Source: Candidatus Methanoperedens sp. (GTDB lineage: Archaea; Halobacteriota; Methanosarcinia; Methanosarcinales; Methanoperedenaceae). From it: a DNA stretch of 64,000 nucleotides. The stretch is taken from positions 1 through 64,000 of the forward strand of contig VEPN01000014.1 of the NCBI GenBank assembly GCA_012026835.1, written 5' to 3'. The translations under genes and the position numbers were made by a program. Positions 1 to 64,000 of this stretch are shown here, piece by piece (the stretch's first letter is position 1; each line of letters starts with the position of its first letter). The notes beneath the pieces are model-generated. The model was not told the DNA's origin. It was given only the letters and a program-made list of their open reading frames with translations, and searched no databases.

Positions 1-385
1 ATTTGCTCAGCAAATAATTTAAGAAGAATTCAATTAAGGAAGAAATGTAAAACCTTGATAATTTGAAAAAATTACCTTTTTTCTTGGAAAGTATATATTC
101 CCGATATGATTTTTGAATTGTCGGACAGCCTGGATGTACGGCCTGTACAAGATGAATCAATCCCTATAATTCCTTAATTTTTAACTACATACTATTTGAA
201 GTGAACGGTTCTATATGGAGAAAAGTCAAGGAATGAGATAAAGTCTGGATATAAATGTAACCACAACCAACTATAACCCTATAATCTATTGTATTGTATT
301 TGCACTTTGGCAAGACTACCAGCACGAATCGAAAAGGCTGCGATAATCTCTCCCTCTGCTGTCACATTTCAGACTTTCTTACCGT
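1..385. other. Intergenic region, no gene seen
   Basis: AT-rich DNA downstream of the minus-strand M23-like gene. I found no reading frame with a credible start and no RNA gene. The only structure noted is a short inverted repeat, TGTAC-GGCCT-GTACA, at 135-149, too short to interpret. Confidence 0.5.
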
Positions 386-1204
386 TCAAATCTCAAGCCT
401 TATAAGAACTTCCTCACCTTCAGAAAACTGTTTAATACCATACTTCCGTGGTATTAATTTTATCCTGGGCTCATTAAAATGGAGACTGAAAGCAACACCA
501 CCGCAGTCGATATTTCTATCGCCTGCTATGACATCAAGCTTTGATATTTCGGGTCGAAAAAATCCCTGCGGCCTGATAATACCAAAAAATCCTTCTCCTA
601 CAACCGGAGCGACATAACCGTCAAGAAACCCGCTATCCAGGGAAAAACCCCTGACATCACCGCATATATCGCAGTTCGAAGAAAGGAGAGAGTAGCTATT
701 ATTTATTTCTTCAACACGGCATTCAAGTTCAAGACTTCGGGATGAGGAAAGCCCGCTCCATTTGATACAGGGTTCAAGTCGCAAATTATTCGAAGCGCGC
801 AGGTAATCCCCAGGCTTCCTTACCTCCACATGCATCACCGGGTCATTCCAGAAAGTGAAATAGCCATTCCTGATAAATGTCCCGATCCTGTCGCCTTTTG
901 ATACGGTTTTGCCTTTTGGCACGTCGGGTTTGATGTGAATTATCTTAATAACATACTTCCCCTGTCGTATCGCCAGGAGATATTCTGTAGAATTCCTGCC
1001 TTTGTATGGTGTAGGTGTTTCATAACTCCGGATATCTATTACTTCCCCATCAACAGGTGAGTATGCATCACCGCCAAATATTCCATAATAGATGTCCACA
1101 GCACTGAATGTCTTATGTGCAGCGTAAGGACTTTTCAAAAAAGAAAATCTTGAATTGTCCGGGGCAAAAATATGAATATCGTCATGGCTTGCTATCTTTT
1201 TCAT
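386..1204 (-). CDS. M23-like (LytM-type) domain protein, probably degenerate
   Basis: About 272 aa. The first half resembles an M23/LytM beta-barrel: a histidine followed by an Asp-Ile-Tyr block (HKTFSAVDIY), then YSPVDGEV, a GDRIG turn and MHVEVRKP. The last block keeps one histidine, but the usual HxH pair is incomplete, so peptidase activity is doubtful. The C-terminal half is unrecognised. I start it at the ATG at 1204 (MKKIASHDD), because an upstream extension would run into the radical SAM gene whose stop is at 1209. The 4-bp gap to that gene implies co-transcription and perhaps a joint role. No signal peptide is visible, which argues against a secreted cell-wall hydrolase. Confidence 0.55.
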   Translation of the reverse strand: MKKIASHDDIHIFAPDNSRFSFLKSPYAAHKTFSAVDIYYGIFGGDAYSPVDGEVIDIRSYETPTPYKGRNSTEYLLAIRQGKYVIKIIHIKPDVPKGKTVSKGDRIGTFIRNGYFTFWNDPVMHVEVRKPGDYLRASNNLRLEPCIKWSGLSSSRSLELECRVEEINNSYSLLSSNCDICGDVRGFSLDSGFLDGYVAPVVGEGFFGIIRPQGFFRPEISKLDVIAGDRNIDCGGVAFSLHFNEPRIKLIPRKYGIKQFSEGEEVLIRLEI

Positions 1205-1208
1205 CTTA

Positions 1209-2150
1209 TCACTTATAAGAACAGCACATTTTAGGGATCTCTTTGATTTCCAGTCCAAGCCGCATACTCGTTTCATAGGCTTTTCTTGAGGGTACCGCAA
1301 CTCTATCGACTCCGCTCAATATCGCATACATATCAAGGATTGAGCGATAACGTCCCCCTGGCCGTACACAGCTTAACGAGACGGATACATCGAACATCTC
1401 CCGCGCTTTTGTTATGACCCTGACAACGTCACTTATATCAGGCGGCGGGGTTCCTTCGGACAAGGTTCTTTCAGTCGGGATGAACACAACTATCACTATC
1501 ACTTCGGGATTGAATTTCTTAATTATTTCGAGGGCCTTGAATTCTCCTCTTAACTGGCCTTTATGCAATCCTGTAATGATGTGGGGAGCAAGGGGGATAC
1601 CTGCTGAGGATAATTCCCTTAGCGTTCGTTCATAGTCCTCTACCCTGACATCAAAGCCAAGGATATCATGTATGGTATCATTGTCCCCGATGACGTCAAC
1701 GAGTGCCATATCAAGAAAATCCGAAAGCATGCGGGCTTGCAAGCTGTTGACAATCCCCGTATGCGCGCTGATGGTAAGTCCTGTATCCTTCTTGATTTTT
1801 TGGATGATTTCAGAGAACCTGTAAGTTGGAACGCTCCCGTCAGGAACGCTTCCCCCGCTTAACAATATCCCTTTTGATCCTTTAGCCGCCAGGTTGCATG
1901 CCAGGGGGTATAAGTTCCCAAGAGAGCCGTCCAGCATGTGGCGCAGGTAATGCGAATTGCAATGCCAGCATCTAAGAGAGCAGCGACTTCCTGTGAGGGA
2001 TACCGGGGTAAAAGGTTCACTGAAGAAGCAGATATCGTTTCCGAAGAGTTCCAGCCTGCGTGCAAATGCCCTGTGCATGGATGCCCGCGTGCCTGAATCG
2101 ATTTCCAGCGCATCGATAATGTTCATGGCCGGGTGCTGGTCGTAATGCAT
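1209..2150 (-). CDS. Radical SAM protein, COG1856-like (biotin synthase homologue of unknown function)
   Basis: 313 aa. A CxxxCxxC cluster-binding motif (CSLRCWHC) near residue 60 and a downstream glycine-rich stretch (GILLSGGSVPDG) mark a radical SAM barrel. The sequence resembles the archaeal family described as uncharacterised biotin synthase homologues. The C-terminus ends in CCSYK, a possible extra cysteine site. The substrate is unknown. It is followed after 4 bp by the M23-like gene, forming a two-gene unit. The start at 2150 lacks a clear ribosome binding site; Met at 2126 (MNIIDALEID) is an alternative. Confidence 0.75.
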   Translation of the reverse strand: MHYDQHPAMNIIDALEIDSGTRASMHRAFARRLELFGNDICFFSEPFTPVSLTGSRCSLRCWHCNSHYLRHMLDGSLGNLYPLACNLAAKGSKGILLSGGSVPDGSVPTYRFSEIIQKIKKDTGLTISAHTGIVNSLQARMLSDFLDMALVDVIGDNDTIHDILGFDVRVEDYERTLRELSSAGIPLAPHIITGLHKGQLRGEFKALEIIKKFNPEVIVIVVFIPTERTLSEGTPPPDISDVVRVITKAREMFDVSVSLSCVRPGGRYRSILDMYAILSGVDRVAVPSRKAYETSMRLGLEIKEIPKMCCSYK

Positions 2151-2395
2151 AACAGCTTTAGTGGTTTCTGTCTTTTTTCATGATTCCTACATCTGCAAAC
2201 TCGGAAGTCTCCTTCAATGTTATTTTTCTCTCTATATAGATTCACCATATCATTTTCTTCCATGTCTTCCTTCCTGAATGTTTTTCTCAATTCATTTATC
2301 CTGATTACTCAATACATAAGACTTTGTAATTGGCTGAACTACCTGGAACATCAAAAGGATATATTACTGGCTAATAGAAAGATGACGAGATCTTA

Positions 2396-2515
2396 ATGAA
2401 AAAAATCGAAAGCAGAAAGCCATTATCACTCAAGGATCTGAAAGGTCTTGGCAAGGAAATATGGAAAGAAGTTGATGTTGAAGAGTATATTAAAAAGGAG
2501 CGGGAGAGCTGGTGA
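2396..2515 (+). CDS. Very small antitoxin-like protein (39 aa), orphan
   Basis: Reads MKKIESRKPLSLKDLKGL, then a Gly-Lys-Glu-Ile-Trp stretch, then VDVEEYIKKERESW and a stop. The charged helical end with EYIKKERESW resembles the C-terminal tails of small archaeal antitoxins (VapB/Phd type), but no N-terminal DNA-binding strand is present and no toxin gene lies next to it. It could be a genuine minimal antitoxin or a remnant. No clear Shine-Dalgarno sequence precedes the ATG. Confidence 0.4.
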   Translation: MKKIESRKPLSLKDLKGLGKEIWKEVDVEEYIKKERESW

Positions 2516-2543
2516 ATTGAATGCCTCCTCCCAATGATCCGGG

Positions 2544-3260
2544 CTACCTCTTCACGTTCCCCGCATGCAACCCGCATTCCTTCTTTGTTGCGTCCTCCCA
2601 CCACCAGCGCCCTTCGCGTTCATGCTGGCCTGGGAGCACGGGCCTCGTGCATGGCTCGCACCCGATGCTGACAAATCCCTTTTCATGCAACTTGTTATAA
2701 GGGACATTCTTCTCCCTGATGTAATCCCATACCTGCTTTGATGGCCAGTTCGCAAGCGGGTTGAATTTTACAAGACTGCCGCTGCCAAAAGTCGGGTCTT
2801 TCTGGATCACGGGCACGTTCGCCCTTGTCCCGGGGCTCTGGTCTTTGCGTTGTCCTGTTATCCAGGCATCTACCGTGTTGAGGGCACGCCTGAGGGGGTC
2901 GACCTTGCGTGCGTCGCAGCATTCCTTATGGCCATCTTTGTAGAAAGAGAACAAACCTTTTTCCTTCACAAGTTTCTCGGTAGCATCGCGATTGGCAAAG
3001 AACACTTCGACATTGATATTATAGGTGTTCCTGACCTCTTCGATGAACTGGTATGTCTCTGGATGCAGGCGGCCAGTATCAAGAGTAAAAACCCTGAAAT
3101 TCTTTCCTGTTTTTTTTGCCATATCGACCAGCACCACATCCTCTGCACCGCTGAACGAGATAGCAATGTTCTTGAAATTTCCAAGCGCTAATTCTATGAT
3201 ATCCTGCGGTGCTCTGTCATCGTATTCTTTTGCTAATTCTTCAATATTAAATTCCGGCAT
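2544..3260 (-). CDS. cysH: Adenylylsulfate (APS/PAPS) reductase, assimilatory
   Basis: 238 aa, the usual size. It has an N-type ATP pyrophosphatase loop ([12 protein letters not shown]), two cysteine pairs for a [4Fe-4S] cluster (ECCDARK and GCEPCTRP), and the C-terminal catalytic motif ECGLH. The paired cysteines favour APS rather than PAPS as substrate. It would reduce activated sulfate to sulfite using thioredoxin in the cytoplasm. It lies 9 bp downstream of a siroheme sulfite reductase gene, so the two together would take APS to sulfide. No sulfate adenylyltransferase is visible in the window. Confidence 0.9.
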
Positions 3261-3269
3261 ATCTTCACC

Positions 3270-4127
3270 TTATCCCAGTATTTCATTCCTGAATGTCTCA
3301 AACCCAACGCGGTCGAGGCAGTCGCCAAATCTCTCGCCTACATTGGTATTCTTCTTTGACCAGTTGATTATCTTCCTGAATATGGCGATGGCTTCCTGCG
3401 GGGATTTTGCATTTACCAGTTCTTTCCCGAGTTTCGGATGCTTCCCGATCTTTCCACCGACGAATATCTTATAACCTTTCCATTCCTCGGAAATCAGGTC
3501 AGTCGGGCATGCCCCAACGCACGCGCCGCAGAGGTTGCATTTATCCCAGATTATCTTTGCTTTATCGTCCTCAACTACAATGGCTTTTTCAGGGCACATA
3601 AATGTGCATGTCCCGCAACCTGTGCAGTCCCCGGTATATATGGCGGGTTTGAGCACTCCCATTAATCCAAGGTCATTCTCCTGCGGCTTTGCACATGCAT
3701 TCGGGCAGCCTGTTACCGCGAATTTTATTTTTACGGGCATATCCTCGCCAAAGAACTCCTTGTCCAGCATGCCGCCCAGGCCGTATGTATCGATTATGCC
3801 GTAATTGCATTCCGCATTGCCAGGGCATGAGATTATATTTCGCACGCGGGGTCCGCATGAGCCCGGCGGTGTACCGTTATCTTCAAGTTCCCTGGTGATG
3901 GCATCAAGGTTGTGGATATCCACATTGGGTATCTGTATCCCCTGGCGTGTGGTGATATGAACGTATCCGGTGCCGTATTTTTTGGCCAGGCGGCTGATTC
4001 CCTCAAGCTGCTCACACGTTACATTTCCGCAGGGCATGCGCAATCTGACAACAAAAAGATCTTTTTGCCGCTGCTTCATGTAGCCGGATTTTTTCAATAC
4101 TGCAACATCAAGTTTCTCAAGGCTCAT
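3270..4127 (-). CDS. Small siroheme sulfite reductase with ferredoxin domain
   Basis: 285 aa. An N-terminal ferredoxin-like half domain is followed by the siroheme/[4Fe-4S] ligands Cx5C (CPGNAEC) and Cx3C (CPNAC). A two-cluster ferredoxin insertion (CTGCGTCTFMCP and CNLCGACVGACP) lies between residues ~165 and 215, and the C-terminal sulfite reductase strand returns after it. This layout matches low-molecular-weight and methanogen Fsr/Dsr-like sulfite reductases. With cysH directly downstream, sulfite to sulfide reduction for assimilation is the likely job. A nitrite reductase or a detoxifying role cannot be excluded from sequence alone. Confidence 0.85.
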   Translation of the reverse strand: MSLEKLDVAVLKKSGYMKQRQKDLFVVRLRMPCGNVTCEQLEGISRLAKKYGTGYVHITTRQGIQIPNVDIHNLDAITRELEDNGTPPGSCGPRVRNIISCPGNAECNYGIIDTYGLGGMLDKEFFGEDMPVKIKFAVTGCPNACAKPQENDLGLMGVLKPAIYTGDCTGCGTCTFMCPEKAIVVEDDKAKIIWDKCNLCGACVGACPTDLISEEWKGYKIFVGGKIGKHPKLGKELVNAKSPQEAIAIFRKIINWSKKNTNVGERFGDCLDRVGFETFRNEILG

Positions 4128-4289
4128 TATATTCCTCGTTAATCTGTATGATATTTATAATTCCTGATGGTGCTTAATAATTAAGGCTTAAATATACCTG
4201 ATGATTGAGGCAATATTTGTTAATGCTGGCTACTTGCTTCCTGTTTATGGGCTGCAAAAAATATATCAAAAATCAAAAGGGCATGTCAT

Positions 4290-4702
4290 TCATGCCACTT
4301 TAACCTTATCCTGGTAAATAAGATTTCCTGATATATCCTTGATAGTTACCACCAATATATCTCCCAGAGATAATGATTCCTTCCAGTTGTGTTTGATTGT
4401 TTTTCCAGGTTCCAGTATTTCGGTAGCAGGCTGTTCCTGGACTTCGGGATTATTCCCATATAATGGTACAGAGTTTAATCCGTCAACCACTTTGTCACTG
4501 TTATTTTTGCATCCTTTAGAATTAGCTTTTCCCCGCCTTTTTGAGTAATAACAAGACTTGTGGCTGCTTTTGCAGTGATATCTAATTGTAATTGTGTCTG
4601 GGGGGCTTTTTCAGTGCACCCTGCAAGTACCGCTGCTGCCAGTATGATAACCAGCATTATCAGGTTAATGCGTTTGGATTTATAAACAGTTTCTTTTATC
4701 AT
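4290..4702 (-). pseudogene. Lipoprotein with pilin-like beta domain, frameshifted
   Basis: From the ATG at 4702 (preceded by GAGGAAAT) the product starts MIKETVYKSKRINLIM and has a hydrophobic segment ending in the lipobox LAGC. A beta-strand domain follows (SLVITQKGGEKLILKD) of the kind found in archaeal type IV pilin-like proteins. The frame ends at 4475 after TVTKWLTD, but the domain continues in another frame from about 4490 to 4290 (VDGLNSVPLYGNN through to QDKVKVA). A single missing base in the AAAG run near 4486-4490 would restore one protein of about 135 aa. Either a real frameshift mutation or a sequence error. Confidence 0.65.
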
Positions 4703-4793
4703 ATTTCCTCTATTACTTCGTTTTTTATTAAGAAAAATAATCCCCGCTGTTGTGCAGCGGGATTCGGATTTGCTCGCAATGATACGAGCTCTT

Positions 4794-5408
4794 CTAATAT
4801 CTGTATGCACCCATCATCCCTGGCATGGGATTCACTGAATAAATTATATTTGAGGTTATCGCCCCGACGACAAAAGCAATCACTATCGTTACAACTATTA
4901 TTACAATTGTATAAGTTATTACTTTATCCTGGGGCGTTTCCATGAGCACCGGGATGCCAAGATAGAGAATATAGAGCCCATAAAGCGAAAATATCAAGCT
5001 AATGATACCTAACATTGGTATGATATTGAAAATGCCGCCCACCAGTCCTGCGGTAGCTGAATAAGCTGCAAGTTTCATTGCCTGGTCATCATTTTGTTTT
5101 GAGGCAAAGTTCAGGGCAAGGGCGTTAATAACTATGCCACTAATATAAACGCTTGCGACACTCAATATATATGTTATTATACCACCAAGAACTGCCCATT
5201 CTATTGGGAGTTTATAGGTTCCAAGTCCAAAACCTACAGTAAGTCCTACGATTCCATAACCTATGATATAGGCTATTGCGGGTATCAGGGCCAGGATGGC
5301 AATATATTGCCTGATTATATCATTCTTGTTGATATTTTCTGTCTTTACTTTCGCCAGTTCAGTTTGCGGGCTTTTCAAAATACTAATAGCTCTGTTTATT
5401 TGATCCAT
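4794..5408 (-). CDS. Yip1-family integral membrane protein
   Basis: 204 aa with a soluble N-terminus (MDQINRAISILKSPQ) and five hydrophobic helices rich in Ile, Gly and Val. The pattern fits the Yip1 membrane domain common in euryarchaea. An AAGGAGGAAT ribosome binding site lies just before the ATG. The function of archaeal Yip1 proteins is not established. It is the first gene of its strand block after a 357-bp gap, and the lipoprotein follows it 91 bp downstream on the same strand. Confidence 0.7.
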   Translation of the reverse strand: MDQINRAISILKSPQTELAKVKTENINKNDIIRQYIAILALIPAIAYIIGYGIVGLTVGFGLGTYKLPIEWAVLGGIITYILSVASVYISGIVINALALNFASKQNDDQAMKLAAYSATAGLVGGIFNIIPMLGIISLIFSLYGLYILYLGIPVLMETPQDKVITYTIVIIVVTIVIAFVVGAITSNIIYSVNPMPGMMGAYRY

Positions 5409-5765
5409 TTTTATTCCTCCTTTTAGGTAAATTTTTAAACTTTTTTTATTGATCTTTTAATGCCATATAATTAACAAAAAAATATTTTAAGGATTATTGA
5501 ATTCATTTTCACTCAAAATTTTTCCATCGGTATAGTTTTTTCTGTACAACCTCTGAAGATTCCACCACACTAACACTGGTTCATGAATGAGAATTCATTC
5601 CTACTTACTTCTAAACATCCTTCATTATTTGCAGTGATAGTTTTTTTTATAGTAGGCTATTCTGCTATAAAAAGCTTCCGAGTTATTAATGTATAATAGT
5701 GATAATTTATAAAAATCATTTAACAAAAGAAATTCTAACAGAGCCTTCTGCAACAAGCTGTAAAG
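5409..5765. other. Intergenic region between cofE and the Yip1 gene
   Basis: No gene seen. AT-rich, with a short inverted repeat GAATGA-GAAT-TCATTC at 5585-5600 and T-rich tracts around 5640-5652 that could end the cofE transcript from the right. Confidence 0.45.
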
Positions 5766-6521
5766 TCATAGTTTGCGGAAACACCCGAAATAAAGGCATT
5801 CATCGCGGGAAATCGTAGGTATATCAACGCTCCTGTCAATGAATATTGCAGGCGCATCCCTTATGAGCACAGCCGGGATACCCTCATCAGCCTCCCCCAT
5901 GATTATCTCTGCCGCAGAAACGAGGTTGTCTGCCGTGGCGCGCCTTGTGATCAAAAGTGGTTTCCCGAAAAGGTCAGTCTTCCCCCTTACATCCTCCACA
6001 GGTTCAATCCCTGCACATCCCAGTGCGATGCCAACACAACCAAGGCGCAATGGCTGAGTCCTGCTGTCGCCGATTATCACAGCGATGTTGCAGCCATATT
6101 CAGCCATGAGCTTTTTCCTGATTTTGGCTGCGCTTTTCTGGGGGTTCTCAGGCAGCAGGACGACATGCCCTTCAGGTGCGTTGGAATTATCGATGCCTGC
6201 GCTGGGTGAAAGCACTCCTTTTGTTATGGTTACAACCACACCGGGTATCCCGCCGACTATCTCATCTGATTCCCGGATGATAAGTTCCATCTTTCCGGGG
6301 TCGGTATCATACAGCTTTGAGAGTTTAACCGCCTTTTCAGATGGCTTTACTGTCTTAAGATTCACGATCCTGCCTTCTGCGGTTGCTACAGCCGATTCGG
6401 CAAGGACTATAATATCATTATTCTGAGGCTTGATGTTGGAAGAGGAAATGGCGTATATAAGGATATCTACAATATTATCGCCGGGTTTTATGAGGGGTGT
6501 TCTTATTCCGAATAATTGCAT
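5766..6521 (-). CDS. cofE: Coenzyme F420-0:L-glutamate ligase
   Basis: 251 aa from the ATG at 6521. It begins MQLFGIRTPLIKPGD and carries the family signatures ILAESAVATAEG-like (VLAESAVATAEGR), GDSRTQPLR, and GCAGIEPVEDVRGK-TDLFGKPL. CofE adds glutamate residues to F420-0 in a GTP-dependent reaction. I chose this start rather than 6575 because GGAG precedes it and the product then aligns with the normal N-terminus. It overlaps the 3' end of thiC by 19 bp and is the last gene of the folP-metV-metF-thiC-cofE operon, linking deazaflavin synthesis to C1 metabolism. Confidence 0.93.
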   Translation of the reverse strand: MQLFGIRTPLIKPGDNIVDILIYAISSSNIKPQNNDIIVLAESAVATAEGRIVNLKTVKPSEKAVKLSKLYDTDPGKMELIIRESDEIVGGIPGVVVTITKGVLSPSAGIDNSNAPEGHVVLLPENPQKSAAKIRKKLMAEYGCNIAVIIGDSRTQPLRLGCVGIALGCAGIEPVEDVRGKTDLFGKPLLITRRATADNLVSAAEIIMGEADEGIPAVLIRDAPAIFIDRSVDIPTISRDECLYFGCFRKL

Positions 6522-7750
6522 GCTCCAAACTCCTTCATTATCTTTATAGCGCAAAAATCGCCGCACATGGTGCATGGCCCCTCATCTGGCGCAAGTTCCC
6601 TTGCTCTGTCGCCATCGATAGCGAAATTCATCTGACCTTCCCAGTCAAGCTCTGCCCTTTTTCCTGCAAGGTTCCTGTCCCTCTCACCCGGCCCGTATTT
6701 TATCGAGTCGCCTATATGCGCCGCTATCTTAAAAGCAATAAGACCTTCCCTTACCTGCTCGGGGCCCGGAAGGCCGAGATGCTCCGAAGGAGTGATGTAA
6801 CACAAATAATCCGCTCCCGCACCCACAGCCAGGCTTGCCCCGACGCATCCTGCAATGTGGTCATATCCCACTGCAATGTCCGTAGGAAGAGGCCCTGCTA
6901 CAAATAAGGGAAATTCTGATATTTGTTTATGGAACTTTACCTGTTCTGCAATCCTGTCTGCGCGTACATGGCCGCCTGTCCCTTCGATAATCACCTGGAC
7001 CCCGGCACCATTCGCCCTTTTTGCAAGTTCCACGTTGAGCTTTATTTCCTCAACCTGCGCCTTATCCCTCACATCATGTATGCACCCGCTTCTCATCGTA
7101 TTTCCAAGCGATAACACAATATCATGCTTCTTCAGAATCCCGAGTACCTCATCGAAATTCTCTATAAACGGGTTCTCACATTTGTTGATCATCATATAAG
7201 CCCCTGTTATCGACCCGCCTTTGGATACGACTCCCATTATCCTTTTTCTTTTTTTAAGTATCCTCAGGATATTATTCTCGATGCAATGAAGCACAAAAGA
7301 GCTGACTCCTTCTTCCGCCTGCTGCTTAATATTCCAGAGGATATCATCCAGCGTCATATCCCTCAGGCCCTTTTCTGCTGCTGTCTGGTATATGGGAACA
7401 GTCGTTATCGGAAGGGATGTGTTCTCGAATATGCTTTTTCGTATGCTTGTGATATTCCCACCCATTGAAAGGTCTGTTATAGTGTCGGCTCCGTACTTCT
7501 GGGCTATTTGTGCCTTCATTACTTCTTCATCAGGATTGATCTTTAAGGAGGATGTACCCAGATTGACATTTACCTTGGTTGAGAGACCTTTTCCGATGCC
7601 GACTGAGGTTTCTCCTCTGCTCATTATAGTAGTGCTTCCTTTCGCGATCCGCGAAACGAGGATTTCAATATCTATATTTTCCGAGGAGGCAACTGTTTCC
7701 ATCTGTTTCGTTACATTCCCCTTCCTTGCCTCTTCGACCTGGGTTTTCAT
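6503..7750 (-). CDS. thiC: Phosphomethylpyrimidine synthase
   Basis: 415 aa, the short archaeal/clostridial form. ThiC rearranges aminoimidazole ribotide to the pyrimidine of thiamine by radical SAM chemistry. Visible motifs are MSRGETSVGIGKG, TDLSMGGN, TVPIYQTAAEKG, IEGTGGHV and the C-terminal cluster motif CTMCGDFC. The cysteine spacing is CX2CX3C, one residue shorter than the CX2CX4C usually quoted for bacterial and plant ThiC. It overlaps metF by 4 bp (ATGA). Its place among pterin genes is unusual for thiamine synthesis. Confidence 0.92.
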   Translation of the reverse strand: MKTQVEEARKGNVTKQMETVASSENIDIEILVSRIAKGSTTIMSRGETSVGIGKGLSTKVNVNLGTSSLKINPDEEVMKAQIAQKYGADTITDLSMGGNITSIRKSIFENTSLPITTVPIYQTAAEKGLRDMTLDDILWNIKQQAEEGVSSFVLHCIENNILRILKKRKRIMGVVSKGGSITGAYMMINKCENPFIENFDEVLGILKKHDIVLSLGNTMRSGCIHDVRDKAQVEEIKLNVELAKRANGAGVQVIIEGTGGHVRADRIAEQVKFHKQISEFPLFVAGPLPTDIAVGYDHIAGCVGASLAVGAGADYLCYITPSEHLGLPGPEQVREGLIAFKIAAHIGDSIKYGPGERDRNLAGKRAELDWEGQMNFAIDGDRARELAPDEGPCTMCGDFCAIKIMKEFGACNYSE

Positions 7751-8619
7751 AGAATATCCGCCATTTCAAGTATCTTCTTTGTGTTTCCGTGGTCTCCGAT
7801 GGGCATGATATGAACGCCGTCGCATATATCGCGTAAATCTCTTATCAATTCCGCGGCTATTTCAATACCGAGTGCCTCAGGATTCTTTGCTCTTCGCATC
7901 CTGGCGACCAGATTTTCCGGTACTTTAATACCTGCAATATTTTTGTTAAGAAACAGCGCATTTTTTTCTGATTTCAACGGGATTATGCCTGCAAATATTT
8001 TAATTCTTTTTGGTCTTGTTTGATTAATTTTTTTCATAAAACCTGAAAACAACTCTGCATCAAAAACTGCCTGTGTCTGTATGAAGCTTGCATCCATCCT
8101 TATTTTTTTATGGAGCTTGATAAGAGAAACCTCATTTAATTCAGTATTTGTTACACCACCGGCGCAGAAATCAGTTTTTCCTTCCAGTCTGTTTCCTGAG
8201 AAATCATATCCTTTGTTCAACTCCCGGATCAAACCGAGAAGCTGTACCGAGTCCAGGTCATAAACCGGTTTTGCACCTTCATGGTCGCCTTTTACAGGAT
8301 GATCGCCCGACATTACAAGTATATTTCTTATTCCAAGCGCATAAGCACCCAGAAGTTCGGACTGGAGCGCAAGCCGGTTCCTGTCCCTGCATGTCAGGTG
8401 CATTATGGTCTCATATCCCTTGCTTTTAAGAATACCACATGCTGCAAGCGGGCTCATCCTCATCACAGCCCGCTGGTTATCAGTGACATTTACCGCGTCA
8501 GTAATGTCCTTTATTAGTTCAGCGTCCTTCAGCATGCTTTTGAGGTCCGTGCCTTTTGGCGGGCTCAACTCTGCTGTAATAATGAATTTGCCTGAATCCA
8601 GTTTTTCGCGGAAGTTCAA
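7747..8619 (-). CDS. metF: Methylenetetrahydrofolate reductase (MetF)
   Basis: 290 aa flavoprotein barrel. The strand AELSPPKG, VNVTDNQRAVMRMSP, the HLTCRDRNR motif, ILVMSGDHPVKGD and CAGGVTNTE are all MetF-like. It interconverts methylene- and methyl-tetrahydrofolate (or the methanopterin form). It overlaps metV upstream and thiC downstream by 4 bp each. In some methane-oxidising archaea MetF is thought to replace the F420-dependent reductase Mer; in methanogens it can serve biosynthesis. The sequence here cannot decide which carrier it uses. Confidence 0.92.
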   Translation of the reverse strand: MNFREKLDSGKFIITAELSPPKGTDLKSMLKDAELIKDITDAVNVTDNQRAVMRMSPLAACGILKSKGYETIMHLTCRDRNRLALQSELLGAYALGIRNILVMSGDHPVKGDHEGAKPVYDLDSVQLLGLIRELNKGYDFSGNRLEGKTDFCAGGVTNTELNEVSLIKLHKKIRMDASFIQTQAVFDAELFSGFMKKINQTRPKRIKIFAGIIPLKSEKNALFLNKNIAGIKVPENLVARMRRAKNPEALGIEIAAELIRDLRDICDGVHIMPIGDHGNTKKILEMADIL

Positions 8620-9239
8620 TTCTTCTTCCTCCCCAGCTTTTTTGCATGGTTTCTGGGTGTATGAATGAATTCAAGATGTGAAAGTTTCCCAAGCTTTTTT
8701 AATCTGTCATATATTTCATCCCAGGCGCATTTACGTTCGTCCACTTCACATTTTCCTTCCACGGCGCCGCCGCACGGCCCATTGAGCAGTCCCTTGGGAC
8801 ACCTTGCAACCGGGCAAATTCCCCCGTATTTCCATATCGTGCATTCACCGCACATGCCGCATTGCTCTTTTTGAATTTCGCCACCTATTCCACCGAGGGA
8901 TTCCGTATCAAGGGCAGGATATGTCTGTTTCTCTGAGAGTTTCGAGATTACGGATACCCCGCCCCCGCAGGACATAATCAATAAGGCAGCGGACCTTCCA
9001 ATGCCTGGATTCAGGGACAACACCTCTTCCCATGAACTTATGTTGCAGGCAGAGCTTAAAACCGTCCATCCCGCGATGGTTTTCCCTGCTTTGGCAAGTC
9101 TATTTTTCATTTCAAGAACTTCGGTTTCACCGCCCACATGGAGCTTGGTCGCGCATTTCCCGCAGCCGATAATGAAGATGCTGTCCTCTTTCAAGGTCTT
9201 AAGGATTTCTTTAAGTTCTTTTTGCGTTGATATTATCAT
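8616..9239 (-). CDS. metV: MetV-like zinc/iron-sulfur partner of MetF
   Basis: 207 aa. Cysteine-rich: an N-terminal CGKCATKLHVGG block and a C-terminal CGMCGEC / CPVARCPKGLLNGPCGG block typical of the methylenetetrahydrofolate reductase C-terminal domain family. In acetogens MetV pairs with MetF and links it to electron carriers. The gene sits directly upstream of metF with a 4-bp ATGA overlap, supporting a complex. The HxGGETEV context suggests a metal or corrinoid-type fold, but that is not certain. Confidence 0.85.
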   Translation of the reverse strand: MIISTQKELKEILKTLKEDSIFIIGCGKCATKLHVGGETEVLEMKNRLAKAGKTIAGWTVLSSACNISSWEEVLSLNPGIGRSAALLIMSCGGGVSVISKLSEKQTYPALDTESLGGIGGEIQKEQCGMCGECTIWKYGGICPVARCPKGLLNGPCGGAVEGKCEVDERKCAWDEIYDRLKKLGKLSHLEFIHTPRNHAKKLGRKKN

Positions 9240-10462
9240 TCTAATCTTGAATACTCAAAAACGACATCGTTTTTCTTATTTATTAATTCAGAAAGCAAAT
9301 CAGCGATCAGGGGAAGTTCTCTTACCTGGTGCCTGATTTTCTTTATCAGGCGTTCGACCTGGAGCTGTGTGCCGGTTATTATAAGACTAACTTTGTCTGT
9401 TTCATGAGATACAGCCTCGCGCGGAAGTGCTGCATCTCCTCCCCTTGCAAGCATCTCCTGTTTTATTATCAGGGCTTCGGTAGTTGTGATGTTGCGGAGC
9501 CGGATATTATAATGTATGGTTTTTTTCTTCATGACCTCTCTTCCTGCCGGAGTTGCGCCGATGGAGTGCATTGCCCTTGCGCAGTCTTCGGGATTTTTTA
9601 TATCGAGTAATTCTGCTTCGATTATGCCTGATTTTATAGCAGGTATTCTTGCCCTTGCACTCTCTGCTATCCTGATTGCATCAACGGTGGGCGCAACATC
9701 GTGGGTTCTTATTATATGGGCTCCGTTTCGAACCGCGATGGCTGTGGCAGCAAGGCTTCCATAAAGCCTCTCTTCCGCTGGCTTCTTTAAGGTCTCACCG
9801 ATAAAGGATTTCCTTGATAGCGCGGCAAGTATGGGCTTCTCAAAAATCCGGAGTCTCTGGAGATTATCTATGGTCTCGTAATCATATATCGGAAGTTTTT
9901 CAGTTGTCCACCTCCCGATAGCAGGGTCGATGATAATATTATCGGGCGATATTCCTCTATCCTCTGCGCCTGATATTATTCTTTCCAGGGAATCCATCAC
10001 GGCATCTATGCCCACCGGGTCGCCGGGAACTCTGTTGCTTGCCATAAGTATTACAGGGCATCCGTGGTCTTTCACTACATCAGCCATCCCTGCATCAGCC
10101 GTAAAGCCGCTTACATCATTGATGATGCTGGCTCCGGCATCAAGCGCTTCATCCGCAATATCTGGGAACATTGTATCTATTGAAACCGGGATATCAATTT
10201 CCTTCAGGAGCTTTACTGCAGGAATAAGACGCGAATATTCTTCTTGTTTTGAGATTTTCCCTGCCAGCGGCCAGGTGGAACGCGCGCCAATATCAATAAT
10301 ATCAGCCCCTTCTTCAACCATCTTCAGGGCAGCATCGAGAACAGCGTCCGGAGGAACAACAGAACCTTTATAAAAAGACTCACTGCTAAGGTTTATTACG
10401 CCCATCACTCTCACAGGCTGATTGTCTCCGACTCTCAATCCTGCAATGGTTTTTTCTATCAC
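9236..10462 (-). CDS. folP: Dihydropteroate synthase-like protein, long form
   Basis: 408 aa. Residues 1-275 are a pterin-binding barrel: MGVINLSSESFY, DIGARSTWP, SIDTMFPDIA, INDVSGF, IIDPAIGRW and ALSRKSFIGE. The C-terminal ~125 residues, including a KQEMLARGGDAALPREA stretch, match the extension found on long bacterial/archaeal DHPS proteins. It should join a pterin pyrophosphate to p-aminobenzoate or, for methanopterin, to a ribofuranosyl-aminobenzene. It is the first gene of the five-gene operon and overlaps metV by 4 bp. Confidence 0.87.
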   Translation of the reverse strand: MIEKTIAGLRVGDNQPVRVMGVINLSSESFYKGSVVPPDAVLDAALKMVEEGADIIDIGARSTWPLAGKISKQEEYSRLIPAVKLLKEIDIPVSIDTMFPDIADEALDAGASIINDVSGFTADAGMADVVKDHGCPVILMASNRVPGDPVGIDAVMDSLERIISGAEDRGISPDNIIIDPAIGRWTTEKLPIYDYETIDNLQRLRIFEKPILAALSRKSFIGETLKKPAEERLYGSLAATAIAVRNGAHIIRTHDVAPTVDAIRIAESARARIPAIKSGIIEAELLDIKNPEDCARAMHSIGATPAGREVMKKKTIHYNIRLRNITTTEALIIKQEMLARGGDAALPREAVSHETDKVSLIITGTQLQVERLIKKIRHQVRELPLIADLLSELINKKNDVVFEYSRLE

Positions 10463-10779
10463 GTTTTACCTTAATACTTTTTAACTACTCATAAGGTTTG
10501 CGTCTTCCATCGTGCTATATCGAGAGTAATTACATACATAATAACGACAGATCGTCGTTCATGCAAAAAGCTCCCGCCCGATCTCAAATGCATGCCTCAA
10601 TTATTAGGATAGTTCAATAGATCAAAAACGATAGCTACAGGCCTTGGCTTAAGTCCGGGGTTTGGTGACGAAACACAGGGAAATGCGATGCTGCAAAGCA
10701 TTGTACGAGTTCCCGGGTATTGGAAAAATAATCTGCCGGGAATATGGTATCCTGGCACTTCAACATGAAGTTATTAATC
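10463..10779. other. Intergenic region with inverted repeats
   Basis: Lies upstream of folP and downstream of the minus-strand 10780 gene. It holds two inverted repeats: AACGAC-AGATC-GTCGTT at 10543-10559, and TTCCCGG/CCGGGAA with a 19-nt loop at 10710-10742. The plus strand is open from about 10618 to 10770 without a start codon; I do not recognise the peptide. GC content seems higher between 10635 and 10745 than around it. It could be a structured RNA or a remnant of inserted DNA. Confidence 0.4.
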
Positions 10780-11187
10780 TCAGGTTTTCTTGCCTTTCAT
10801 GACTGTCAGGAATTTCTGAATGTAATCTTTTAGCGTCTTTCCCTCCTTCTTTGGCTGATCACCCGGTTTTCCGGGTTCTGGCACAGATTTTGGCTGCGGT
10901 TTCGGTTTTGCTTCTCTTAAAAGGTACCAGGAAACCACCTCGGCATACGCTATGATCCCGATGAATGCCGACCATATAAAAAGCAGGATATGGATATTAT
11001 TTACAGGCACCACAAAAGAGAATTGCTCTACCGAAAGGAACCCCAGCGCCAGGTCGGGAAGGAGAAGAATGATGACCACAGGAACGATTATCAGGACAGC
11101 GGCTGAAAGCAGCGGCGATACGTAAACGAGGATCAGCAAAATTATCAATGCATATATAAAAAAAACCAGTAAAGATATAATATCCAT
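10780..11187 (-). CDS. Small membrane protein with charged cytoplasmic tail
   Basis: 135 aa. Three hydrophobic segments in residues 1-90 (starting MDIISLLVFFIYALIILL) are followed by a Pro/Lys-rich linker (PKPQPKSVPEPGKPG) and a basic helix. No family recognised. The ATG follows the stop of the upstream 561-aa gene after one base, with GAGGC as ribosome binding site, so the two are an operon and may form a surface-anchored unit. Confidence 0.65.
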   Translation of the reverse strand: MDIISLLVFFIYALIILLILVYVSPLLSAAVLIIVPVVIILLLPDLALGFLSVEQFSFVVPVNNIHILLFIWSAFIGIIAYAEVVSWYLLREAKPKPQPKSVPEPGKPGDQPKKEGKTLKDYIQKFLTVMKGKKT

Positions 11188-11188
11188 T

Positions 11189-12874
11189 TTATTGCCTCTT
11201 CTTTGATCTTATTGATATATAAGCGGCCATGGCAACACTGCTGATAATTCCTGCTATCGCCATGAACGATACTATCATGAACAGCAGCATTTCCATCGGT
11301 CTGGCATTTATTTGTTGTATATTATTATTTTTCATATTAATGTCATTATTCTTACTTGTATTTTGTTCAACAGTTTCGGCGGGTTCATTATATTCCGCAG
11401 CTTTAATCGTGTTCGATTGCGCCTGTTTGAAAACACCGCGGATATCACGGTAAACAGCCTGTGCAGCGGGCAGATTTTCGACACTGCCCTGCAACGAGTA
11501 CGTCAATATGGTGTTTTCGCCTCCCTCGAGCAACCCCGACCACTCTGGAATCCCCTCCAGTACCGGATAGCCTTCAGGTATCTCATCTGATACATTCACC
11601 AGCGCAGGCCTGTCTCCAGTATTGCTGACCAGCAATTTCACATCAGTACGGGTATTCCTTTTTATAGCGGATTTGGTAACCTCGATCAACGGCCCGTGTA
11701 CTGTCATCGTCATTTCTCTTGAGGCCGAGGACTGGTTCTTCCACTTTGCCACGGCAGGAGGGAATATATACTGCCCGATTTTCTGGGGCAAAGTGATGTA
11801 CGAGATATTTGCCGACCCGCCAGGTTTAATCTTTATAAGCCAGGTCAGGTGTTTTTGATCAAGGGTTTCATTCTCATACACTGTGTCATAAATGCTGACC
11901 GATTCTTCGGTTGGACCCGCGTTATGTATCAATAGTTCCACTGTCACATTTTTTTCATCAGTATCCGTGGGAACAATTTTTCTTATGGATATAACAGGCA
12001 ACGTATGGATAACCTTGCTGGTAGTTGTTATGTAGACATTGCCCAGGTAATCCCGCATTTCAACGGATGCGGTAATGGTACCTGAGGAATTTGCAGGGAA
12101 TTGCGCTATCCTGGAACTAAGAAACCTCGTACCCGAAACGTTAACAAGAGAAACCATTGAAGGTTGCATTTGCATATTTGCGCTGTTCTCAAGGGCAATG
12201 CCTGCTATATTCAGCGTATTGTCGACGCTTAAGTTCACTGTAACCAGTATCGGTTCATCAGGAGCATATTCCTCTTTATCTGTAAAGATACCGGCTTCGG
12301 TGACAGGTGATGGGATGGTCAGGAATTCAAGTTCCACAAAGCCTTCGGGGTTTATGTCCCTGGCAAATATCCTGAGATTTCCATAGTCGCCTGTGCTGTT
12401 TTTTTCGAAAACCTTCGTTTCTGCCATTGTTGAGTTTGATATTACGAGGCTTACAGAATCGGAAGTGAAGGTGTCTGCACTAATGGTATAACTCCCGACA
12501 TTATATTTCTCCCCCCATTTCAACACTTTAATGCCTGATGATTTCCAGACATCCCTGTTCTCAAGCCTGCTGATACCGATCCAGGAATATTCCCCTTTTA
12601 TCCCCAGTAATGTTACTTTTATATTGCTATACTCATGGAAATCATTTATACTAAAGTCCTGCTGGCTAATCCTGGTCTGGTCCCTGTAAACGGTGATGGA
12701 AGCCTTTTCATCATCCAGGGGTTTTGCTTTTATAAGGAATTTTTCATATGTTAACGATTCGTTAGCCCTGATAAATCCTGAAGATTGGGCTGCCCAGACA
12801 TCATTAATACTATCGGCGGATACTAAAGGAGGAAAAAAGAGTATTGTAAAACATATTATAATTTTTATGTCCAT
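11189..12874 (-). CDS. Secreted, C-terminally anchored surface protein with Ig-like repeats
   Basis: 561 aa. A signal peptide (MDIKIIICFTILFFPPLVSA) precedes a long beta-rich ectodomain with at least three Ig/CARDB-like modules, including ILVTVNLSVDNTLNIAGI and VTVELLIHNAGPTEE. Many N-glycosylation sequons (NES, NST, NSS, NVS) are present. One TM helix near the end (LLFMIVSFMAIAGIISSV) is followed by a short basic tail. It is a cell-surface protein of unknown ligand. Its promoter region is shared with the divergent HEAT-CheC gene; a TTTAAA element lies only about 10 bp upstream of the ATG. Confidence 0.7.
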   Translation of the reverse strand: MDIKIIICFTILFFPPLVSADSINDVWAAQSSGFIRANESLTYEKFLIKAKPLDDEKASITVYRDQTRISQQDFSINDFHEYSNIKVTLLGIKGEYSWIGISRLENRDVWKSSGIKVLKWGEKYNVGSYTISADTFTSDSVSLVISNSTMAETKVFEKNSTGDYGNLRIFARDINPEGFVELEFLTIPSPVTEAGIFTDKEEYAPDEPILVTVNLSVDNTLNIAGIALENSANMQMQPSMVSLVNVSGTRFLSSRIAQFPANSSGTITASVEMRDYLGNVYITTTSKVIHTLPVISIRKIVPTDTDEKNVTVELLIHNAGPTEESVSIYDTVYENETLDQKHLTWLIKIKPGGSANISYITLPQKIGQYIFPPAVAKWKNQSSASREMTMTVHGPLIEVTKSAIKRNTRTDVKLLVSNTGDRPALVNVSDEIPEGYPVLEGIPEWSGLLEGGENTILTYSLQGSVENLPAAQAVYRDIRGVFKQAQSNTIKAAEYNEPAETVEQNTSKNNDINMKNNNIQQINARPMEMLLFMIVSFMAIAGIISSVAMAAYISIRSKKRQ

Positions 12875-12942
12875 TATACTTTAAATTGAATTCTATTAAT
12901 TTAAGCTTTTTCTTAAAACCCCTGTATGAAATATTCCCTTCT

Positions 12943-12968
12943 TCACACCCTTATTTATATCAGTGTGA
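12943..12968 (+). promoter_or_regulatory. TCACA-type promoter (single box plus inverted box) of the HEAT-CheC gene
   Basis: TCACAC at 12943, then TTTATAT at 12954 exactly 11 bp later, then an inverted GTGTGA at 12963, three bases after the TATA box. The distal repeat found in the other copies is missing. The inverted copy after the TATA box recurs upstream of the receiver gene at 48344. Confidence 0.65.
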
Positions 12969-13020
12969 ATCCAAGGCGAATAATACTAAGTGTTTGGAAA
13001 TTTTCATCCGAGGTATAAGA

Positions 13021-15084
13021 TTGCCCTTAGACCATATTGATTTAAAAGAAATGAAAAAGAGCGGGGATATTGAGGGTTTGCTCAGTGTTCTTGATACAGG
13101 CGACCCTAAAGATATGGGAGAGGCGATACGCATGCTGGGAGAACTTAGATCAAGGAAAGCCATCAGGTCGCTTGTCGGATTGCTTGAAAGAGACAACATC
13201 CAGGTTCGCGCGAATTCGGCATGGGCACTGGGTGAAATCGGTGAATCCAAAGCTGTTCTTCCTCTTATCGGGCTCTTGAACGATCCGAGCGATAACGTGA
13301 GGGTATATGCGGCATGGGCACTTGGAAAGATAGGTGATAAACGTGCCCTCAACGCACTGAATACAGCTTTGAAGAACGGTTCACAGGATCTAAGAAAACA
13401 CGCCAGGGAAGCAATAGCGAGAATCGAGTCTAATAAGCTCAAAGGAGGGGATGATGACAACGGTTCAATGGAAGAAGAGCCCCAATCCCAGGAAATGGCG
13501 GGCCTGGCGCTTGTAACTCTTGATGTTCCTCTGGGCCTGTTCGAATGCGATTATGTGTCCAAGGTAGAAGGAGAATCAAGGAAAGGTAATACGATGAGAT
13601 TTTCAGGCGATGTGAGTATAGAGGATACTGTTAATTCAAGCCAGGAGAATACGCGAAGGATCGTCCTGGGGTTGAAAAAAGATTTTAGGGGGCTTGTTTC
13701 GATAGATGTCTTATTCAAGTATCTTGATAACGATGGCGGCGAGAAGACAAGCTCCGTCTGGTTGCAAATGGAATCTGTTTCCGGCGAAACATACCAGGAA
13801 CCGGTCCAGGAAGAGGAAGTGCAAAGGAGAAAGGCATCCCGCCAGGTTTTCAAGAAATCCAGGATAAAGCCCGCAAGAAAGGTAGCCAGGCCAGTTGAAG
13901 ATGAAATCCCTGATAACGGGGAGGATGAGGAACCGCAAAGTGAGGAACAGCCTTCTTTTGAAGTTCCAGTGGCTCCAGTGGCTCCAGTGCAGGAGGTTCC
14001 GAAGAAGAAAGGAACTTCAAGAAGGAAACCTGCGCCTGTTGAAGCTGAAAAATCTGGCCAGGAGCAGGTGCCGGAGAGCCGGGTCACCGAACCTCATGAG
14101 GCGGTGATAGAGGAACCACAGTCTCCTCCAGTACAGGAAATAAAACCTGAAACTGTACCGCAACCGCAGGCAGTTGAGCAACCACAGACTGTTGTTCAGC
14201 CGAAGCAGGAGGTAAAACCCGAATCTATACAGCAGCAGGCAGTAGAAAAACCACAGGTTATTGCCACACCAAAACAGGAAACAAAACCTGAAGGGGCACC
14301 GCAACCTCAGGTTGCAGTTCCAACGAAGCAGGAAGCAAAACCTGAAGAAGCCTCACAACCTCATGCGACGGAAAAACCGCAGGTTGCCGCTCCTCCAATA
14401 CAGGAGGCAAAGCCTGAAACTGTACCGCAACCGCAGGCAGTCCAGCCTAAGCAGGAAGTAAAACCTGAAGCTATGCCGCAGGCCGGTGTGGATTCGGCGG
14501 TCAGGTTATTATCAGATATCGGAATGTCGGGGATGACTGAAGCCGCATCAGCGGTCACCCAGCTTGGCGGCCAGGAAGCCGACTCGCTCCAATCCAGGCT
14601 CCGCACACTTCCTGTGGACCAGATACCTGATGAACTCACAAATCTTGGAGAATATATAGCATCGGTTGAGGTCAAGCTCAAGGGCAAGGGCGAATCGGGG
14701 GAAATGAGAGGCGAGATGCAGATGTATTTCCCGAAAAATGTTGCCCTTGATATCGCAAACGAGCTCCTTTGCAACGGGCCGGGTACGGCGGTAAAAGATT
14801 TCACAGAGGATATAATTTCAACCCTTAAAGAAACTGCCAATATTTTCGGGGGGCAGTATGTAAGCGCTATATCCGAATATATCGAGATCCCGATTTACCT
14901 TGAAGCCCCTGCGTTTAAGACAGGTGCATCGGCACAGGTGGCTGAATCCCTTATGAAAGATATTGCAGGAAAAGTTGAGTTTGTCCTTGCGACAGACCTT
15001 GCTTTCGGGAATGGGAAGACGGGGCGGTTGATCATGCTCCTTGACCCGAAATCGTATGATATCATAATAACCAAGCTCTTCTGA
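13021..15084 (+). CDS. HEAT-repeat / PQ-rich linker / CheC-like phosphatase fusion
   Basis: About 687 aa from the TTG at 13021, chosen because GAGGT lies 8 bp upstream and the region before it does not look coding; in-frame earlier starts exist at 12886. Domains: about four HEAT repeats (residues ~10-135, e.g. ANSAWALGEIGESKAV), a beta-rich domain (~155-265), a long Pro/Gln/Glu/Lys-rich linker with degenerate repeats (~290-540), and a C-terminal CheC/CheX-like domain. The last contains S-x3-E-x2-N-x22-P (STLKETAN, proline codon at 14908), which matches the CheC phosphatase active-site pattern. It may dephosphorylate CheY while the HEAT part docks on a partner. I know of no described protein with this architecture. 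Confidence 0.8.
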   Translation: MPLDHIDLKEMKKSGDIEGLLSVLDTGDPKDMGEAIRMLGELRSRKAIRSLVGLLERDNIQVRANSAWALGEIGESKAVLPLIGLLNDPSDNVRVYAAWALGKIGDKRALNALNTALKNGSQDLRKHAREAIARIESNKLKGGDDDNGSMEEEPQSQEMAGLALVTLDVPLGLFECDYVSKVEGESRKGNTMRFSGDVSIEDTVNSSQENTRRIVLGLKKDFRGLVSIDVLFKYLDNDGGEKTSSVWLQMESVSGETYQEPVQEEEVQRRKASRQVFKKSRIKPARKVARPVEDEIPDNGEDEEPQSEEQPSFEVPVAPVAPVQEVPKKKGTSRRKPAPVEAEKSGQEQVPESRVTEPHEAVIEEPQSPPVQEIKPETVPQPQAVEQPQTVVQPKQEVKPESIQQQAVEKPQVIATPKQETKPEGAPQPQVAVPTKQEAKPEEASQPHATEKPQVAAPPIQEAKPETVPQPQAVQPKQEVKPEAMPQAGVDSAVRLLSDIGMSGMTEAASAVTQLGGQEADSLQSRLRTLPVDQIPDELTNLGEYIASVEVKLKGKGESGEMRGEMQMYFPKNVALDIANELLCNGPGTAVKDFTEDIISTLKETANIFGGQYVSAISEYIEIPIYLEAPAFKTGASAQVAESLMKDIAGKVEFVLATDLAFGNGKTGRLIMLLDPKSYDIIITKLF
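14140..14490 (+). repeat. Degenerate PQ/KPE tandem repeat in the linker
   Basis: The linker repeats a block of about 20-33 aa of the type QEVKPE..PQPQAVE.PQV (examples: ETVPQPQAVEQPQ, QETKPEGAPQPQ, QEAKPETVPQPQAV). DNA copies such as CCTGAAACTGTACCGCAACC occur twice, at 14148 and 14413. Likely an extended, flexible spacer. Confidence 0.7.
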
Positions 15085-15091
15085 TCGAAAC

Positions 15092-15108
15092 CCTAAAAAA
15101 GCTTTAGG
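15092..15108. terminator. Hairpin between convergent genes
   Basis: CCTAAA-AAAGC-TTTAGG lies in the 53-bp gap between the convergent HEAT-CheC and ArlD/E-like genes. Its position suits a bidirectional terminator, although no strong T tract follows. Confidence 0.35.
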
Positions 15109-15137
15109 ATGCTGTGGCAGGCTATTCCCAATAATCG

Positions 15138-16238
15138 CTAAGACGTATAAATCTCATTCCCGCGGATTACCTTCTCTGCGTCCCTTTCAAGTTTTGAAAA
15201 CATATTCTTATCAACTTTCTTTCCTGTAAGCTGCTCGATAAACATGAGGGACTTGGCATGGTCTTCGGGGAGCAGTTTCCATGTCGGCCTCTCCACGTAG
15301 TAATCTATCCCGTTTGCATAGTTCATCATTTTTATAGAAACGTCCTCGCTTATCCAGCCAATTTCAATGTAATACTCAAGTATATCATTGAGGTTGTTCC
15401 TTCCCACTTTTTCAAGCAGGAACTCTATCCAGTTCAGCATGATGATCGAGGTCTCAACCCTGTTATCGAGATAAGGCAACTTCGCCCCGTTGCCGTTATC
15501 CGAATATTGAGGTACAGGTTCTGATGATAATGGGTTTTGGGGTGCACCCGGGGTCTTCTGGGATGCAGGAGCAGGTGCGTTTTTTTGCATCTGTTCTTCT
15601 ATTATGGGCTTAAGGTTATCGAAGACCTGTTCCATGACTTTTTGTATAAGTTCATCCTGGTTGGGTGAACTCGTTTGTATTATTTGTGTCATTGCCTCAA
15701 GCCTGTTCTCGATTGTTTTGAATTTGTTATCGAATTCATCCTTCAGGCCTGCGGGGATTTCCGGGGTTTTCTGGCTCAAGGCTTCGATCTTTTTCTCTAT
15801 TTGTTCTATTTTTTCAGGAGCAACGCTCCCCTTGTCCCCCACAAAAGGGTTTACTGTGCTTGAAACCACTTCATATAAGGATAACAATTCAAGGAGGCTT
15901 TCATCTATCTTATCAAGCCGGTCTTTAAATTCATCTATCCTCTGCTTGGATGCCGAGACCGTGCTATCCATTTTATTTAATTTCACTTCAAAATCCTTTA
16001 CAGATTCGGTATTTGCGTTTATCTGCTCGGATTTTGAGTTTATCATCTCCTCGATCTTCTTGGCTGATTCTTCCTGGCTTTTTTTAAGCTGTTCAGCAAT
16101 ATCGGGGGTAGCAACTGTAGTAGCAGGGGTTTCAGAAGGGCTGGTTTCAGAAGTCCTTTTTATCTTTTCGATTTTTTTTATGAGGGACTCTTCAGGCATC
16201 TTTAATTTTTTAAACTTCTCCGATAAGTCCTCAAACAT
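15138..16238 (-). CDS. ArlD/E-domain coiled-coil protein (archaellum accessory, ArlCDE-like)
   Basis: 366 aa. The first ~240 residues are a long coiled coil (repeats such as EINANTESVKDFEVKLNK) with a Pro-rich spacer. The last ~110 residues form the archaellar D/E domain: the block ETSIIMLNWIEFLLEKVG, a GWISEDV turn and a KLLPEDHAKSLMFIEQL stretch. In euryarchaea ArlC/D/E sit at the archaellum base and receive signals through CheF. The gene is 33 kb from the archaellin cluster, next to the KaiC-like ATPase and the HEAT-CheC fusion. Only this one C/D/E protein is seen. AAGGA precedes the ATG. Confidence 0.83.
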   Translation of the reverse strand: MFEDLSEKFKKLKMPEESLIKKIEKIKRTSETSPSETPATTVATPDIAEQLKKSQEESAKKIEEMINSKSEQINANTESVKDFEVKLNKMDSTVSASKQRIDEFKDRLDKIDESLLELLSLYEVVSSTVNPFVGDKGSVAPEKIEQIEKKIEALSQKTPEIPAGLKDEFDNKFKTIENRLEAMTQIIQTSSPNQDELIQKVMEQVFDNLKPIIEEQMQKNAPAPASQKTPGAPQNPLSSEPVPQYSDNGNGAKLPYLDNRVETSIIMLNWIEFLLEKVGRNNLNDILEYYIEIGWISEDVSIKMMNYANGIDYYVERPTWKLLPEDHAKSLMFIEQLTGKKVDKNMFSKLERDAEKVIRGNEIYTS

Positions 16239-16351
16239 ATATGTTTCCTTGCATCATCACTATAATGAGCATTATATTAAGTTATTGTATTTAAAGTAAT
16301 TATATTTTTGTACCTTTTCTTGTGTTGAATTTACTTATTATTAAATATGAT

Positions 16352-16380
16352 TCACACACCTTTCACAACTCTGTTTAAAT
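16352..16380 (+). promoter_or_regulatory. TCACA-type promoter of the KaiC-like gene
   Basis: TCACAC at 16352, TCACAA at 16363 and TTTAAAT at 16374: 11-bp and 11-bp spacing. The gene starts 62 bp after the TATA box. Confidence 0.8.
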
Positions 16381-16441
16381 AGAGTACACCATTATCCCAT
16401 ATTCAGGCAATATATTCCATCTTAAATAACATGAGGTTCAT

Positions 16442-17191
16442 ATGCGAATAAAAACAGGAATCGAAGGGTTTGATGGACTTGTTGAAGGTGGTCTTCTCCA
16501 GGGAAGGCAGTATCTTGTCAGCGGGTCACCGGGTAGTGGAAAAACAACCTTTGGTGTGCAATTTCTTGCAGCAGGGGCGCTGGAGGGTGAACCAGGGGCG
16601 TATGTAGCATTATCAGAGAGCATAGGGACGATAATAGAAGATATGTCCAGGTACAATTTGCATCTCGATGAGCTGATCAAGAAGAAGAAATTATTTTTCC
16701 TTGATATCGGACCTACAATGAATTACGGGGAATATGATGAGATTTCAACATATATTACACCCACCCATGAACAACTGCCAGGAGAATCTGCTGAAAACAT
16801 ACCTCCATCGCCATATACTGTATACAAGAACGTGGAAACACTTGTGAAACAATATGGCATTAAGAGACTTGTGATCGATTCGCTTTCAGCCATCAGGTTC
16901 ACCACGCAGGAGCCACCTAAAGAAGAACGCTCCATAGGCAGGTTCATCCGCAACCTGAAAAACGTTGGCTGCACCACCCTTTTGCTCTCAGAACTTACCA
17001 AGCCCGACGCCTATACGATAGAACAATTCGCTTCACACGGGGTTATCTTTCTCCATAATTTCATGGATAAAGGGAGTATGGTAAGAGCTATGCAGATAAT
17101 CAAAATGCGCGGAACAAAACATGACTGCGATATGCATGGCATTGAATTCACGGAAAAAGGCCTGAAAGTACAGAAAACAACGAAGAAATAA
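16442..17191 (+). CDS. KaiC-like RecA-fold ATPase, single domain
   Basis: 249 aa. Walker A GSPGSGKTT at residues ~29-37, Walker B RLVIDSLSAI near 140. The glutamate region after Walker A reads YVALSES rather than the double-Glu of circadian KaiC. Belongs to the COG0467 group that also contains ArlH. It carries the same promoter as the archaellin and che genes, so it is likely to serve motility, perhaps as an ArlH-like regulator of the archaellum motor or as a signalling ATPase. Downstream after 14 bp lies a small gene with a rare start codon. Confidence 0.85.
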   Translation: MRIKTGIEGFDGLVEGGLLQGRQYLVSGSPGSGKTTFGVQFLAAGALEGEPGAYVALSESIGTIIEDMSRYNLHLDELIKKKKLFFLDIGPTMNYGEYDEISTYITPTHEQLPGESAENIPPSPYTVYKNVETLVKQYGIKRLVIDSLSAIRFTTQEPPKEERSIGRFIRNLKNVGCTTLLLSELTKPDAYTIEQFASHGVIFLHNFMDKGSMVRAMQIIKMRGTKHDCDMHGIEFTEKGLKVQKTTKK

Positions 17192-17205
17192 AAAGGAGTC
17201 TGGAA

Positions 17206-17631
17206 ATTATTAAAGGCGACACGTCGGATAAAGAACAGCTCATAAAAAAAATTTATGAGTTCGGATTCGAGGTGGGATATAATAACCACTCGGAAGTTGG
17301 CTGGGTCATAAGAGAGTACACAAAGCTTATTGAAGAAGCCCGGGAACTGGGAATAGAATCGCCGGAAACCCATTATAACGAGGGAAAAACAAAAGGAAAA
17401 TCGGGGAGGAACAAAGGCGTAGGAGTATCACCTGAAGGCAAGTGCGTCGAAGCAGCCGCCAGCCATTCACCTGATACAAAAATAGATCTAAGCGATACCA
17501 CTGATAAGGTACATAGAGAACACTTCCTGAAAAAGCCCTCGCTCAACAGTATTCCTGACATGATTGAAAAAATAAGCATGGTCGATCTTCCCAAATTTCT
17601 TTACGGATTCAAATTATTCCACAAGAAATAG
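17206..17631 (+). CDS. Conserved-looking hypothetical protein with non-standard start
   Basis: About 141 aa if started at the ATT at 17206, seven bases after AAAGGAG. No ATG, GTG or TTG lies near this ribosome binding site in frame; the first normal start is GTG at 17272, but the region before it (IKKIYEFGFEVGY) looks coding. The N-terminal half is helical (WVIREYTKLIEEARELGIE), the middle is polar and low-complexity, and the end is hydrophobic (DLPKFLYGFKLF). Function unknown; cotranscribed with the KaiC-like ATPase. Confidence 0.55.
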   Translation: MIKGDTSDKEQLIKKIYEFGFEVGYNNHSEVGWVIREYTKLIEEARELGIESPETHYNEGKTKGKSGRNKGVGVSPEGKCVEAAASHSPDTKIDLSDTTDKVHREHFLKKPSLNSIPDMIEKISMVDLPKFLYGFKLFHKK

Positions 17632-17632
17632 T

Positions 17633-17661
17633 TCACATTGTTATCACAACTACCTTTAAAT
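17633..17661 (+). promoter_or_regulatory. TCACA-type promoter of the REC-PadR regulator
   Basis: TCACAT at 17633, TCACAA at 17644 and TTTAAAT at 17655, with the same 11/11-bp spacing. Confidence 0.75.
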
Positions 17662-17746
17662 ATTTGCATAATTCCTTTTTATCAATACAGGGAAAAACGG
17701 GTTAAAGCGCTTGAATGATAACTTCTGGAAAAAATAACGTGAAAAA

Positions 17747-18508
17747 ATGGAAAAACCCAAAATACTCATTGTGGATGATGAACCGGTAAACATCGAGCTA
17801 TTGGAAGGGATCCTCTCAAAAAATTATCAGATAATAAAAGCATATAATGGGATTGAGGCTCTGGAAACGGTTAAAAACAATTTCCCCGATCTGGTACTCC
17901 TGGACATTGTGATGCCTGATATGAATGGTTACGAGATATGCAAACAGATGAAAAACAATTATGAAACAATGTCGATCCCGATAATAATAGTAACTGTCCT
18001 GAAAGAGAAAGAAAACAGGATCGAAGCAATAACAGCGGGTGCAGATGATTTTATTATCAAGCCCATTGACATTGATATTCTAAACGCCAGGGTGGAATCT
18101 CTTCTCACGACAAAAAAGAAATACTATATTTTCAGCTACCAGGATTCATTCCAGCCTGCGCCAGGCAAGAAGGATACATACCGGGTAATGGAAGACATAG
18201 TCAAGAACCACCTGGAGATGCTTATCCTGAAATTATTATACGAAAGGCCGATGTGCGGGTATGAGATTATCAAGGAGATCCATTCAAAATATAATGTATT
18301 GTTAAGCCTGGGAACTGTTTATCCCTTTTTATATTCACTTAAAAAAGAAGGAATCGTGAATATCCAATTTCCAAGAGGCGACATGAGGACAAAAATATAC
18401 TTTGCTACTGCCGAAGGGAGAAAAATAATCGAGAAAAGGATTAATGAATTTATAATTATAGAAGAATATATTTTAGGTATCATCAAGAATGGAGGATTGA
18501 ATGCTTAA
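17747..18508 (+). CDS. Response regulator with PadR-type DNA-binding domain
   Basis: 253 aa. Residues 1-120 are a receiver domain: acidic pocket VDDE, phosphoacceptor D53 in LLDIVMP, conserved Thr in IIVTVLK and Lys in FIIKPID. Residues ~150-245 form a PadR winged helix (LKLLYERPMCGYEIIKEI, then GTVYPFLYSLKKEGIV). REC-PadR fusions are rare; PadR proteins usually sense ligands rather than phosphorylation. Its own promoter is of the motility type, so it may be a phosphorylation-dependent regulator within or above that regulon. Confidence 0.85.
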   Translation: MEKPKILIVDDEPVNIELLEGILSKNYQIIKAYNGIEALETVKNNFPDLVLLDIVMPDMNGYEICKQMKNNYETMSIPIIIVTVLKEKENRIEAITAGADDFIIKPIDIDILNARVESLLTTKKKYYIFSYQDSFQPAPGKKDTYRVMEDIVKNHLEMLILKLLYERPMCGYEIIKEIHSKYNVLLSLGTVYPFLYSLKKEGIVNIQFPRGDMRTKIYFATAEGRKIIEKRINEFIIIEEYILGIIKNGGLNA

Positions 18509-18651
18509 TCCTCTAAAAATGAACTTTTTGGCTGGATGAACTGGAATTTTTAGATAGGTTTATAAATATGAAATGGAATAAAAAAATATAGTTTTTGGAA
18601 AAGGATAGGATTGTTGCGATAATAATAGCAAATATCTGCCCGGTGGTGTAA

Positions 18652-21600
18652 ATGAATCCTGGTAAAGGGGAGCCATCCATAAGTAGTAAGCCAAACAGGT
18701 TTAAGGTCAGGCTACCACTCCGCCTGGTTCTGAAGCTCCAGTCTATCATCGCTGCCGCCCTGGCGTGGCCTCTTTCACGCCTCTCTAAATCCAATGCGGA
18801 TGCCTTTAACACAATGGCTACACAACTCAAGGAAAACCTGGCCTCGCTGCATGAGAGTGAAGAGCGCTTCCGTACACTGGTTGAGCAGGCGCCTGAGGCG
18901 ATCCTTGTCCGTGACGTGGATACTGGCCTGTTCGTAGATGCAAACAGGAACGCAGAGAAGCTGTTGGGATGCAGCCGCGAAGAGATCCTTAAATCCGGGC
19001 CGGAACGGTTCTATCCGGAGTCCCAGCCCGATAACCGCCCCCTTTCCGAAAGCATGCAGGAATATACCATACGGGCTCTTGCAGGGCAAACAGTTACCTT
19101 TGAACGAACAGTCCGAAACACAGCAGGCCGGGAAATCATGTGCCAGGTGTGGCTTATCAGGCTGCCTTCGATGAACCGGAGGCTGATCCGCGGGAGTTTT
19201 ATTGATATTACAGAGCGCAAGGAAGCTGAAATGAAGCTTCAGGCTTCAAAGGAATATGCTGAGAACCTTATCCAGACCGCAAATGCCATGATCATCGGTC
19301 TGGACACTTCGGGAAATATTACGCTGTTTAATAAAGCGGCTGAGAAGATTACAGGCTATACCCAGGCCGAGTTGTCAGGTAAAAACTGGTTTGAAATATT
19401 GGTGCCTAAAGACCGATATCCTTTTGTGTGGGATGAATTCAACCGCCTTCCTTCGGGTGGATTGTCCAGGAACTTTGAAAATCCCATTCTCACGAGGAAC
19501 GGGGAAGAACGCTACATTGTCTGGCAGAACGATGAAGTGCATGAGCATGGAAAAATAGTGGGATCAATTTCTTTCGGGATAGACATCACCGAGCGTAAGC
19601 GGACTGAAGAACGGCTGGCAAAGCTGAATGAATGCTTCCTGGGTTTTGGAATTGACCCGATTGGAAATATCAACCGCCTGACCGCCCTGTGCGGGGAACT
19701 CATGGGAGCAACCTGTGCTCTATACAATCGCCTTGACAAAGGCATGCTGTGCTCATGGGGACAGTGGAACGCACCACCTGGCTATAATCCGGTTGACAAA
19801 CCGCAAGGTCACATATGTTATGATACTATTTACGGGGGCAGCGACGAGGTTCTGGTCGTTCGCAACCTGCCTGAAACCTTATACGCCCTTACCGACCCCA
19901 ACGTGGCAGCTTATAATTTGAAAACTTATGTCGGCAGGGCAATCAGGTTGGGTGAGGATTATGTGGGTTCGCTGTGCGTGGTATATCAAAATGACTTTTC
20001 TCCGGGCGAAGACGATAAAAGATTCATGGGCGTTATCGCCTCTGCAATCGCAGTGGAAGAAAGACGCAGGCGGTCTGAGAAGTCATTCATGGAATCAGAA
20101 AAAAGATTCCGTTCTATCGTGGAGTCGGCCAATGATGCAGTTATTCTTGCAAACGGCAATGGAAAAATTATCATGTGGAATAAGGGCGCTCAGGCCATAT
20201 TTGGATACACGGAAGAGGAAATGATAGGTAAACCTGCAAGTTTCATGATTCCCGAAAGATATAGGAAAAAAGTAGAGCTTGTTATGTCAACAGGTAAGTC
20301 CGACTTTTTTGGAAAAACTGTTGAATCCTTCGGGTACAGGAAAGACGGCAGCGAATTCCCGCTTGAGATATCCATTGCAACATGGACTATTGAAAAAGAA
20401 GCCTATTACAGTGTAATTATCCGCGACATCACCGGGCGCAAGCTGGCTGAGAAAAAATTACGCGAAGCCTCGTTGTATAGCAGAAGCCTCATCGAGGTAA
20501 ATCTTGACCCGCTTGTCACTATCAACCTTGAAGGCAAGATCGCAGATGTGAATAAGGCTGGTGAATTGGTGACAGGAGTGCCCCGTGACAAGCTAATAGG
20601 CAGCGATTTCCCAAGTTACGTTACAGAACCGGAAAAAGCAATGGAAGGATACCATCTTGTCTTATCTCAGGGACTTATTAAAGATTATCCGCTGACCCTT
20701 CGGCACATTTCGGGCAAAGTTACGGAAGTCCTGTTCAATGCCTCCGTATATAAGAATGAAGCCGGGGAGGTGCAGGGAGTTTTTGCTGCTGCTAGGGATA
20801 TAACGGAGCGAAAACAGCTGGAAGATAAGTTAAGCAAAACCCTGGAGCAAATGTCTCTCATAATAGAATCACTTCCGGTTGCCAGTTATATATGCAAAAC
20901 CGAGGGCGATTTTGGTACTATCTATGTTTCTGATAATATAGCAGCTTTTACAGGTTATAAACCTGAAGATTTTACTTCCAACTCTGCTTTCTGGAGTGAG
21001 AATATACATCCTGACGACAAACCAGGAGTATTTGCAGATATTCCGAAACTTTTTGAAAAAGGACATCATGAACATGAATATCGCTGGAGAATTGCTGATG
21101 GTTCCTACATATGGGTATACGATTATTTACGCTTAATAAGATTGCCGGATGGCAGTATCAGTCATATAGTCGGCATGTGGCAGGATATCACAGAACGCAA
21201 GAGGGCGCAGGAGCAGATAGAATTATTGAAACATTCAGTCGATATTCATTACGATGGCGCGTACTGGATGGATACAGACAATAAACTCGTTTACGTCAAT
21301 GATGCCGGCTGCAAGGCGCTTGGATACAGGCATGAAGAGCTGATAGGGAAGTCAGTCACTGATATCAATCCGAGGGCCACGCCTGAACGCATGAAGTCTG
21401 TGTGGGAAAAACTCCGCAAAGAAGGCTTCTTTTCCGCAGAATCCGTGCACCGCCGAAAAGACGGCAGCGAATTCCCGGTTGAGATCATATCTACATATGT
21501 GCAATTTGGCGGTAAGGAGTATAATTGCGGTTTTGCACACGACATCACTGAGAGAAAGCGGGCAGAAGAGGCCCTGCGGGAGAATGAGATGCGCTATCGC

Positions 21601-22971
21601 ACTCTCTTTAATCGGGCCGGAGATTACGTTATGGTGCTGGAAATGGGCCAGGACGGTACGCTGTTAATCCAGGACATGAATGAGGCCGCTCTCAAGGCGC
21701 ATGGTTATTCGCGCGAGGAGATCCAGGGGAGACCTCTCTCTATTATAGACCCGGAGTCATCCCCGGAAAAAAATAAGGAGAGGGGGTCCAGGCTTGGGCA
21801 TGAAGGTTCCCTTTTATTGAACGTACATCATAGGAGAAAAGATGGGTCAATGTTTGATGTCGAGGCCAGCACCCAGATGGTGCGGATTGGGGGCAAGAGA
21901 CTTATTATAAGCGTGGAACGCGATATCACTGAGCGAAAAAGGGCAGTGGGGGAACTCAAGCGTTCGAAGGAATTCAGCGAAACCATACTGAACAGCATGA
22001 ATCATGAGATATCAATTATTGATATTCGTGATTTCAGGATAATTGACGTCAACCAGGTCGTCCTTGACAGGCTGAAAATAGAGAAAAAAGATCTGATAGG
22101 GAAAAAATGCTTTGAAATAATCCATAAACAGGGTATTCCATGCACTTTCCCGGATAATATATGCCCCGTAGCGGAAACAACCAGGACCGGGAAATTTTCA
22201 ATGGCCGAGCATATCCATTATAACCGTGATGGTACAAAAGAATACGTAGAGGTCTCCACTTCCCCCATAAAAAATGAGAACGGGGAAGTAATACAGGTCG
22301 TCCATATAGCTAAAGATATTACTGAACGCAAGCGGGCAGAGGAAAAAATAATGGCCTCACTCAAAGAAAAAGAAATCCTGCTGCGGGAGATACACCACAG
22401 GGTAAAAAACAATATGCAGATAATATCGAGCCTTCTGCGGCTCCAGTCGGAAAATGTCAAAAATGAAGAATATCTTGAAATATTCAAGGATAGCTACAAC
22501 AGGATAAGAACAATGTCCCTTGTTCACGAAAAACTATACCAGTCCCGGGACTTCACGAATATAAATTTCAAAGATTACATCCATGATCTGGTGGGCAGCA
22601 TCTACCAATCTCATTTTATTGATAAAAACGTAATAAAACTGAATATGAATATCGAGACTGTTTCGCTTGGAATAGATATAGCGATCCCGTGCGGTTTGAT
22701 AATAAATGAACTGGTCACCAATTCCTTAAAATATGCATTCCCACAGGGGAGAAATGGTGAAATTGGCATAATCCTGTTCAGGATTGGGGAGAACAGGTTT
22801 GAACTGGTAGTCAGTGATAACGGGATTTCCATCCCCCAGAATATCGATTTCAGAAAAACCGAAACTCTCGGATTACGCCTGGTCTCAATGCTGGCCGAGG
22901 ACCAGCTTCTTGGAGAAATTAGTCTGGACAGGAGCAAAGGAACTGAATTTAAGATTAGATTTCGGAGTTGA
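18652..22971 (+). CDS. Multi-PAS sensor histidine kinase (8 PAS, 1 GAF, HisKA_2)
   Basis: 1439 aa. After a short N-terminus, PAS1 ~70-195, PAS2 ~196-318, GAF ~320-475, PAS3-PAS8 ~476-1230 (each ending in DITERK- or DITGRK-like text), then a HisKA_2 box EIHHRVKNNMQIISSLL and an ATPase domain (INELVTNSLKYAF, DNGISI). Cytoplasmic: no TM helix is convincing. Residues ~48-60 (DAFNTMATQLKENL) look like the end of a HAMP domain, so the protein may descend from a membrane sensor that lost its N-terminus. It overlaps the downstream REC-PAS gene by 4 bp. The start is uncertain; GGTGGTG precedes the ATG. Confidence 0.85.
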   Translation: MNPGKGEPSISSKPNRFKVRLPLRLVLKLQSIIAAALAWPLSRLSKSNADAFNTMATQLKENLASLHESEERFRTLVEQAPEAILVRDVDTGLFVDANRNAEKLLGCSREEILKSGPERFYPESQPDNRPLSESMQEYTIRALAGQTVTFERTVRNTAGREIMCQVWLIRLPSMNRRLIRGSFIDITERKEAEMKLQASKEYAENLIQTANAMIIGLDTSGNITLFNKAAEKITGYTQAELSGKNWFEILVPKDRYPFVWDEFNRLPSGGLSRNFENPILTRNGEERYIVWQNDEVHEHGKIVGSISFGIDITERKRTEERLAKLNECFLGFGIDPIGNINRLTALCGELMGATCALYNRLDKGMLCSWGQWNAPPGYNPVDKPQGHICYDTIYGGSDEVLVVRNLPETLYALTDPNVAAYNLKTYVGRAIRLGEDYVGSLCVVYQNDFSPGEDDKRFMGVIASAIAVEERRRRSEKSFMESEKRFRSIVESANDAVILANGNGKIIMWNKGAQAIFGYTEEEMIGKPASFMIPERYRKKVELVMSTGKSDFFGKTVESFGYRKDGSEFPLEISIATWTIEKEAYYSVIIRDITGRKLAEKKLREASLYSRSLIEVNLDPLVTINLEGKIADVNKAGELVTGVPRDKLIGSDFPSYVTEPEKAMEGYHLVLSQGLIKDYPLTLRHISGKVTEVLFNASVYKNEAGEVQGVFAAARDITERKQLEDKLSKTLEQMSLIIESLPVASYICKTEGDFGTIYVSDNIAAFTGYKPEDFTSNSAFWSENIHPDDKPGVFADIPKLFEKGHHEHEYRWRIADGSYIWVYDYLRLIRLPDGSISHIVGMWQDITERKRAQEQIELLKHSVDIHYDGAYWMDTDNKLVYVNDAGCKALGYRHEELIGKSVTDINPRATPERMKSVWEKLRKEGFFSAESVHRRKDGSEFPVEIISTYVQFGGKEYNCGFAHDITERKRAEEALRENEMRYRTLFNRAGDYVMVLEMGQDGTLLIQDMNEAALKAHGYSREEIQGRPLSIIDPESSPEKNKERGSRLGHEGSLLLNVHHRRKDGSMFDVEASTQMVRIGGKRLIISVERDITERKRAVGELKRSKEFSETILNSMNHEISIIDIRDFRIIDVNQVVLDRLKIEKKDLIGKKCFEIIHKQGIPCTFPDNICPVAETTRTGKFSMAEHIHYNRDGTKEYVEVSTSPIKNENGEVIQVVHIAKDITERKRAEEKIMASLKEKEILLREIHHRVKNNMQIISSLLRLQSENVKNEEYLEIFKDSYNRIRTMSLVHEKLYQSRDFTNINFKDYIHDLVGSIYQSHFIDKNVIKLNMNIETVSLGIDIAIPCGLIINELVTNSLKYAFPQGRNGEIGIILFRIGENRFELVVSDNGISIPQNIDFRKTETLGLRLVSMLAEDQLLGEISLDRSKGTEFKIRFRS

Positions 22972-23765
22972 AAAAAATGGGTCAAAAAAAAATAATGGTC
23001 GTTGAAGACGAAAGAATTGTTGCAGAAGATATACAGAGGTGCCTGAGAAAACTGGGATATGCGGTTTCGTTCGCATCATCGGGAGAAAAAGCCATCAAAG
23101 ACCTGGAAAAAAATCCTGCTGACCTGGTTTTAATGGATATAGTGCTCAAGGGTGAAAAGGACGGGATAGAAACTGCGGGGATAATTTCCTCGACCTGTGG
23201 GATACCTGTTGTGTATCTTACAGCCTATTCTGATAAAGAAATACTGGAACGGGCAAAAATAACCGGGCCTTTTGGATATATCATCAAACCCTACAATGAA
23301 AGAGAATTATATACTGTCATTGAGACTTCTCTTTACAGGCACGAGATGGAAAAAAGGTTGAGAGATAGTGAATATTTGCTTGCCGCAACGCTGCGCAGCC
23401 TTGGTGAAGCCGTTGTTGTAACTGATAAAGAAGGGAAAATAAAGATCATGAACCCTTATGCAGAGGCACTGGCTGGCTGGGACAACGGGAATGCTGCCGG
23501 AAAAAACCTGCAAACGGTTTTTAATATTATCAACGAAGAAAATGGCGAAAAGGTTGAGGATCCTGTAAAAAAAGCAATTAAAGAAGGCGCATTCTACGGC
23601 TTATCGATAAATACCGCCCTGGTATTGAAAGACGGCCAGGTATTGCCGGTTGATATTATCGGTTCAGTAATAAAAGATGATAACGATAACATCATCGGTA
23701 TATCATTTATTTTTGATGACATAGCAGAACGCAAGAAAATAGCTGAGAAGCTCAGGAAAAGATGA
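22968..23765 (+). CDS. Response regulator, REC-PAS
   Basis: 265 aa. Receiver with VVEDE pocket and phosphoacceptor Asp in LVLMDIVLKG, Thr/Lys positions VYLTAY and YIIKPYN. One PAS domain from ~130 (LGEAVVVTDKEGKI) ends in DDIAERKK. No output domain is visible. Sits in a translationally coupled chain between two histidine kinases (4-bp overlaps at both ends), so it may pass phosphate between them. The more downstream Met at residue 4 is an alternative start. Confidence 0.85.
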   Translation: MKKMGQKKIMVVEDERIVAEDIQRCLRKLGYAVSFASSGEKAIKDLEKNPADLVLMDIVLKGEKDGIETAGIISSTCGIPVVYLTAYSDKEILERAKITGPFGYIIKPYNERELYTVIETSLYRHEMEKRLRDSEYLLAATLRSLGEAVVVTDKEGKIKIMNPYAEALAGWDNGNAAGKNLQTVFNIINEENGEKVEDPVKKAIKEGAFYGLSINTALVLKDGQVLPVDIIGSVIKDDNDNIIGISFIFDDIAERKKIAEKLRKR

Positions 23766-25195
23766 CAAAGGTCAGGATACTGGTCGTCGAAGATGAAAGG
23801 ATCGTTGCCGAAGACCTGCGGGTGAGACTGCAAAAAATGGGATATGCGGTTCCTTCAACAGTATCTTCAGGTGATGAAGCCGTCAGGGAGCTTGAAAAGA
23901 ACGGGACGGATTTAGTTATCATGGATATTGTAATAAAGGGAGGGATGGACGGTATCGAGACTGCGGACATAATACGTTCACGCTTTGATGTTCCTGTAGT
24001 TTATCTTACTGCTTATACGGATGAAGAAATGCTGAACCGCGCCAGGATAACCGAGCCATTTGGTTATATCGTCAAGCCTTTTGATGAGAGAGAGCTGCAC
24101 ATCACTATTGAGATGGCGTTATACAAGTCCAAAATGGAAAATAAATTAAAAGAGGCAAAAGAACGTTTTTCTGCAACATTGAACAGTATTGGTGACGGCA
24201 TAATTGCGATGGATTCCGGCAGGAGGATATTATTCATGAACCCGGCAGCCCGGTCAATGACTGGCCTGAATGATGCCCGGGGGAAGTCTCTTGAAGAAGT
24301 TTACAATATTATTACAGACGAAAACGGTGAATCCACACTTGTCACCGGGAACGGGAAAACGATATTTGTTGAACATGCCTATACACCTCTTAAAGATAGC
24401 AGGGGGAAATTTAACGGCCTTGTCCTTGTATTTCGCGATATTTCAGAGCGAAAAAGAGCGGAAAAATTGCATCTTGAAAATATGCGCCTTAATTATGCGA
24501 ACAAGATCAAAAGCGAATTTATTGCCAATACGAGCCATGAGCTCGTCACTCCTTTGAACTTTATCATCGGCTTTTCGGACCTCCTTGTGCGAAAGGCTGT
24601 AGGAGAATTGAATGAAACACAGGAACGCTATGCAGAGAACATTAACAAAAGCGGCAGGCATCTTCTGGCGCTGATCAATGATATCCTTGACCTCTCACGG
24701 ATAGAAGCAGGGAAGATCGAGCTTTTTTTCGAAAAGATATCAGTGACTGAAACAATAAATGATACTATCTCCCTTATAAAAGAAAAAGCAGGAAAACATA
24801 ATATCCATCTCATAACAGACATCGATCCGGAACTGGAGATAGAAGCTGATGAGCAAAGATTGAAACAGGTATTGCTCAACCTGCTGGACAATGCTGTGAA
24901 ATTCAGCAAGAAAGAAGGCGGGACTATAGCTATAAAAGCAGGAAAAGAAGGGGATATGGCACGGTTCTCGGTCTCTGACACGGGTATAGGGATAAGGGAA
25001 GAGGACATGAAGAAGCTCTTTAACCAGTTTGAGCAGCTCGATTCAGGCATTTCAAAAAAATACGGGGGTACAGGCCTCGGGCTTGCCATCACGAAGAAGC
25101 TGGTGGAACTGCACGGCGGAAAGATCACGGTTGAAAGCAGGTATGGAGAATGCAGCACTTTTACTTTTATTATACCTGTCACGCAGAAAAGATAA
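23762..25195 (+). CDS. Hybrid REC-PAS-histidine kinase
   Basis: 477 aa. N-terminal receiver (VVEDE; phosphoacceptor in LVIMDIVIKGG), PAS ~135-240 (ending FRDISERKR), HisKA with TSHELVTPL near 260-275 and an HATPase with NLLDNAVKFS, DTGIGI and GGTGLGL. Its receiver is close to the receiver of the preceding gene, suggesting duplication. The receiver at the N-terminus suggests that phosphorylation by the upstream HisKA_2 kinase regulates this kinase. Last gene of the three-gene operon. Confidence 0.87.
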   Translation: MTKVRILVVEDERIVAEDLRVRLQKMGYAVPSTVSSGDEAVRELEKNGTDLVIMDIVIKGGMDGIETADIIRSRFDVPVVYLTAYTDEEMLNRARITEPFGYIVKPFDERELHITIEMALYKSKMENKLKEAKERFSATLNSIGDGIIAMDSGRRILFMNPAARSMTGLNDARGKSLEEVYNIITDENGESTLVTGNGKTIFVEHAYTPLKDSRGKFNGLVLVFRDISERKRAEKLHLENMRLNYANKIKSEFIANTSHELVTPLNFIIGFSDLLVRKAVGELNETQERYAENINKSGRHLLALINDILDLSRIEAGKIELFFEKISVTETINDTISLIKEKAGKHNIHLITDIDPELEIEADEQRLKQVLLNLLDNAVKFSKKEGGTIAIKAGKEGDMARFSVSDTGIGIREEDMKKLFNQFEQLDSGISKKYGGTGLGLAITKKLVELHGGKITVESRYGECSTFTFIIPVTQKR

Positions 25196-25390
25196 TTAGA
25201 AAAAGTTGCTGCAAATGCTGATTCTTATATAACCGGTCGCGTTTTTGAATAGATAATGCGTTTTTGGGGGGGGAACCGTATCTAATTCCGTTGAAATATA
25301 TATCAACATTGCAGCAATATTAATTGAACGGTTATTACATATATAAATTGTTATTTTTCATTTTCTGAAAGAAAAGCTTTTTATCCTTTT

Positions 25391-25804
25391 TTACCCGGCC
25401 ATCTTTAAAGCTGTCTTGAGATTAATTGGTTTGATTAAATTTCTGACCGCATCAAAATCCGCATCGTTAGTCAATATGTGCTTGATATTCTCAATTATGC
25501 CGGTTGCAGCGATCAGTGAATCCCCTGTAAAAAGCTTCTGGTTCATACGCAATTCTCCTGCGCATATTGCTATTGCCTGATCGGTATCTACGATAACCAA
25601 TTTTGTAGAGATTAACTCGTCTATTTTTCCCTTGTAAATATCTTTACCAAGGATATTTATCAATTCTGTGAGTGTAACGACTGAAATTACTCCCGTAATC
25701 TTTTGAGACTTAATAGCTTCAGCAAGCTTAAAATAAGGGCCTCCCTTGCCCTCTTCTGTAAGGAGTTCGTATATAATCGTTGTATCGATTAGAATTTTTA
25801 TCAT
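25391..25804 (-). CDS. vapC: PIN-domain toxin, VapC family
   Basis: 137 aa. PIN acidic residues are visible: Asp in ILIDTTIIYELL, Glu in TLTELINIL, Asp in FTGDSLIAATG and Asp in LTNDADFD. VapC toxins are Mg-dependent RNases. It overlaps the antitoxin stop codon by one base (TAATG), the normal arrangement of a toxin-antitoxin pair. Confidence 0.87.
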   Translation of the reverse strand: MIKILIDTTIIYELLTEEGKGGPYFKLAEAIKSQKITGVISVVTLTELINILGKDIYKGKIDELISTKLVIVDTDQAIAICAGELRMNQKLFTGDSLIAATGIIENIKHILTNDADFDAVRNLIKPINLKTALKMAG

Positions 25805-26031
25805 TACCAGTTTTCTCGCATTTCTCTAATCTTTTTTCTTACTTCCTCCTTTGTAAATACAGGCTTTACCGATCCAACCAATGTCGTGATGTCTACAGTT
25901 TTGGGTATCAACTTTATATTTCTATCTTCAACTTTAATGATTAGTTTTTCACCCTTTTTGAGTCCGAATTGTTTCCTTATTTTTGTGGGTATGACAATCT
26001 GTCCTTTTGAGCTTATTGTTATTGTTTCCAT
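25804..26031 (-). CDS. vapB: AbrB/SpoVT-type antitoxin, VapB family
   Basis: 75 aa. The swapped-hairpin motif TISSKGQIVIPTKIRKQFGL is at the N-terminus and an acidic/basic tail (KKIREMREN) follows for toxin binding. It lies immediately upstream of vapC, probably autoregulating the pair. The start of the gene is 196 bp from the first receptor gene on the other strand. Confidence 0.88.
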   Translation of the reverse strand: METITISSKGQIVIPTKIRKQFGLKKGEKLIIKVEDRNIKLIPKTVDITTLVGSVKPVFTKEEVRKKIREMRENW

Positions 26032-26086
26032 GTCTTATATCACTTACCAGTAAGATGACAGGGAATATTAATATTTTGGCATATCT

Positions 26087-26115
26087 TCACACCTTTTTCA
26101 CAAATCGGTTTATAA
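26087..26115 (+). promoter_or_regulatory. TCACA-type promoter of receptor 1
   Basis: TCACAC at 26087, TCACAA at 26098 and TTTATAA at 26109; 11/11-bp spacing. Confidence 0.8.
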
Positions 26116-26226
26116 TGTGGGCATTGTATTAGATTTTTAAGGGAACCGTTAGTGTAGCTCATAGAAATGCGCAGGATTAGCATAATCCCGATGATGGCCG
26201 AAAAAACAGGAAACATGGAGGAAAGC

Positions 26227-28500
26227 ATGGTAAGTATAAAAGATATGTCGTTAAGCAAGAAGCTGCTGGGCGGGTTCGGGCTTGTCAGCCTTCTGCTGTT
26301 AATTGTTGCTGTTATCAGCATAAATACCCTTATTTCGATAGACAAGGATACAGAATCATTGCTGGCAAATGAAGTCAGACTGGACGAGGAGGCTACGGAT
26401 ATCAATGTATTTTTGCTTGAAGCAAGACGTTCAGAGAAAGACTTTTTTGCGCGCCACGATGCTTCATATGTCGATAAAGTCACAGCAGCGGTTGCCGAAG
26501 TAAAGAAAGATGCGGAGAACATTAAGACTTTGGAAGTCCCCCAGGAAAGAAAGGAGATGGCGGACAAAGCAATAACATTGATAGGGGAATATGAAAAACA
26601 CTTCCTCGAAACTGTCCAGCTCGTCAAGGTAAAAGGACTTGATGAGAATTCAGGTCTCCAGGGAGAAATGAGGGCTGCTGTCAAAGCTGTGGAGGATGAT
26701 ATCAATAAACAGAAGGATTACCAGCTCATGGCAGATATGCTTACACTGAGACGCAATGAAAAGGATTACCTCATGAGGGGCGATGTTGAGTACCAGAAGA
26801 AACTGCATGAAAACGAAAAAATACTCCAGAGTCATCTTGCAGCAAGCAAGCTGTCCCAGTCCCTGAAAGATGATATCAATGCCAAGCTTCTTGTTTACAC
26901 CACGTCTTTTGATAAGATTGTTGAAATCGACTCACAGATAGCTTCCAAAGAGGCAGAGTTCATGGAAGCGGCCCACAATATGGAGCCGCTGCTCGAAGAG
27001 TTCAGGGCGGATGCTGAAGAGGATCGAAACACAATGACTGCCGAGACAGAAAGGACAAGTACTAACGCAAGAACAACCATAATAATCTTTTCTATCATAG
27101 CAATAATTGCAGGTCTTGGCATCGGGTTATACATCTCCCGCGCAATCACAAAGCCTGTGGACAGCATGCTTCACGCATCCAATAAGGTGGCTGAAGGCGA
27201 CCTCACGGTGCATGTGAAGAGCGATTCGAAAGATGAGGTGGGCCAGCTTTCCCAGGCTATCCAGACCATGACAGACAGTTTAAAAAATGTGCTTGGCAAG
27301 GTTCAGGATTCTGCCCTGAAGGTCTCTTCAACTGCCCAGGAACTTTCGGCCTCAAGCGAGGAGATGAAAGCATCCACTGACCAGATATCAAGCACAACGC
27401 AGGATATCGCAACAGGCGTGAGCCAGCAGGCCCAGAAGATGACAGAGGTCAGCAGGGCAATGAAAGAAATGGCAGACAGCGTCCAGCAGGTGGCAACAAA
27501 TTCACAGAAAGCCGCAGAAGGCGCAGATAAAGCAAATAAGACGGCGCAGGACGTGGGTAAGAAGTCTGACGAAGTATCACGCAAGATGAGCGAGATCAAG
27601 ACGACTGTCGATAACTCGGCTTCCGTAATAAGGAACCTTGATACCAAATCCCAGAAGATTGGCGAGATAATCGGTGCGATTACAAATATCGCAGACCAGA
27701 CCAACCTCCTTGCACTGAACGCGGCTATCGAGGCAGCCCGCGCCGGGGAACACGGCAGGGGATTTGCTGTCGTGGCCGATGAAGTGCGAAAACTTGCCGA
27801 GGAAGCAAGGGGCGCGGCAAACCAGATAACTGAACTCATAAAGGAAGTCCAGCAGGGAACCAAGCAGGCTGTCGAGAGCATGGAACAGGGCACAAAGACG
27901 GTCGGGGAAGGTGCAAAGAGCATTGAGGATACAGTATCCGCGATCAGCAGCATCGTAAAGGCCGCAGGGGAAGTGTCCACCATGGTGCAGGAGATCGCCG
28001 CCGCTGCTGAACAGCAATCAGCATCCATCGAAGAGGTCACATCTTCAGTTGAAGACGTGTCATCTATCAGCGAAGAATCGGCAGCAGGTACCGAGGAAGC
28101 TTCTGCCGCAGCCGAGGAACAGGCCGCATCAATGGAACAGCTCGTTCGCGCTGCACAGGAACTTGCAGGACTGGCCGAGGAACTCCAAACCGAAGTCGGC
28201 AGGTTCAACCTGGGGACTGCGGTAAAGCATGTGGAAGAAGCTGCAAGGCATGAGCATGCATCTGCACTTGCGCATGAAGCTATCTTAAAACATGAACACA
28301 AAGAAACGCAGGCAGTAAAGCATGCAGAAGAAACCCCGAGGTACGAACATAAACCCGAATATGAACTGGCCAGGAACGAAAAGAAACCTGCTGCCAAAGG
28401 CAAGGCGAACAGGAAACAGGGCGTGAAAACTGCTCCCAAACCCGATGCAGCCGGAGAAAGAATAGCTCCTCCGCCGGGTGAGCCAGCCCCGCCGGAATAG
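26227..28500 (+). CDS. Chemoreceptor with HBM sensor and His-rich tail (receptor 1)
   Basis: 757 aa from the ATG at 26227, chosen for the GGAGG at 26217. TM1 ~11-33; an extracellular HBM four-helix sensor with the two marker motifs [11 protein letters not shown] and [15 protein letters not shown]2 ~281-304; HAMP ~305-357; coiled-coil signalling domain ~360-660 with the hairpin tip [20 protein letters not shown]. The tail (~665-757) contains more than ten histidines plus a basic end, and could bind metal or tether partners. HBM receptors elsewhere sense small organic acids. cheW follows after 10 bp. Confidence 0.92.
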
Positions 28501-28510
28501 GAGGAAGAAC

Positions 28511-29035
28511 ATGGCAGAACAGGACACCGCTGCAAAGGCAGAAACAACATCTAACGGCGAGCTCCAGCTCGTCGTTTTTACCATAGGCAGCGAGGAATTC
28601 GGCGTTGAGATAATGAACGTGCAGGAAATCATCCGCATGACCAATATCACAAGGATTCCGCAGGCTCCCGGTTACATCAGGGGCATAATCAACCTCCGCG
28701 GGCGGATAATAGTCGTGATAAACCTCAATGTGATAATGGGCATGGAAAGCAAGGAACAGGATGAGAACACACGCATCATAGTCGCAAGCATCGGCGATAC
28801 TGTGATGGGGTTCGTTGTGGATTCAGTAAGCGAGGTCATCAGGCTGCCTGAAAAGAACGTCGAGCCCGCGCCTGCTGTAATCGCAAGCAGGATAGGCACC
28901 GAGTACGTCCTTGGCGTGGGCAAGCTCGATAACAGGCTTTTGATCCTCCTCAACCTGGGCAAGGTGCTTGGCGCAAGTGAATTGCACAACATCCAGAGTA
29001 TTTCCAGTGATGCGGCAGGGGTGGCGACTACATAG
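28511..29035 (+). CDS. cheW: CheW coupling protein 1
   Basis: 174 aa from the ATG at 28511 (AGGAGGAAGAAC upstream). CheW fold with VVFTIGSEEFGVEI, the receptor/CheA-contact stretch RIPQAPGYIRGIINLRG and a GVGKLDNRLLILLN end. It links receptor 1 to CheA. Nearly the same as CheW 2 at 31452 over most of its length, differing mainly at the termini. Confidence 0.95.
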   Translation: MAEQDTAAKAETTSNGELQLVVFTIGSEEFGVEIMNVQEIIRMTNITRIPQAPGYIRGIINLRGRIIVVINLNVIMGMESKEQDENTRIIVASIGDTVMGFVVDSVSEVIRLPEKNVEPAPAVIASRIGTEYVLGVGKLDNRLLILLNLGKVLGASELHNIQSISSDAAGVATT

Positions 29036-29040
29036 CTCCG

Positions 29041-29076
29041 CCCTTTCCTCCTTTTTCCTCTTTTTTCCTGTTTCCT
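29041..29076 (+). terminator. T/C-rich tract after cheW 1
   Basis: Runs of T (CTTTTTCC, TTTTTTCC) follow the cheW stop without a hairpin, as in archaeal U-tract termination, and precede the next receptor promoter by about 35 bp. Confidence 0.4.
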
Positions 29077-29109
29077 GAAGTGTTTGTTTTACCGTCTTTT
29101 GCAAAAAGT

Positions 29110-29138
29110 TCACACGTTTTTCACAAATTTCTATATAT
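29110..29138 (+). promoter_or_regulatory. TCACA-type promoter of receptor 2
   Basis: TCACAC at 29110, TCACAA at 29121 and TATATAT at 29132; GGGTGAA follows the TATA box. The leader then contains an AGCACA/TGTGCT hairpin near 29183-29200. Confidence 0.8.
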
Positions 29139-29236
29139 TGGGGTGAATTTGTTCTCAATCTTAAAGGGAAAAACGGAATGTTAGCACATCTTTGTGCTCC
29201 GGATAAAGTGTATTAAAATGAAGAAACAGGTGTGTG

Positions 29237-31423
29237 ATGATTAATATAAAAGACATGGCGTTGAGCAGGAAACTGATAGGCGGTTTCCTGCTTGTAATCG
29301 TTCTATTGATAATAGTAGCTGCATTGAGCGTCACAGAAATGGGTTCAATGGAAGCTGGAACAAACAGTTTGATCGAAAACGAGGTGGCACTCACTGAAAA
29401 AGCAGATGATATCAATATCAGCCTCCTCCAGGCAAGGCGTGATGAGAAAAATTTCCTGATGCGCGGCGACCTCCAGTATGTAGATAAGGTAAAAGCATCG
29501 GTTAGCGGTATCAGGAATGACGTAGCAGATATCCAGGAACTGGATGTGAGCCGGAAAACAAAGGATGATGCGAATGGTATTTTATCTCTGGCTTCAAGTT
29601 ATGAAAATACTTTCCTTGAGATCGTGAACCTGCAAAAGAAAATCGGTTTACAGGAAATGGAAGCGATAAACGGGGACCTGATAAACCAGGCGCGGGATGC
29701 AGAGGCTGACCTGAAAAAAGCTGGCAGCACAGACGGGCTTACACTCCTTCTTGAAGCAAGAAGGCATGAGAAGAATTATGTTATCCGGAAGGATACGTCT
29801 TACCAAGTTAAAGTACATGATGCTATCAACAGCGCAAAAAAAATCGTCTCCGCAGGCAAAGCCTCCACAGAAATGAAGGCCCAGATTAATTCAAAGCTTG
29901 ATAAGTACGTAGCCACTTTTGATAATTTTGTCAGCATATCCGAATCAAGGGATAAAAAAGAGGAAGAACTTGTAAATATAGCGCGCCAGATAGATACCGT
30001 GGTTGCCGGAATTATAAATGACGCAAGGAACCAGAGGGCTGCCGATATAGAAGCAATGGCATCTTCCAACCGTGTCTCTAAAATGACAGTTATCGCGCTT
30101 TCAATAATAGCAATCATAGCCGGGCTTGGCGCAGGCATCTACATCTCCCGCTCCATTACAAGACCAGTTGACAATATGCTCCAGGTCTCAAAGAAAGTCG
30201 CAGAAGGAGACCTCACAGTAGAAGTAAAGAGTGAATCCAGAGACGAAGTAGGGCAGCTTTCGGTTGCCATACAATCCATGACCGGGAATTTAAAGAGTGT
30301 TCTTGGCAAGGTGCAGGAATCCTCGATCAAAGTCTCATCCACTGCCCAGGATCTTTCAGCATCAAGTGAGGAGATGAAAGCTGCCACTGACCAGGTATCC
30401 ACCACAACACAGGATATCGCCAAAGGCGTAAGCCAGCAGGCCGCGAAGATGGCTGAGATCGCAAGGGCCATGAAAGAGATGTCAGACAGTGTGCAGCAGG
30501 TCGCAACCAATTCCCAGAAAGCGGCTGAAGGTGCGGCGGGTGCCAATAAGACAGCCCAGGAAGTCGGTAAGATATCAAACGAACTGGCGAACAAGATGGG
30601 TGAGATCCAGACTACTGTGGATAACTCCGCTGTAGTAATAAAAGAACTTGACGGCAAGTCCCAGAAGATTGGTGAGATTATAAGCGTGATAACCAATATC
30701 GCAGACCAGACCAACCTCCTTGCCCTGAATGCGGCCATCGAGGCTGCACGGGCAGGTGAACACGGCAGGGGTTTTGCTGTGGTGGCAGACGAGGTGCGAA
30801 AACTTGCCGAGGAATCAAGAGGTGCGGCCAGCCAGATAACCGACCTTATAAAAGAGGTGCAGCAGGGAACAAAGAAAGCAGTCGAGAGCATGGAGAAGGG
30901 CACAAAAATCGTTGGTGAAGGTGCCCAGAACATAGAAAACGTCGCTTTATCCATCAGCCATGTCGTCAAAGCAGCAGGCGAGGTTTCTAACATGATCCAG
31001 GAAATCGCGGCTGCATCACAGGAACAGTCAGCGTCAGTTGAGGAAGTCACATCATCGGTTGAAGAAGTCTCAGCCATAAGTCAGGAATCAGCGGCTGGCA
31101 CAGAGGAGGCTTCGGCCGCAGCAGAGCAGCAGGCTGCATCGATGGACCAGCTCGTAAAAGCAGCCCAGCAACTTGCACTTCTTTCCGAGGAACTGCAGAT
31201 GGCTGCATCGCGCTTTGTCCTGAAGTCCGCAAATGAGTTCATCCGCTGCTGGGATATAAAGAAATGTAAAAATGAGATCCAGCAGAAGTGCCCCGCATAT
31301 AACTCCAAAGAACCCCGCTGCTGGCTGATAGAGGGAACATGGTGCGGCGGCGTAAAACAGGGAGATGCGGAAGCAAAATTGCATAACTGCATGAGCTGTG
31401 AAGTTTTCAAGAAAAATACCTGA
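29237..31423 (+). CDS. Chemoreceptor with HBM sensor and two-CW C-terminus (receptor 2)
   Basis: 728 aa. TM1 ~12-32, HBM sensor with [14 protein letters not shown] and [16 protein letters not shown]2 ~282-304, HAMP, and a standard signalling domain. The last ~63 residues form a two-CW-type cysteine domain: [11 protein letters not shown], then [19 protein letters not shown] and CMSCEVFKK. This domain is cytoplasmic and could bind a metal or an Fe-S cluster for redox sensing; that is inference. The signalling domain is nearly identical in DNA to that of receptor 6. cheW 2 follows 28 bp downstream. Confidence 0.92.
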
Positions 31424-31451
31424 GATGTAATTATAGAAATGGAGGATTTTC

Positions 31452-31970
31452 ATGGCAGATAAAAAAACAAATGAAAGCAATGTGACAGACGGCGAGTTAC
31501 AGCTTGTCGTTTTTAATATAGGCAGCGAGGAATTCGGCGTTGAGATAATGAATGTGCAGGAGATCATCCGCATGACCAATATCACAAAGATCCCGCAGGC
31601 CCCCGGATACATCAGGGGCGTGATCAACCTCAGGGGAAAGATCATCGTAGTGATTAACCTGAATGTGGTAATGGGCATGGAAAGCAAGGAACAGGATGAG
31701 AACACAAGGATCATAGTGGCCAGCATTGGCGATACTGTAATGGGGTTCGTTGTAGATGCAGTGAGTGAGGTCATCCGCCTGCAGGAGAAGAACGTTGAGC
31801 CAGCACCTGCTGTAATTGCAAGCAAGATAGGCACAGAATATGTCCTCGGCGTGGGCAAACTGGATAACAGGCTCCTTATCCTTCTCAACATGGGAAAAGT
31901 TCTTGGGGCAGACGAGCTGCATAGCATCCACACCATATCCAAGGAGGCAATCCAGGAAGCTGCAGCCTGA
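31452..31970 (+). CDS. cheW: CheW coupling protein 2
   Basis: 172 aa, GGAGGATTTTC before the ATG. Shares nearly all of the CheW core with CheW 1 (VVFNIGSEEFGVEI, KIPQAPGYIRGVINLRG, GVGKLDNRLLILLN). Each HBM receptor 1 and 2 thus travels with its own cheW, which points to duplication of a receptor-cheW cassette. Confidence 0.95.
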   Translation: MADKKTNESNVTDGELQLVVFNIGSEEFGVEIMNVQEIIRMTNITKIPQAPGYIRGVINLRGKIIVVINLNVVMGMESKEQDENTRIIVASIGDTVMGFVVDAVSEVIRLQEKNVEPAPAVIASKIGTEYVLGVGKLDNRLLILLNMGKVLGADELHSIHTISKEAIQEAAA

Positions 31971-32000
31971 AACATATACATCATCACGGCATATCCTTGG

Positions 32001-32190
32001 CATGATGAGAATAATTTCCTTGAACTTGTTTCAATAAGGAAGCAGATCGGCCTGATTGAAATGGAAGGATTGAACGGGGATATTATAAACCTGGCGCGGG
32101 ATGCCGAGGCTGGAATAAAAAAGAATAATAATACCGATGCCCTCGCCTTTCTTCTTGAGGCAAGGAGACATGAGAAGAACTTTGTGAAGG
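32001..32190 (+). pseudogene. Remnant of an HBM chemoreceptor sensor
   Basis: One frame reads NNFLELVSIRKQIGLIEMEG, then NGDIINLARDAEAGIKKNNN and [12 protein letters not shown]. It aligns closely with the middle of receptor 2 ([18 protein letters not shown] and following). There is no TM, HAMP or signalling part. After about 32190 the similarity stops. It is the fossil of a third receptor downstream of the receptor-cheW cassettes. Confidence 0.75.
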
Positions 32191-32406
32191 CCCCAGGAAC
32201 TGGCAGTACTATCCCTGGATTTGCAGACAGAAGTCTCAAGATTAAACCACGGAACAGTATAATCTAATTTACCTTAAATTAAAGAAATTTCAAAGTTCGT
32301 GATTATTCAGAAAACTATATTAATAGTCATAGATAAGAAAATATTCAAAAAAGTAATGTAACCTTATAAAGCAACTATATGCGAATATCCTGGGGAAGAT
32401 AAGAAC

Positions 32407-33189
32407 ATGAATAAACTATTAGCGACCATCACATATTCAAAAAAGAGAGAAAATCTTCTTATTTTTTTGAGAAATGGCCCGAAAACTTTAGAAGAGATAA
32501 GGAGTTCTCTTAGTGTAACTTCAGCAGGGATTATACCCCAGATCAGGAAACTTGAAGAAGTGAACCTGGTCAGACAGGAGAGTAAGACTTATGCGCTCAC
32601 TGAAATAGGGATGATAGTCGCTGAGATCTTTAATTCATTTTCCAAGACGATAGATATAGTCGAAAAATATGAGGATTTCTGGACTGACCATGAGATCAAG
32701 GCTATCCCGCAACACCTGTTGAACAGGATATATGAACTTGAGAACTCCACCCTGATAGAGAGCAAAATGAGCGAGATATTTGAACCTCATAAGGAATTCG
32801 TGGATGCTCTCACAAAGTCCAAAAAGATCAGAGGGATATCGCCTATCTTCCATCCCCAGTATCCCCCTTTCTTCCTGCAGCTTGCAAAGTGCGGAGTCGA
32901 GACCACCCTGATCCTGACGAGGGACGTATTCAACAGGGCAAAAAAGGATTATCTTGAAATAATGAAGAAGACGCTAAGCCTGCCGGGCCAGCGATTGTAC
33001 GTTTCTGATGAGGATATCAGGGTTGCTGGCACTGTCACGGATTGTTTTTTTTCTTTATCGCTTTTCTTTAAGAACGGGGGATACGATTCCCAGAAAGACC
33101 TTGAAAGCTCTGATAGTTCAGCCATAAAATGGGGTGAGGATATGTTCAACCATTTTCTTTCAAAAGCAAAAGAGATCAAAAAGATATGA
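32407..33189 (+). CDS. FilR1-like transcriptional regulator (winged helix plus DUF1724 domain)
   Basis: 260 aa. Residues ~15-80 are an ArsR-like winged helix (GPKTLEEIRSSLSVTSAGI, then PQIRKLEEVNLVRQ). The rest is the FilR1 middle domain common in Methanosarcinales (PQHLLNRIYELENSTLI, IFHPQYPPFFLQL, GQRLYVSDEDIRVAGTVTD). FilR1/Msr-type regulators control methanogenesis or growth-mode genes. The promoter has no TCACA boxes. Its 3' end overlaps the convergent UbiA gene by 14 bp. Confidence 0.85.
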   Translation: MNKLLATITYSKKRENLLIFLRNGPKTLEEIRSSLSVTSAGIIPQIRKLEEVNLVRQESKTYALTEIGMIVAEIFNSFSKTIDIVEKYEDFWTDHEIKAIPQHLLNRIYELENSTLIESKMSEIFEPHKEFVDALTKSKKIRGISPIFHPQYPPFFLQLAKCGVETTLILTRDVFNRAKKDYLEIMKKTLSLPGQRLYVSDEDIRVAGTVTDCFFSLSLFFKNGGYDSQKDLESSDSSAIKWGEDMFNHFLSKAKEIKKI

Positions 33190-34048
33190 TTGCATCAATG
33201 ATTGCATCAATGATTACATCAAGAATTACAGCCATGATAAATTCACCGTCCACAATCACATCCCGCATAATTCTCCTGCACTTTGATTCGTTTTCCCGGG
33301 ATGCCCTCGTATAATACCGGGTATATATGAGACCTGTGAGCCCTAATGTCATGAGCACTGTTACTTGCGGTCTTACAAAGCCAAGGAACATGGCGGTCGC
33401 TATCCACAGGTGCAGTGTGATATGCATGGACTGGAGTAATGATCGCGTCCTTCTCTCCCCCAGGAAGATGGGCAGGGTCTTTATTCCTGCTGCGGAATCA
33501 CCCTTAATATCCCTGAAATCATATATTACTGTATTTATGAAACTTTTAATTGCGAAAAAGGGGAAGACAAATAATAATACGATTGGGATACTTACCCAGC
33601 GCAGGATAATCGCGGAAATGATCGAACTCCATGTAAGTGCGACGGTCAGATTCTTCATGCCAAAGTTGCCTTTCAGCTTCAGGGAAATCCGCCCAATGTT
33701 AATTCCTTTACTATAGACATAGCCAATAATAAAAGGCAAAAAAGAAATGATAAGAAGATTTTCCTGTAAAAAAAGCCAGGAACCTGCAGCTAAAGTAACA
33801 AGGCAAAAAACAAGGGCTATATTTTTTCTTGCTGATATGAACTCCTTTTTATTAATTTTGTCTTCTTTGCCTCCAGTAGCACGGTCCAGAGTGTATGTTG
33901 CATATATCACAAGGAAAGCGGCCAGGTAGATAGTTATCCTGGGTTCTATACCCAGGAAAAGGAAAGCTATATGTAATTTGCATACGCCGGAAAAAGCCAC
34001 AAGAACAGAAACTCTTAAGAGTTTTATAGTAGGTGTATCTATACACAT
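33176..34048 (-). CDS. UbiA-family membrane prenyltransferase
   Basis: 290 aa with about eight hydrophobic helices. The first Asp-rich motif appears as YTLDRATGGKEDKIN and the second as YDFRDIKGDSAAGIKTLP, both typical of UbiA enzymes, which move prenyl chains onto aromatic or glycerol acceptors. The substrate is not clear (lipid, quinone or heme type). The C-terminus ends in a DVIIDAIIDAIISF repeat created by a 12-bp tandem repeat that also overlaps the end of the FilR1-like gene. Confidence 0.8.
   Translation of the reverse strand: MCIDTPTIKLLRVSVLVAFSGVCKLHIAFLFLGIEPRITIYLAAFLVIYATYTLDRATGGKEDKINKKEFISARKNIALVFCLVTLAAGSWLFLQENLLIISFLPFIIGYVYSKGINIGRISLKLKGNFGMKNLTVALTWSSIISAIILRWVSIPIVLLFVFPFFAIKSFINTVIYDFRDIKGDSAAGIKTLPIFLGERRTRSLLQSMHITLHLWIATAMFLGFVRPQVTVLMTLGLTGLIYTRYYTRASRENESKCRRIMRDVIVDGEFIMAVILDVIIDAIIDAIISF
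33188..33223. repeat. 12-bp tandem repeat at the UbiA 3' end
   Basis: GATTGCATCAAT twice exactly (33188-33211), then GATTACATCAAG (33212-33223). It encodes the repeated Ile-Ile-Asp-Ala tail of the prenyltransferase and begins inside the stop codon of the FilR1-like gene. Confidence 0.85.
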
Positions 34049-34082
34049 ACTAGTAAAAAAATAAGTCCTTATAAATATTTAA

Positions 34083-34140
34083 ACCGCTTTGAAATATTAC
34101 AACGCCGTTATAATTTTAACACCGCTTTAAAATATTACAA
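34083..34140. repeat. Direct repeat pair in the UbiA/receptor 3 divergent region
   Basis: ACCGCTTTGAAATATTACAA at 34083-34102 and ACCGCTTTAAAATATTACAA at 34121-34140 match at 19 of 20 positions, 38 bp apart. They sit just upstream of the prenyltransferase start, with a weaker related block between them, and could be operators. A separate GTTCA/TGAAC inverted repeat is at 34210-34229. Confidence 0.65.
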
Positions 34141-34325
34141 ACCATTAAAAATATATAGTATGAAGGTATTATTTCTCATAATCATTATAATCTACATTAA
34201 ATATGAACTGTTCAAACGGGTTTGTGAACTTAATTAAACAGGGGGGCATTTTCAGTTAAGTAAAATCTTTTGTACAATTTAAGGATACCAAAAAAGTAGG
34301 AAAAATGAATAAAACGGAGGATTGA

Positions 34326-36596
34326 ATGATCGATATAAAGAGTATTTCGTTGGGGAAAAAACTCATAGGTGTTTTCGGGCTTATAACGCTATTGCTTATA
34401 ATTCTAAGCCTGATGAGCGTAACCACCCTTGGTACTGTTGATAGTGAAACAACATCCTTACTGGAAAATGAAGTCACGCTAAAAGAAAAGGCGTATGAAA
34501 TTAATTCCCAGATGCTCCAGGCAAGGCGCTCAGAGAAAGATTTCCTTATGCGCCTTGATGCCTCTTACATTGATAAAGTGACTGCGGCAACTGCTGAAGT
34601 TAAGAAGGACGCAGAAGATATAAAGAACCTGGATGTCCTGCCTGAAAGAAAGGAGATGTCAGACAAAGTGATAATATTGATAGGGGAATATGAAAAATCG
34701 TTCCTCGAAGTTGCCCAGCTTATAAAGACAAAAGGACTGGATGAAAACTCGGGGCTCCAGGGGGAACTTATTACCGCAGCCCGTGATGTTGAGGCTGAAA
34801 TCAAGAAACAGAATGATGACGGGTTAATGGCAGGTATGCTGGAACTGCGCCGGGATGAAAAAAATTATATTTTGCGCGGGGGGGTGGATAACCAGAAGGT
34901 ACTGCATGATAATGAAAAAATACTGAGGGATCGCATTGCTGCCAGCAAGCTGTCACAAAATACCAAAGATACCATTAATAACAAGCTTCTTGTATATATT
35001 TCAACTTTTGACAAGATCGTAAATATAGATGCCCAGATCATTTCAAAGAAAGCGGAGTTTACAAATAAAGTCCATGAGATAGAGCCGATAGTGGCTGAAT
35101 TCGTAACCGATGCCATAGCCGACGAATCTGCGGTGAGAGCCGAAACCCGGAAAATGAGCTCAACTGCAAAAACGACTGTAACTGTACTATCCCTGATAAC
35201 GATAATAGCATGCCTTGCCATAGGAATATATGCTTCCCGTTCTGTCACAAAGCCCGTAGATACTATGCTTTATGCTTCCAGGAAGGTCGCCGATGTAGCG
35301 CTTGAACTCTCGGCATCAAGCGAGGAGATGAAAGCCGCTACTGAACAGATATCCACCACATCCCAGGATATCTCACAGGGCGTAAGCCAGCAGGCCTCCA
35401 AGATGGCGGAAATTGCAAGGGCAATGAAAGAGATGTCGGAAAGCATCCAGCAGGTTTCAACCAATTCCCAGAAAGCGGCTGAAGGTGCAGATGCAGCAGA
35501 TAAGACAGCCCAGGAAGTGGGCAGTATGTCCAAAGACGTACTGAAGAAGATGACCGAGATCCAGATGACTGTTGACACCTCATCCAAGGTCATAAAAGAA
35601 CTTGATACAAAGTCACAGAAGATAGGCGAGATAATAGGTGTGATTACAGCTATCGCTGACCAGACCAACCTCCTTGCCCTGAACGCAGCGATTGAGGCTG
35701 CACGGGCGGGGGACCATGGCAGGGGTTTTGCAGTGGTGGCAGATGAGGTAAGAAAACTTGCGGAAGAATCAAGAAGCGCAGCGGGTACGATCACAGAACT
35801 CATAAAAGAGATCCAGCACGGGACAAAACAGGCGGTTGAGAGCATGGATAAAGGCACAAAGACTGTCACTGAAGGGTCGGGGACAGTTGAGAACTCAGCT
35901 ACTGCCATAGACCGCATAGTCAAGGCTGCCGGGGAAGTGGCCACAATGATCACTGAAATAGCCGCTGCCTCTGAAGAACAATCCGTGTCTGTAGAAGAGA
36001 TATCGGCCGCGGTTGAAGATGTATCAGCTATCAGCGAGGAATCAGCAGCCGCCACGCAGGAAGCTTCGTCTGCTGTGGAAGAGCAGACCTCGTCAATGGA
36101 ACAGCTTGTCATGTCTGCACAGAAACTTGCGGAATTGTCAGACAATTTGCAGGAAGAAGTTGTGAAATTGAAAGGCAGGTCAAAATCTGATACCCAATCT
36201 CAAAAGGATGAAGCGCAAATGCAGGAAACAGCAAAGGTGGAAACTATTGAAAAGAAACCCGCTGGAATGGATGGGAAGGATTGGAAGGATTGGAAGGATT
36301 GGAAGGATTGGAAGGATGGGAAACCTGCAAAACCTGAAGAGAAAAACAAAGGCAGGAAAAAAAAGATAGATAAAACTACTGTTACTGTTAAGAACTGCTG
36401 GGAATTCATGAAATGCGGAAGGGAGAAAGGTGGAAACAAATCAGAAGAGCTTGGAATATGTCCTGTTCACCCTGAAAAAGGCAGGGAATGCTGGAAAGTG
36501 GCAGGGACTTTCTGCGGAGGGAAGGTTCAGGGCACTGAAGCTCAAAAACATGATACATGCCTGGTATGTGACTGGTACAGGATAGTAAAAGCATAA
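34326..36596 (+). CDS. Chemoreceptor with HBM sensor, partly deleted HAMP and two-CW C-terminus (receptor 3)
   Basis: 756 aa; GGAGGATTGA before the ATG. TM1 ~14-34, HBM sensor ([14 protein letters not shown] and [14 protein letters not shown]), TM2 ~283-305. After TM2 the text [18 protein letters not shown] joins straight to [11 protein letters not shown]: compared with receptors 1 and 2, 45 residues covering the rest of HAMP are missing in frame. The signalling domain is intact. A WKD repeat and a basic linker lead to a two-CW domain ([34 protein letters not shown]). No TCACA promoter was found upstream. Confidence 0.9.
36274..36318 (+). repeat. 9-bp tandem repeat encoding WKD
   Basis: GGAAGGATT repeated about five times within receptor 3, encoding repeated Asp-Trp-Lys between the signalling and two-CW domains. 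Such repeats can change copy number and linker length. Confidence 0.9.
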
Positions 36597-36606
36597 TTCA
36601 TAGTTG

Positions 36607-36635
36607 TCACACCTTCTTCACAAATTGGCTTATAT
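36607..36635 (+). promoter_or_regulatory. TCACA-type promoter of receptor 4
   Basis: TCACAC at 36607, TCACAA at 36618 and CTTATAT at 36629, 11/11-bp spacing, starting 11 bp after the stop of receptor 3. Confidence 0.8.
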
Positions 36636-36775
36636 TGTGGAGAAAGCATTGGAAATTACATCATAAGAATCTATTAAAAACGCTGTTTGGTGAGAGGATT
36701 AGATAAATATGGTAACGTCCGGTTTTCGCCATTTGCAGCCATAAAGGGAACCAATAACAGAGGTCGAAGTAAAAA

Positions 36776-39496
36776 ATGAAGATCAATTTTGCAAAGTTAG
36801 GAAATATAAAAATAAAGACAAAGTTGTTGATAACAATAGTAACTGTCGTGTTGATACCGCTAATCGCCCTTGCACTTTTTAGCACGAATCTTATAGATCA
36901 GGGTATAGGCGGACAGGCGCAGACAAAGATAGTGGGAGACCTTGGGGCAGCCCATGAGATATACAGCGGTATGGAGAAAAATCTCCAGATGGCCTCATAT
37001 TTCGTGGCAAGCAAAGTGGACACACACACTTCCTCCAATTCCAGCATTTCAAATTATATCCAATCCGTGAAGAATCAGTATCCTTTTATAAGTACTATCA
37101 TAGTTACTGATTCCTCTGGCAGGGTCATCGCAAGGAGCAATAATCCTTCGCAGAACGGAGAGAACCTTGCATCCGATCCTTTTGTTGCCTATGCTTTAAA
37201 GGGTAAGGATACGGCCGCAACGGCGATAGTGCAGGCAGATGAACTTGCCAGGGATAAACTTGACGAACAGGCAAAACTCGAACTTGTCCCCACGGACGGG
37301 GCACTACCTACGGATAAAAAGATCGAAACATCGGGAATGATGATAAAAGCGTCCAGTCCGATATATTCGGATGGGAAGATAGCCGGAAGCGTCGTGGTTG
37401 GACATCTTATAAGCAGGGATTTTACTATAGTAGATGAAACCAAGAATGCGGTGAAGGTCGAGACGTCCACGATTTTCATGAACGACCTTCGCGTCTCCAC
37501 AAATGTTAAGAAACTGGACGGAAACAGGGCGATAGGTACAAGAGTATCGATCCCGATATACAATGCCGTCCTGCGTGACGGGAAAACATACTATGGCCGT
37601 GCGTTCGTAGTCAATGGATGGTACGTTACAGGGTATGAGCCCATATATGACATCGATAAAAAAGTAATAGGCATACTTTATGTGGGAACACCTGAGGCCC
37701 CTTTTGTCGATCTTAAGAAAAATGCACAGCAGAACATAATATTAATAGGCGCGGGAAGCCTTATTTTTGCCATGCTGCTCGGTCTGTTCATGTCAAATAA
37801 ATTAATAAAACCGATATATAACCTTGTAAATGTTGCAGATGAAATCGCTGAAGGGAAACTGAAAGTAAAGATCCAGAATACTTCAGGGGACGAAATTGGA
37901 ACTCTTTCAAACAAGTTCCAGACAATGGCGAACGACCTGCAGGCCGTAATTGAGGATGTCAACAGTGTGGTGGGAGCGCTATCCGAGGGAGACTTAAGCA
38001 GGCAGATCCAGGTAAAAGCCAAAGGAGATTTCGAGAAGGTTACGGTCGGGATAAAGAAGATGCAGGATGACCTGCGGGCGGTTATCACTGAAGTTAATGA
38101 TGTCCTGACTGCAATGTCGGAAGGGGACCTGACAAGGGAAGTCCGTGTTGAGGCAAAAGGTGAGTTCGGGAAGATAACTACAGGGATAAAAAACATGCAA
38201 AATAGTTTGCACCGGCTCATAACCACATTAAAAAACAGCGCTGAAAAAGTGGCTATTTCTTCCAGTCAACTCTCAGAATCAAGCAAGGATATGAAAAACG
38301 CTACCGGACAGGTATCAATCACAACACAGGATATCGCAAACGGCGTGAACCAGCAGGCTTCAAAGCTTGCCGAGATAAGCAAAGCCATGAGAGAGATGTC
38401 AAACAGCATCCAGCAGGTTTCAGTTAATTCACAGAAAGCTGCCGAAGGGGCGGATAATGCCAATAAGACGGCAAAAGAAGTCGGTGGCATGTCCGGCGAT
38501 GTACTGCATAAGATGGCTGAGATCAGGTCATCAGTAGATGATTCATCTGCCGTGATAAAAGAGCTTGAAACCAAATCAGAGAAAATCGGAGAGATTATCG
38601 GCGTCATCACAGGCATTGCAGATCAGACCAATCTTCTTGCCCTGAATGCAGCCATTGAAGCTGCCAGAGCAGGCGATCATGGCAGGGGTTTTGCTGTGGT
38701 GGCCGATGAAGTGCGAAAACTTGCCGAGGAATCAAGAAAAGCAGCAGGAACGATCACCGAATTGATAAAAGAGATACAGAATGGGACAAAACAGGCAGTT
38801 GAGAGCATGGACAGGGGCACAAAAAAGGTTAGTGAAGGCACAGGGACAGTGGAGAATGCAGCCACTGCGATAAAGGGTATTGTCAAAGCTTCGGAGGACG
38901 TTGCCACCATGATACAGGAAATCGCTGCTGCGTCTGAGCAACAGTCGGTATCTGTCAGTGAGATCACATCCTCTATAGAGGAGGTATCTGCCATAAGTGA
39001 AGAATCTTCATCAAGCACCCAGGAAGCATCGGCCAGTGCGGAAGAACAGTCTGCATCAATGGAACAACTGGCAAATGCCGCGCAGGAACTGGCAAAACTG
39101 TCTGAGGAATTGAAGGCTGAAGTTGCTAAATTCAACCTTGGTAATACGGCTCCCACGATGGGTCACATAGATGGCATAGATGGAGCAGCCGGGCATGAAA
39201 CAAAGCCACCGGATCAAAGTGAGACGCATGGGAAGAAGGAACATAAGACTGTATCGGACATAAAAGATGTCAATGGGCCCACGGAAAAAAAGAAGGCCTC
39301 TGATGAACAGGAAGTGCCCAAGCCGCCGGATAATAAAAAGGTATCGGATAAACAAGACGCTGATGAACACCCAAAGCATGAAAAGAAGTCACAAACTAAA
39401 CGAAAGGTGGCAAAGGAGCATTTGAAGAAACCTGAAATCCCTGAAAGCACGGAAAAAACGACACAATCAAAACCCGGCGACAATGTGCCGGGATAG
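36776..39496 (+). CDS. Chemoreceptor with Cache sensor and tandem HAMP (receptor 4)
   Basis: 906 aa. TM1 ~19-41, a large extracellular Cache_3/Cache_2-type sensor ~45-315 ([17 protein letters not shown], then [19 protein letters not shown]), TM2 ~320-341. Three HAMP-like units follow in tandem ([17 protein letters not shown], then repeats of [13 protein letters not shown] and [12 protein letters not shown]), then the signalling domain with the tip [20 protein letters not shown]. The last ~115 residues are a charged Lys/Glu/Asp tail. Cache domains sense small ligands outside the membrane. Tandem HAMPs may tune signal gain. Confidence 0.92.
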
Positions 39497-39507
39497 GATG
39501 ACTGGAT

Positions 39508-39678
39508 ATGATATTTAACATTAAAGACCTATCTCTTGGCAGGAAATTGATCGGCGACCGCTGAAGTGCAATATGCATCCGTGGAAGTAAACTTGTAATG
39601 GAAGCCCAGGAACTATCAAGATTATCTGAAGGTTTGCAGGCTGAAGTTTCGAAATTCAAACTGGAAGAAACAGTATAA
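39508..39678 (+). pseudogene. Chemoreceptor reduced to its two ends
   Basis: The first 16 codons (MIFNIKDLSLGRKLIG) match the N-terminus of receptor 5, then the reading jumps to a receptor C-terminus: [20 protein letters not shown] and FKLEETV. Sensor, membrane, HAMP and most of the signalling domain are gone, and a stop and frameshift separate the pieces. This looks like an internal deletion of a whole receptor, probably by recombination. Confidence 0.8.
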
Positions 39679-39680
39679 TT

Positions 39681-39709
39681 TCACACTTTTTTCACAATTT
39701 TGTATATAT
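39681..39709 (+). promoter_or_regulatory. TCACA-type promoter of receptors 5 and 6
   Basis: TCACAC at 39681, TCACAA at 39692 and TATATAT at 39703; 11/11-bp spacing, with GGGTGA just after the TATA box. Confidence 0.8.
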
Positions 39710-39751
39710 CAGGGTGATGTCCTTTCTGGATATATATCAATTTCACAGATT

Positions 39752-41713
39752 ATGCTGCATATAAATGACTTATCTCTTGGAAAGAAGCTCATCGGCGGGT
39801 TTTCTCTTATAGTCATCCTGCTCGCTATCGTAGGATTCATCGGATATTCAGGCATAAATACCGTTGGAGAGCACCTTGATGAAGTCTTAAACGAGCGTAT
39901 GGTATTTGCAGATAAATCCGCTGAACTTACGCTGCTTGTTATGGAACAGCAAAGGCTGGCTCGCGATTATATCAATGGTAACAAAGAAGCGGCAGTAATT
40001 TTTGATGAAAACAGGAAAAAGATAGATGCTATAATTGCGGACCTGAAAGAGAAAGGGGCAGATAAAACAGCTATTGATAATATAAACTCAAAATACAGGG
40101 AATTCGAAGAACTTGTACTGGCGCCTGCTGATAGCGGAAGACTGCAGGAACTGGAAGAAAGAGGAAAAGAGCTCAACACCCTCCTTTTAAAATTCAAAGA
40201 AGACCAGGAAATGTCGATGATGGCTTCCGGGGAGGATGCCAGGAATGAAAAGAATTATTCTATCATGCTGATAGTAGTTTCCGGGGTTATTGCAGCAATT
40301 ACAGGAATAGCCCTTGGTCTCTATATCACTCGTTCTATTACCAGGCCCATGAACGAGATGGTACTGGGTGCGAAGGATATTGCGGATGGGAAGCTGGAAG
40401 TTAAAATCAGAAATACTTCAAAAGATGAAATTGGCACACTTTCAAATACCTTCCAGGCGATGGCGAACGAACTTCAAGGGGTTATCAGTGATGTTAATAA
40501 TGTGCTTGGCGCATTATCAGAAGGTGACCTGAGCAGGGAAGTCGGGGTAAAAGCCAGGGGGGATTTTGAGAAAATAACGACCGCGATAAATAACATGAAC
40601 GCCAATCTAAGAGACGTCGTTGATGATGTTAACAATGTGCTTGCGGCTTTATCAAAAGGAGACCTGACAAAACGCGTCATGGTGGAGACAAAAGGCGATT
40701 TCAGGAAAATAACTGCCGGGATAAATGCTATGCAGGAAAACCTGCGGCAGCTTATCCTGACACTGAATAACAGCGCTGAAAAAGTAGCATTAACTTCCCA
40801 GCAGCTTTCAACATCAAGCAATGAAATGAAAGCTTCTGCAAACCAGGTTTCGCGCAATTCACAGGATATTGCCGAGGGAGTGAACCAGCAGGCTTTGAAG
40901 ATCTCAGAAATAAGCAGGGCCATGAAAGAAATGTATGGAAGCGTGGAGCAGGTCGCTATCAATTCCCAGAAAGCGGCAGAGGGCGCTGATAATGCCAATA
41001 AGACCGCCCAGGAGGTAGGCCATATGTCAGGCGAAGTGGCAAAGAAAATGGCAGACATCCAGGCAGCAGTGGTTAATTCATCTACGGTGATAAAAGAGCT
41101 TGAGACCAAATCCCAGCAGATAGGCGAAATAATCGAAGTAATTACCAATATCGCAGACCAGACGAACATGCTTGCCCTGAACGCTGCCATCGAGGCTGCG
41201 CGTGCAGGTGAGCATGGCAGGGGTTTTGCTGTGGTGGCAGACGAAGTCCGCAAACTTGCCGAGGAATCAAGAAATGCAGCGGACCAGATAACAGGACTCA
41301 TTAAAGAAGTCCAGCTTAAAACAAAGAAAGCAGTTGAGAGCATGGACCATGGTACAAAAACCGTCAACGATGGCGCCCAGATCATCGGGAATACTACATC
41401 TGCGGTCGGCAATATTGTAACAGCCGCAGGGGATGTAGCCACCATGATACAGGAAATAGCGGCCACAACAGAGGAGCAGTCAGCATCCCTGGAAGAAGTT
41501 TCAGCCTCGATAGATGATGTCTCAAACATAAGCCAGGCATCTGCAGCAAATACACAGGAAGCCTCGGCTGCCGCGCAAGAACAAATGGCATCAATGGAAA
41601 TGCTCGCAAAAACGACCAACGAATTGGCAGCGCTGGCAGAGGAATTGAAGGCTGAAGTTGCAAAATTCAATCTGGATGACAATGAAAATACAGAACATAA
41701 ATATAAAGCATAA
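39752..41713 (+). CDS. Chemoreceptor with 4HB-type sensor and tandem HAMP (receptor 5)
   Basis: 653 aa. TM1 ~12-33, a short extracellular helical bundle ~34-168 ([18 protein letters not shown]), TM2 ~170-192, three HAMP-like units ([13 protein letters not shown] and [12 protein letters not shown] in the second and third), and a signalling domain whose tip reads [20 protein letters not shown]. It ends with [15 protein letters not shown]. The 3' end overlaps the start of receptor 6 by 32 bp, so both are made from one transcript. Confidence 0.9.
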
Positions 41714-44000
41714 AATTATTGTGTTCGCGTTGATCCTTTCTATCATACCAGTGGCTATAATCGGACTATATGCCTACAACGAAACAACAACTGCCATAAA
41801 CACCGAAGTACAGAAAAAATTGGAAGAGCAGGTAAGATTAGAGAAGAATTATATAACCATTACTTACTCACTTGCCCAGAATAGTGTGAATAATTCCCTC
41901 GGAGTTGCAAGGGTACAATTTTACGCCAGAGGAAAACCCGGGATAATTGATAATAAAATGGTGCTTGGCGATAACTATGTAGTTAATGGGAACTTTGAGA
42001 TTGTAGATACGGTAAAGAACATGGTCGGAGGCACAGCAACGGTCTTCCAGGTAAACGGGAACGAAGCGGTTCGCATATCCACGAATGTCCTCCAGAATGA
42101 TGGTACACGGGCTGTGGGAACAAAGGTATCGCAGCCTGTATATGATGCATCAGTAACCCGCGGTGAAACGTATTACGGCAGGGCATGGGTGGTGAATGCA
42201 TGGTACCTGACTGCCTATGAGCCTATCAAAGACCAGTCAGGTAAAATAATCGGCCTGTTATACGTCGGCATCCCTGAAGAGCCCTTCATAAACCATATCA
42301 AAGAGCAGATGAAAAGCATAATAGTTGGCAAGACCGGGTATCTTTATATCACAGACTCGCAGGGTAACCTTATAATCCATCCAAACCGGGAAGGGGAAAA
42401 CCTCTACGAATATGATTTTATCAAGAAAATAACACAGACTAAGGAAGGTTATATCCTGTATCCCTGGGAAGGCCGTGATAAAGTGGTGGCCTATACTTAT
42501 TACGGACCAAAGGACTGGATAATAGCTTCCGGAAGTTATCTTGAGGATTTCAGTGACCCGATTAATGCCATAAGGAACAGCCTGCTCGTGGCGATATTAA
42601 TATTCTCTGTGGCAGGCGCACTCGTGGGATTATGGTTTGCAGGGAGCCTTATAAGACCTGTGGATAGTATGCTTAAGGCTTCCAGGAAAATCGCAGAAGG
42701 AGACCTCACGGTACAGGTGAAAAGCGAATCCAGGGATGAGGTGGGCCAGCTTTCAACAGCCATCCAGTCTATGACAGAGAATTTAAAAAATGTCCTTGGA
42801 AAAGTGCAGGAATCCTCGATCAAAGTCTCCTCGACTGCCCAGGACCTCTCGGCATCGAGTGAAGAGATGAAGGCTTCTACTGAACAGGTGTCAAGTACAA
42901 CGCAGGGCATCGCAAACGGCGTAAGCCAGCAGGCCGCAAAGATGGCTGAGATCAGCAGGGCCATGAAAGAGATGTCAGAGAGCGTTCAGCAGGTCGCTTC
43001 CAATTCCCAGAAGGCGGCTGAAGGTGCAGGGGAGGCGAATAAGACAGCCCAGGAAATCGGGAAGATATCAAGTGAGGTCGCACAGAGAATGGGTGAGATC
43101 CAGGCAACCGTGGACAACTCCGCTGTAGTAATAAAAGATCTTGATGGTAAGTCCCAGAAGATAAGTGAGATTATAAGCGTGATAACCAATATCGCAGACC
43201 AGACCAACCTCCTTGCCCTGAACGCGGCCATCGAGGCTGCACGGGCAGGTGAACACGGCAGGGGTTTTGCTGTGGTGGCCGATGAAGTGCGAAAACTTGC
43301 CGAGGAATCAAGAGGTGCGGCCAGCCAGATAACCGAACTTATAAAAGAAGTGCAGCAGGGAACAAAGAAAGCAGTCGAGAGCATGGAGAAGGGCACAAAA
43401 ACCGTGAACGAAGGAGCGCAGACTATCGGGAATACCGTATCTTCTATTGATCGCATAGTTAAAGCCGCCGGAAACGTTGCAGACATGGTTCAGGAAATCG
43501 CCGCTACTGCACAGGAGCAGTCTGCCTCAGTTGAAGAGGTCGCTTCTTCGATAGAAGATGTCTCATCCATAAGCGAAGAATCCGCAGCAAGCACACAGGA
43601 AGCATCTGCCGCAGCAGAACAGCAATCGGCATCGATGGAGCTTCTTGTAAATGCGGCCCAGGAGCTGGCAAGATTATCGGATGGACTGCAGGCTGAAGTT
43701 GCCAAATTCAATCTCGGGACAGCATCAACCGCAAAAAAAGTTGAGGTTTTGATTCCGAAACCCGCAGCAGAACATAAGGCATCGCAAATGCATAAACAAA
43801 AAGATTCATTGAAACCGGAACAAGCGGTTCACGGGCAGGAAAATGTAGTTTTGAATGAAGCCGACAAAGGTGAATTGTCGGCAGCACCTGCACTGCATAA
43901 GGCAGAAGGTGCTCCGGAACATGAGAAGAAACCACAACTCAAGAGCAAGCGGAAGTCTGGACAAAAACAGGACAAATCCAGGGCAGAGAAAGGTATATGA
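41682..44000 (+). CDS. Chemoreceptor with double Cache sensor (receptor 6)
   Basis: 772 aa. I use the ATG at 41682 ([11 protein letters not shown]), inside the end of receptor 5. TM1 ~11-30. Two sensory modules follow: a Cache_3/Cache_2 unit ([19 protein letters not shown]) and a second Cache ([19 protein letters not shown], then [12 protein letters not shown]). TM2 ~300-322, one HAMP, the signalling domain, then a basic tail. The signalling domain DNA is almost identical to receptor 2 although the sensors are unrelated, which suggests gene conversion or module swapping. Confidence 0.9.
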
Positions 44001-44036
44001 AGTCCCTTTTTCTGGCATGCAGCTCTGGTATTAAAG

Positions 44037-44065
44037 TCACACTTTTTTCACAATCATTTTTAAAT
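44037..44065 (+). promoter_or_regulatory. TCACA-type promoter of the two-CW protein
   Basis: TCACAC at 44037, TCACAA at 44048 and TTTAAAT at 44059, with exact 11/11-bp spacing. The ATG is only 31 bp after the end of the TATA box, so the transcript is nearly leaderless. Confidence 0.8.
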
Positions 44066-44095
44066 CTTTGGAATGAATCTTAACATCAGATAACT

Positions 44096-44317
44096 ATGGC
44101 AGCAAAAAATTGTTGGGAACATAAAAAATGCGGAAGAGAAAAAGGCGGCGGCAAAGTAAGTGAACTGGGTATATGTCCGGCATATCCAAAAAACGGAAGG
44201 GACTGCTGGATGGTTGCGGGAACTTTCTGCGGCGGCAAAGTACAGGGAACACATGCCCAGAAGCTTGGTACCTGCATGACATGCGACTGGTATAAAAATG
44301 TAAGGGGACTGGTATAA
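44096..44317 (+). CDS. Stand-alone two-CW cysteine-rich protein
   Basis: 73 aa. The whole protein is the domain found at the ends of receptors 2 and 3: [36 protein letters not shown], then CMTCDWYKNV. Seven cysteines are at conserved positions, suggesting metal or cluster binding. Having its own motility-type promoter suggests it is a soluble partner or competitor of the receptor-borne domains, perhaps a redox-responsive one. Function unproven. Confidence 0.82.
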   Translation: MAAKNCWEHKKCGREKGGGKVSELGICPAYPKNGRDCWMVAGTFCGGKVQGTHAQKLGTCMTCDWYKNVRGLV

Positions 44318-44385
44318 AGAAGTAAAAACTGCGTTTCTCAATACATTATTATAATTTTTCTGAATATAAATCATTTTTTTCAACT

Positions 44386-44414
44386 TCACACTTTTTTCAC
44401 AAATCTGTTTATAT
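44386..44414 (+). promoter_or_regulatory. TCACA-type promoter of the membrane/zinc-ribbon operon
   Basis: TCACAC at 44386, TCACAA at 44397 and TTTATAT at 44408; 11/11-bp spacing. Confidence 0.8.
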
Positions 44415-44495
44415 TCTTAAAAGTCAAGTTCTATTTTAAAAGACTGGATTTAACAAAATGAAATCCGAAACACGCAATAAAGAACAGGAGAAGAA

Positions 44496-44972
44496 ATGTC
44501 AAAAAAAATCATGTTATTAACTCTGTCCTGTCTTTTTTTGTTAATGCTGCCGAATGTTAAAGCCGATAGCCTCATCGAGGGTGTGGATACAAGCGGTACT
44601 ATCGTGCGTTTGATATCCTTCCTCCTTGGAATATGCGGCTCTACATACCTGGCGGCAGGACTCTGGAGAAGGGCGGAAAAAGGCTCGGAAAGCTGGAAAT
44701 ACCTCTCTATTTCCATGATAATGTTAATATTCTGGAACATAGTCATGACAGTTGGTATTTTATTGAATATCCTGAAAGTGAATATAGCTGATTCTGTAAA
44801 CATTGTAAGGTCTACTGAAGTTATCGATACCACTCTTGTTATCCTGAATATCCTTGACCCTGTGATAGAGGTCATGGTATTCCTGATATTGCTGTTTGGT
44901 CTGCGCAAGATTGTAAAAACAATGCGGGAAGAGCCCTGGAAAGTTTTCAGCAAGGAGGAACAGGATGAATGA
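44496..44972 (+). CDS. Membrane protein with signal sequence, unknown function
   Basis: 158 aa. A cleavable-looking signal (MSKKIMLLTLSCLFLLM, ending near VKA-DS) is followed by three hydrophobic helices (TIVRLISFLLGICGSTYLA, ISMIMLIFWNIVMTVGIL and VIEVMVFLILLFGLRKIV) and a charged cytoplasmic end. AGGAGAAGA precedes the ATG. No family recognised. First gene of a three-gene operon; it overlaps the next by 8 bp. Confidence 0.7.
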   Translation: MSKKIMLLTLSCLFLLMLPNVKADSLIEGVDTSGTIVRLISFLLGICGSTYLAAGLWRRAEKGSESWKYLSISMIMLIFWNIVMTVGILLNILKVNIADSVNIVRSTEVIDTTLVILNILDPVIEVMVFLILLFGLRKIVKTMREEPWKVFSKEEQDE

Positions 44973-45285
44973 AGCATTACTGGTAATCCTGAATACAATA
45001 GCCTCGATTATTGTAATAATATCCACAGTCCTGTCCTTTAACCTGCTTGTTGGCATCTCAAGAGAGCTAAAAGGCTTAAAGACAATGGACCTGATGTGGG
45101 AATATTTCATTATTATGACAAGCCTGTTCATATTGCTGGGTATTACAAGGGCCGTCGGAACGATAGGGACTGTTATTTTTATGGGTTTCCTGCCAATATT
45201 TGAGGCGTTATTATCTGTTATCCTGATATTATATTTCGCATTTGCTATTCTCTTAGCCATAGCTCTTGAGGAGATTACAGAATAG
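44965..45285 (+). CDS. Small three-helix membrane protein, unknown function
   Basis: 106 aa. Three hydrophobic helices (LNTIASIIVIISTVLSFNLL, IIMTSLFILLGITRAVGTI and ALLSVILILYFAFAILLAI) separated by short loops; GGAGGAAC before the ATG. The helix pattern recalls the preceding gene, so the two may form a hetero-oligomer. Coupled to the preceding gene by overlap; the zinc-ribbon gene starts 1 bp after its stop. Confidence 0.7.
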   Translation: MNEALLVILNTIASIIVIISTVLSFNLLVGISRELKGLKTMDLMWEYFIIMTSLFILLGITRAVGTIGTVIFMGFLPIFEALLSVILILYFAFAILLAIALEEITE

Positions 45286-45286
45286 T

Positions 45287-45862
45287 ATGAGCAAGATACT
45301 TTCAGAAGAAGAACGGCGTCACATGCTCGAAAAACTCGAAAGCAAGATAGTAGCGACCCGTTTCATGACCCTGAAGTACATATCTTCTTCAATAAACACA
45401 GATAAAGTCGATTTTGGGAAAATGGATATTGAGATACCGGAATTCACAAAGACGCTTGTAAGGATAATTGAGATGCTGGCCGAGAAAGACCCCGAGGAGA
45501 TGGTCAAGCGTGAAGCCGGTGTATGTATTGAGAATCTCAAGAAAAAACTCAATCCCACACTCAGGCACGATGTGCCGACATGCATATCATGCGGTGAGAG
45601 GCTTGTTGTTTCGTACAAATTCTGTACCAAGTGCGGCGTGGAATTAAAAGGCCAGAAATGGCTTTCAACCTACAAGCCATGCGAAAAATGCCAGAATCCC
45701 GTTGATCCCGTGTGGACAAACTGTGCGAACTGCGGCAACGTACTGATAAAGAAAGTGGAAGTTTCCAAGATATGCCAGTTCTGCAAGAAAACCATTGACC
45801 CGAACTGGATCATGTGTCCGTTTTGCGGTTCAAAGCTCAAGCTTGGGATTCCGGGTACATAG
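45287..45862 (+). CDS. HEAT-like protein with zinc ribbons
   Basis: 191 aa from the ATG at 45287. The first ~95 residues are helical and HEAT/ARM-like (TLKYISSSIN, FTKTLVRIIEMLAEKDPEE). The rest holds six CxxC knuckles, i.e. three zinc ribbons (CISCGERL/CTKCGVEL, CEKCQNPV/CANCGNVL, CQFCKKTI/CPFCGSKL). A cytoplasmic adaptor is likely. Third gene of an operon under the motility promoter, after two membrane proteins; HEAT-like helices also occur in the HEAT-CheC fusion. Confidence 0.75.
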   Translation: MSKILSEEERRHMLEKLESKIVATRFMTLKYISSSINTDKVDFGKMDIEIPEFTKTLVRIIEMLAEKDPEEMVKREAGVCIENLKKKLNPTLRHDVPTCISCGERLVVSYKFCTKCGVELKGQKWLSTYKPCEKCQNPVDPVWTNCANCGNVLIKKVEVSKICQFCKKTIDPNWIMCPFCGSKLKLGIPGT

Positions 45863-45887
45863 GAAGCCGGGTTTTATCCAGGTGATA

Positions 45888-46076
45888 CTACCTGACCGAC
45901 CTTCTTTTCTCAGTCCTCAATATCAATACGTACAGGCATATTAAAAATCCCCCTCCTGCAAAAAGATATAATATGGTAAGTGAAGAATATTTGTAGAAGT
46001 AGATGGCAAGCGTGGTACCAAATACCATGGCTATGGGAAGCAAAAAACTCAAAATAGTCGTACTTTTTGAAACCAT
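45888..46076 (-). CDS. Small two-helix membrane protein
   Basis: 62 aa with two hydrophobic helices (ILSFLLPIAMVFGTTLAIYF and LTILYLFAGGGFLICLYVLIL) and a basic end. No ribosome binding site is visible; an AT-rich element lies about 25 bp upstream, so it could be leaderless. No family recognised. It converges with the zinc-ribbon gene. Confidence 0.5.
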   Translation of the reverse strand: MVSKSTTILSFLLPIAMVFGTTLAIYFYKYSSLTILYLFAGGGFLICLYVLILRTEKRRSVR

Positions 46077-46151
46077 TTTGTATCATTTGATATAATGTAA
46101 ATTTACTTAATAAAACCTTTCTTAAAAAAATCAAGATGAAAAATGGCTTTT

Positions 46152-46227
46152 TCACACAAGCTTATTTATATGCACACAATTTACACAACTTTCCTGCTTC
46201 ACACATTCCTCACAAATTTGTTTATAT
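46152..46227 (+). promoter_or_regulatory. Double TCACA-type promoter region of RHH gene 1
   Basis: The main copy has TCACAC at 46199, TCACAA at 46210 and TTTATAT at 46221 (11/11-bp spacing), followed by AAGGTGAA. A second, looser copy lies upstream: TCACAC at 46152 and TTTATAT at 46165, plus a GCACAC/TTACACAA pair at 46172-46188. Confidence 0.75.
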
Positions 46228-46280
46228 TAAGGTGAACCCTACGATATTTTGGCGCTAAGGAATTCCCGTTAAAGAGGAAT

Positions 46281-47333
46281 ATGTCTATCAGGAAAAATAT
46301 ATCATTAGAAAAGGTACATTTGAAGAAGCTTGAGCCCCTTATTTTAAAGCATAAGGGAAATTTCAGCGCCGCCATGCGTGAAATAATTGACCTTATCGAT
46401 ACGATGATTAAAGACCCTGATGCAGCAACAGGGCTTATAGACGGCTTAAAAACCGATAATAACCTCACTGAAACAGTTATGTACTGGCTTATCAGACAGG
46501 CGCACGGCAGGCTCATAGACCAGGAAATCATCAACAGCATCCTTGAATCTTCCAGGATAGAACGGCTTTCAGAAATTGAGAGCTATCTTGATGATATGGC
46601 AGGCGGGGCAAGCTGGCAGACAAAAATAAGGATATATGATTACGATGACGATATGAACCCTTCACATGCAAGGGTCACGCTGACAGGGAATAATGCTTAT
46701 AAAACCGAATTCCTGGGGAATATCATCTCTTCCTTTATGGTCTCCCAGAAAAAACAGGAGATTGTCTCTCTTAAAAGAACGTCCAGTACGATCACTATCA
46801 ATTTCAGGAAGCAGGCCAGTCCAAATCTTGCGGGCCAGTCTCTTGTTGATCATTTTGGCCAGATGGAAGATATCACTTCGGAGATATCTAAAAAGATGGA
46901 ATTCTGGAAATGCATCGTTAACCTGTATAAGCAGACCAATTATAATATGGTAACAATTCCGAAAAATTATTATAATGAATTGCTGATGGGAAAAGAAGCG
47001 CCAAGCTATCTTACAGCATCAATCGAGGCCATACATAAGGTTCCGATAAGGGATATCCCATTAGGGACCCTTATTTCAACCATGAAATCAGTGTATGAAT
47101 ATATGGGCGTTGTAGAGCGGATCGATGTGGACGAGAACACCTTGAAGATTTACCACGGTTATACGGATTCTCGTGCAATAAATGCCATTGAGAAGATACT
47201 TTTGAATGTGCTTAATGCCAATGGCAGTCTATATCAATCCCGCTGCTCTGAAAACCTGATAGTCATGAGCCCGGTGGTGCGCAAGGATGGGGAGAAGCCG
47301 GCCAGTCCTGTACCAGGAAATTTTTTAATCTGA
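46281..47333 (+). CDS. Ribbon-helix-helix protein 1 with large C-terminal domain
   Basis: 350 aa; AGAGGAAT before the ATG. Residues ~3-40 fit an RHH DNA-binding fold: strand RKNISLE, helix VHLKKLEPLILKHKG and then NFSAAMREIIDL. The remaining ~300 residues are mixed alpha/beta and unrecognised, with repeated CheC-unrelated strands (ARVTLTGNNAYKTEF, STITINFRKQ). It is paralogous to the 222-aa gene at 47539 in its first ~45 residues and shares its lone-helix spacing. Placed inside the motility cluster and carrying the cluster's own promoter, it is a candidate regulator of it. Confidence 0.7.
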   Translation: MSIRKNISLEKVHLKKLEPLILKHKGNFSAAMREIIDLIDTMIKDPDAATGLIDGLKTDNNLTETVMYWLIRQAHGRLIDQEIINSILESSRIERLSEIESYLDDMAGGASWQTKIRIYDYDDDMNPSHARVTLTGNNAYKTEFLGNIISSFMVSQKKQEIVSLKRTSSTITINFRKQASPNLAGQSLVDHFGQMEDITSEISKKMEFWKCIVNLYKQTNYNMVTIPKNYYNELLMGKEAPSYLTASIEAIHKVPIRDIPLGTLISTMKSVYEYMGVVERIDVDENTLKIYHGYTDSRAINAIEKILLNVLNANGSLYQSRCSENLIVMSPVVRKDGEKPASPVPGNFLI

Positions 47334-47515
47334 TGGAAACGCGGTATATGGGCTGGAATCCCGGCTAATGTTAGCAACTGCTTTCAGAATTTGGGTTAAT
47401 TTCTAAGGAGTATATATATTTGATGAGTTAATATTAAATACTTTTAGCTAATTATTATGCTTATCATCATTATAATAGGATGATGTGACAATAGACTGTG
47501 GTAACAACCCATAAA

Positions 47516-47534
47516 TTGTGTAAAAAAGGTGTGA
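47516..47534 (-). promoter_or_regulatory. Inverted TCACA-like operator just before RHH gene 2
   Basis: Read on the minus strand: TCACAC (47534 down to 47529) and, 11 bp further, TTACAC (47523 down to 47518). It ends 4 bp before the ATG at 47539 and has no TATA box in its own orientation, so it looks like an operator for autoregulation rather than a promoter. A TATAAT element is at 47471. Confidence 0.5.
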
Positions 47535-47538
47535 ATAA

Positions 47539-48207
47539 ATGCTAAGAAAGAACGTATCAATAAGCGATGCCCATCTAAAACTGCTTGAACCGTTGCTAAA
47601 AAAACATCAGGGCAACCTTTCGGCTGCAATGAGGGACATAATTGACTTCACAGGCTTTGTGACCGAGAACATGGGAAGCCTTGAAACCGCAAAAGACCTT
47701 TTGAAAGAGAAAAACCACGTCAGGGAACAAATACAAAACCGGATATACGGAGTAACTATCCCGTTAACTATGTTCAGGTGGCTTCTGGCCAGCAGGAAAT
47801 ATGGTCTTCCGCCGATGTGCGAAACTCTCCAGCTTTTTGCCCCCCACAATGACATTAATGTCTATGATACGAACAGCCTGAATAAGATAATCAACGAGGA
47901 GCTCTCTATCCTCAACTGGCCAACTACTGTGTCTGTTGACAGCGGCGATGACCAGATCTCAATCCAGGTAACAGGCACTGATCCTGAAATAAACAATTTT
48001 GCAGCCATATTGATATCAATGTATCTTTCAAACAATAAAAATCCCCAGAAAATAATCAAGCTGTTGCTTTATCCCTCATCTATATCCATGAAGTTCTCAA
48101 ACGCCCCTTCCTCTGAAAATGCCCAGCAATCAATATACACGTATTTGTGCGACAACACCGAAAGAATTCCGGACCAGAATGGTGTGATTCTTGTAAAAGC
48201 AGAATAA
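47539..48207 (+). CDS. Ribbon-helix-helix protein 2
   Basis: 222 aa. The N-terminus LRKNVSISDAHLKLLEPLLK and NLSAAMRDIIDF is clearly paralogous to RHH protein 1. The C-terminal part is shorter and ends in a beta-rich segment (QISIQVTGTDPEINNF) resembling the strands of protein 1. DNA binding by the RHH part is well supported by pattern; target and ligand are unknown. The gene lies 205 bp after RHH gene 1. Confidence 0.7.
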   Translation: MLRKNVSISDAHLKLLEPLLKKHQGNLSAAMRDIIDFTGFVTENMGSLETAKDLLKEKNHVREQIQNRIYGVTIPLTMFRWLLASRKYGLPPMCETLQLFAPHNDINVYDTNSLNKIINEELSILNWPTTVSVDSGDDQISIQVTGTDPEINNFAAILISMYLSNNKNPQKIIKLLLYPSSISMKFSNAPSSENAQQSIYTYLCDNTERIPDQNGVILVKAE

Positions 48208-48310
48208 TCCCGGCGGGTAACTATTTTCAAAAACCAGGCCTGCAAGAATAATACGCTGGACCATCATCTCATGGGATAGTTAACAGATGTGAAAATTAAT
48301 CCCACTCAGG

Positions 48311-48325
48311 CTTATATTTGTGTGA
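48311..48325 (+). promoter_or_regulatory. Variant promoter of the receiver gene with inverted box
   Basis: CTTATAT at 48311-48317 followed three bases later by GTGTGA at 48320, the same geometry as the inverted box after the TATA box of the HEAT-CheC gene. No direct TCACA boxes precede it. Confidence 0.5.
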
Positions 48326-48343
48326 CATTCATGTAGCCATTAT

Positions 48344-48976
48344 ATGAGCAATAAAAAGTTAAAATACTTACTTATTGTTAACAGCGAACCCGATATTGCA
48401 GATCTTTTTGCAGAAATGCTGCTCATGGATATTGAAAAATACATAATCAACACTGCATATACGGGAAAGGATTGCCTGTTAACACTGAAACGGGATAGGC
48501 CAGACATGGTCTTGCTGGATCTTGAGCTTTCGGATATGGATGGCTGGGAACTGGTTGAAAAGATAAAGGAATCAAAGCCCGATATACCGATAGTGATTGT
48601 TACCTCAAAAATCCCGGGCGTGGATGATTTCACGCGCTTATCCATGGTCTCAGACTATCTAATGAAACCTGTTACTATTGATTGTCTTTATATGGCTGTG
48701 AGAGATGCCCTGGAAATCCCGGCTCTTGTTGAGAACTGTATTAAGACCTTAAAGGGATTCAATGAAATAGACAGGGCTCTTTTAGAAAAAAATATCCGCC
48801 TGCTCAGGCAGAGCATCAGTGACAGGAAATTTTTCATTATGATGCGCCAGCTTTACCCCGAAAGAAAAGCAAAAAATGAAACCGGTATCATGCGTAAGCT
48901 TGAAGCCCTGAAAATAAAGATTGACAGGGAACACAGCGAATTAGAGGATTTTAAAAAACGCTGTTTAATCGCTTGA
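48344..48976 (+). CDS. Receiver-domain protein with altered acidic pocket
   Basis: 210 aa. REC domain ~5-125 with phosphoacceptor D59 in LLDLELSDMDG, Thr in VIVTSK and Lys in LMKPVT. The usual acidic Asp pair is replaced by Asn-Ser-Glu (VNSEP at 12-16), which may lower Mg binding and phosphorylation. The C-terminal ~85 residues are helical with no known output domain. The ATG lies about 27 bp from the TATA box, so the mRNA is nearly leaderless. Confidence 0.8.
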   Translation: MSNKKLKYLLIVNSEPDIADLFAEMLLMDIEKYIINTAYTGKDCLLTLKRDRPDMVLLDLELSDMDGWELVEKIKESKPDIPIVIVTSKIPGVDDFTRLSMVSDYLMKPVTIDCLYMAVRDALEIPALVENCIKTLKGFNEIDRALLEKNIRLLRQSISDRKFFIMMRQLYPERKAKNETGIMRKLEALKIKIDREHSELEDFKKRCLIA

Positions 48977-48995
48977 TGCTCCTTTTCCTGTAATT

Positions 48996-49024
48996 TCACA
49001 CTTTTTTCACAACTCTATTTATAT
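48996..49024 (+). promoter_or_regulatory. TCACA-type promoter of archaellin 1
   Basis: TCACAC at 48996, TCACAA at 49007 and TTTATAT at 49018; 11/11-bp spacing. Confidence 0.85.
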
Positions 49025-49048
49025 CCAAGTATCAGTCTCATAATAATA

Positions 49049-49112
49049 AGAAGCAAGGAATGGCGTACATCGCCACCCGGGTTTCGAAGACAAAATAATA
49101 TTATGGAGCGTT
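49049..49112 (+). promoter_or_regulatory. Conserved structured leader of archaellin 1
   Basis: 64 nt before the ATG, closely matching the leaders of archaellins 2 and 3. It contains AGAAGCAAGGAA, a hairpin TGGCG-TACAT-CGCCA (49061-49075), GTTTCGAAGACAAAATA and the ribosome binding site TGGAG. The hairpin stem is kept although its loop differs from the other two copies. Confidence 0.7.
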
Positions 49113-49718
49113 ATGAAAACCAGAATCAGTATATTGAAAAATAATAGAGCTGATGTCGGTATCGGCACGCTGATAGTCTTCATTGCGATGGTACTTGTCG
49201 CAGCGGTGGCGGCAGCAGTTTTGATCCAGACATCTGGCGTATTGCAACAGAAAGCGCAGCAGACAGGAAAAGAAGCTACGGCTGAAGTGGCTTCAAACCT
49301 GAAAGTTACATCAGTTGTGGGTGAAACAGATACTGGAAATGACTTTATTCAAAAAGTAAATATCACAGTGGAACTTGCGGCAGGAGGTTCACCTATTGAT
49401 TTCTCGAAGGTGGTAGTTAAATATATAAATGAATCAACTGCTATGACTTTGAACCTGCAGACAAACAGTTCATATGGACCTACCGCGGCGCTGTTCGGCT
49501 ATACTGAAGAAAGGGTCGGTTCAGGCTCGGCTAATAATGTGCTGCAGCCCGGAGATCTTGCGGTTGTCACTTTTAACTTGACGTTAATGAACCAGAACCT
49601 GTATCCACGCAAACGTGGCACTCTCCATATTATCCCCGAGACAGGAACGATGGTACTCAAGGATATAGTGGCGCCTTCAACATTCGGGGACGCAACAATG
49701 ATACAATTGTTCCCATAA
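49113..49718 (+). CDS. arlB: Archaellin 1
   Basis: 201 aa. Class III signal peptide with a basic start ([16 protein letters not shown]) cut before the hydrophobic helix [20 protein letters not shown], then a beta-rich outer domain. Sequons NIT, NES, NSS and NLT indicate N-glycosylation. Forms part of the archaellum filament. Archaellins 1-3 are close paralogues, each with its own promoter and leader; major and minor roles cannot be told from sequence. Confidence 0.95.
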
Positions 49719-49748
49719 AAAAGGGATTGTCATTTTATTTTTTTTCTT
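49711..49748 (+). terminator. Terminator-like element after archaellin 1
   Basis: A short stem TCCC/GGGA at 49711-49726 spans the stop codon and is followed by a T-rich run (49731-49748). Confidence 0.5.
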
Positions 49749-49763
49749 TATCCCTTTTATTTT

Positions 49764-49792
49764 TCACACCTTTTTCACAACTTAATTTATAT
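49764..49792 (+). promoter_or_regulatory. TCACA-type promoter of archaellin 2
   Basis: TCACAC at 49764, TCACAA at 49775 and TTTATAT at 49786; 11/11-bp spacing. Confidence 0.85.
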
Positions 49793-49814
49793 CAAAGTAT
49801 AATGATGCTAATAT

Positions 49815-49878
49815 AGAAGCAAGGAATGGCGTTATACCGCCACCTGCGTTTCGAAGACAAAATATTAATGGAGGCGTT
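49815..49878 (+). promoter_or_regulatory. Conserved structured leader of archaellin 2
   Basis: 64 nt, nearly identical to the archaellin 3 leader. Hairpin TGGCG-TTATAC-CGCCA at 49827-49842. The ribosome binding site GGAGGCG could pair with the CGCC of the hairpin, so a switch between the two pairings is possible. Confidence 0.7.
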
Positions 49879-50484
49879 ATGAAAACCAGAATCAGTTTAT
49901 TAAAAAATAATAAAGCTGATGTCGGTATCGGCACGCTGATCGTCTTCATTGCGATGGTACTTGTCGCAGCGGTGGCGGCAGCGGTGCTTATTCAGACATC
50001 TGGCGTATTGCAGCAGAAAGCACAGCAGACAGGAAAGGAAGCTACGGCTGAAGTGGCTTCAAACATGAAGATATCGTCTGTTGTTGGTAAGACTGATCCC
50101 ACAAATGCCAAGATCCAAAACCTGAATCTGAGCCTTGAGCTTGCGGCAGGTGGTTCTTCCATAGATTTTAACAAGATAGTTGTTAAATATGTGAATGAAA
50201 CAACCTCAACAACATTGAACCTGCAAACCAACGGTTCACTGGGGCCCACAGCGACTTTATTCAACTACACGGAGGAAAGAGTTGGTTCAGGCTCGGCTAA
50301 TTACGTACTGCAGTCAGGGGACCTTGCACTTGTTTCAATTAACCTGACTTTAGTCAACCAGGAGTTATTCCCGAGGAAAAAAGGCACGATCCAGATAATT
50401 CCTGAGACCGGGACGATGATTCTCAAGGAAGTCGTGGCTCCCGCAACATTCGGCGAAAATATCCAGGTACAGTTGTTCCCCTAA
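49879..50484 (+). CDS. arlB: Archaellin 2
   Basis: 201 aa. Class III signal ([16 protein letters not shown]) and the same N-terminal filament helix as archaellin 1. Sequons NLS, NET, NGS, NYT and NLT lie in the outer domain. The DNA of the first ~180 bp is nearly the same as archaellins 1 and 3, while the middle of the outer domain diverges, as expected for surface-exposed residues. Confidence 0.95.
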
Positions 50485-50509
50485 ATAAAGGGGATTTTTT
50501 ATTTTTTTT
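50477..50509 (+). terminator. Terminator after archaellin 2
   Basis: Hairpin TCCCCT-AAATAA-AGGGGA at 50477-50494 followed at once by TTTTTTATTTTTTTT; resembles an intrinsic terminator. Confidence 0.65.
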
Positions 50510-50611
50510 CACGATAATTTCTGGTTACCCCGGGCAGCTTTATTTCAATCCGGTGTTACTGTTTTCTCTTTTTTTTAATGTGGTAAAAGTTACTGATGTT
50601 GCTGGATATTT

Positions 50612-50640
50612 TCACACCTTTTTCACAACTTCATTTATAT
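50612..50640 (+). promoter_or_regulatory. TCACA-type promoter of archaellin 3 and arlB4-FGHIJ
   Basis: TCACAC at 50612, TCACAA at 50623 and TTTATAT at 50634; 11/11-bp spacing. No further TCACA boxes precede archaellin 4 or arlF-J. Confidence 0.85.
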
Positions 50641-50664
50641 CTAAGTATAATGCTCATTATGATT

Positions 50665-50728
50665 AGAAGCAAGGAATGGCGTTATACCGCCACCTGCGTT
50701 TCGAAGACAAAATATTAATGGAGGCGTT
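50665..50728 (+). promoter_or_regulatory. Conserved structured leader of archaellin 3
   Basis: 64 nt; the same hairpin TGGCG-TTATAC-CGCCA at 50677-50692 and ribosome binding site GGAGGCG as archaellin 2. Confidence 0.7.
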
Positions 50729-51331
50729 ATGAAAACCGAAATCAGTATATTGAAAAATAGCAAAGCTGATGTCGGCATAGGCACGCTGATCGTCTTCATT
50801 GCGATGGTACTTGTCGCAGCGGTGGCGGCAGCAGTGCTTATCCAGACATCGGGAGTATTGCAGCAGAAAGCACAGCAGACAGGAAAGGAAGCTACGGCAG
50901 AGGTGGCTTCAAACCTGAAAATATCGTCTGTTGTTGGTAAAACTGACAGCACAAACGGCAAGGTCCAATTGGTAAATGTCACAATGGAACTTGCAGCAGG
51001 AGGTTCATCTATTGACTTTAGCAAAGTAGTTATAAAATATATAAACGAAACAACAACTTCGACACTGAATCTGCAAACCGGTAGTACAGGTGCCACAGCA
51101 TCTCTATTCAACTACACGGAAGAAAGAGTTGGTTCAGGCTCGGCTAATTACGTATTGCAATCAGGTGACCTTGCACTTGTTACATTGAACCTGACTTTAA
51201 TGAACCAGGATTTGTATCCGAGGAAGAAGGGTACCATCCAGATAATACCCGAAACCGGGACAATGATAATCAAGGATCTTGTGGCCCCGGCAACATACGG
51301 TGAGAATACCATGGTGCAGTTGTTCCCCTGA
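50729..51331 (+). CDS. arlB: Archaellin 3
   Basis: 200 aa. Starts [16 protein letters not shown] before the hydrophobic helix [16 protein letters not shown]. Sequons NVT, NET, NYT and NLT. Its stop codon lies within a hairpin that precedes archaellin 4, so read-through into the arlB4-FGHIJ genes may be limited, giving excess archaellin over machinery. Confidence 0.95.
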
Positions 51332-51357
51332 AAACAGGGGAATTTCTCTTTCTTTTC
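51323..51357 (+). terminator. Partial terminator or attenuator between archaellins 3 and 4
   Basis: Perfect 8-bp hairpin TTCCCCTG-AAAA-CAGGGGAA at 51323-51342 overlapping the stop codon, followed by TTTCTCTTTCTTTTC. The T run is broken by C, which fits leaky termination. Confidence 0.55.
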
Positions 51358-51374
51358 AAGAAGGATGATTGAGC

Positions 51375-51998
51375 ATGAAAGCAAACAGGAATTGCCTGAA
51401 AAACAATGAGAGCGGCGATATAGGCGTAGGTACGCTCATTATCTTCATATCAATGGTGCTTGTAGCAGCAGTGGCTGCGGCAGTGCTGATATATACAACG
51501 GGAGCGCTCCAGCAGAAAGCCACAAAGACAAGCAAAGAGGCAACCCAGCAGATATCATCCAATATCATCGTAGACCAGGTGCTCGGGAACAGAACAGATA
51601 CAAGCGGTTCTGTTAATGACAGCATCCAGAGTTTGATAATCCGCATCAAACCAGACGTTGGCACAACATCAATAGACTTAAGACAGGTGATTATAACAAT
51701 AATGGATAAAGATTATAAGTACGACCTTAATTATTCAAGTTCGGGTACTGGCTCCCGCATGTTTACCGCCTCAGCCGTAAGGGATGAGGATGGTTCGTTC
51801 AATGTCTCAACACCTGTATTGAACAGCGGTGATCTTGTTGCAATCACAATAAATCCGGCGGCCATTTCTCCAGTCACATTACCTACAAGGAAAACTATCT
51901 GGTTATCATTGAACCAGGAGCTTGGCCAGGCAGTGAACCTTGAGATAACCACACCAAACTCCTACGGTGTTTACAGGTTCGTGCAGCTATATCCATAA
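51375..51998 (+). CDS. arlB: Archaellin 4, divergent
   Basis: 207 aa from the ATG at 51375. It has the class III signal (NNESGDIG) and helix [20 protein letters not shown], but an outer domain clearly different from archaellins 1-3 (QSLIIRIKPDVGTTSIDL, RKTIWLSLNQELGQ). It lacks its own promoter and conserved leader and is the first gene of the motor operon segment, so it may be a minor or basal archaellin near the hook. Confidence 0.9.
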   Translation: MKANRNCLKNNESGDIGVGTLIIFISMVLVAAVAAAVLIYTTGALQQKATKTSKEATQQISSNIIVDQVLGNRTDTSGSVNDSIQSLIIRIKPDVGTTSIDLRQVIITIMDKDYKYDLNYSSSGTGSRMFTASAVRDEDGSFNVSTPVLNSGDLVAITINPAAISPVTLPTRKTIWLSLNQELGQAVNLEITTPNSYGVYRFVQLYP

Positions 51999-52011
51999 CA
52001 GCGGGGGTTAT

Positions 52012-52419
52012 ATGGGTTTTTCCACTTCCGCTGCCGTGGTAATATTCGCTGCTTCTTTTATGTACCTGGCTACCATATTTTATCCCCTTGCCAACCTGTC
52101 GAATCAAAGGGTACTGGAGGCTAAAAAAAGCCTTAATGATATGCAGGAAGATAAGTTGAACACTAAAATAGTGATAACGAATTCCCAGGTGAGCGGCAGT
52201 GATATTGATCTCACGGTTTATAATAATGGCTCTGTGACGCTTAATTCAAGTAAGCTGAACGTCATTTATGATGGAACGTTCCTAACATCTTTTTCAATAT
52301 CAAGCCAGGGCGTATGGGCCCCAAGGAGCCCTATCAATGTTACGATCGTTAATGGGGTAACAGGCAAAAGGGTAAAAATAATAACCGCTAACGGCGCATC
52401 TGATTACGCTATTACATAG
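52012..52419 (+). CDS. arlF: Archaellum stator protein ArlF
   Basis: 135 aa from the ATG at 52012, GGGGG before it. N-terminal pilin-like helix GFSTSAAVVIFAASFMYLATIF without a cut site, then a beta-sandwich. In known systems ArlF contacts the S-layer as part of the pseudoperiplasmic stator. Lies directly between archaellin 4 and arlG. Confidence 0.85.
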   Translation: MGFSTSAAVVIFAASFMYLATIFYPLANLSNQRVLEAKKSLNDMQEDKLNTKIVITNSQVSGSDIDLTVYNNGSVTLNSSKLNVIYDGTFLTSFSISSQGVWAPRSPINVTIVNGVTGKRVKIITANGASDYAIT

Positions 52420-52429
52420 GTGATATCGA

Positions 52430-52882
52430 ATGGGAGCAGACACAGCCGCATCTCACCTGATTTTCTTCATAGTGTCTGTAATAATAGCTTTGAGCGTGGC
52501 CGGAGGTATTTTCATGAATGTCCAATCAATATCAACTGCGGCAACGATTGGCAGCAGGGCAATGTCAGAACAATTGAAAACAGATATCACAGTTATCAAT
52601 GATCCTGATACTATCCCTTATGACTCTTCAGCCGGAGTATATATATTTTATGTAAAAAACACAGGAAAAGAGGAACTCTCTCCCGTTGGCATAACGGTCC
52701 TGATAGACGGCGTGACAATAACAGACGGGAATATTAATAAAACAGTGATCCAGGGTGGTACCGTCTGGCGTGCCACTGATGTCTTGAAAGTGAATGCAAC
52801 CGTGACATTAGGTACCGGCAGTCATAAAATAAGAGTGGTCACAGGTAATGGTATCGATGACGAATTCGAATTCAGGAGATGA
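52430..52882 (+). CDS. arlG: Archaellum stator protein ArlG
   Basis: 150 aa. N-terminal helix (ADTAASHLIFFIVSVIIALSV) followed by a beta-sandwich with VYIFYVKNTGKEEL. ArlG caps or bridges to ArlF in the stator. Separated by 3 bp from arlH. Confidence 0.87.
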   Translation: MGADTAASHLIFFIVSVIIALSVAGGIFMNVQSISTAATIGSRAMSEQLKTDITVINDPDTIPYDSSAGVYIFYVKNTGKEELSPVGITVLIDGVTITDGNINKTVIQGGTVWRATDVLKVNATVTLGTGSHKIRVVTGNGIDDEFEFRR

Positions 52883-52885
52883 GCT

Positions 52886-53578
52886 ATGGCATTATATTCA
52901 TTCCCGCTGGACAGGGACGAGATAAACCCGATGCTTGGGGGCGGCTTCCCCAAAGGTGCACTCGTGGTGCTGGATGGCCCGACAGGAAGCGGCAAAAGCG
53001 CCATAAGCCAGAGGATCGCTTTCGGCCTCCTTGATAACAAAAACACGGTCACTTATATTTCAACACAACTGACAACGAAAAATTTCATCAGGCAAATGAA
53101 TTCCCTGGACTACCCGATAGGTATCAAACTCCTGAAAGGAGAGCTTCTCTATATCCCGGCCTATCCGCTTCTTAAGGAATCAAAACCAAGGATCGATTTC
53201 ATCCAGCGGCTTATGGGGGCGGCAGGGTTATTTGAAAAAGACGTAATCATAATCGATACGCTCTCGGCGCTCATACGCTATAGTCCCGAAGCAGAAAAAA
53301 GCCTGCAGCTTATCTCGTTTTTCAAGAAATTGACAGGGGTGCAGAAAACCATTATCCTGACCATGGACAGTACGGAATTGCCGCCTGGCATAAGTACCGA
53401 ATTCAAGGACGCTGCAGATGTACTTCTTACATTGAAAATCAGGCAGCTTGGAACAGATATCCGCAGGACGCTCATAATAAACAAATACGCCCGCCCCGAA
53501 GTCCAGGTCTCAAGCATGTTCGGTTTCAAGGTCGAGGCCAAAGCCGGGGTAATGATAGACATTTCAGGAGTCTCATAG
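52886..53578 (+). CDS. arlH: Archaellum ATPase regulator ArlH
   Basis: 230 aa KaiC-like fold. Walker A DGPTGSGKSA at ~31-40 and Walker B DVIIIDTLSAL near 120. ArlH forms a ring around ArlI and controls filament assembly and rotation. It is related to the KaiC-like ATPase at 16442 but more degenerate in the catalytic glutamate region (ISTQLT). Confidence 0.92.
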   Translation: MALYSFPLDRDEINPMLGGGFPKGALVVLDGPTGSGKSAISQRIAFGLLDNKNTVTYISTQLTTKNFIRQMNSLDYPIGIKLLKGELLYIPAYPLLKESKPRIDFIQRLMGAAGLFEKDVIIIDTLSALIRYSPEAEKSLQLISFFKKLTGVQKTIILTMDSTELPPGISTEFKDAADVLLTLKIRQLGTDIRRTLIINKYARPEVQVSSMFGFKVEAKAGVMIDISGVS

Positions 53579-53589
53579 AGGGGGAATGA

Positions 53590-55224
53590 ATTACGGATGA
53601 CAAGTTTGAAGAAGCGATTGCAAGAAACCCGCATTTAAGCCAGTATCTTGAGAACTATAAGAAAGAAACCGGGATAGTACCTGACTTCTTTCCGAAATTG
53701 TCAAAAGACATCGTTGATATCCCTGTACCCTCAATCATATATCCGGTGGGTGACCCGATATTCATCCATCTCAAAGGGGACAAGACGTCCAAGGAAATCC
53801 ATTACATCGCGATTGAGCCTCTTTTATCCGAGAAAGAGCACTTGAAATATAACCAGATAATGGACTCTATCCTTGTAAAGGCCGCAGACGAGGTTGTCCC
53901 TGAAAACGAAGACCAGTTAAGAAAGCTCATGATGAAGCTTTTAAACGAGTCGGTGCAAATTGAAGGAAAACTTATGCCTGTTAACATACTGGATAAATTG
54001 CTCGGGGAAAAGCTTGTGTCCATATCACAGGAAGAATACGATAAGATATCATATTATCTGGAGAGGAATGTTATCGGGCAGGGGCCGATAGAACCCGTGA
54101 TAAGGGACCCCTACCTTGAAGATATCCATAGCATAGGTGTGAGCGGTGTTTTTATTGTACATAAGATACTGGGGATGCTTTCAACAAATATCACTTTCGG
54201 CACCCAGGAGAACCTGGGCCTCTGGATCCATACAATAGGCGAGCGTATCGGCAGGCCTGTAAGTGACGCCCGCCCCATCATCGACGGCACCCTGCCTGAC
54301 GGCACAAGACTTAACGCCATTTACAGCACCGACATAAGCAGGAAAGGCTCAAGTTTCACATTAAGGAAGTTCATGGAAATTCCTGCAAGCATTTCCCAGC
54401 TTATTAAATGGGGCAGCATAGACGCCAACCTGGCCTCGTACCTGTGGCTTTTGCTTGAGAACCAGATGAGCATCTTTTTTAGCGGTGAGACCGCAAGCGG
54501 CAAAACTACAATGCTGAATGCCGCATTACCGTTTATAAGCCGCAAAGCCAAGATGTATTCAGTAGAGAATACTGCCGAAGTGTCACCTCCACAGGCAGCC
54601 TGGCAGCAGTTGATCACACGCGAAGACGGGCCGAAAGAGTCACAGGTCGATACCTTCACACTGCTCAAGGTGGCTCTCCGGTCAAGGCCCAATTACATCA
54701 TAGTGGGTGAGATCAGGGGCGAAGAGGGCGCGGTAGCTTTCCAGGCCATGCAGACAGGTCACGCCGTGCTTGCCACTTTTCACGCATCCTCTGTCAAGAA
54801 ACTTATCCAGCGCCTTACAGGCGTGCCTATTAACATCCCTGTCACGTTCGTGGATAACCTGAACTCAGCCCTCATCCTCCAGGCCATATACAGGAAAGGA
54901 AAATTCCTGAGGCGATGCACATCTGTTGAAGAGATAGAAGGATACCTGGAGGAAGCGGGAGGCGTGATAACGCGTGCCGTTTTTGAATGGGATTTCAATA
55001 TGGACCGCCATCGTTTCAGGGGAATGAACAACAGTTTTGTGCTTGATAAGGTCGCAATAAGGCTGGGGTATGCGGATAAGCGCATGATATATGATGAACT
55101 GGCATTGCGGGCAAAGATCCTTAACAGGATGGCAGAAGAAAACATATTCGATTACTATAAAGTCCGGGATATTATCTGGAATTACCAGGCCAGGGGTCTT
55201 GACGGCATCCCGTTCGAGGTGTAA
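53590..55224 (+). CDS. arlI: Archaellum motor ATPase ArlI, with probable ATT start
   Basis: 544 aa if started at ATT 53590. Upstream in frame is the stop TGA at 53587, and the first ordinary start is TTG at 53698, which would delete conserved N-terminal text (NPHLSQYLENYKKETG, then PDFFPKLSKDIVDI). GAGGGGG lies 5-6 bp before the ATT. Core: FSGETASGKTTML Walker A near residue 300, IIVGEIRGEEG Walker B, and the FHASS box. ArlI is the hexameric type II/IV secretion-like ATPase for assembly and rotation. It overlaps arlJ by one base. Confidence 0.92.
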   Translation: MTDDKFEEAIARNPHLSQYLENYKKETGIVPDFFPKLSKDIVDIPVPSIIYPVGDPIFIHLKGDKTSKEIHYIAIEPLLSEKEHLKYNQIMDSILVKAADEVVPENEDQLRKLMMKLLNESVQIEGKLMPVNILDKLLGEKLVSISQEEYDKISYYLERNVIGQGPIEPVIRDPYLEDIHSIGVSGVFIVHKILGMLSTNITFGTQENLGLWIHTIGERIGRPVSDARPIIDGTLPDGTRLNAIYSTDISRKGSSFTLRKFMEIPASISQLIKWGSIDANLASYLWLLLENQMSIFFSGETASGKTTMLNAALPFISRKAKMYSVENTAEVSPPQAAWQQLITREDGPKESQVDTFTLLKVALRSRPNYIIVGEIRGEEGAVAFQAMQTGHAVLATFHASSVKKLIQRLTGVPINIPVTFVDNLNSALILQAIYRKGKFLRRCTSVEEIEGYLEEAGGVITRAVFEWDFNMDRHRFRGMNNSFVLDKVAIRLGYADKRMIYDELALRAKILNRMAEENIFDYYKVRDIIWNYQARGLDGIPFEV

Positions 55225-56882
55225 TGGACACACAGGTCATGTTTCACTGTCTTGGGATACCCAAGAAGGAATATTTCAAGAAGGTCGTATTACCTGTATT
55301 TGTAATGGCGATCCTCTTTCCGTTTTTGATCATTATCCTGGCTCCGTCTGTTGCTACGGGAGACATGCTGACAGCTATCATACTTGTTCCTTTTGCCCTT
55401 TTGACCGCTGTCACCGTATATCCTGTTTCCAGCATCGAAGGGAGAAAAAAGGATATCAATAATAATATGCATTACTTCATCACGCATATGGGAGTTCTTG
55501 CAACATCGCAGATGACAAGGATAGATGTCCTGCACCAGTTATCGAAGAACGAAGCATATGGCTACCTGGCAAAGGAAACAGGGAGAATATACGCGCTTAT
55601 CCGGTACTGGCATTTGAATTTTCCTGTGGCATGCCGCTTTATAGCCAAGCGCACGCCGTCTATTATTTTCTCAGACTTCCTGGACAGGATGGCGCATGCT
55701 GTGCAATCAGGTGAAGATTTCGAGAAGTTCATTATTGACGAACAGGAAGTTGTAATGAATGATTTCATGACCATGTACAAGGATTCGCTGAATTCCATCG
55801 ATATGCTAAAAGAAATGTTCGTTTCCATGTGCATGTCGCTTATTATGCTTGTATCGTTTGCGATCATAATGCCCATAATTACAGGAATGAATGCCACGTT
55901 GTTAGTAACAGGCGCGATTGTGCTTTTCCTTATGACCGAACTGGCGATATTGATGTATGCAAGATCGGTCGTGCCGACTGACAGGATATGGCACACTCTT
56001 GAAATTGAAACTTCGGCAGACCGGCGAATTAAATGGTCAATGCCTTTTTCGATGGCGATCTGTATTATTTTCACAGGGGTACTGATCGTTTTTACCACCC
56101 TTCCGACCCCTATCATGTTTGCATTGTCTTTAACGCCGTTATTGATAACAGGGCTGATAGCAAGGACCGAAGAGAACAAGATCAAAAGGTATGATAATAA
56201 TTTTGGCGCCTTTATACGTTCTCTTGGCGGAGCGGCAGGCTCAAGGAGCGGCCTGATCCTTGAATCCTTAAAAGAGCTGATTACACATGATTTCGGCCCG
56301 CTGTCAGATAATATAATCAGCCTGTATAAACGGTTAAGGACACGGGTCAACCGCAAAAGGGCGTGGGAACATTTTGCGGCAGGTACGGGGAGCAATCTGG
56401 TCGAGAGATTCGCGACGATGTTCGTGGAAGGCACGGCAGTAGGCGGAAAACCCGGTATTATCGGCGATATTATCGGAAGGAATTTTATGTATATACTTTC
56501 AATGAGGAAATTGAGATACAGCAGCGCGGCAAGCCTGACTGGGGTGCTTTACGGCTTAACTGCGGGGATCGGGGCCACGATGTTCCTTGCAGTTTCCATT
56601 ATCTCGATGCTCGGGACGCTTTTTGCTGGCGTTATCACTCCGGATATCGATATTGGCATCTCGATGTCTGCCATCATCAACACGGATGTGAACCTGCTGA
56701 CAACAATGCTGATGTTCATGATGGTCGGTCATTCGCTAATATCGGCCATGCTTATCAGGGTGGTGGATGGCGGCCATCATTTTAACACATATACACACTT
56801 TGTAGGGCTTGTATGGATTTCTGCGATAACAGCCGAAGTAACCATGCGCTCAATAGGCCCGCTATTGGGAGCCACCGGTTAA
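55224..56882 (+). CDS. arlJ: Archaellum membrane platform protein ArlJ
   Basis: 552 aa. Two N-terminal TM helices (LPVFVMAILFPFLIIILAP), a cytoplasmic helical domain (RIDVLHQLSKNEAYGYLAKE), then two T2SSF-like helical domains separated by TM pairs and a C-terminal TM cluster. It anchors ArlI at the membrane. Last gene of the archaellum operon. Confidence 0.93.
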   Translation: MDTQVMFHCLGIPKKEYFKKVVLPVFVMAILFPFLIIILAPSVATGDMLTAIILVPFALLTAVTVYPVSSIEGRKKDINNNMHYFITHMGVLATSQMTRIDVLHQLSKNEAYGYLAKETGRIYALIRYWHLNFPVACRFIAKRTPSIIFSDFLDRMAHAVQSGEDFEKFIIDEQEVVMNDFMTMYKDSLNSIDMLKEMFVSMCMSLIMLVSFAIIMPIITGMNATLLVTGAIVLFLMTELAILMYARSVVPTDRIWHTLEIETSADRRIKWSMPFSMAICIIFTGVLIVFTTLPTPIMFALSLTPLLITGLIARTEENKIKRYDNNFGAFIRSLGGAAGSRSGLILESLKELITHDFGPLSDNIISLYKRLRTRVNRKRAWEHFAAGTGSNLVERFATMFVEGTAVGGKPGIIGDIIGRNFMYILSMRKLRYSSAASLTGVLYGLTAGIGATMFLAVSIISMLGTLFAGVITPDIDIGISMSAIINTDVNLLTTMLMFMMVGHSLISAMLIRVVDGGHHFNTYTHFVGLVWISAITAEVTMRSIGPLLGATG

Positions 56883-56883
56883 A

Positions 56884-56932
56884 TCACATTTCCATCACAC
56901 AAATCACACCAATATCACACTTCTGTTTATAC
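56884..56932 (+). promoter_or_regulatory. Che operon promoter with four TCACA boxes
   Basis: TCACAT at 56884, then TCACAC at 56895, 56904 and 56915 (steps 11, 9, 11), then TTTATAC at 56926 exactly 11 bp after the last box. It has twice the boxes of the other promoters. Confidence 0.85.
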
Positions 56933-57008
56933 ATATGTGGTTAGAGATAACAATGCATGAAATGGGACAATATTTTAATAATCTTTAAATAAAAAATGAG
57001 GAGAAAAA

Positions 57009-57365
57009 ATGCCAGGAAAAATTTTGCTCGTAGATGATGCAGCTTTCATGCGAATGATGCTGAAAAAAATCCTTGCATCAACGGGAAACGAATTGATCGA
57101 GGCGGTAGATGGGTCAGATGGCGTGGCAAAGTACAAGGAACATAAACCCAACCTTGTCCTGCTTGATATCATAATGCCCAATACCGATGGGATCGAGTGC
57201 CTGAAGCAGATAATCGCTTTTGATAAGGGCGCAAAAGTGGTGATGTGCAGTTCGATAGGCCAGCAGACAGTCGTAAATGACGCCATTAAGATAGGTGCCA
57301 GGGATTTTATAATTAAACCATTTGATGCTGCAAAAGTAATGGACATAGTCTCAAAGAACCTTTAA
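57009..57365 (+). CDS. cheY: Chemotaxis response regulator CheY
   Basis: 118 aa single receiver: VDDA pocket, phosphoacceptor D53 in LLDIIMP, conserved Ser in VMCSSIG and Lys in FIIKPFD. GGAGAAAAA before the ATG. In archaea phospho-CheY acts on the archaellum through CheF and ArlC/D/E; no CheF gene is seen in this window. Confidence 0.95.
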   Translation: MPGKILLVDDAAFMRMMLKKILASTGNELIEAVDGSDGVAKYKEHKPNLVLLDIIMPNTDGIECLKQIIAFDKGAKVVMCSSIGQQTVVNDAIKIGARDFIIKPFDAAKVMDIVSKNL

Positions 57366-57375
57366 AAGGTAAAAA

Positions 57376-58449
57376 ATGTCCAGGATAAAAGTGCTTGTGG
57401 TGGATGACTCTGCGTTGATGCGTAAAGTAATCAGCGATATACTTGCATCTTTCCCGGATATAGAAGTAATCGGGAAGGCAAAAAATGGACAGGATGCAAT
57501 AGAGAAGGTAACTTCATTAAGACCTGATGTTGTCACAATGGATATTGAAATGCCCGTGCTCAACGGGCTGAATGCCCTCGGTTATATAATGAGCGAGTGC
57601 CCGACGCCTGTTATCATGCTAAGCGGTGATAACTCTGCTGATATTACTATCACTGCGTTCCAGTATGGTGCTGTAGATTTCATACTCAAGCCTTCAGGTG
57701 AGATAAGCCGTGATATTGCCAATATAAAAGATGAACTGATAAAAAAAGTAAGGGCTGCTGCGGGCGTGGCGGTACAGAAGCTTGGTTTTATCGAAGAAAA
57801 GCGTAAAAAAGAAACTATAGCCAGGGAGCCGCAACCTGACAGGAGGGAAAAGGCGGAACATATCAAGAAGCCAATATCTAAGAAAATAGTCATAATAGGC
57901 TCGTCCACCGGGGGGCCGAGGGCATTGCAGCAGGTCATCCCTCTGCTGCCGCCGACGCTTGCTGTACTTGTGGTCCAGCACATGCCTCCGGGCTTTACCA
58001 AATCACTGGCCGAGCGCCTCAACCTGCAATCAAGGATCAGGGTAAGAGAGGCCAGGGAAGGGGATGTTGTAGAGCCGGGAACTGTTCTTATCGCCCCGGG
58101 CGATTTTCATATGACAGTAAAACAGCAAATGACCAATGGAGGAATGAGGGAGGTAATTGCACTAACAAAAGGCGAGCGCGTCCAGGGTGTCCGCCCCTCT
58201 GTGGACGTTCTTCTCAAATCCGCAGTGCCGATATACGGGGAAAGGGCTGTCGGAGTGATACTTACGGGCATGGGTTCTGACGGTTCCGAGGGGATAAAGA
58301 AACTGAAATCTGCCGGAGGCAAGGTAATTGCAGAGGATGAGTCTACCTGCGTGGTCTTTGGCATGCCCAAGTCCGTTATAGACCAGAAATTGGCTGATTA
58401 TGTCTTACCCATAACTAAAATAGCAGAAAGTATTGCGCAAATTGCGTAG
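57376..58449 (+). CDS. cheB: Chemotaxis methylesterase CheB
   Basis: 357 aa. N-terminal receiver (VVDDS; D56 in TMDIEMP), a basic linker, and a methylesterase with Ser in GSSTGGPRAL, His in VVQHMPPGFT and Asp in GMGSDGSEG. It removes methyl groups from, and deamidates, receptors. It follows cheY after 10 bp. Confidence 0.95.
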   Translation: MSRIKVLVVDDSALMRKVISDILASFPDIEVIGKAKNGQDAIEKVTSLRPDVVTMDIEMPVLNGLNALGYIMSECPTPVIMLSGDNSADITITAFQYGAVDFILKPSGEISRDIANIKDELIKKVRAAAGVAVQKLGFIEEKRKKETIAREPQPDRREKAEHIKKPISKKIVIIGSSTGGPRALQQVIPLLPPTLAVLVVQHMPPGFTKSLAERLNLQSRIRVREAREGDVVEPGTVLIAPGDFHMTVKQQMTNGGMREVIALTKGERVQGVRPSVDVLLKSAVPIYGERAVGVILTGMGSDGSEGIKKLKSAGGKVIAEDESTCVVFGMPKSVIDQKLADYVLPITKIAESIAQIA

Positions 58450-58457
58450 AGGTATTT

Positions 58458-60434
58458 ATGAACGATATGTCTGAATATAAAGAAATGTATGCGGTTGAAG
58501 CAGCAGAGCATCTGCAATCGATGAATGATGCGCTTTTGAGCCTTGAAAAAGATCAGAAAAACAGTGAAACGATCAATCAGATGTTCAGGGCGGCCCATAC
58601 ACTCAAGGGCATGTCGGCCACCATGGGTTACTCCAATATCGCAGAGCTTACGCATGATATGGAGAACCTGATGGACAGGGTACGTAAGAATGAGATGGTA
58701 CTTGACCCGTCAGGAGTGGACCTGTTGTTCGAGGTGCTTGATAACCTTGAAAAAATGGTGGAAGCCCCGGAACAATCTTCCCAGTTTGATATCTCTTCCC
58801 TGCGTGACAGGCTCCAATCGCTATCAAAAGGAACGGGCGTGCCTGCACATGAGGAAGAAAAACCCGCGGCAACTGAAGTGTCCTCAGGCGAGAAACCGGA
58901 AGCTGCCGCATCAGAGGCTGCGCCCGTATCCAGTGAGCAGAAAACCTCTGAGGATACATGCACTGTATTCAATGTAACGGTCACGCTTCAGGAATCCTGT
59001 CTCCTTAAATCTGCCAGGGCAACAGTCGTCATGAGAAATCTTTCCGAGTTAGGAAAGATTGTGGAGACAACACCGCCTGTTAAGGATATTGAAGATGAGA
59101 AATTTGATCGGGTATTCACGGTCATGATATCGACCACCGAGGATGCTAAAAAATTAGAAGAAGCCGTAAAAAAGACCTCGGATGTTTCAGGTGTTGAAGC
59201 AAAACCTGTGGATACCCATGTGGAGACACAGGTTAAAAAGAAAATCGAACAAAAAACCTCAGAAGGGGATGCTAATAAAACTGTTGTAAAGAGCGTCCAG
59301 AGCGTTCGCGTCAGTATCGAGAGGCTTGATTCGTTGATGAACCTGGTCGGGGAGCTTGTTATAAATAAAATACGGTTGACGCAGCTTGCGACAGTGCATA
59401 AACTCGATGTCCTTGAAGAATCCCTTGCAAGCCTGAACCGCCTTACCAACGACCTTCAGGAAGAGATAATGGCTTCAAGGATGGTGCCGATTGACCAGAT
59501 ATTCAACCGTTTCCCCAGGATGGTGAGGGACCTTGCCAAGAAAGAAGGTAAGGAGATAGAACTTATCCTGGAAGGCGGCGATATTGAGCTTGACAGGACA
59601 GTACTGGATGAGGTAGGCGATCCTCTTGTCCATATCCTCAGGAATTGTGTTGACCACGGGATAGAATCACCCCAGGAACGGGAAAAAGCCGGCAAGAATC
59701 CAAAAGGCAGGGTTGTCCTGACTGCAAGGCGCGAGAAGAACTATGTAGCAATTGAAGCTGTTGATGATGGCAAAGGGATGGATCCCCGCAAGTTCAGGGA
59801 AGCCGCAGTAAAGAAGGGGTTAATGACGGCTGAGGAGGCTGCAAAGCTCACGGATAACGAGGCGCTTAACCTGTCCTACATGGCAGGTTTCAGTACTGCT
59901 GAGAAAGTGACCGATGTTTCAGGGCGCGGGGTCGGGATGGATGTTGTCAGGACAAAGATTGAATCGCTTGGAGGCACGGTGAAACTTGAGTCAAAGATTG
60001 GCGAGGGCACAAAGCTCACTCTTAAATTGCCTCTTACAGTAGCGATCATACGCTCTCTGATGGTGAAAGTCGCCAGGGATATCTATGCGATACCGATAAC
60101 CAACGTGATACGTGACCTTGCTATCAAAAAAGACATGATAAAGACCATAAAAGGCGAAGAGGTCATATTGATGAGGGGCGAGGTCCTGCCTATTATCTGG
60201 CTCCACAGGCTGTTCGGGATTAATACCAACGGCACGGAAGAACTTATCGTGGTAGTGGTGGAGCGCGGGGGCAGCAATGTGGGACTCGTGGTGGACCAGG
60301 TCGTGGGCCAGCAGGAAGTGATAATCAAGAAACTTGACAACAGCCTGCTTAAAGGAATAAAAGGATTTGCAGGCGCCACCATACTGGGTGACGGGAACGT
60401 GGCTCTTATTCTTGATGTAGGGACATTGCTATGA
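58458..60434 (+). CDS. cheA: Chemotaxis histidine kinase CheA
   Basis: 658 aa. P1 with H47 in RAAHTLKGMSATMG; a Pro/Ala/Glu-rich linker; P2 (~170-255); P3 dimerisation (LDSLMNLVGELVINK); P4 kinase (NCVDHGIESP, DDGKGMD, GRGVGMDVV); P5 CheW-like regulatory domain at the end. The kinase takes signals from the six receptors in the window via the two CheW proteins. It overlaps cheR by 4 bp. Confidence 0.96.
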   Translation: MNDMSEYKEMYAVEAAEHLQSMNDALLSLEKDQKNSETINQMFRAAHTLKGMSATMGYSNIAELTHDMENLMDRVRKNEMVLDPSGVDLLFEVLDNLEKMVEAPEQSSQFDISSLRDRLQSLSKGTGVPAHEEEKPAATEVSSGEKPEAAASEAAPVSSEQKTSEDTCTVFNVTVTLQESCLLKSARATVVMRNLSELGKIVETTPPVKDIEDEKFDRVFTVMISTTEDAKKLEEAVKKTSDVSGVEAKPVDTHVETQVKKKIEQKTSEGDANKTVVKSVQSVRVSIERLDSLMNLVGELVINKIRLTQLATVHKLDVLEESLASLNRLTNDLQEEIMASRMVPIDQIFNRFPRMVRDLAKKEGKEIELILEGGDIELDRTVLDEVGDPLVHILRNCVDHGIESPQEREKAGKNPKGRVVLTARREKNYVAIEAVDDGKGMDPRKFREAAVKKGLMTAEEAAKLTDNEALNLSYMAGFSTAEKVTDVSGRGVGMDVVRTKIESLGGTVKLESKIGEGTKLTLKLPLTVAIIRSLMVKVARDIYAIPITNVIRDLAIKKDMIKTIKGEEVILMRGEVLPIIWLHRLFGINTNGTEELIVVVVERGGSNVGLVVDQVVGQQEVIIKKLDNSLLKGIKGFAGATILGDGNVALILDVGTLL

Positions 60435-61270
60435 CGAATTTTGCAGACTCTATCGTTTTGCATGAGGATGAAAAGGAGTTCGTGGAGCTAAAGGCCATTA
60501 TCAAGAAAAAAATCGGCTTTAACTGCGATCAGTATAAACAGGCTCATTTGAAACGCAGGCTTGCGGTCAGGCTTCGGGCGAACCAGTCGGGCTCATATAA
60601 GGAATATATGGATATTCTTATGAGAAATGAAGCTGAATTGCAGAAATTAAAGGATACATTGACAGTTAACGTCACGGAATTATTCAGGAACCCTGAAACT
60701 TATGAAGTATTCAGTAAAACCGTGCTCCCTGAACTGGTAAAGTCTAAAGGGGATGATAAAACCATCAAAATATGGAGTGCAGGCTGCTCAAACGGCGAGG
60801 AACCATATTCCATCGCCATCCTGGTGCGCGAATTCCTCGGCGGGTTAACAAAAAGATATTCTATATCCATAATTGGGACGGATATTGATGAAGATTCCCT
60901 GAAGAAAGCCCAGAACGGTATATTCCAGTTAAAGCAGCTTGAGAAAATAAATAAGGAAAGGCTTGATAAGTTTTTCACTAGGAAAGATGATGGGAATTTC
61001 CAGATAAGTGAGGATTTAAGGCGTCTTTTAAAGTTCAGGCACCATGATATGATTTCAGGCCCCCGGATGTTCGGATTCGATGTGATATTCTGCAGGAATG
61101 TTACTATATATTTCGAGCAGGAATTGCAGGAAAAGCTTTATTTGAATTTTTACAATGCCCTTAATAAAGGCGGATATTTCGTTATGGGGAAAACCGAGAC
61201 ACTGGTAGGTCCGGCAGGTGACTTATTTGAACCTGTTGATGTGAGGGAAAGAATTTATCAAAAAAGGTGA
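60431..61270 (+). CDS. cheR: Chemotaxis methyltransferase CheR
   Basis: 279 aa. N-terminal helical domain (KKKIGFNCDQYKQAHLKRRL) and a SAM-binding domain with WSAGCSNGEEPYSIA, GTDIDEDSL and FCRNVTIYF. It methylates receptor glutamates. The sixth position of the usual RNVTIYF motif is intact. Confidence 0.95.
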   Translation: MTNFADSIVLHEDEKEFVELKAIIKKKIGFNCDQYKQAHLKRRLAVRLRANQSGSYKEYMDILMRNEAELQKLKDTLTVNVTELFRNPETYEVFSKTVLPELVKSKGDDKTIKIWSAGCSNGEEPYSIAILVREFLGGLTKRYSISIIGTDIDEDSLKKAQNGIFQLKQLEKINKERLDKFFTRKDDGNFQISEDLRRLLKFRHHDMISGPRMFGFDVIFCRNVTIYFEQELQEKLYLNFYNALNKGGYFVMGKTETLVGPAGDLFEPVDVRERIYQKR

Positions 61271-61276
61271 TAATTT

Positions 61277-61897
61277 ATGAATGAAACAAGAGCACTTAAT
61301 GCGTTCCAGTATGATGCACTTAAAGAGGTAGGGAATATAGGCATCGGGCAGGCTACTACTTCCCTTTCCAGAATGATAAAGGACAAAAAAGTGGGAATTT
61401 CCCTGCCAGACCTGCAATTGGTACCTTTGATCAAACTGCCGGATTATATAAAAAATGAAAATCCGGTTGTAGGCATTATCCAGGGACTAAAAGGGGAAGA
61501 GAGCGGGTTCCTGTTGCTCCTGTTATCCAAGGAGAGTGCAAAAATGCTGGTAAAACAGATGTTCGGAATGGAAGAGGGCGGCGAGGGTTTTGATGAAATG
61601 GAGATATCAGCCCTGAATGAACTGGGTAATATAATGAACGGTACTTACATTACTGCTCTTGGGGATTTCCTGAAACTGGCGATAAATCTTTCGACACCCA
61701 CCATGGTATACGATATGCTGGATTCTATAATTAACCAGGTTGTAGGCATACTGATGCCGGTTGTTGATAATGTACTGCTCCTTAAGACTGAATTCACTGT
61801 AGATTCGGAGAAAGTGGATGGAACGATACTTGTGTTCGTGAATGACTCGTCCCTGGATAGCTTGCTTGCTTCGATAGACAGACTGGTAGGCAGATAA
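61277..61897 (+). CDS. cheC: CheY-P phosphatase CheC
   Basis: 206 aa with two internal copies of the phosphatase motif: DALKEVGNIGIG near the N-terminus and SALNELGNIMNG near 115. Both keep D/S-x3-E-x2-N. CheC is activated by CheD, encoded next. A second, unusual protein with one such motif is the HEAT-CheC fusion at 13021. Confidence 0.94.
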   Translation: MNETRALNAFQYDALKEVGNIGIGQATTSLSRMIKDKKVGISLPDLQLVPLIKLPDYIKNENPVVGIIQGLKGEESGFLLLLLSKESAKMLVKQMFGMEEGGEGFDEMEISALNELGNIMNGTYITALGDFLKLAINLSTPTMVYDMLDSIINQVVGILMPVVDNVLLLKTEFTVDSEKVDGTILVFVNDSSLDSLLASIDRLVGR

Positions 61898-61909
61898 GGA
61901 TAGTTGGCA

Positions 61910-62383
61910 ATGGAAAAGATAATAGTAGGAATCGCCGACCTTGCTGTAGCTCATAATCCTGCCGTACTTGTGACAATCGGTCTTGGCTCTTGTGTGGGAA
62001 TCTCATTTATTGATCCTGTGGCAAAGGTTGGAGCCCTTGCCCATATAGTCCTGCCAAGCATCGAGCAAGCAAGGAACGGGGGTGATCCTTTAAAATATGC
62101 AGACTCCGGGATCGAGAAGGCTGTAAGTATGATGATAGAAAGGGGTTGTTCCCAGAGAAGGATAAAATGTAAAATAGCTGGCGGTGCAAGTATGTTCAGC
62201 TTCGGGGAAACCATGAACATAGGTGAAAAAAATGTTGAAGCCGTAAGACAAAAACTGGATGAGTTGGATATCCAGATATTGGCCAGCGATACCGGAGGGA
62301 ACCACGGGAGAACGCTTGAGTTCTATCTCGAAAACGGGATAATGATAGTGAAAAGTGCTTTTAAGGGAATTAAGGAAATATAA
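61910..62383 (+). CDS. cheD: Receptor deamidase CheD
   Basis: 157 aa from the ATG at 61910 (a TTG at 61904 is in frame but less likely). Catalytic Cys in GLGSCVG and His in GALAHIVLPS are present, and KCKIAGGASMF follows. CheD deamidates receptor glutamines and binds CheC. Last gene of the cheYBARCD operon. Confidence 0.94.
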   Translation: MEKIIVGIADLAVAHNPAVLVTIGLGSCVGISFIDPVAKVGALAHIVLPSIEQARNGGDPLKYADSGIEKAVSMMIERGCSQRRIKCKIAGGASMFSFGETMNIGEKNVEAVRQKLDELDIQILASDTGGNHGRTLEFYLENGIMIVKSAFKGIKEI

Positions 62384-62540
62384 ACTTTTTACTGAACTAT
62401 GATAAGCCCAAGTGTCTGGCCATTATTATTATAATTATTATTATGTAAATCAAAAGACCTAAATACTAAGAAATTAATGTTATTTTTCCCTACATAAAGT
62501 AGAATCAGTTTTCTGCTTGTAGAAGAAGGAGGCATCGTCA

Positions 62541-63464
62541 ATGGACAAAACAACCCTAACTGGTATAGTGGTAACTACGGTATTTTTTATGCTGGTAGTA
62601 TCCGTAATACCGGCAGTATCCGCAATACCAGTAAGTGCAGAAGAAGAAGGTCTTCTGGATCTTTATGCAGGTGGCGATTATGCCACAGGCGAGGATTCAG
62701 TCAGCGATGAAGATAAGGAAATCGAACATATTCCCGGGTATGGAATCGTTGCTCGCAGGATATCATTAACCGCTGATACAGATAGTATTCCTGCAAACGG
62801 CGTATCGACTTCAACGATAATTGCCCAGTTGAAGGATAAAAGACGCAACGATGTAAAAGTTGAGGGTGTAATTATCAACTTCAAGACTACCAGAGGAACG
62901 CTAAGCTCAGATAGCGCAGTTACCGATCATAATGGCAGGGCTATCGTAACTTTGACTTCGAGTACAGAGAGAGGAACTGCTATTGTAAGAGCGATGTCTG
63001 ACAGCGTATTGATCCCTGATGTGACAAAGGTAAAATTTGTAGAAGTTGCTCATGAGATATCATTAACCGCGACGCCCAAGAAAATCCTTGCTAACGGAGT
63101 ATCTACTTCGATAATCACGGCCCAGCTCAAAGATAGAAGAGGCAACGACGTAAAAGTCAAAGATGTAATCATTAACTTCAAGACTACCAGAGGAACGCTA
63201 AGTGCAAGGAGCGCTGTTACAGATCATGAAGGAAAGGCTACCGTGACTTTGACCTCGGAAACTGAAAGAGGAACTGCTGTTGTGATAGCCACATCAGACA
63301 GCGTACCGGCCCCGGAAATCACAAAAGTAAAATTTGTGAAAGTTCTTTCATATGAAGATGATGTAGAAAATGATATGGATGTAGAGGTTCCCGATCTGTC
63401 AGTTAACATTGAGAATACTATCTCCACATTCAATAGAGTTTTAGAAGATACTTTCATCTTCTAA
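62541..63464 (+). CDS. Secreted protein with two invasin-like Ig domains
   Basis: 307 aa; AGAAGGAGGCATCGTCA before the ATG. Signal peptide (LTGIVVTTVFFMLVVSVIPA, cut near VSA), an acidic linker, then two ~90-residue Big_1-type Ig domains with near-repeated text (NFKTTRGTLSSDSAVTDH and NFKTTRGTLSARSAVTDH). The two copies share DNA blocks such as ACTACCAGAGGAACGCTAAG. The end is acidic with no TM anchor. Probably a surface adhesin or S-layer-associated protein; ligand unknown. Confidence 0.75.
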   Translation: MDKTTLTGIVVTTVFFMLVVSVIPAVSAIPVSAEEEGLLDLYAGGDYATGEDSVSDEDKEIEHIPGYGIVARRISLTADTDSIPANGVSTSTIIAQLKDKRRNDVKVEGVIINFKTTRGTLSSDSAVTDHNGRAIVTLTSSTERGTAIVRAMSDSVLIPDVTKVKFVEVAHEISLTATPKKILANGVSTSIITAQLKDRRGNDVKVKDVIINFKTTRGTLSARSAVTDHEGKATVTLTSETERGTAVVIATSDSVPAPEITKVKFVKVLSYEDDVENDMDVEVPDLSVNIENTISTFNRVLEDTFIF

Positions 63465-63491
63465 ACTCAGTTTTTTTAATTTGAGGTGCCT

Positions 63492-64000
63492 ATGACAATA
63501 ATGGTTACAGGATGTGCAGGATTTATCGGTTCTCATGTAGTAGATACACTGCTGGCTGCAGGGAAAAAAGTGGTCGGAATCGATAATTTTGATCAATTCT
63601 ATGATCAATCCATTAAAATAAATAATATCGAGCATAACCTTGATAATGAAGATTTCATTTTCCACAGGGCCGATATCAGGGAAAAAGCGCAGATGGAAAA
63701 AATATTCCATGATACTGAGATTGATACCCTGATCCACCTGGCAGCAAGAGCAGGGGTCAGGCCTTCAATACAGGACCCGCTGTTATACGAAGATGTGAAC
63801 ATCAGAGGTACTGTCAATCTCCTGGAACTTGGCAGGAAGCATAATATTAAAAAACTTATCTTTGGCTCAAGTTCATCATTATATGGAATAAACGAAGAGA
63901 TACCATTCAGGGAAGATGATCCTGTGGATAAAGCGATCTCTCCCTATGCAGCCTCAAAGAAAGCCTGTGAGACTTTCTGTTATACATATCATCATTTATA
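63492..64000 (+). CDS. NAD-dependent sugar-nucleotide epimerase (partial, runs off the window)
   Basis: The N-terminal 169 residues are present. Rossmann glycine motif TGCAGFIGSHV, GIDNFDQFYDQ, LIHLAARAGVRPS and the SSSLYG / YAASK region fit the UDP-glucuronate/UDP-galactose 4-epimerase group. The likely role is surface polysaccharide or N-glycan precursors, in keeping with the glycosylated surface proteins nearby. GAGGTGCCT precedes the ATG. The gene is cut by the window end. Confidence 0.88.
   Translation, partial: MTIMVTGCAGFIGSHVVDTLLAAGKKVVGIDNFDQFYDQSIKINNIEHNLDNEDFIFHRADIREKAQMEKIFHDTEIDTLIHLAARAGVRPSIQDPLLYEDVNIRGTVNLLELGRKHNIKKLIFGSSSSLYGINEEIPFREDDPVDKAISPYAASKKACETFCYTYHHL

Follow-up and report, generated by a model that had tools for sequence, protein, structure and literature searches.

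Delivery of CheY-P to the archaellum motor has so far been explained through CheF, an adaptor between CheY-P and ArlCDE in archaea (PMC9126983). In Halobacterium, CheF is contacted by two separate proteins: the HEAT protein OE2401F (HEAT_PBS), a partner of CheF1 and CheD without which switching fails, and CheC2, which binds CheF1/F2, was compared with FliY by the authors and was read as a sign of motor-side dephosphorylation (PMC2666748, PMC3579733). The haloarchaeal HEAT relatives comprise about 410 aa, and in most haloarchaeal loci examined their gene lies directly before CheF. In general, catalysis in the CheC family involves acid and amide side chains that are inserted into the receiver site (PMC3035606). 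CheC proper, exemplified by the structures from Thermotoga (1xkr/2f9z) and Haloarcula (3qta), possesses two ExxN sites, CheX has a single active site per protein, and FliY (4hyn) of the bacterial flagellar switch contains a CheC-type phosphatase domain.

In the methane-oxidising Methanoperedenaceae, HEAT repeats and a CheC-type domain reside in one protein of 687 aa, here termed HEAT-CheC, a fusion with precedent in kind, since a HEAT protein and a CheC, both CheF-binding, occur as separate proteins in Halobacterium. Its gene occupies positions 13021-15084 on the forward strand of the window, i.e. of the whole 64,000-nucleotide stretch analysed, part of a Candidatus Methanoperedens genome, and has 20 orthologues, its own genome included. 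Both the TTG start at 13021 and the first residues are kept in nearly all orthologues, and the longer reading upstream of this codon showed no conservation among them. The N-terminal HEAT repeats (aa ~16-137; 13066-13431; Pfam HEAT_2, 2.7e-21) reach 73% mean column identity in the orthologue alignment and are followed by a conserved, predicted all-beta domain of no assigned family (aa ~158-265; 13492-13815; 53%). For the latter, AlphaFold predicted six strands at moderate confidence (mean pLDDT 72), and comparison with PDB folds yielded nothing significant (best E 0.048); a CopC/Ig-like fold was discarded, as the matches were weak and none was significant. Next comes a low-complexity, P/Q/E/K-rich arm (aa ~266-487; 13816-14481), which spans ~220 residues here and 70-276 across the orthologues, with a hydrophobic content of 16-25%; the low hydrophobicity and varying length fit a presumably disordered tether. 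The CheC-type phosphatase domain (aa 488-687; 14482-15081) forms the C-terminus. Hence, the preliminary description had the fusion and its coordinates right, whereas its ~250-residue PQ-rich linker stands only in part: the arm is real, but residues ~158-265 belong to a folded beta domain, and the PQ bias is found mainly in the own species, the arm being P/E/K-rich in general. The HEAT-beta portion can stand alone because one genome, G002, encodes it with the CheC part absent.

Assignment of the C-terminus to the CheC family is based on profiles, predicted fold and active-site residues. The NCBIfam model CheC_Thtogales (8.7e-13) covers almost the whole domain at a score far below its membership cut-off, while Pfam CheX gave 28.2 bits for the isolated domain (cut-off 27) and Pfam CheC matched weakly, with 23.1 (cut-off 22) but 18.5-20.9 in hmmscan. 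The AlphaFold model, computed from the 20 orthologous C-terminal domains, has a mean pLDDT of 84.4 and a pTM of 0.81, and a Foldseek search of the PDB ranked the Haloarcula CheC-like protein 3qta and Thermotoga CheC first (~1e-10; best 8.8e-11), followed by FliY, CheX and FliM, at TM-scores of ~0.6 and large rmsd, so that helix-packing details of the model are unreliable. Structure prediction and profile search thus agree with the proposed CheC-like nature of the domain, and its active-site pattern, S600-x3-E604-x2-N607-x22-P630, is invariant in 20/20 orthologues, including the two residues, E604 and N607, on whose conservation the proposal had been made to depend. These supply both the acid and the amide of CheC-family chemistry. 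On the contrary, the first ExxN site of CheC is lost in all 20, where it reads D/N-x2-M/K/I/L/H/T, mostly with M (D499/M502 here), whereas the glutamate at this site is retained in the stand-alone CheCs from these genomes, most of which have the entire ExxN. As the second site is invariant and the first one lost throughout, selection maintains one site, and HEAT-CheC is, as judged from its residues, a single-site enzyme.

The domain therefore resembles CheC in predicted fold over its whole length and in the second site, yet it falls outside the two-site definition of CheC proper, is fused to HEAT repeats, beta domain and arm, and forms a separate clade on a long stem in a tree with the stand-alone CheCs. 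With CheX it shares the single active site, but it is longer, more CheC-like, retains a remnant of the first site and is part of a fused architecture. The analogy to FliY drawn in the preliminary description is supported at the level of a role only, namely a CheC-type phosphatase domain with a proposed location at the motor: HEAT-CheC is not a FliY, for HEAT repeats, beta domain and arm replace the FliM/FliY-type N-terminus, the motor is an archaellum and not a flagellum, and a Pfam scan found neither a FliN/SpoA C-terminal domain nor a FliM-type N-terminus in the protein, which ends with the CheC domain.

The promoter carries a perfect inverted repeat, TTCACAC-N14-GTGTGAA, that encloses a TATA-like box (12942-12969, forward strand, 0 mismatches), located 51 bp upstream of the start and constituting the sole site with 0-1 mismatches in the window. 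Its arms are exact in 16/16 Methanoperedens orthologues with upstream sequence and show 2-3 mismatches in the two g2 genomes. The left half corresponds to a motif of the surrounding motility island, TTCACA-N7-WTATAT, of which 8 of the 14 genome-wide copies fall into the 64-kb island (binomial P 5e-11, ignoring shared ancestry), all of them upstream of motility-island genes. For the six copies outside, no clear placement before motility genes was seen, hence the motif is not motility-exclusive. A matrix built from HEAT-CheC promoters alone picks the promoters of MCPs, archaellins and one response regulator in the window, and the regulon-type promoter of the preliminary description is supported insofar as the motif is common to HEAT-CheC, archaellin and chemoreceptor (MCP) genes. 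The whole palindrome was rejected as a regulon signature, since other genes share only the left half and the TATA box. Copies at 29120, 36617, 39691, 44396, 49006, 49774 and 50622 precede MCP, archaellin and other motility-island genes, and a weaker form precedes the CheY gene (about 56914).

Convergent with HEAT-CheC lies the gene of a fused archaellar ArlC-D/E switch-complex protein (15138-16238, reverse strand; PF04659, 1.2e-25; FlaC_arch, 6.1e-14). This adjacency, pointed out in the preliminary description, extends to about 11 genomes, in which ArlC-D/E adjoins HEAT-CheC or lies close by; the two are separated in G003, where HEAT-CheC comes after respiratory-complex-like genes, and apparently in G017, G020 and G021. 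The che operon (57009-61897, forward strand) encodes CheY (57009-57365), CheB, CheA (58458-60434), CheR and an ordinary two-site CheC (61277-61897); it is presumably the source of the substrate, and its CheC is the paralogue of the HEAT-CheC domain. The earlier statement that HEAT-CheC is far from this operon holds for the distance of ~42 kb but not for the context, as one motility/chemotaxis island includes both.

Among the genomes searched, the fusion was confined to Methanoperedenaceae: it is present in 20/34 genomes of the family, and no case outside the family emerged from a profile search over 393 genomes of the phylum, which found ordinary CheCs elsewhere, or from a genome-contig scan reaching close relatives only. 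Archaellar D/E occurs in 31/34 and CheW/CheA in 26/34 family genomes. Among genomes at least 90% complete, all with archaellar D/E, HEAT-beta is present in 18/20 CheW-positive and 0/5 CheW-negative ones (Fisher P 4e-4, ignoring shared ancestry). Hence, in well-assembled genomes the HEAT-CheC gene tracks the Che system and not the archaellum alone. The two CheW-positive exceptions, G012 and G016, are archaellated and possess che clusters with CheA and two CheWs (G012:C123; G016:C1), in which an ordinary CheC was undetected. In addition, G010 and G027 (incomplete, 87% and 63%) contain CheC, CheW and an intact ArlC-D/E locus but not HEAT-CheC; here, ArlC-D/E directly adjoins the relative of gene 11189, leaving an empty site, and this speaks most strongly against HEAT-CheC being essential.

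A further peculiarity of the family is that CheF (PF04283) was undetected in 34/34 genomes, though most have Che and archaellum genes and the search was positive in the controls Methanosarcina acetivorans, H. volcanii and M. jannaschii. CheF as a binding partner of HEAT-CheC is thus inapplicable, and the arrangement of Halobacterium, with separate HEAT and CheC proteins and CheF present, is opposed by one protein and no detectable CheF. The CheF-centred picture is consequently incomplete for an entire family, for which HEAT-CheC offers a concrete candidate substitute and a candidate missing link between chemotaxis signal and motor; this gap lends it an interest beyond that of a mere domain fusion. 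The likeness to the Halobacterium parts is an analogy and not proven descent, because the HEAT part is not a reciprocal best match: orthology with OE2401F-type proteins was rejected, as a profile built from 7 HEAT proteins of haloarchaea scored another HEAT protein of the own genome higher (78 vs 63 bits). A CheF-like origin of the beta or CheC domain was likewise rejected (hhalign probability <1% for both), and PF04283 had no match in the own genome.

Taken together, HEAT-CheC presents a known enzyme family in a new architecture and most likely serves as a phosphatase kept at the archaellum switch; on balance we infer that it acts on CheY-P at the motor, docked at ArlC-D/E. In such a mechanism, HEAT repeats and beta domain would anchor HEAT-CheC, with the neighbouring ArlC-D/E switch complex or its vicinity as the likeliest site, and the disordered arm would allow the CheC-type domain to move across this site. 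E604 and N607 would then be inserted into the CheY-P active site in a CheX-like manner, and the resulting hydrolysis of the phosphate would end the switch signal at the motor, while the che-operon CheC, with its two sites, would serve the receptor side. The interpretation in the preliminary description is supported in part, with phosphatase activity, ArlCDE binding and a reach function of the arm as its proposed elements. The fusion would join two observations from Halobacterium, namely that switching requires a HEAT protein and that a CheC is bound where CheF meets the motor, and it makes the siting of a phosphatase at an archaeal motor accessible to experiment. This motor-side reading is weakened by the lack of the gene in G010/G027, of the CheC part in G002, by the separation from ArlC-D/E in G003 and apparently in G017, G020 and G021, and by the failure of the HEAT part to be the best own-genome match of the haloarchaeal HEAT proteins.

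Since CheF is undetected, HEAT-CheC may also help to bring CheY-P to the switch and is possibly part of what replaces CheF. A stronger version, tentative and less probable than the switch-held phosphatase, would have chemotaxis in Methanoperedenaceae proceed without CheF, with the fusion in its place docking on the switch, capturing CheY-P and erasing the signal. Equally doubtful is the variant in which carriage of CheY-P to the ArlCDE switch is the main job, so that the CheC domain binds CheY-P, HEAT-beta binds ArlCDE and hydrolysis is secondary. The detection of PF04283 in 0/34 family genomes despite positive controls, the described adaptor function of CheF (PMC9126983) and the co-occurrence of the gene with Che rather than with the archaellum alone favour such a substitution, though the Che-positive, CheF-negative genomes G010, G027, G012 and G016 are devoid of HEAT-CheC, G002 lacks the CheC part, and beta and CheC domains are unlike CheF in profile comparison. 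Less probable still is an activity together with CheD at receptor arrays, or on one of the two further response regulators of the island (48344-48976 or 17747-18508): CheC proteins do bind CheD (PDB 2f9z; PMC3579733), yet the che operon already has an ordinary CheC, HEAT-CheC neighbours ArlC-D/E, and HEAT proteins adjoin CheF in most haloarchaeal loci examined. Finally, a structural switch component whose FliM-like CheC-fold domain binds CheY-P without useful catalysis would accord with FliM among the fold matches and the loss of one of two CheC sites, but is highly improbable, as S600, E604, N607 and P630 are invariant in 20/20 orthologues, a constraint not required of a domain with a structural role alone.

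Several other genes of the island were noted. The product of 17747-18508 combines a response-regulator receiver with a PadR-type DNA-binding domain in one protein, and 46281-47333 and 47539-48207 encode related proteins with a common N-terminal stretch and no Pfam match, which are possible regulators. Divergent from HEAT-CheC across the palindrome, two membrane-type genes (11189-12874, weakly BatD-like, and 10780-11187) stay beside ArlC-D/E even in genomes without HEAT-CheC, and a KaiC-like ATPase gene (16442-17191) is conserved beside ArlC-D/E in many genomes.

Follow-up and report, generated by a model that had tools for sequence, protein, structure and literature searches.

CheF (PF04283) is the archaeal chemotaxis adaptor that connects CheY-P to ArlCDE; it is a soluble protein with two PH-like domains and a CheY-binding tail (PMC9126983). 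It occurs in genomes with chemotaxis and an archaellum, and in Methanoperedenaceae its place appears to be empty. The described archaellum promoter system, EarA/TACATA, uses a short, repeated box that precedes the BRE/TATA region in the promoters of motility genes (PMC10665913). Here we analyze a 64,000-nucleotide stretch of Candidatus Methanoperedens sp. DNA (hereinafter designated the window) that carries a three-gene unit (hereinafter designated A-B-C) behind a tandem TCACA box. The TCACA box resembles the TACATA box in being a short repeat at the corresponding upstream position, but repeats at an 11-bp period ahead of many che, mcp and arl genes, and its regulator candidate is a ribbon-helix-helix-like protein. 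Unlike CheF, protein C combines a helical domain with zinc ribbons and has two membrane partners, and it shares no sequence match with CheF. A literature search returned no description of the A-B-C unit and none joining Methanoperedens, archaellum and chemotaxis.

Arrangement and conservation of A-B-C

The unit and its immediate surroundings in the window are as follows.

44096..44317, + strand: two-CW domain gene, upstream of A, with its own TCACA box at 44036
44385..44414, + strand: tandem TCACA box and TATA-like element (TTCACACTTTTTTCACAAATCTGTTTATAT), the operon promoter, kept upstream of A at 19 of 21 other loci
44496..44972, + strand: gene A, 158 aa, a signal-peptide-like segment followed by three transmembrane (TM) helices
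44965..45285, + strand: gene B, 106 aa, three TM helices
45287..45862, + strand: gene C, 191 aa, an N-terminal helical domain (LSEEERRHMLEKLESKIVATRFMTLKYI...) followed by three zinc ribbons
46281..47333, + strand: RHH1, a ribbon-helix-helix-like protein as read from its N-terminus, with its own box at 46198

The initial annotation had described a tight three-gene operon, and the window bears this out: all three reading frames are present and closely packed, with A and B overlapping by 8 bp and C starting 2 bp past the B stop codon. At related loci of Methanoperedenaceae the order A, B, C is constant and the genes are contiguous wherever they are found. Purifying selection acts on all three genes, most strongly on C (pN/pS of 0.26-0.37 for A, 0.16-0.20 for B and 0.11-0.16 for C), and A-B-C is a real, conserved unit within the family. 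The best-matching named locus for A is a 95% identical gene of an uncultured archaeon, followed by a named Methanoperedens MAG, and the near relatives of the window genome all fall in one genus. In one MAG (G018), contigs C38 and C92 carry two differing copies of A-B-C with RHH1, reflecting either duplication or strain mixture.

Pfam scans assign neither A nor B to a family. The core of A consists of three TM helices, because the frames read in G014 and G017 lack the signal-peptide-like start. A ends in a conserved C-terminal tail, PWxVFSKExxDE, and B, which has the same topology, carries a conserved loop, SRELKGLKTMDxMW; the distribution of charges places the loop and tail of A on the putative cytoplasmic side. 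The two proteins also share a similar PV[IF]E motif ahead of TM3. Mutual homology of A and B was considered and rejected, the profile comparison being non-significant and 8 of 150 local shuffles reaching the score.

C contains three zinc ribbons, each of the form CxxC-x10-CxxC, whose 12 cysteines are invariant in a 19-row alignment; one of the G018 copies has a single-residue deletion that alters one ribbon. These repeats place C above the cut-off for the double/triple zinc-ribbon families (PF12773, PF13248 and PF13240; DZR at 50.5 bits against a cut-off of 27.3), an assignment that covers only the C-terminal half of the protein. The three ribbons claimed at the outset therefore stand, but the TTG start at 45266 originally given for C does not, as orthologues start from the ATG at 45287. 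The initial view of a three-gene unit of unknown families within the motility regulon is likewise supported. Across ten loci, including a sister genus, the first 97 residues of C show 87% mean column identity, a level of conservation that suggests a binding surface; C also has a conserved VATRFMTLKY surface. Structure models, built from three sequences drawn from the window and its related loci, are weak (pLDDT 58 for C and 62), and the N-terminal ~90 residues of C are modelled with modest confidence as three helices. The best fold matches of the C model have Z < 9 and represent common, unrelated helical folds (HTT, BAG, GAT and TOG), and sequence searches of solved structures gave no useful match. 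The label "HEAT-like" is thus not established: no HEAT profile in Pfam matches C itself, and the one weak match (HEAT_2, 0.034) lies in a homologue of C from G270.

That homologue is one of three that a profile of the C N-terminus detects outside Methanoperedenaceae among 392 genomes of the phylum (G270, G260 and G081), a set in which the B profile finds nothing outside the family. In G270, arlCDE-F-G-H-I-J is followed by a short gene, a methyltransferase gene, a gene for a 171-aa protein and then C; in G260 the methyltransferase and 171-aa genes likewise lie upstream of C; and the G081 homologue carries a single ribbon, with no motility gene visible nearby. On these weak numbers, C may be spread more widely than A and B, with a motility context appearing once more.

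The TCACA box and its candidate regulator

The operon promoter at 44385 reads TTCACACTTTTTTCACAA-N5-TTTATAT, and its 18-bp TCACA block is identical to that of arlB1, confirming the exact 11-bp-period TCACA promoter previously noted before the operon. The general pattern in the window is TCACAC-N5-TCACAA-N5-TTTATAT. All 14 tandem sites in the window keep the exact 11-bp period, lie on the + strand (a search of the minus strand found none) and stand 59-169 bp ahead of a gene for chemotaxis, the archaellum or a regulator. Behind the sites lie a KaiC-like gene, an RR-PadR gene, a receptor, the two-CW gene, A, RHH1, three archaellin genes and cheY. In the whole genome, with up to 3 mismatches, the pattern occurs 24 times and a reversed-pattern control twice.

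We extended the survey to 60 genomes, including our own, allowing at most 1 mismatch. The box occurs in the CheA-bearing Methanoperedenaceae, and the CheA-less ones have none or a single site; outside the family it is absent except for one site in G038, and the reversed-pattern control is zero in every genome. All 21 genomes with A have at least two box sites, and the box is kept before A everywhere except in G014 and G027. A-B-C thus belongs to the TCACA motility regulon of Methanoperedenaceae, as defined here.

RHH1, which has no Pfam match, has orthologues (at least 64% identity) almost exactly in the box-bearing genomes, and many of them carry their own box. A and the RHH1 orthologue occur together in 20 genomes, A alone in 1, RHH1 alone in 1 and neither in 12 (p 3e-7, a value that ignores shared ancestry). 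RHH1 is a likely candidate for the regulator of the TCACA box and its regulon, as judged from this co-occurrence.

Two further genes lie behind the box outside the window, on other contigs (genome G000). One, on contig C108 (L076:1581-2105), encodes an HNOB (haem-NO-binding) protein, starts ~80 bp downstream of a tandem TCACA box and is a probable NO/O2 sensor of the motility regulon. The other, on contig C42 (L066:1573-1920), encodes a 115-aa, apparently three-helix membrane protein that has no Pfam family and does not detectably resemble A or B.

Co-occurrence with CheA and gene neighbourhood

We compared 34 Methanoperedenaceae genomes (our own and 33 relatives) and 26 others of the same order. 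A is present in 20 of the 33 relatives, hence in 21 of 34 with our own; the 26 genomes from elsewhere in the order all lack it. Within the family, A and CheA occur together in 21 genomes, CheA alone in 3 (G002, G010 and G032) and neither in 10; no genome has A alone, and no A-B-C orthologue was found in any CheA-less genome of the 34. The association is strong (Fisher p 2e-6), although this value ignores shared ancestry and most of the CheA-less genomes may belong to a single clade. Among genomes at least 90% complete, A shows no association with ArlJ (17 with both, 8 with ArlJ only; p=1), and the CheA-less relatives that retain an archaellum are without A. Since a sister genus has the full set, joint loss in the CheA-less group would be the simplest history. 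Eight congeners (G001, G012, G013, G016, G022, G026, G028 and G030) have an archaellum ArlJ (50-56% identical) and no orthologous CheA, and apparently make archaella without this chemotaxis system.

Three genomes depart from the common pattern. G002, 93% complete, has CheA, the box and RHH1, and A is undetected; the 204 bases read beside its contig-end box contain no A-like frame. Either A-B-C is not strictly needed, given G002, or A sits in a gap of that assembly. G010 has CheA and one box and lacks both A and RHH1. In G027 (63% complete), A and CheA are present and no RHH1 orthologue was found; its ArlJ is divergent (54%), its CheA close (69%), and A-B-C is there.

In ten genomes (G000, G005, G007, G008, G011, G014, G024, G027, G031 and G033) A-B-C is linked to receptors, arl genes or arlCDE; in ten others (G003, G004, G006, G015, G017, G018, G019, G020, G021 and G025), within the stretches read, it is unlinked except to the two-CW gene or RHH1, and the G009 contig is too short to judge. 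Unlinked copies have a pheT-like gene and further housekeeping genes among their neighbours, and the box is nevertheless kept. Of the grounds for refutation named in the initial annotation, orthologues away from motility genes or in non-motile species without the promoter, half therefore applies: A-B-C is often found apart from motility genes, but it retains the promoter and turned up in no CheA-less genome. In G014, A begins ~22 bp after the stop codon of a chemoreceptor gene and has no box of its own. In G027 a receptor gene, the two-CW gene and A-B-C follow one another and lead up to convergent arlCDE, with A lying behind the two-CW gene and again without its own box. In G031 and G033, A-B-C is flanked by arlCDE/KaiC-like genes and RHH1, so that arlCDE lies near A-B-C in three genomes. 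The two-CW gene often adjoins A in relatives. Its domain (NF045718) also forms the tails of the chemoreceptors at 29234-31423 and 34326-36596, of which 44096-44317 is a free-standing copy; the domain is not found within A, B or C.

The apparent CheF gap and possible roles of A-B-C

Two further genes of the window bear on the link between CheY and the motor.

15138..16238, - strand: arlC/D/E fusion, switch complex (PF05377 + PF04659)
48344..48976, + strand: response regulator with a C-terminal extension, beside the archaellins

Searched with PF04283, all 34 family genomes came out negative, including those with CheA, archaellum and ArlCDE, as did A, B and C and the rest of our whole genome; the same search was positive in M. 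jannaschii, H. volcanii, M. acetivorans and five genomes of the order. Absence of ArlCDE was also considered and rejected, ArlCDE being present. With CheF undetectable while ArlCDE and CheW (at 28478 in the window) are present, either CheF has diverged beyond recognition or another protein connects CheY to ArlCDE. ArlCDE, the chemotaxis target on the motor side and a neighbour of A-B-C in some genomes, is a separate gene, fused here, and is unrelated to A-B-C in sequence.

The reading we favour, with confidence evenly balanced between belief and doubt, is that A-B-C is a membrane-docked accessory of chemotaxis signalling, restricted to the Methanoperedenaceae lineage. It probably aids chemotaxis rather than motor building, because it shares its promoter with the swimming genes and is found only in species with CheA. 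A and B would form a small membrane anchor whose N-terminus faces outward and whose positively charged loop and tail face inward. C could then be recruited by the A tail and the B loop; its strongly conserved helical domain would dock onto a shared partner, be it the receptor array, CheA/CheW or ArlCDE, while the three zinc ribbons might supply further protein contacts. The outcome would be that part of the chemotaxis apparatus is held at the membrane, close to the receptors or the motor.

A more specific proposal, which we consider unlikely, is that C, anchored by A and B, stands in for CheF, binding CheY-P and ArlCDE and relaying the signal to the motor. The missing CheF, the tracking of CheA by A-B-C and its contact with arlCDE in G027 all speak for it, but C has no CheF-like sequence and the CheA-bearing G002 and G010 lack A-B-C. 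Moreover, G037 and G045, from another family, have CheA and neither CheF nor A, implying that another solution exists, and an alternative candidate for the missing role is the response regulator with the C-terminal extension (48344), which G002 and G010 possess as well. Slightly less probable still is an envelope function merely co-regulated with motility, such as S-layer or archaellum positioning; the frequent separation of the operon from che and arl genes would fit it, but the operon is missing along with CheA where the archaellum remains.

We doubt even more that A and B form a membrane sensor with C as its output to the receptor array or to motility-gene transcription. Some A sequences give weak Pfam matches to sensor membrane modules (MASE4 0.0027, HisKA_7TM 0.04), and zinc ribbons could bind nucleic acid; yet only 2 of 19 members show these matches, which are no stronger than unrelated ones such as tetraspanin, a helix-turn-helix or enzymatic output domain is absent, and a better regulator candidate, RHH1, lies adjacent. 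We regard it as very improbable that the operon encodes a stator-like ion channel or a structural component of the archaellum motor, despite the invariant Asp121-Pro122 within TM3 of A, because congeners with an archaellum and no CheA lack the operon, while neither A nor B has a Pfam match to MotA/MotB or ExbB/TolQ-type stator families, a cell-wall-binding domain is absent and archaellar torque is ATP-driven through ArlI. Among the functions first suggested for A-B-C, a receptor-side role perhaps survives and the motor part and stator-like channel find no support.

Communication between receptors and motor in archaea is known from few lineages, where it runs via CheF. In place of a detectable CheF, Methanoperedenaceae carry uncharacterised, co-distributed genes, and the TCACA box delimits a gene set in which the missing link can be tested, making it a concrete, testable question in a family of environmentally important methane oxidisers.
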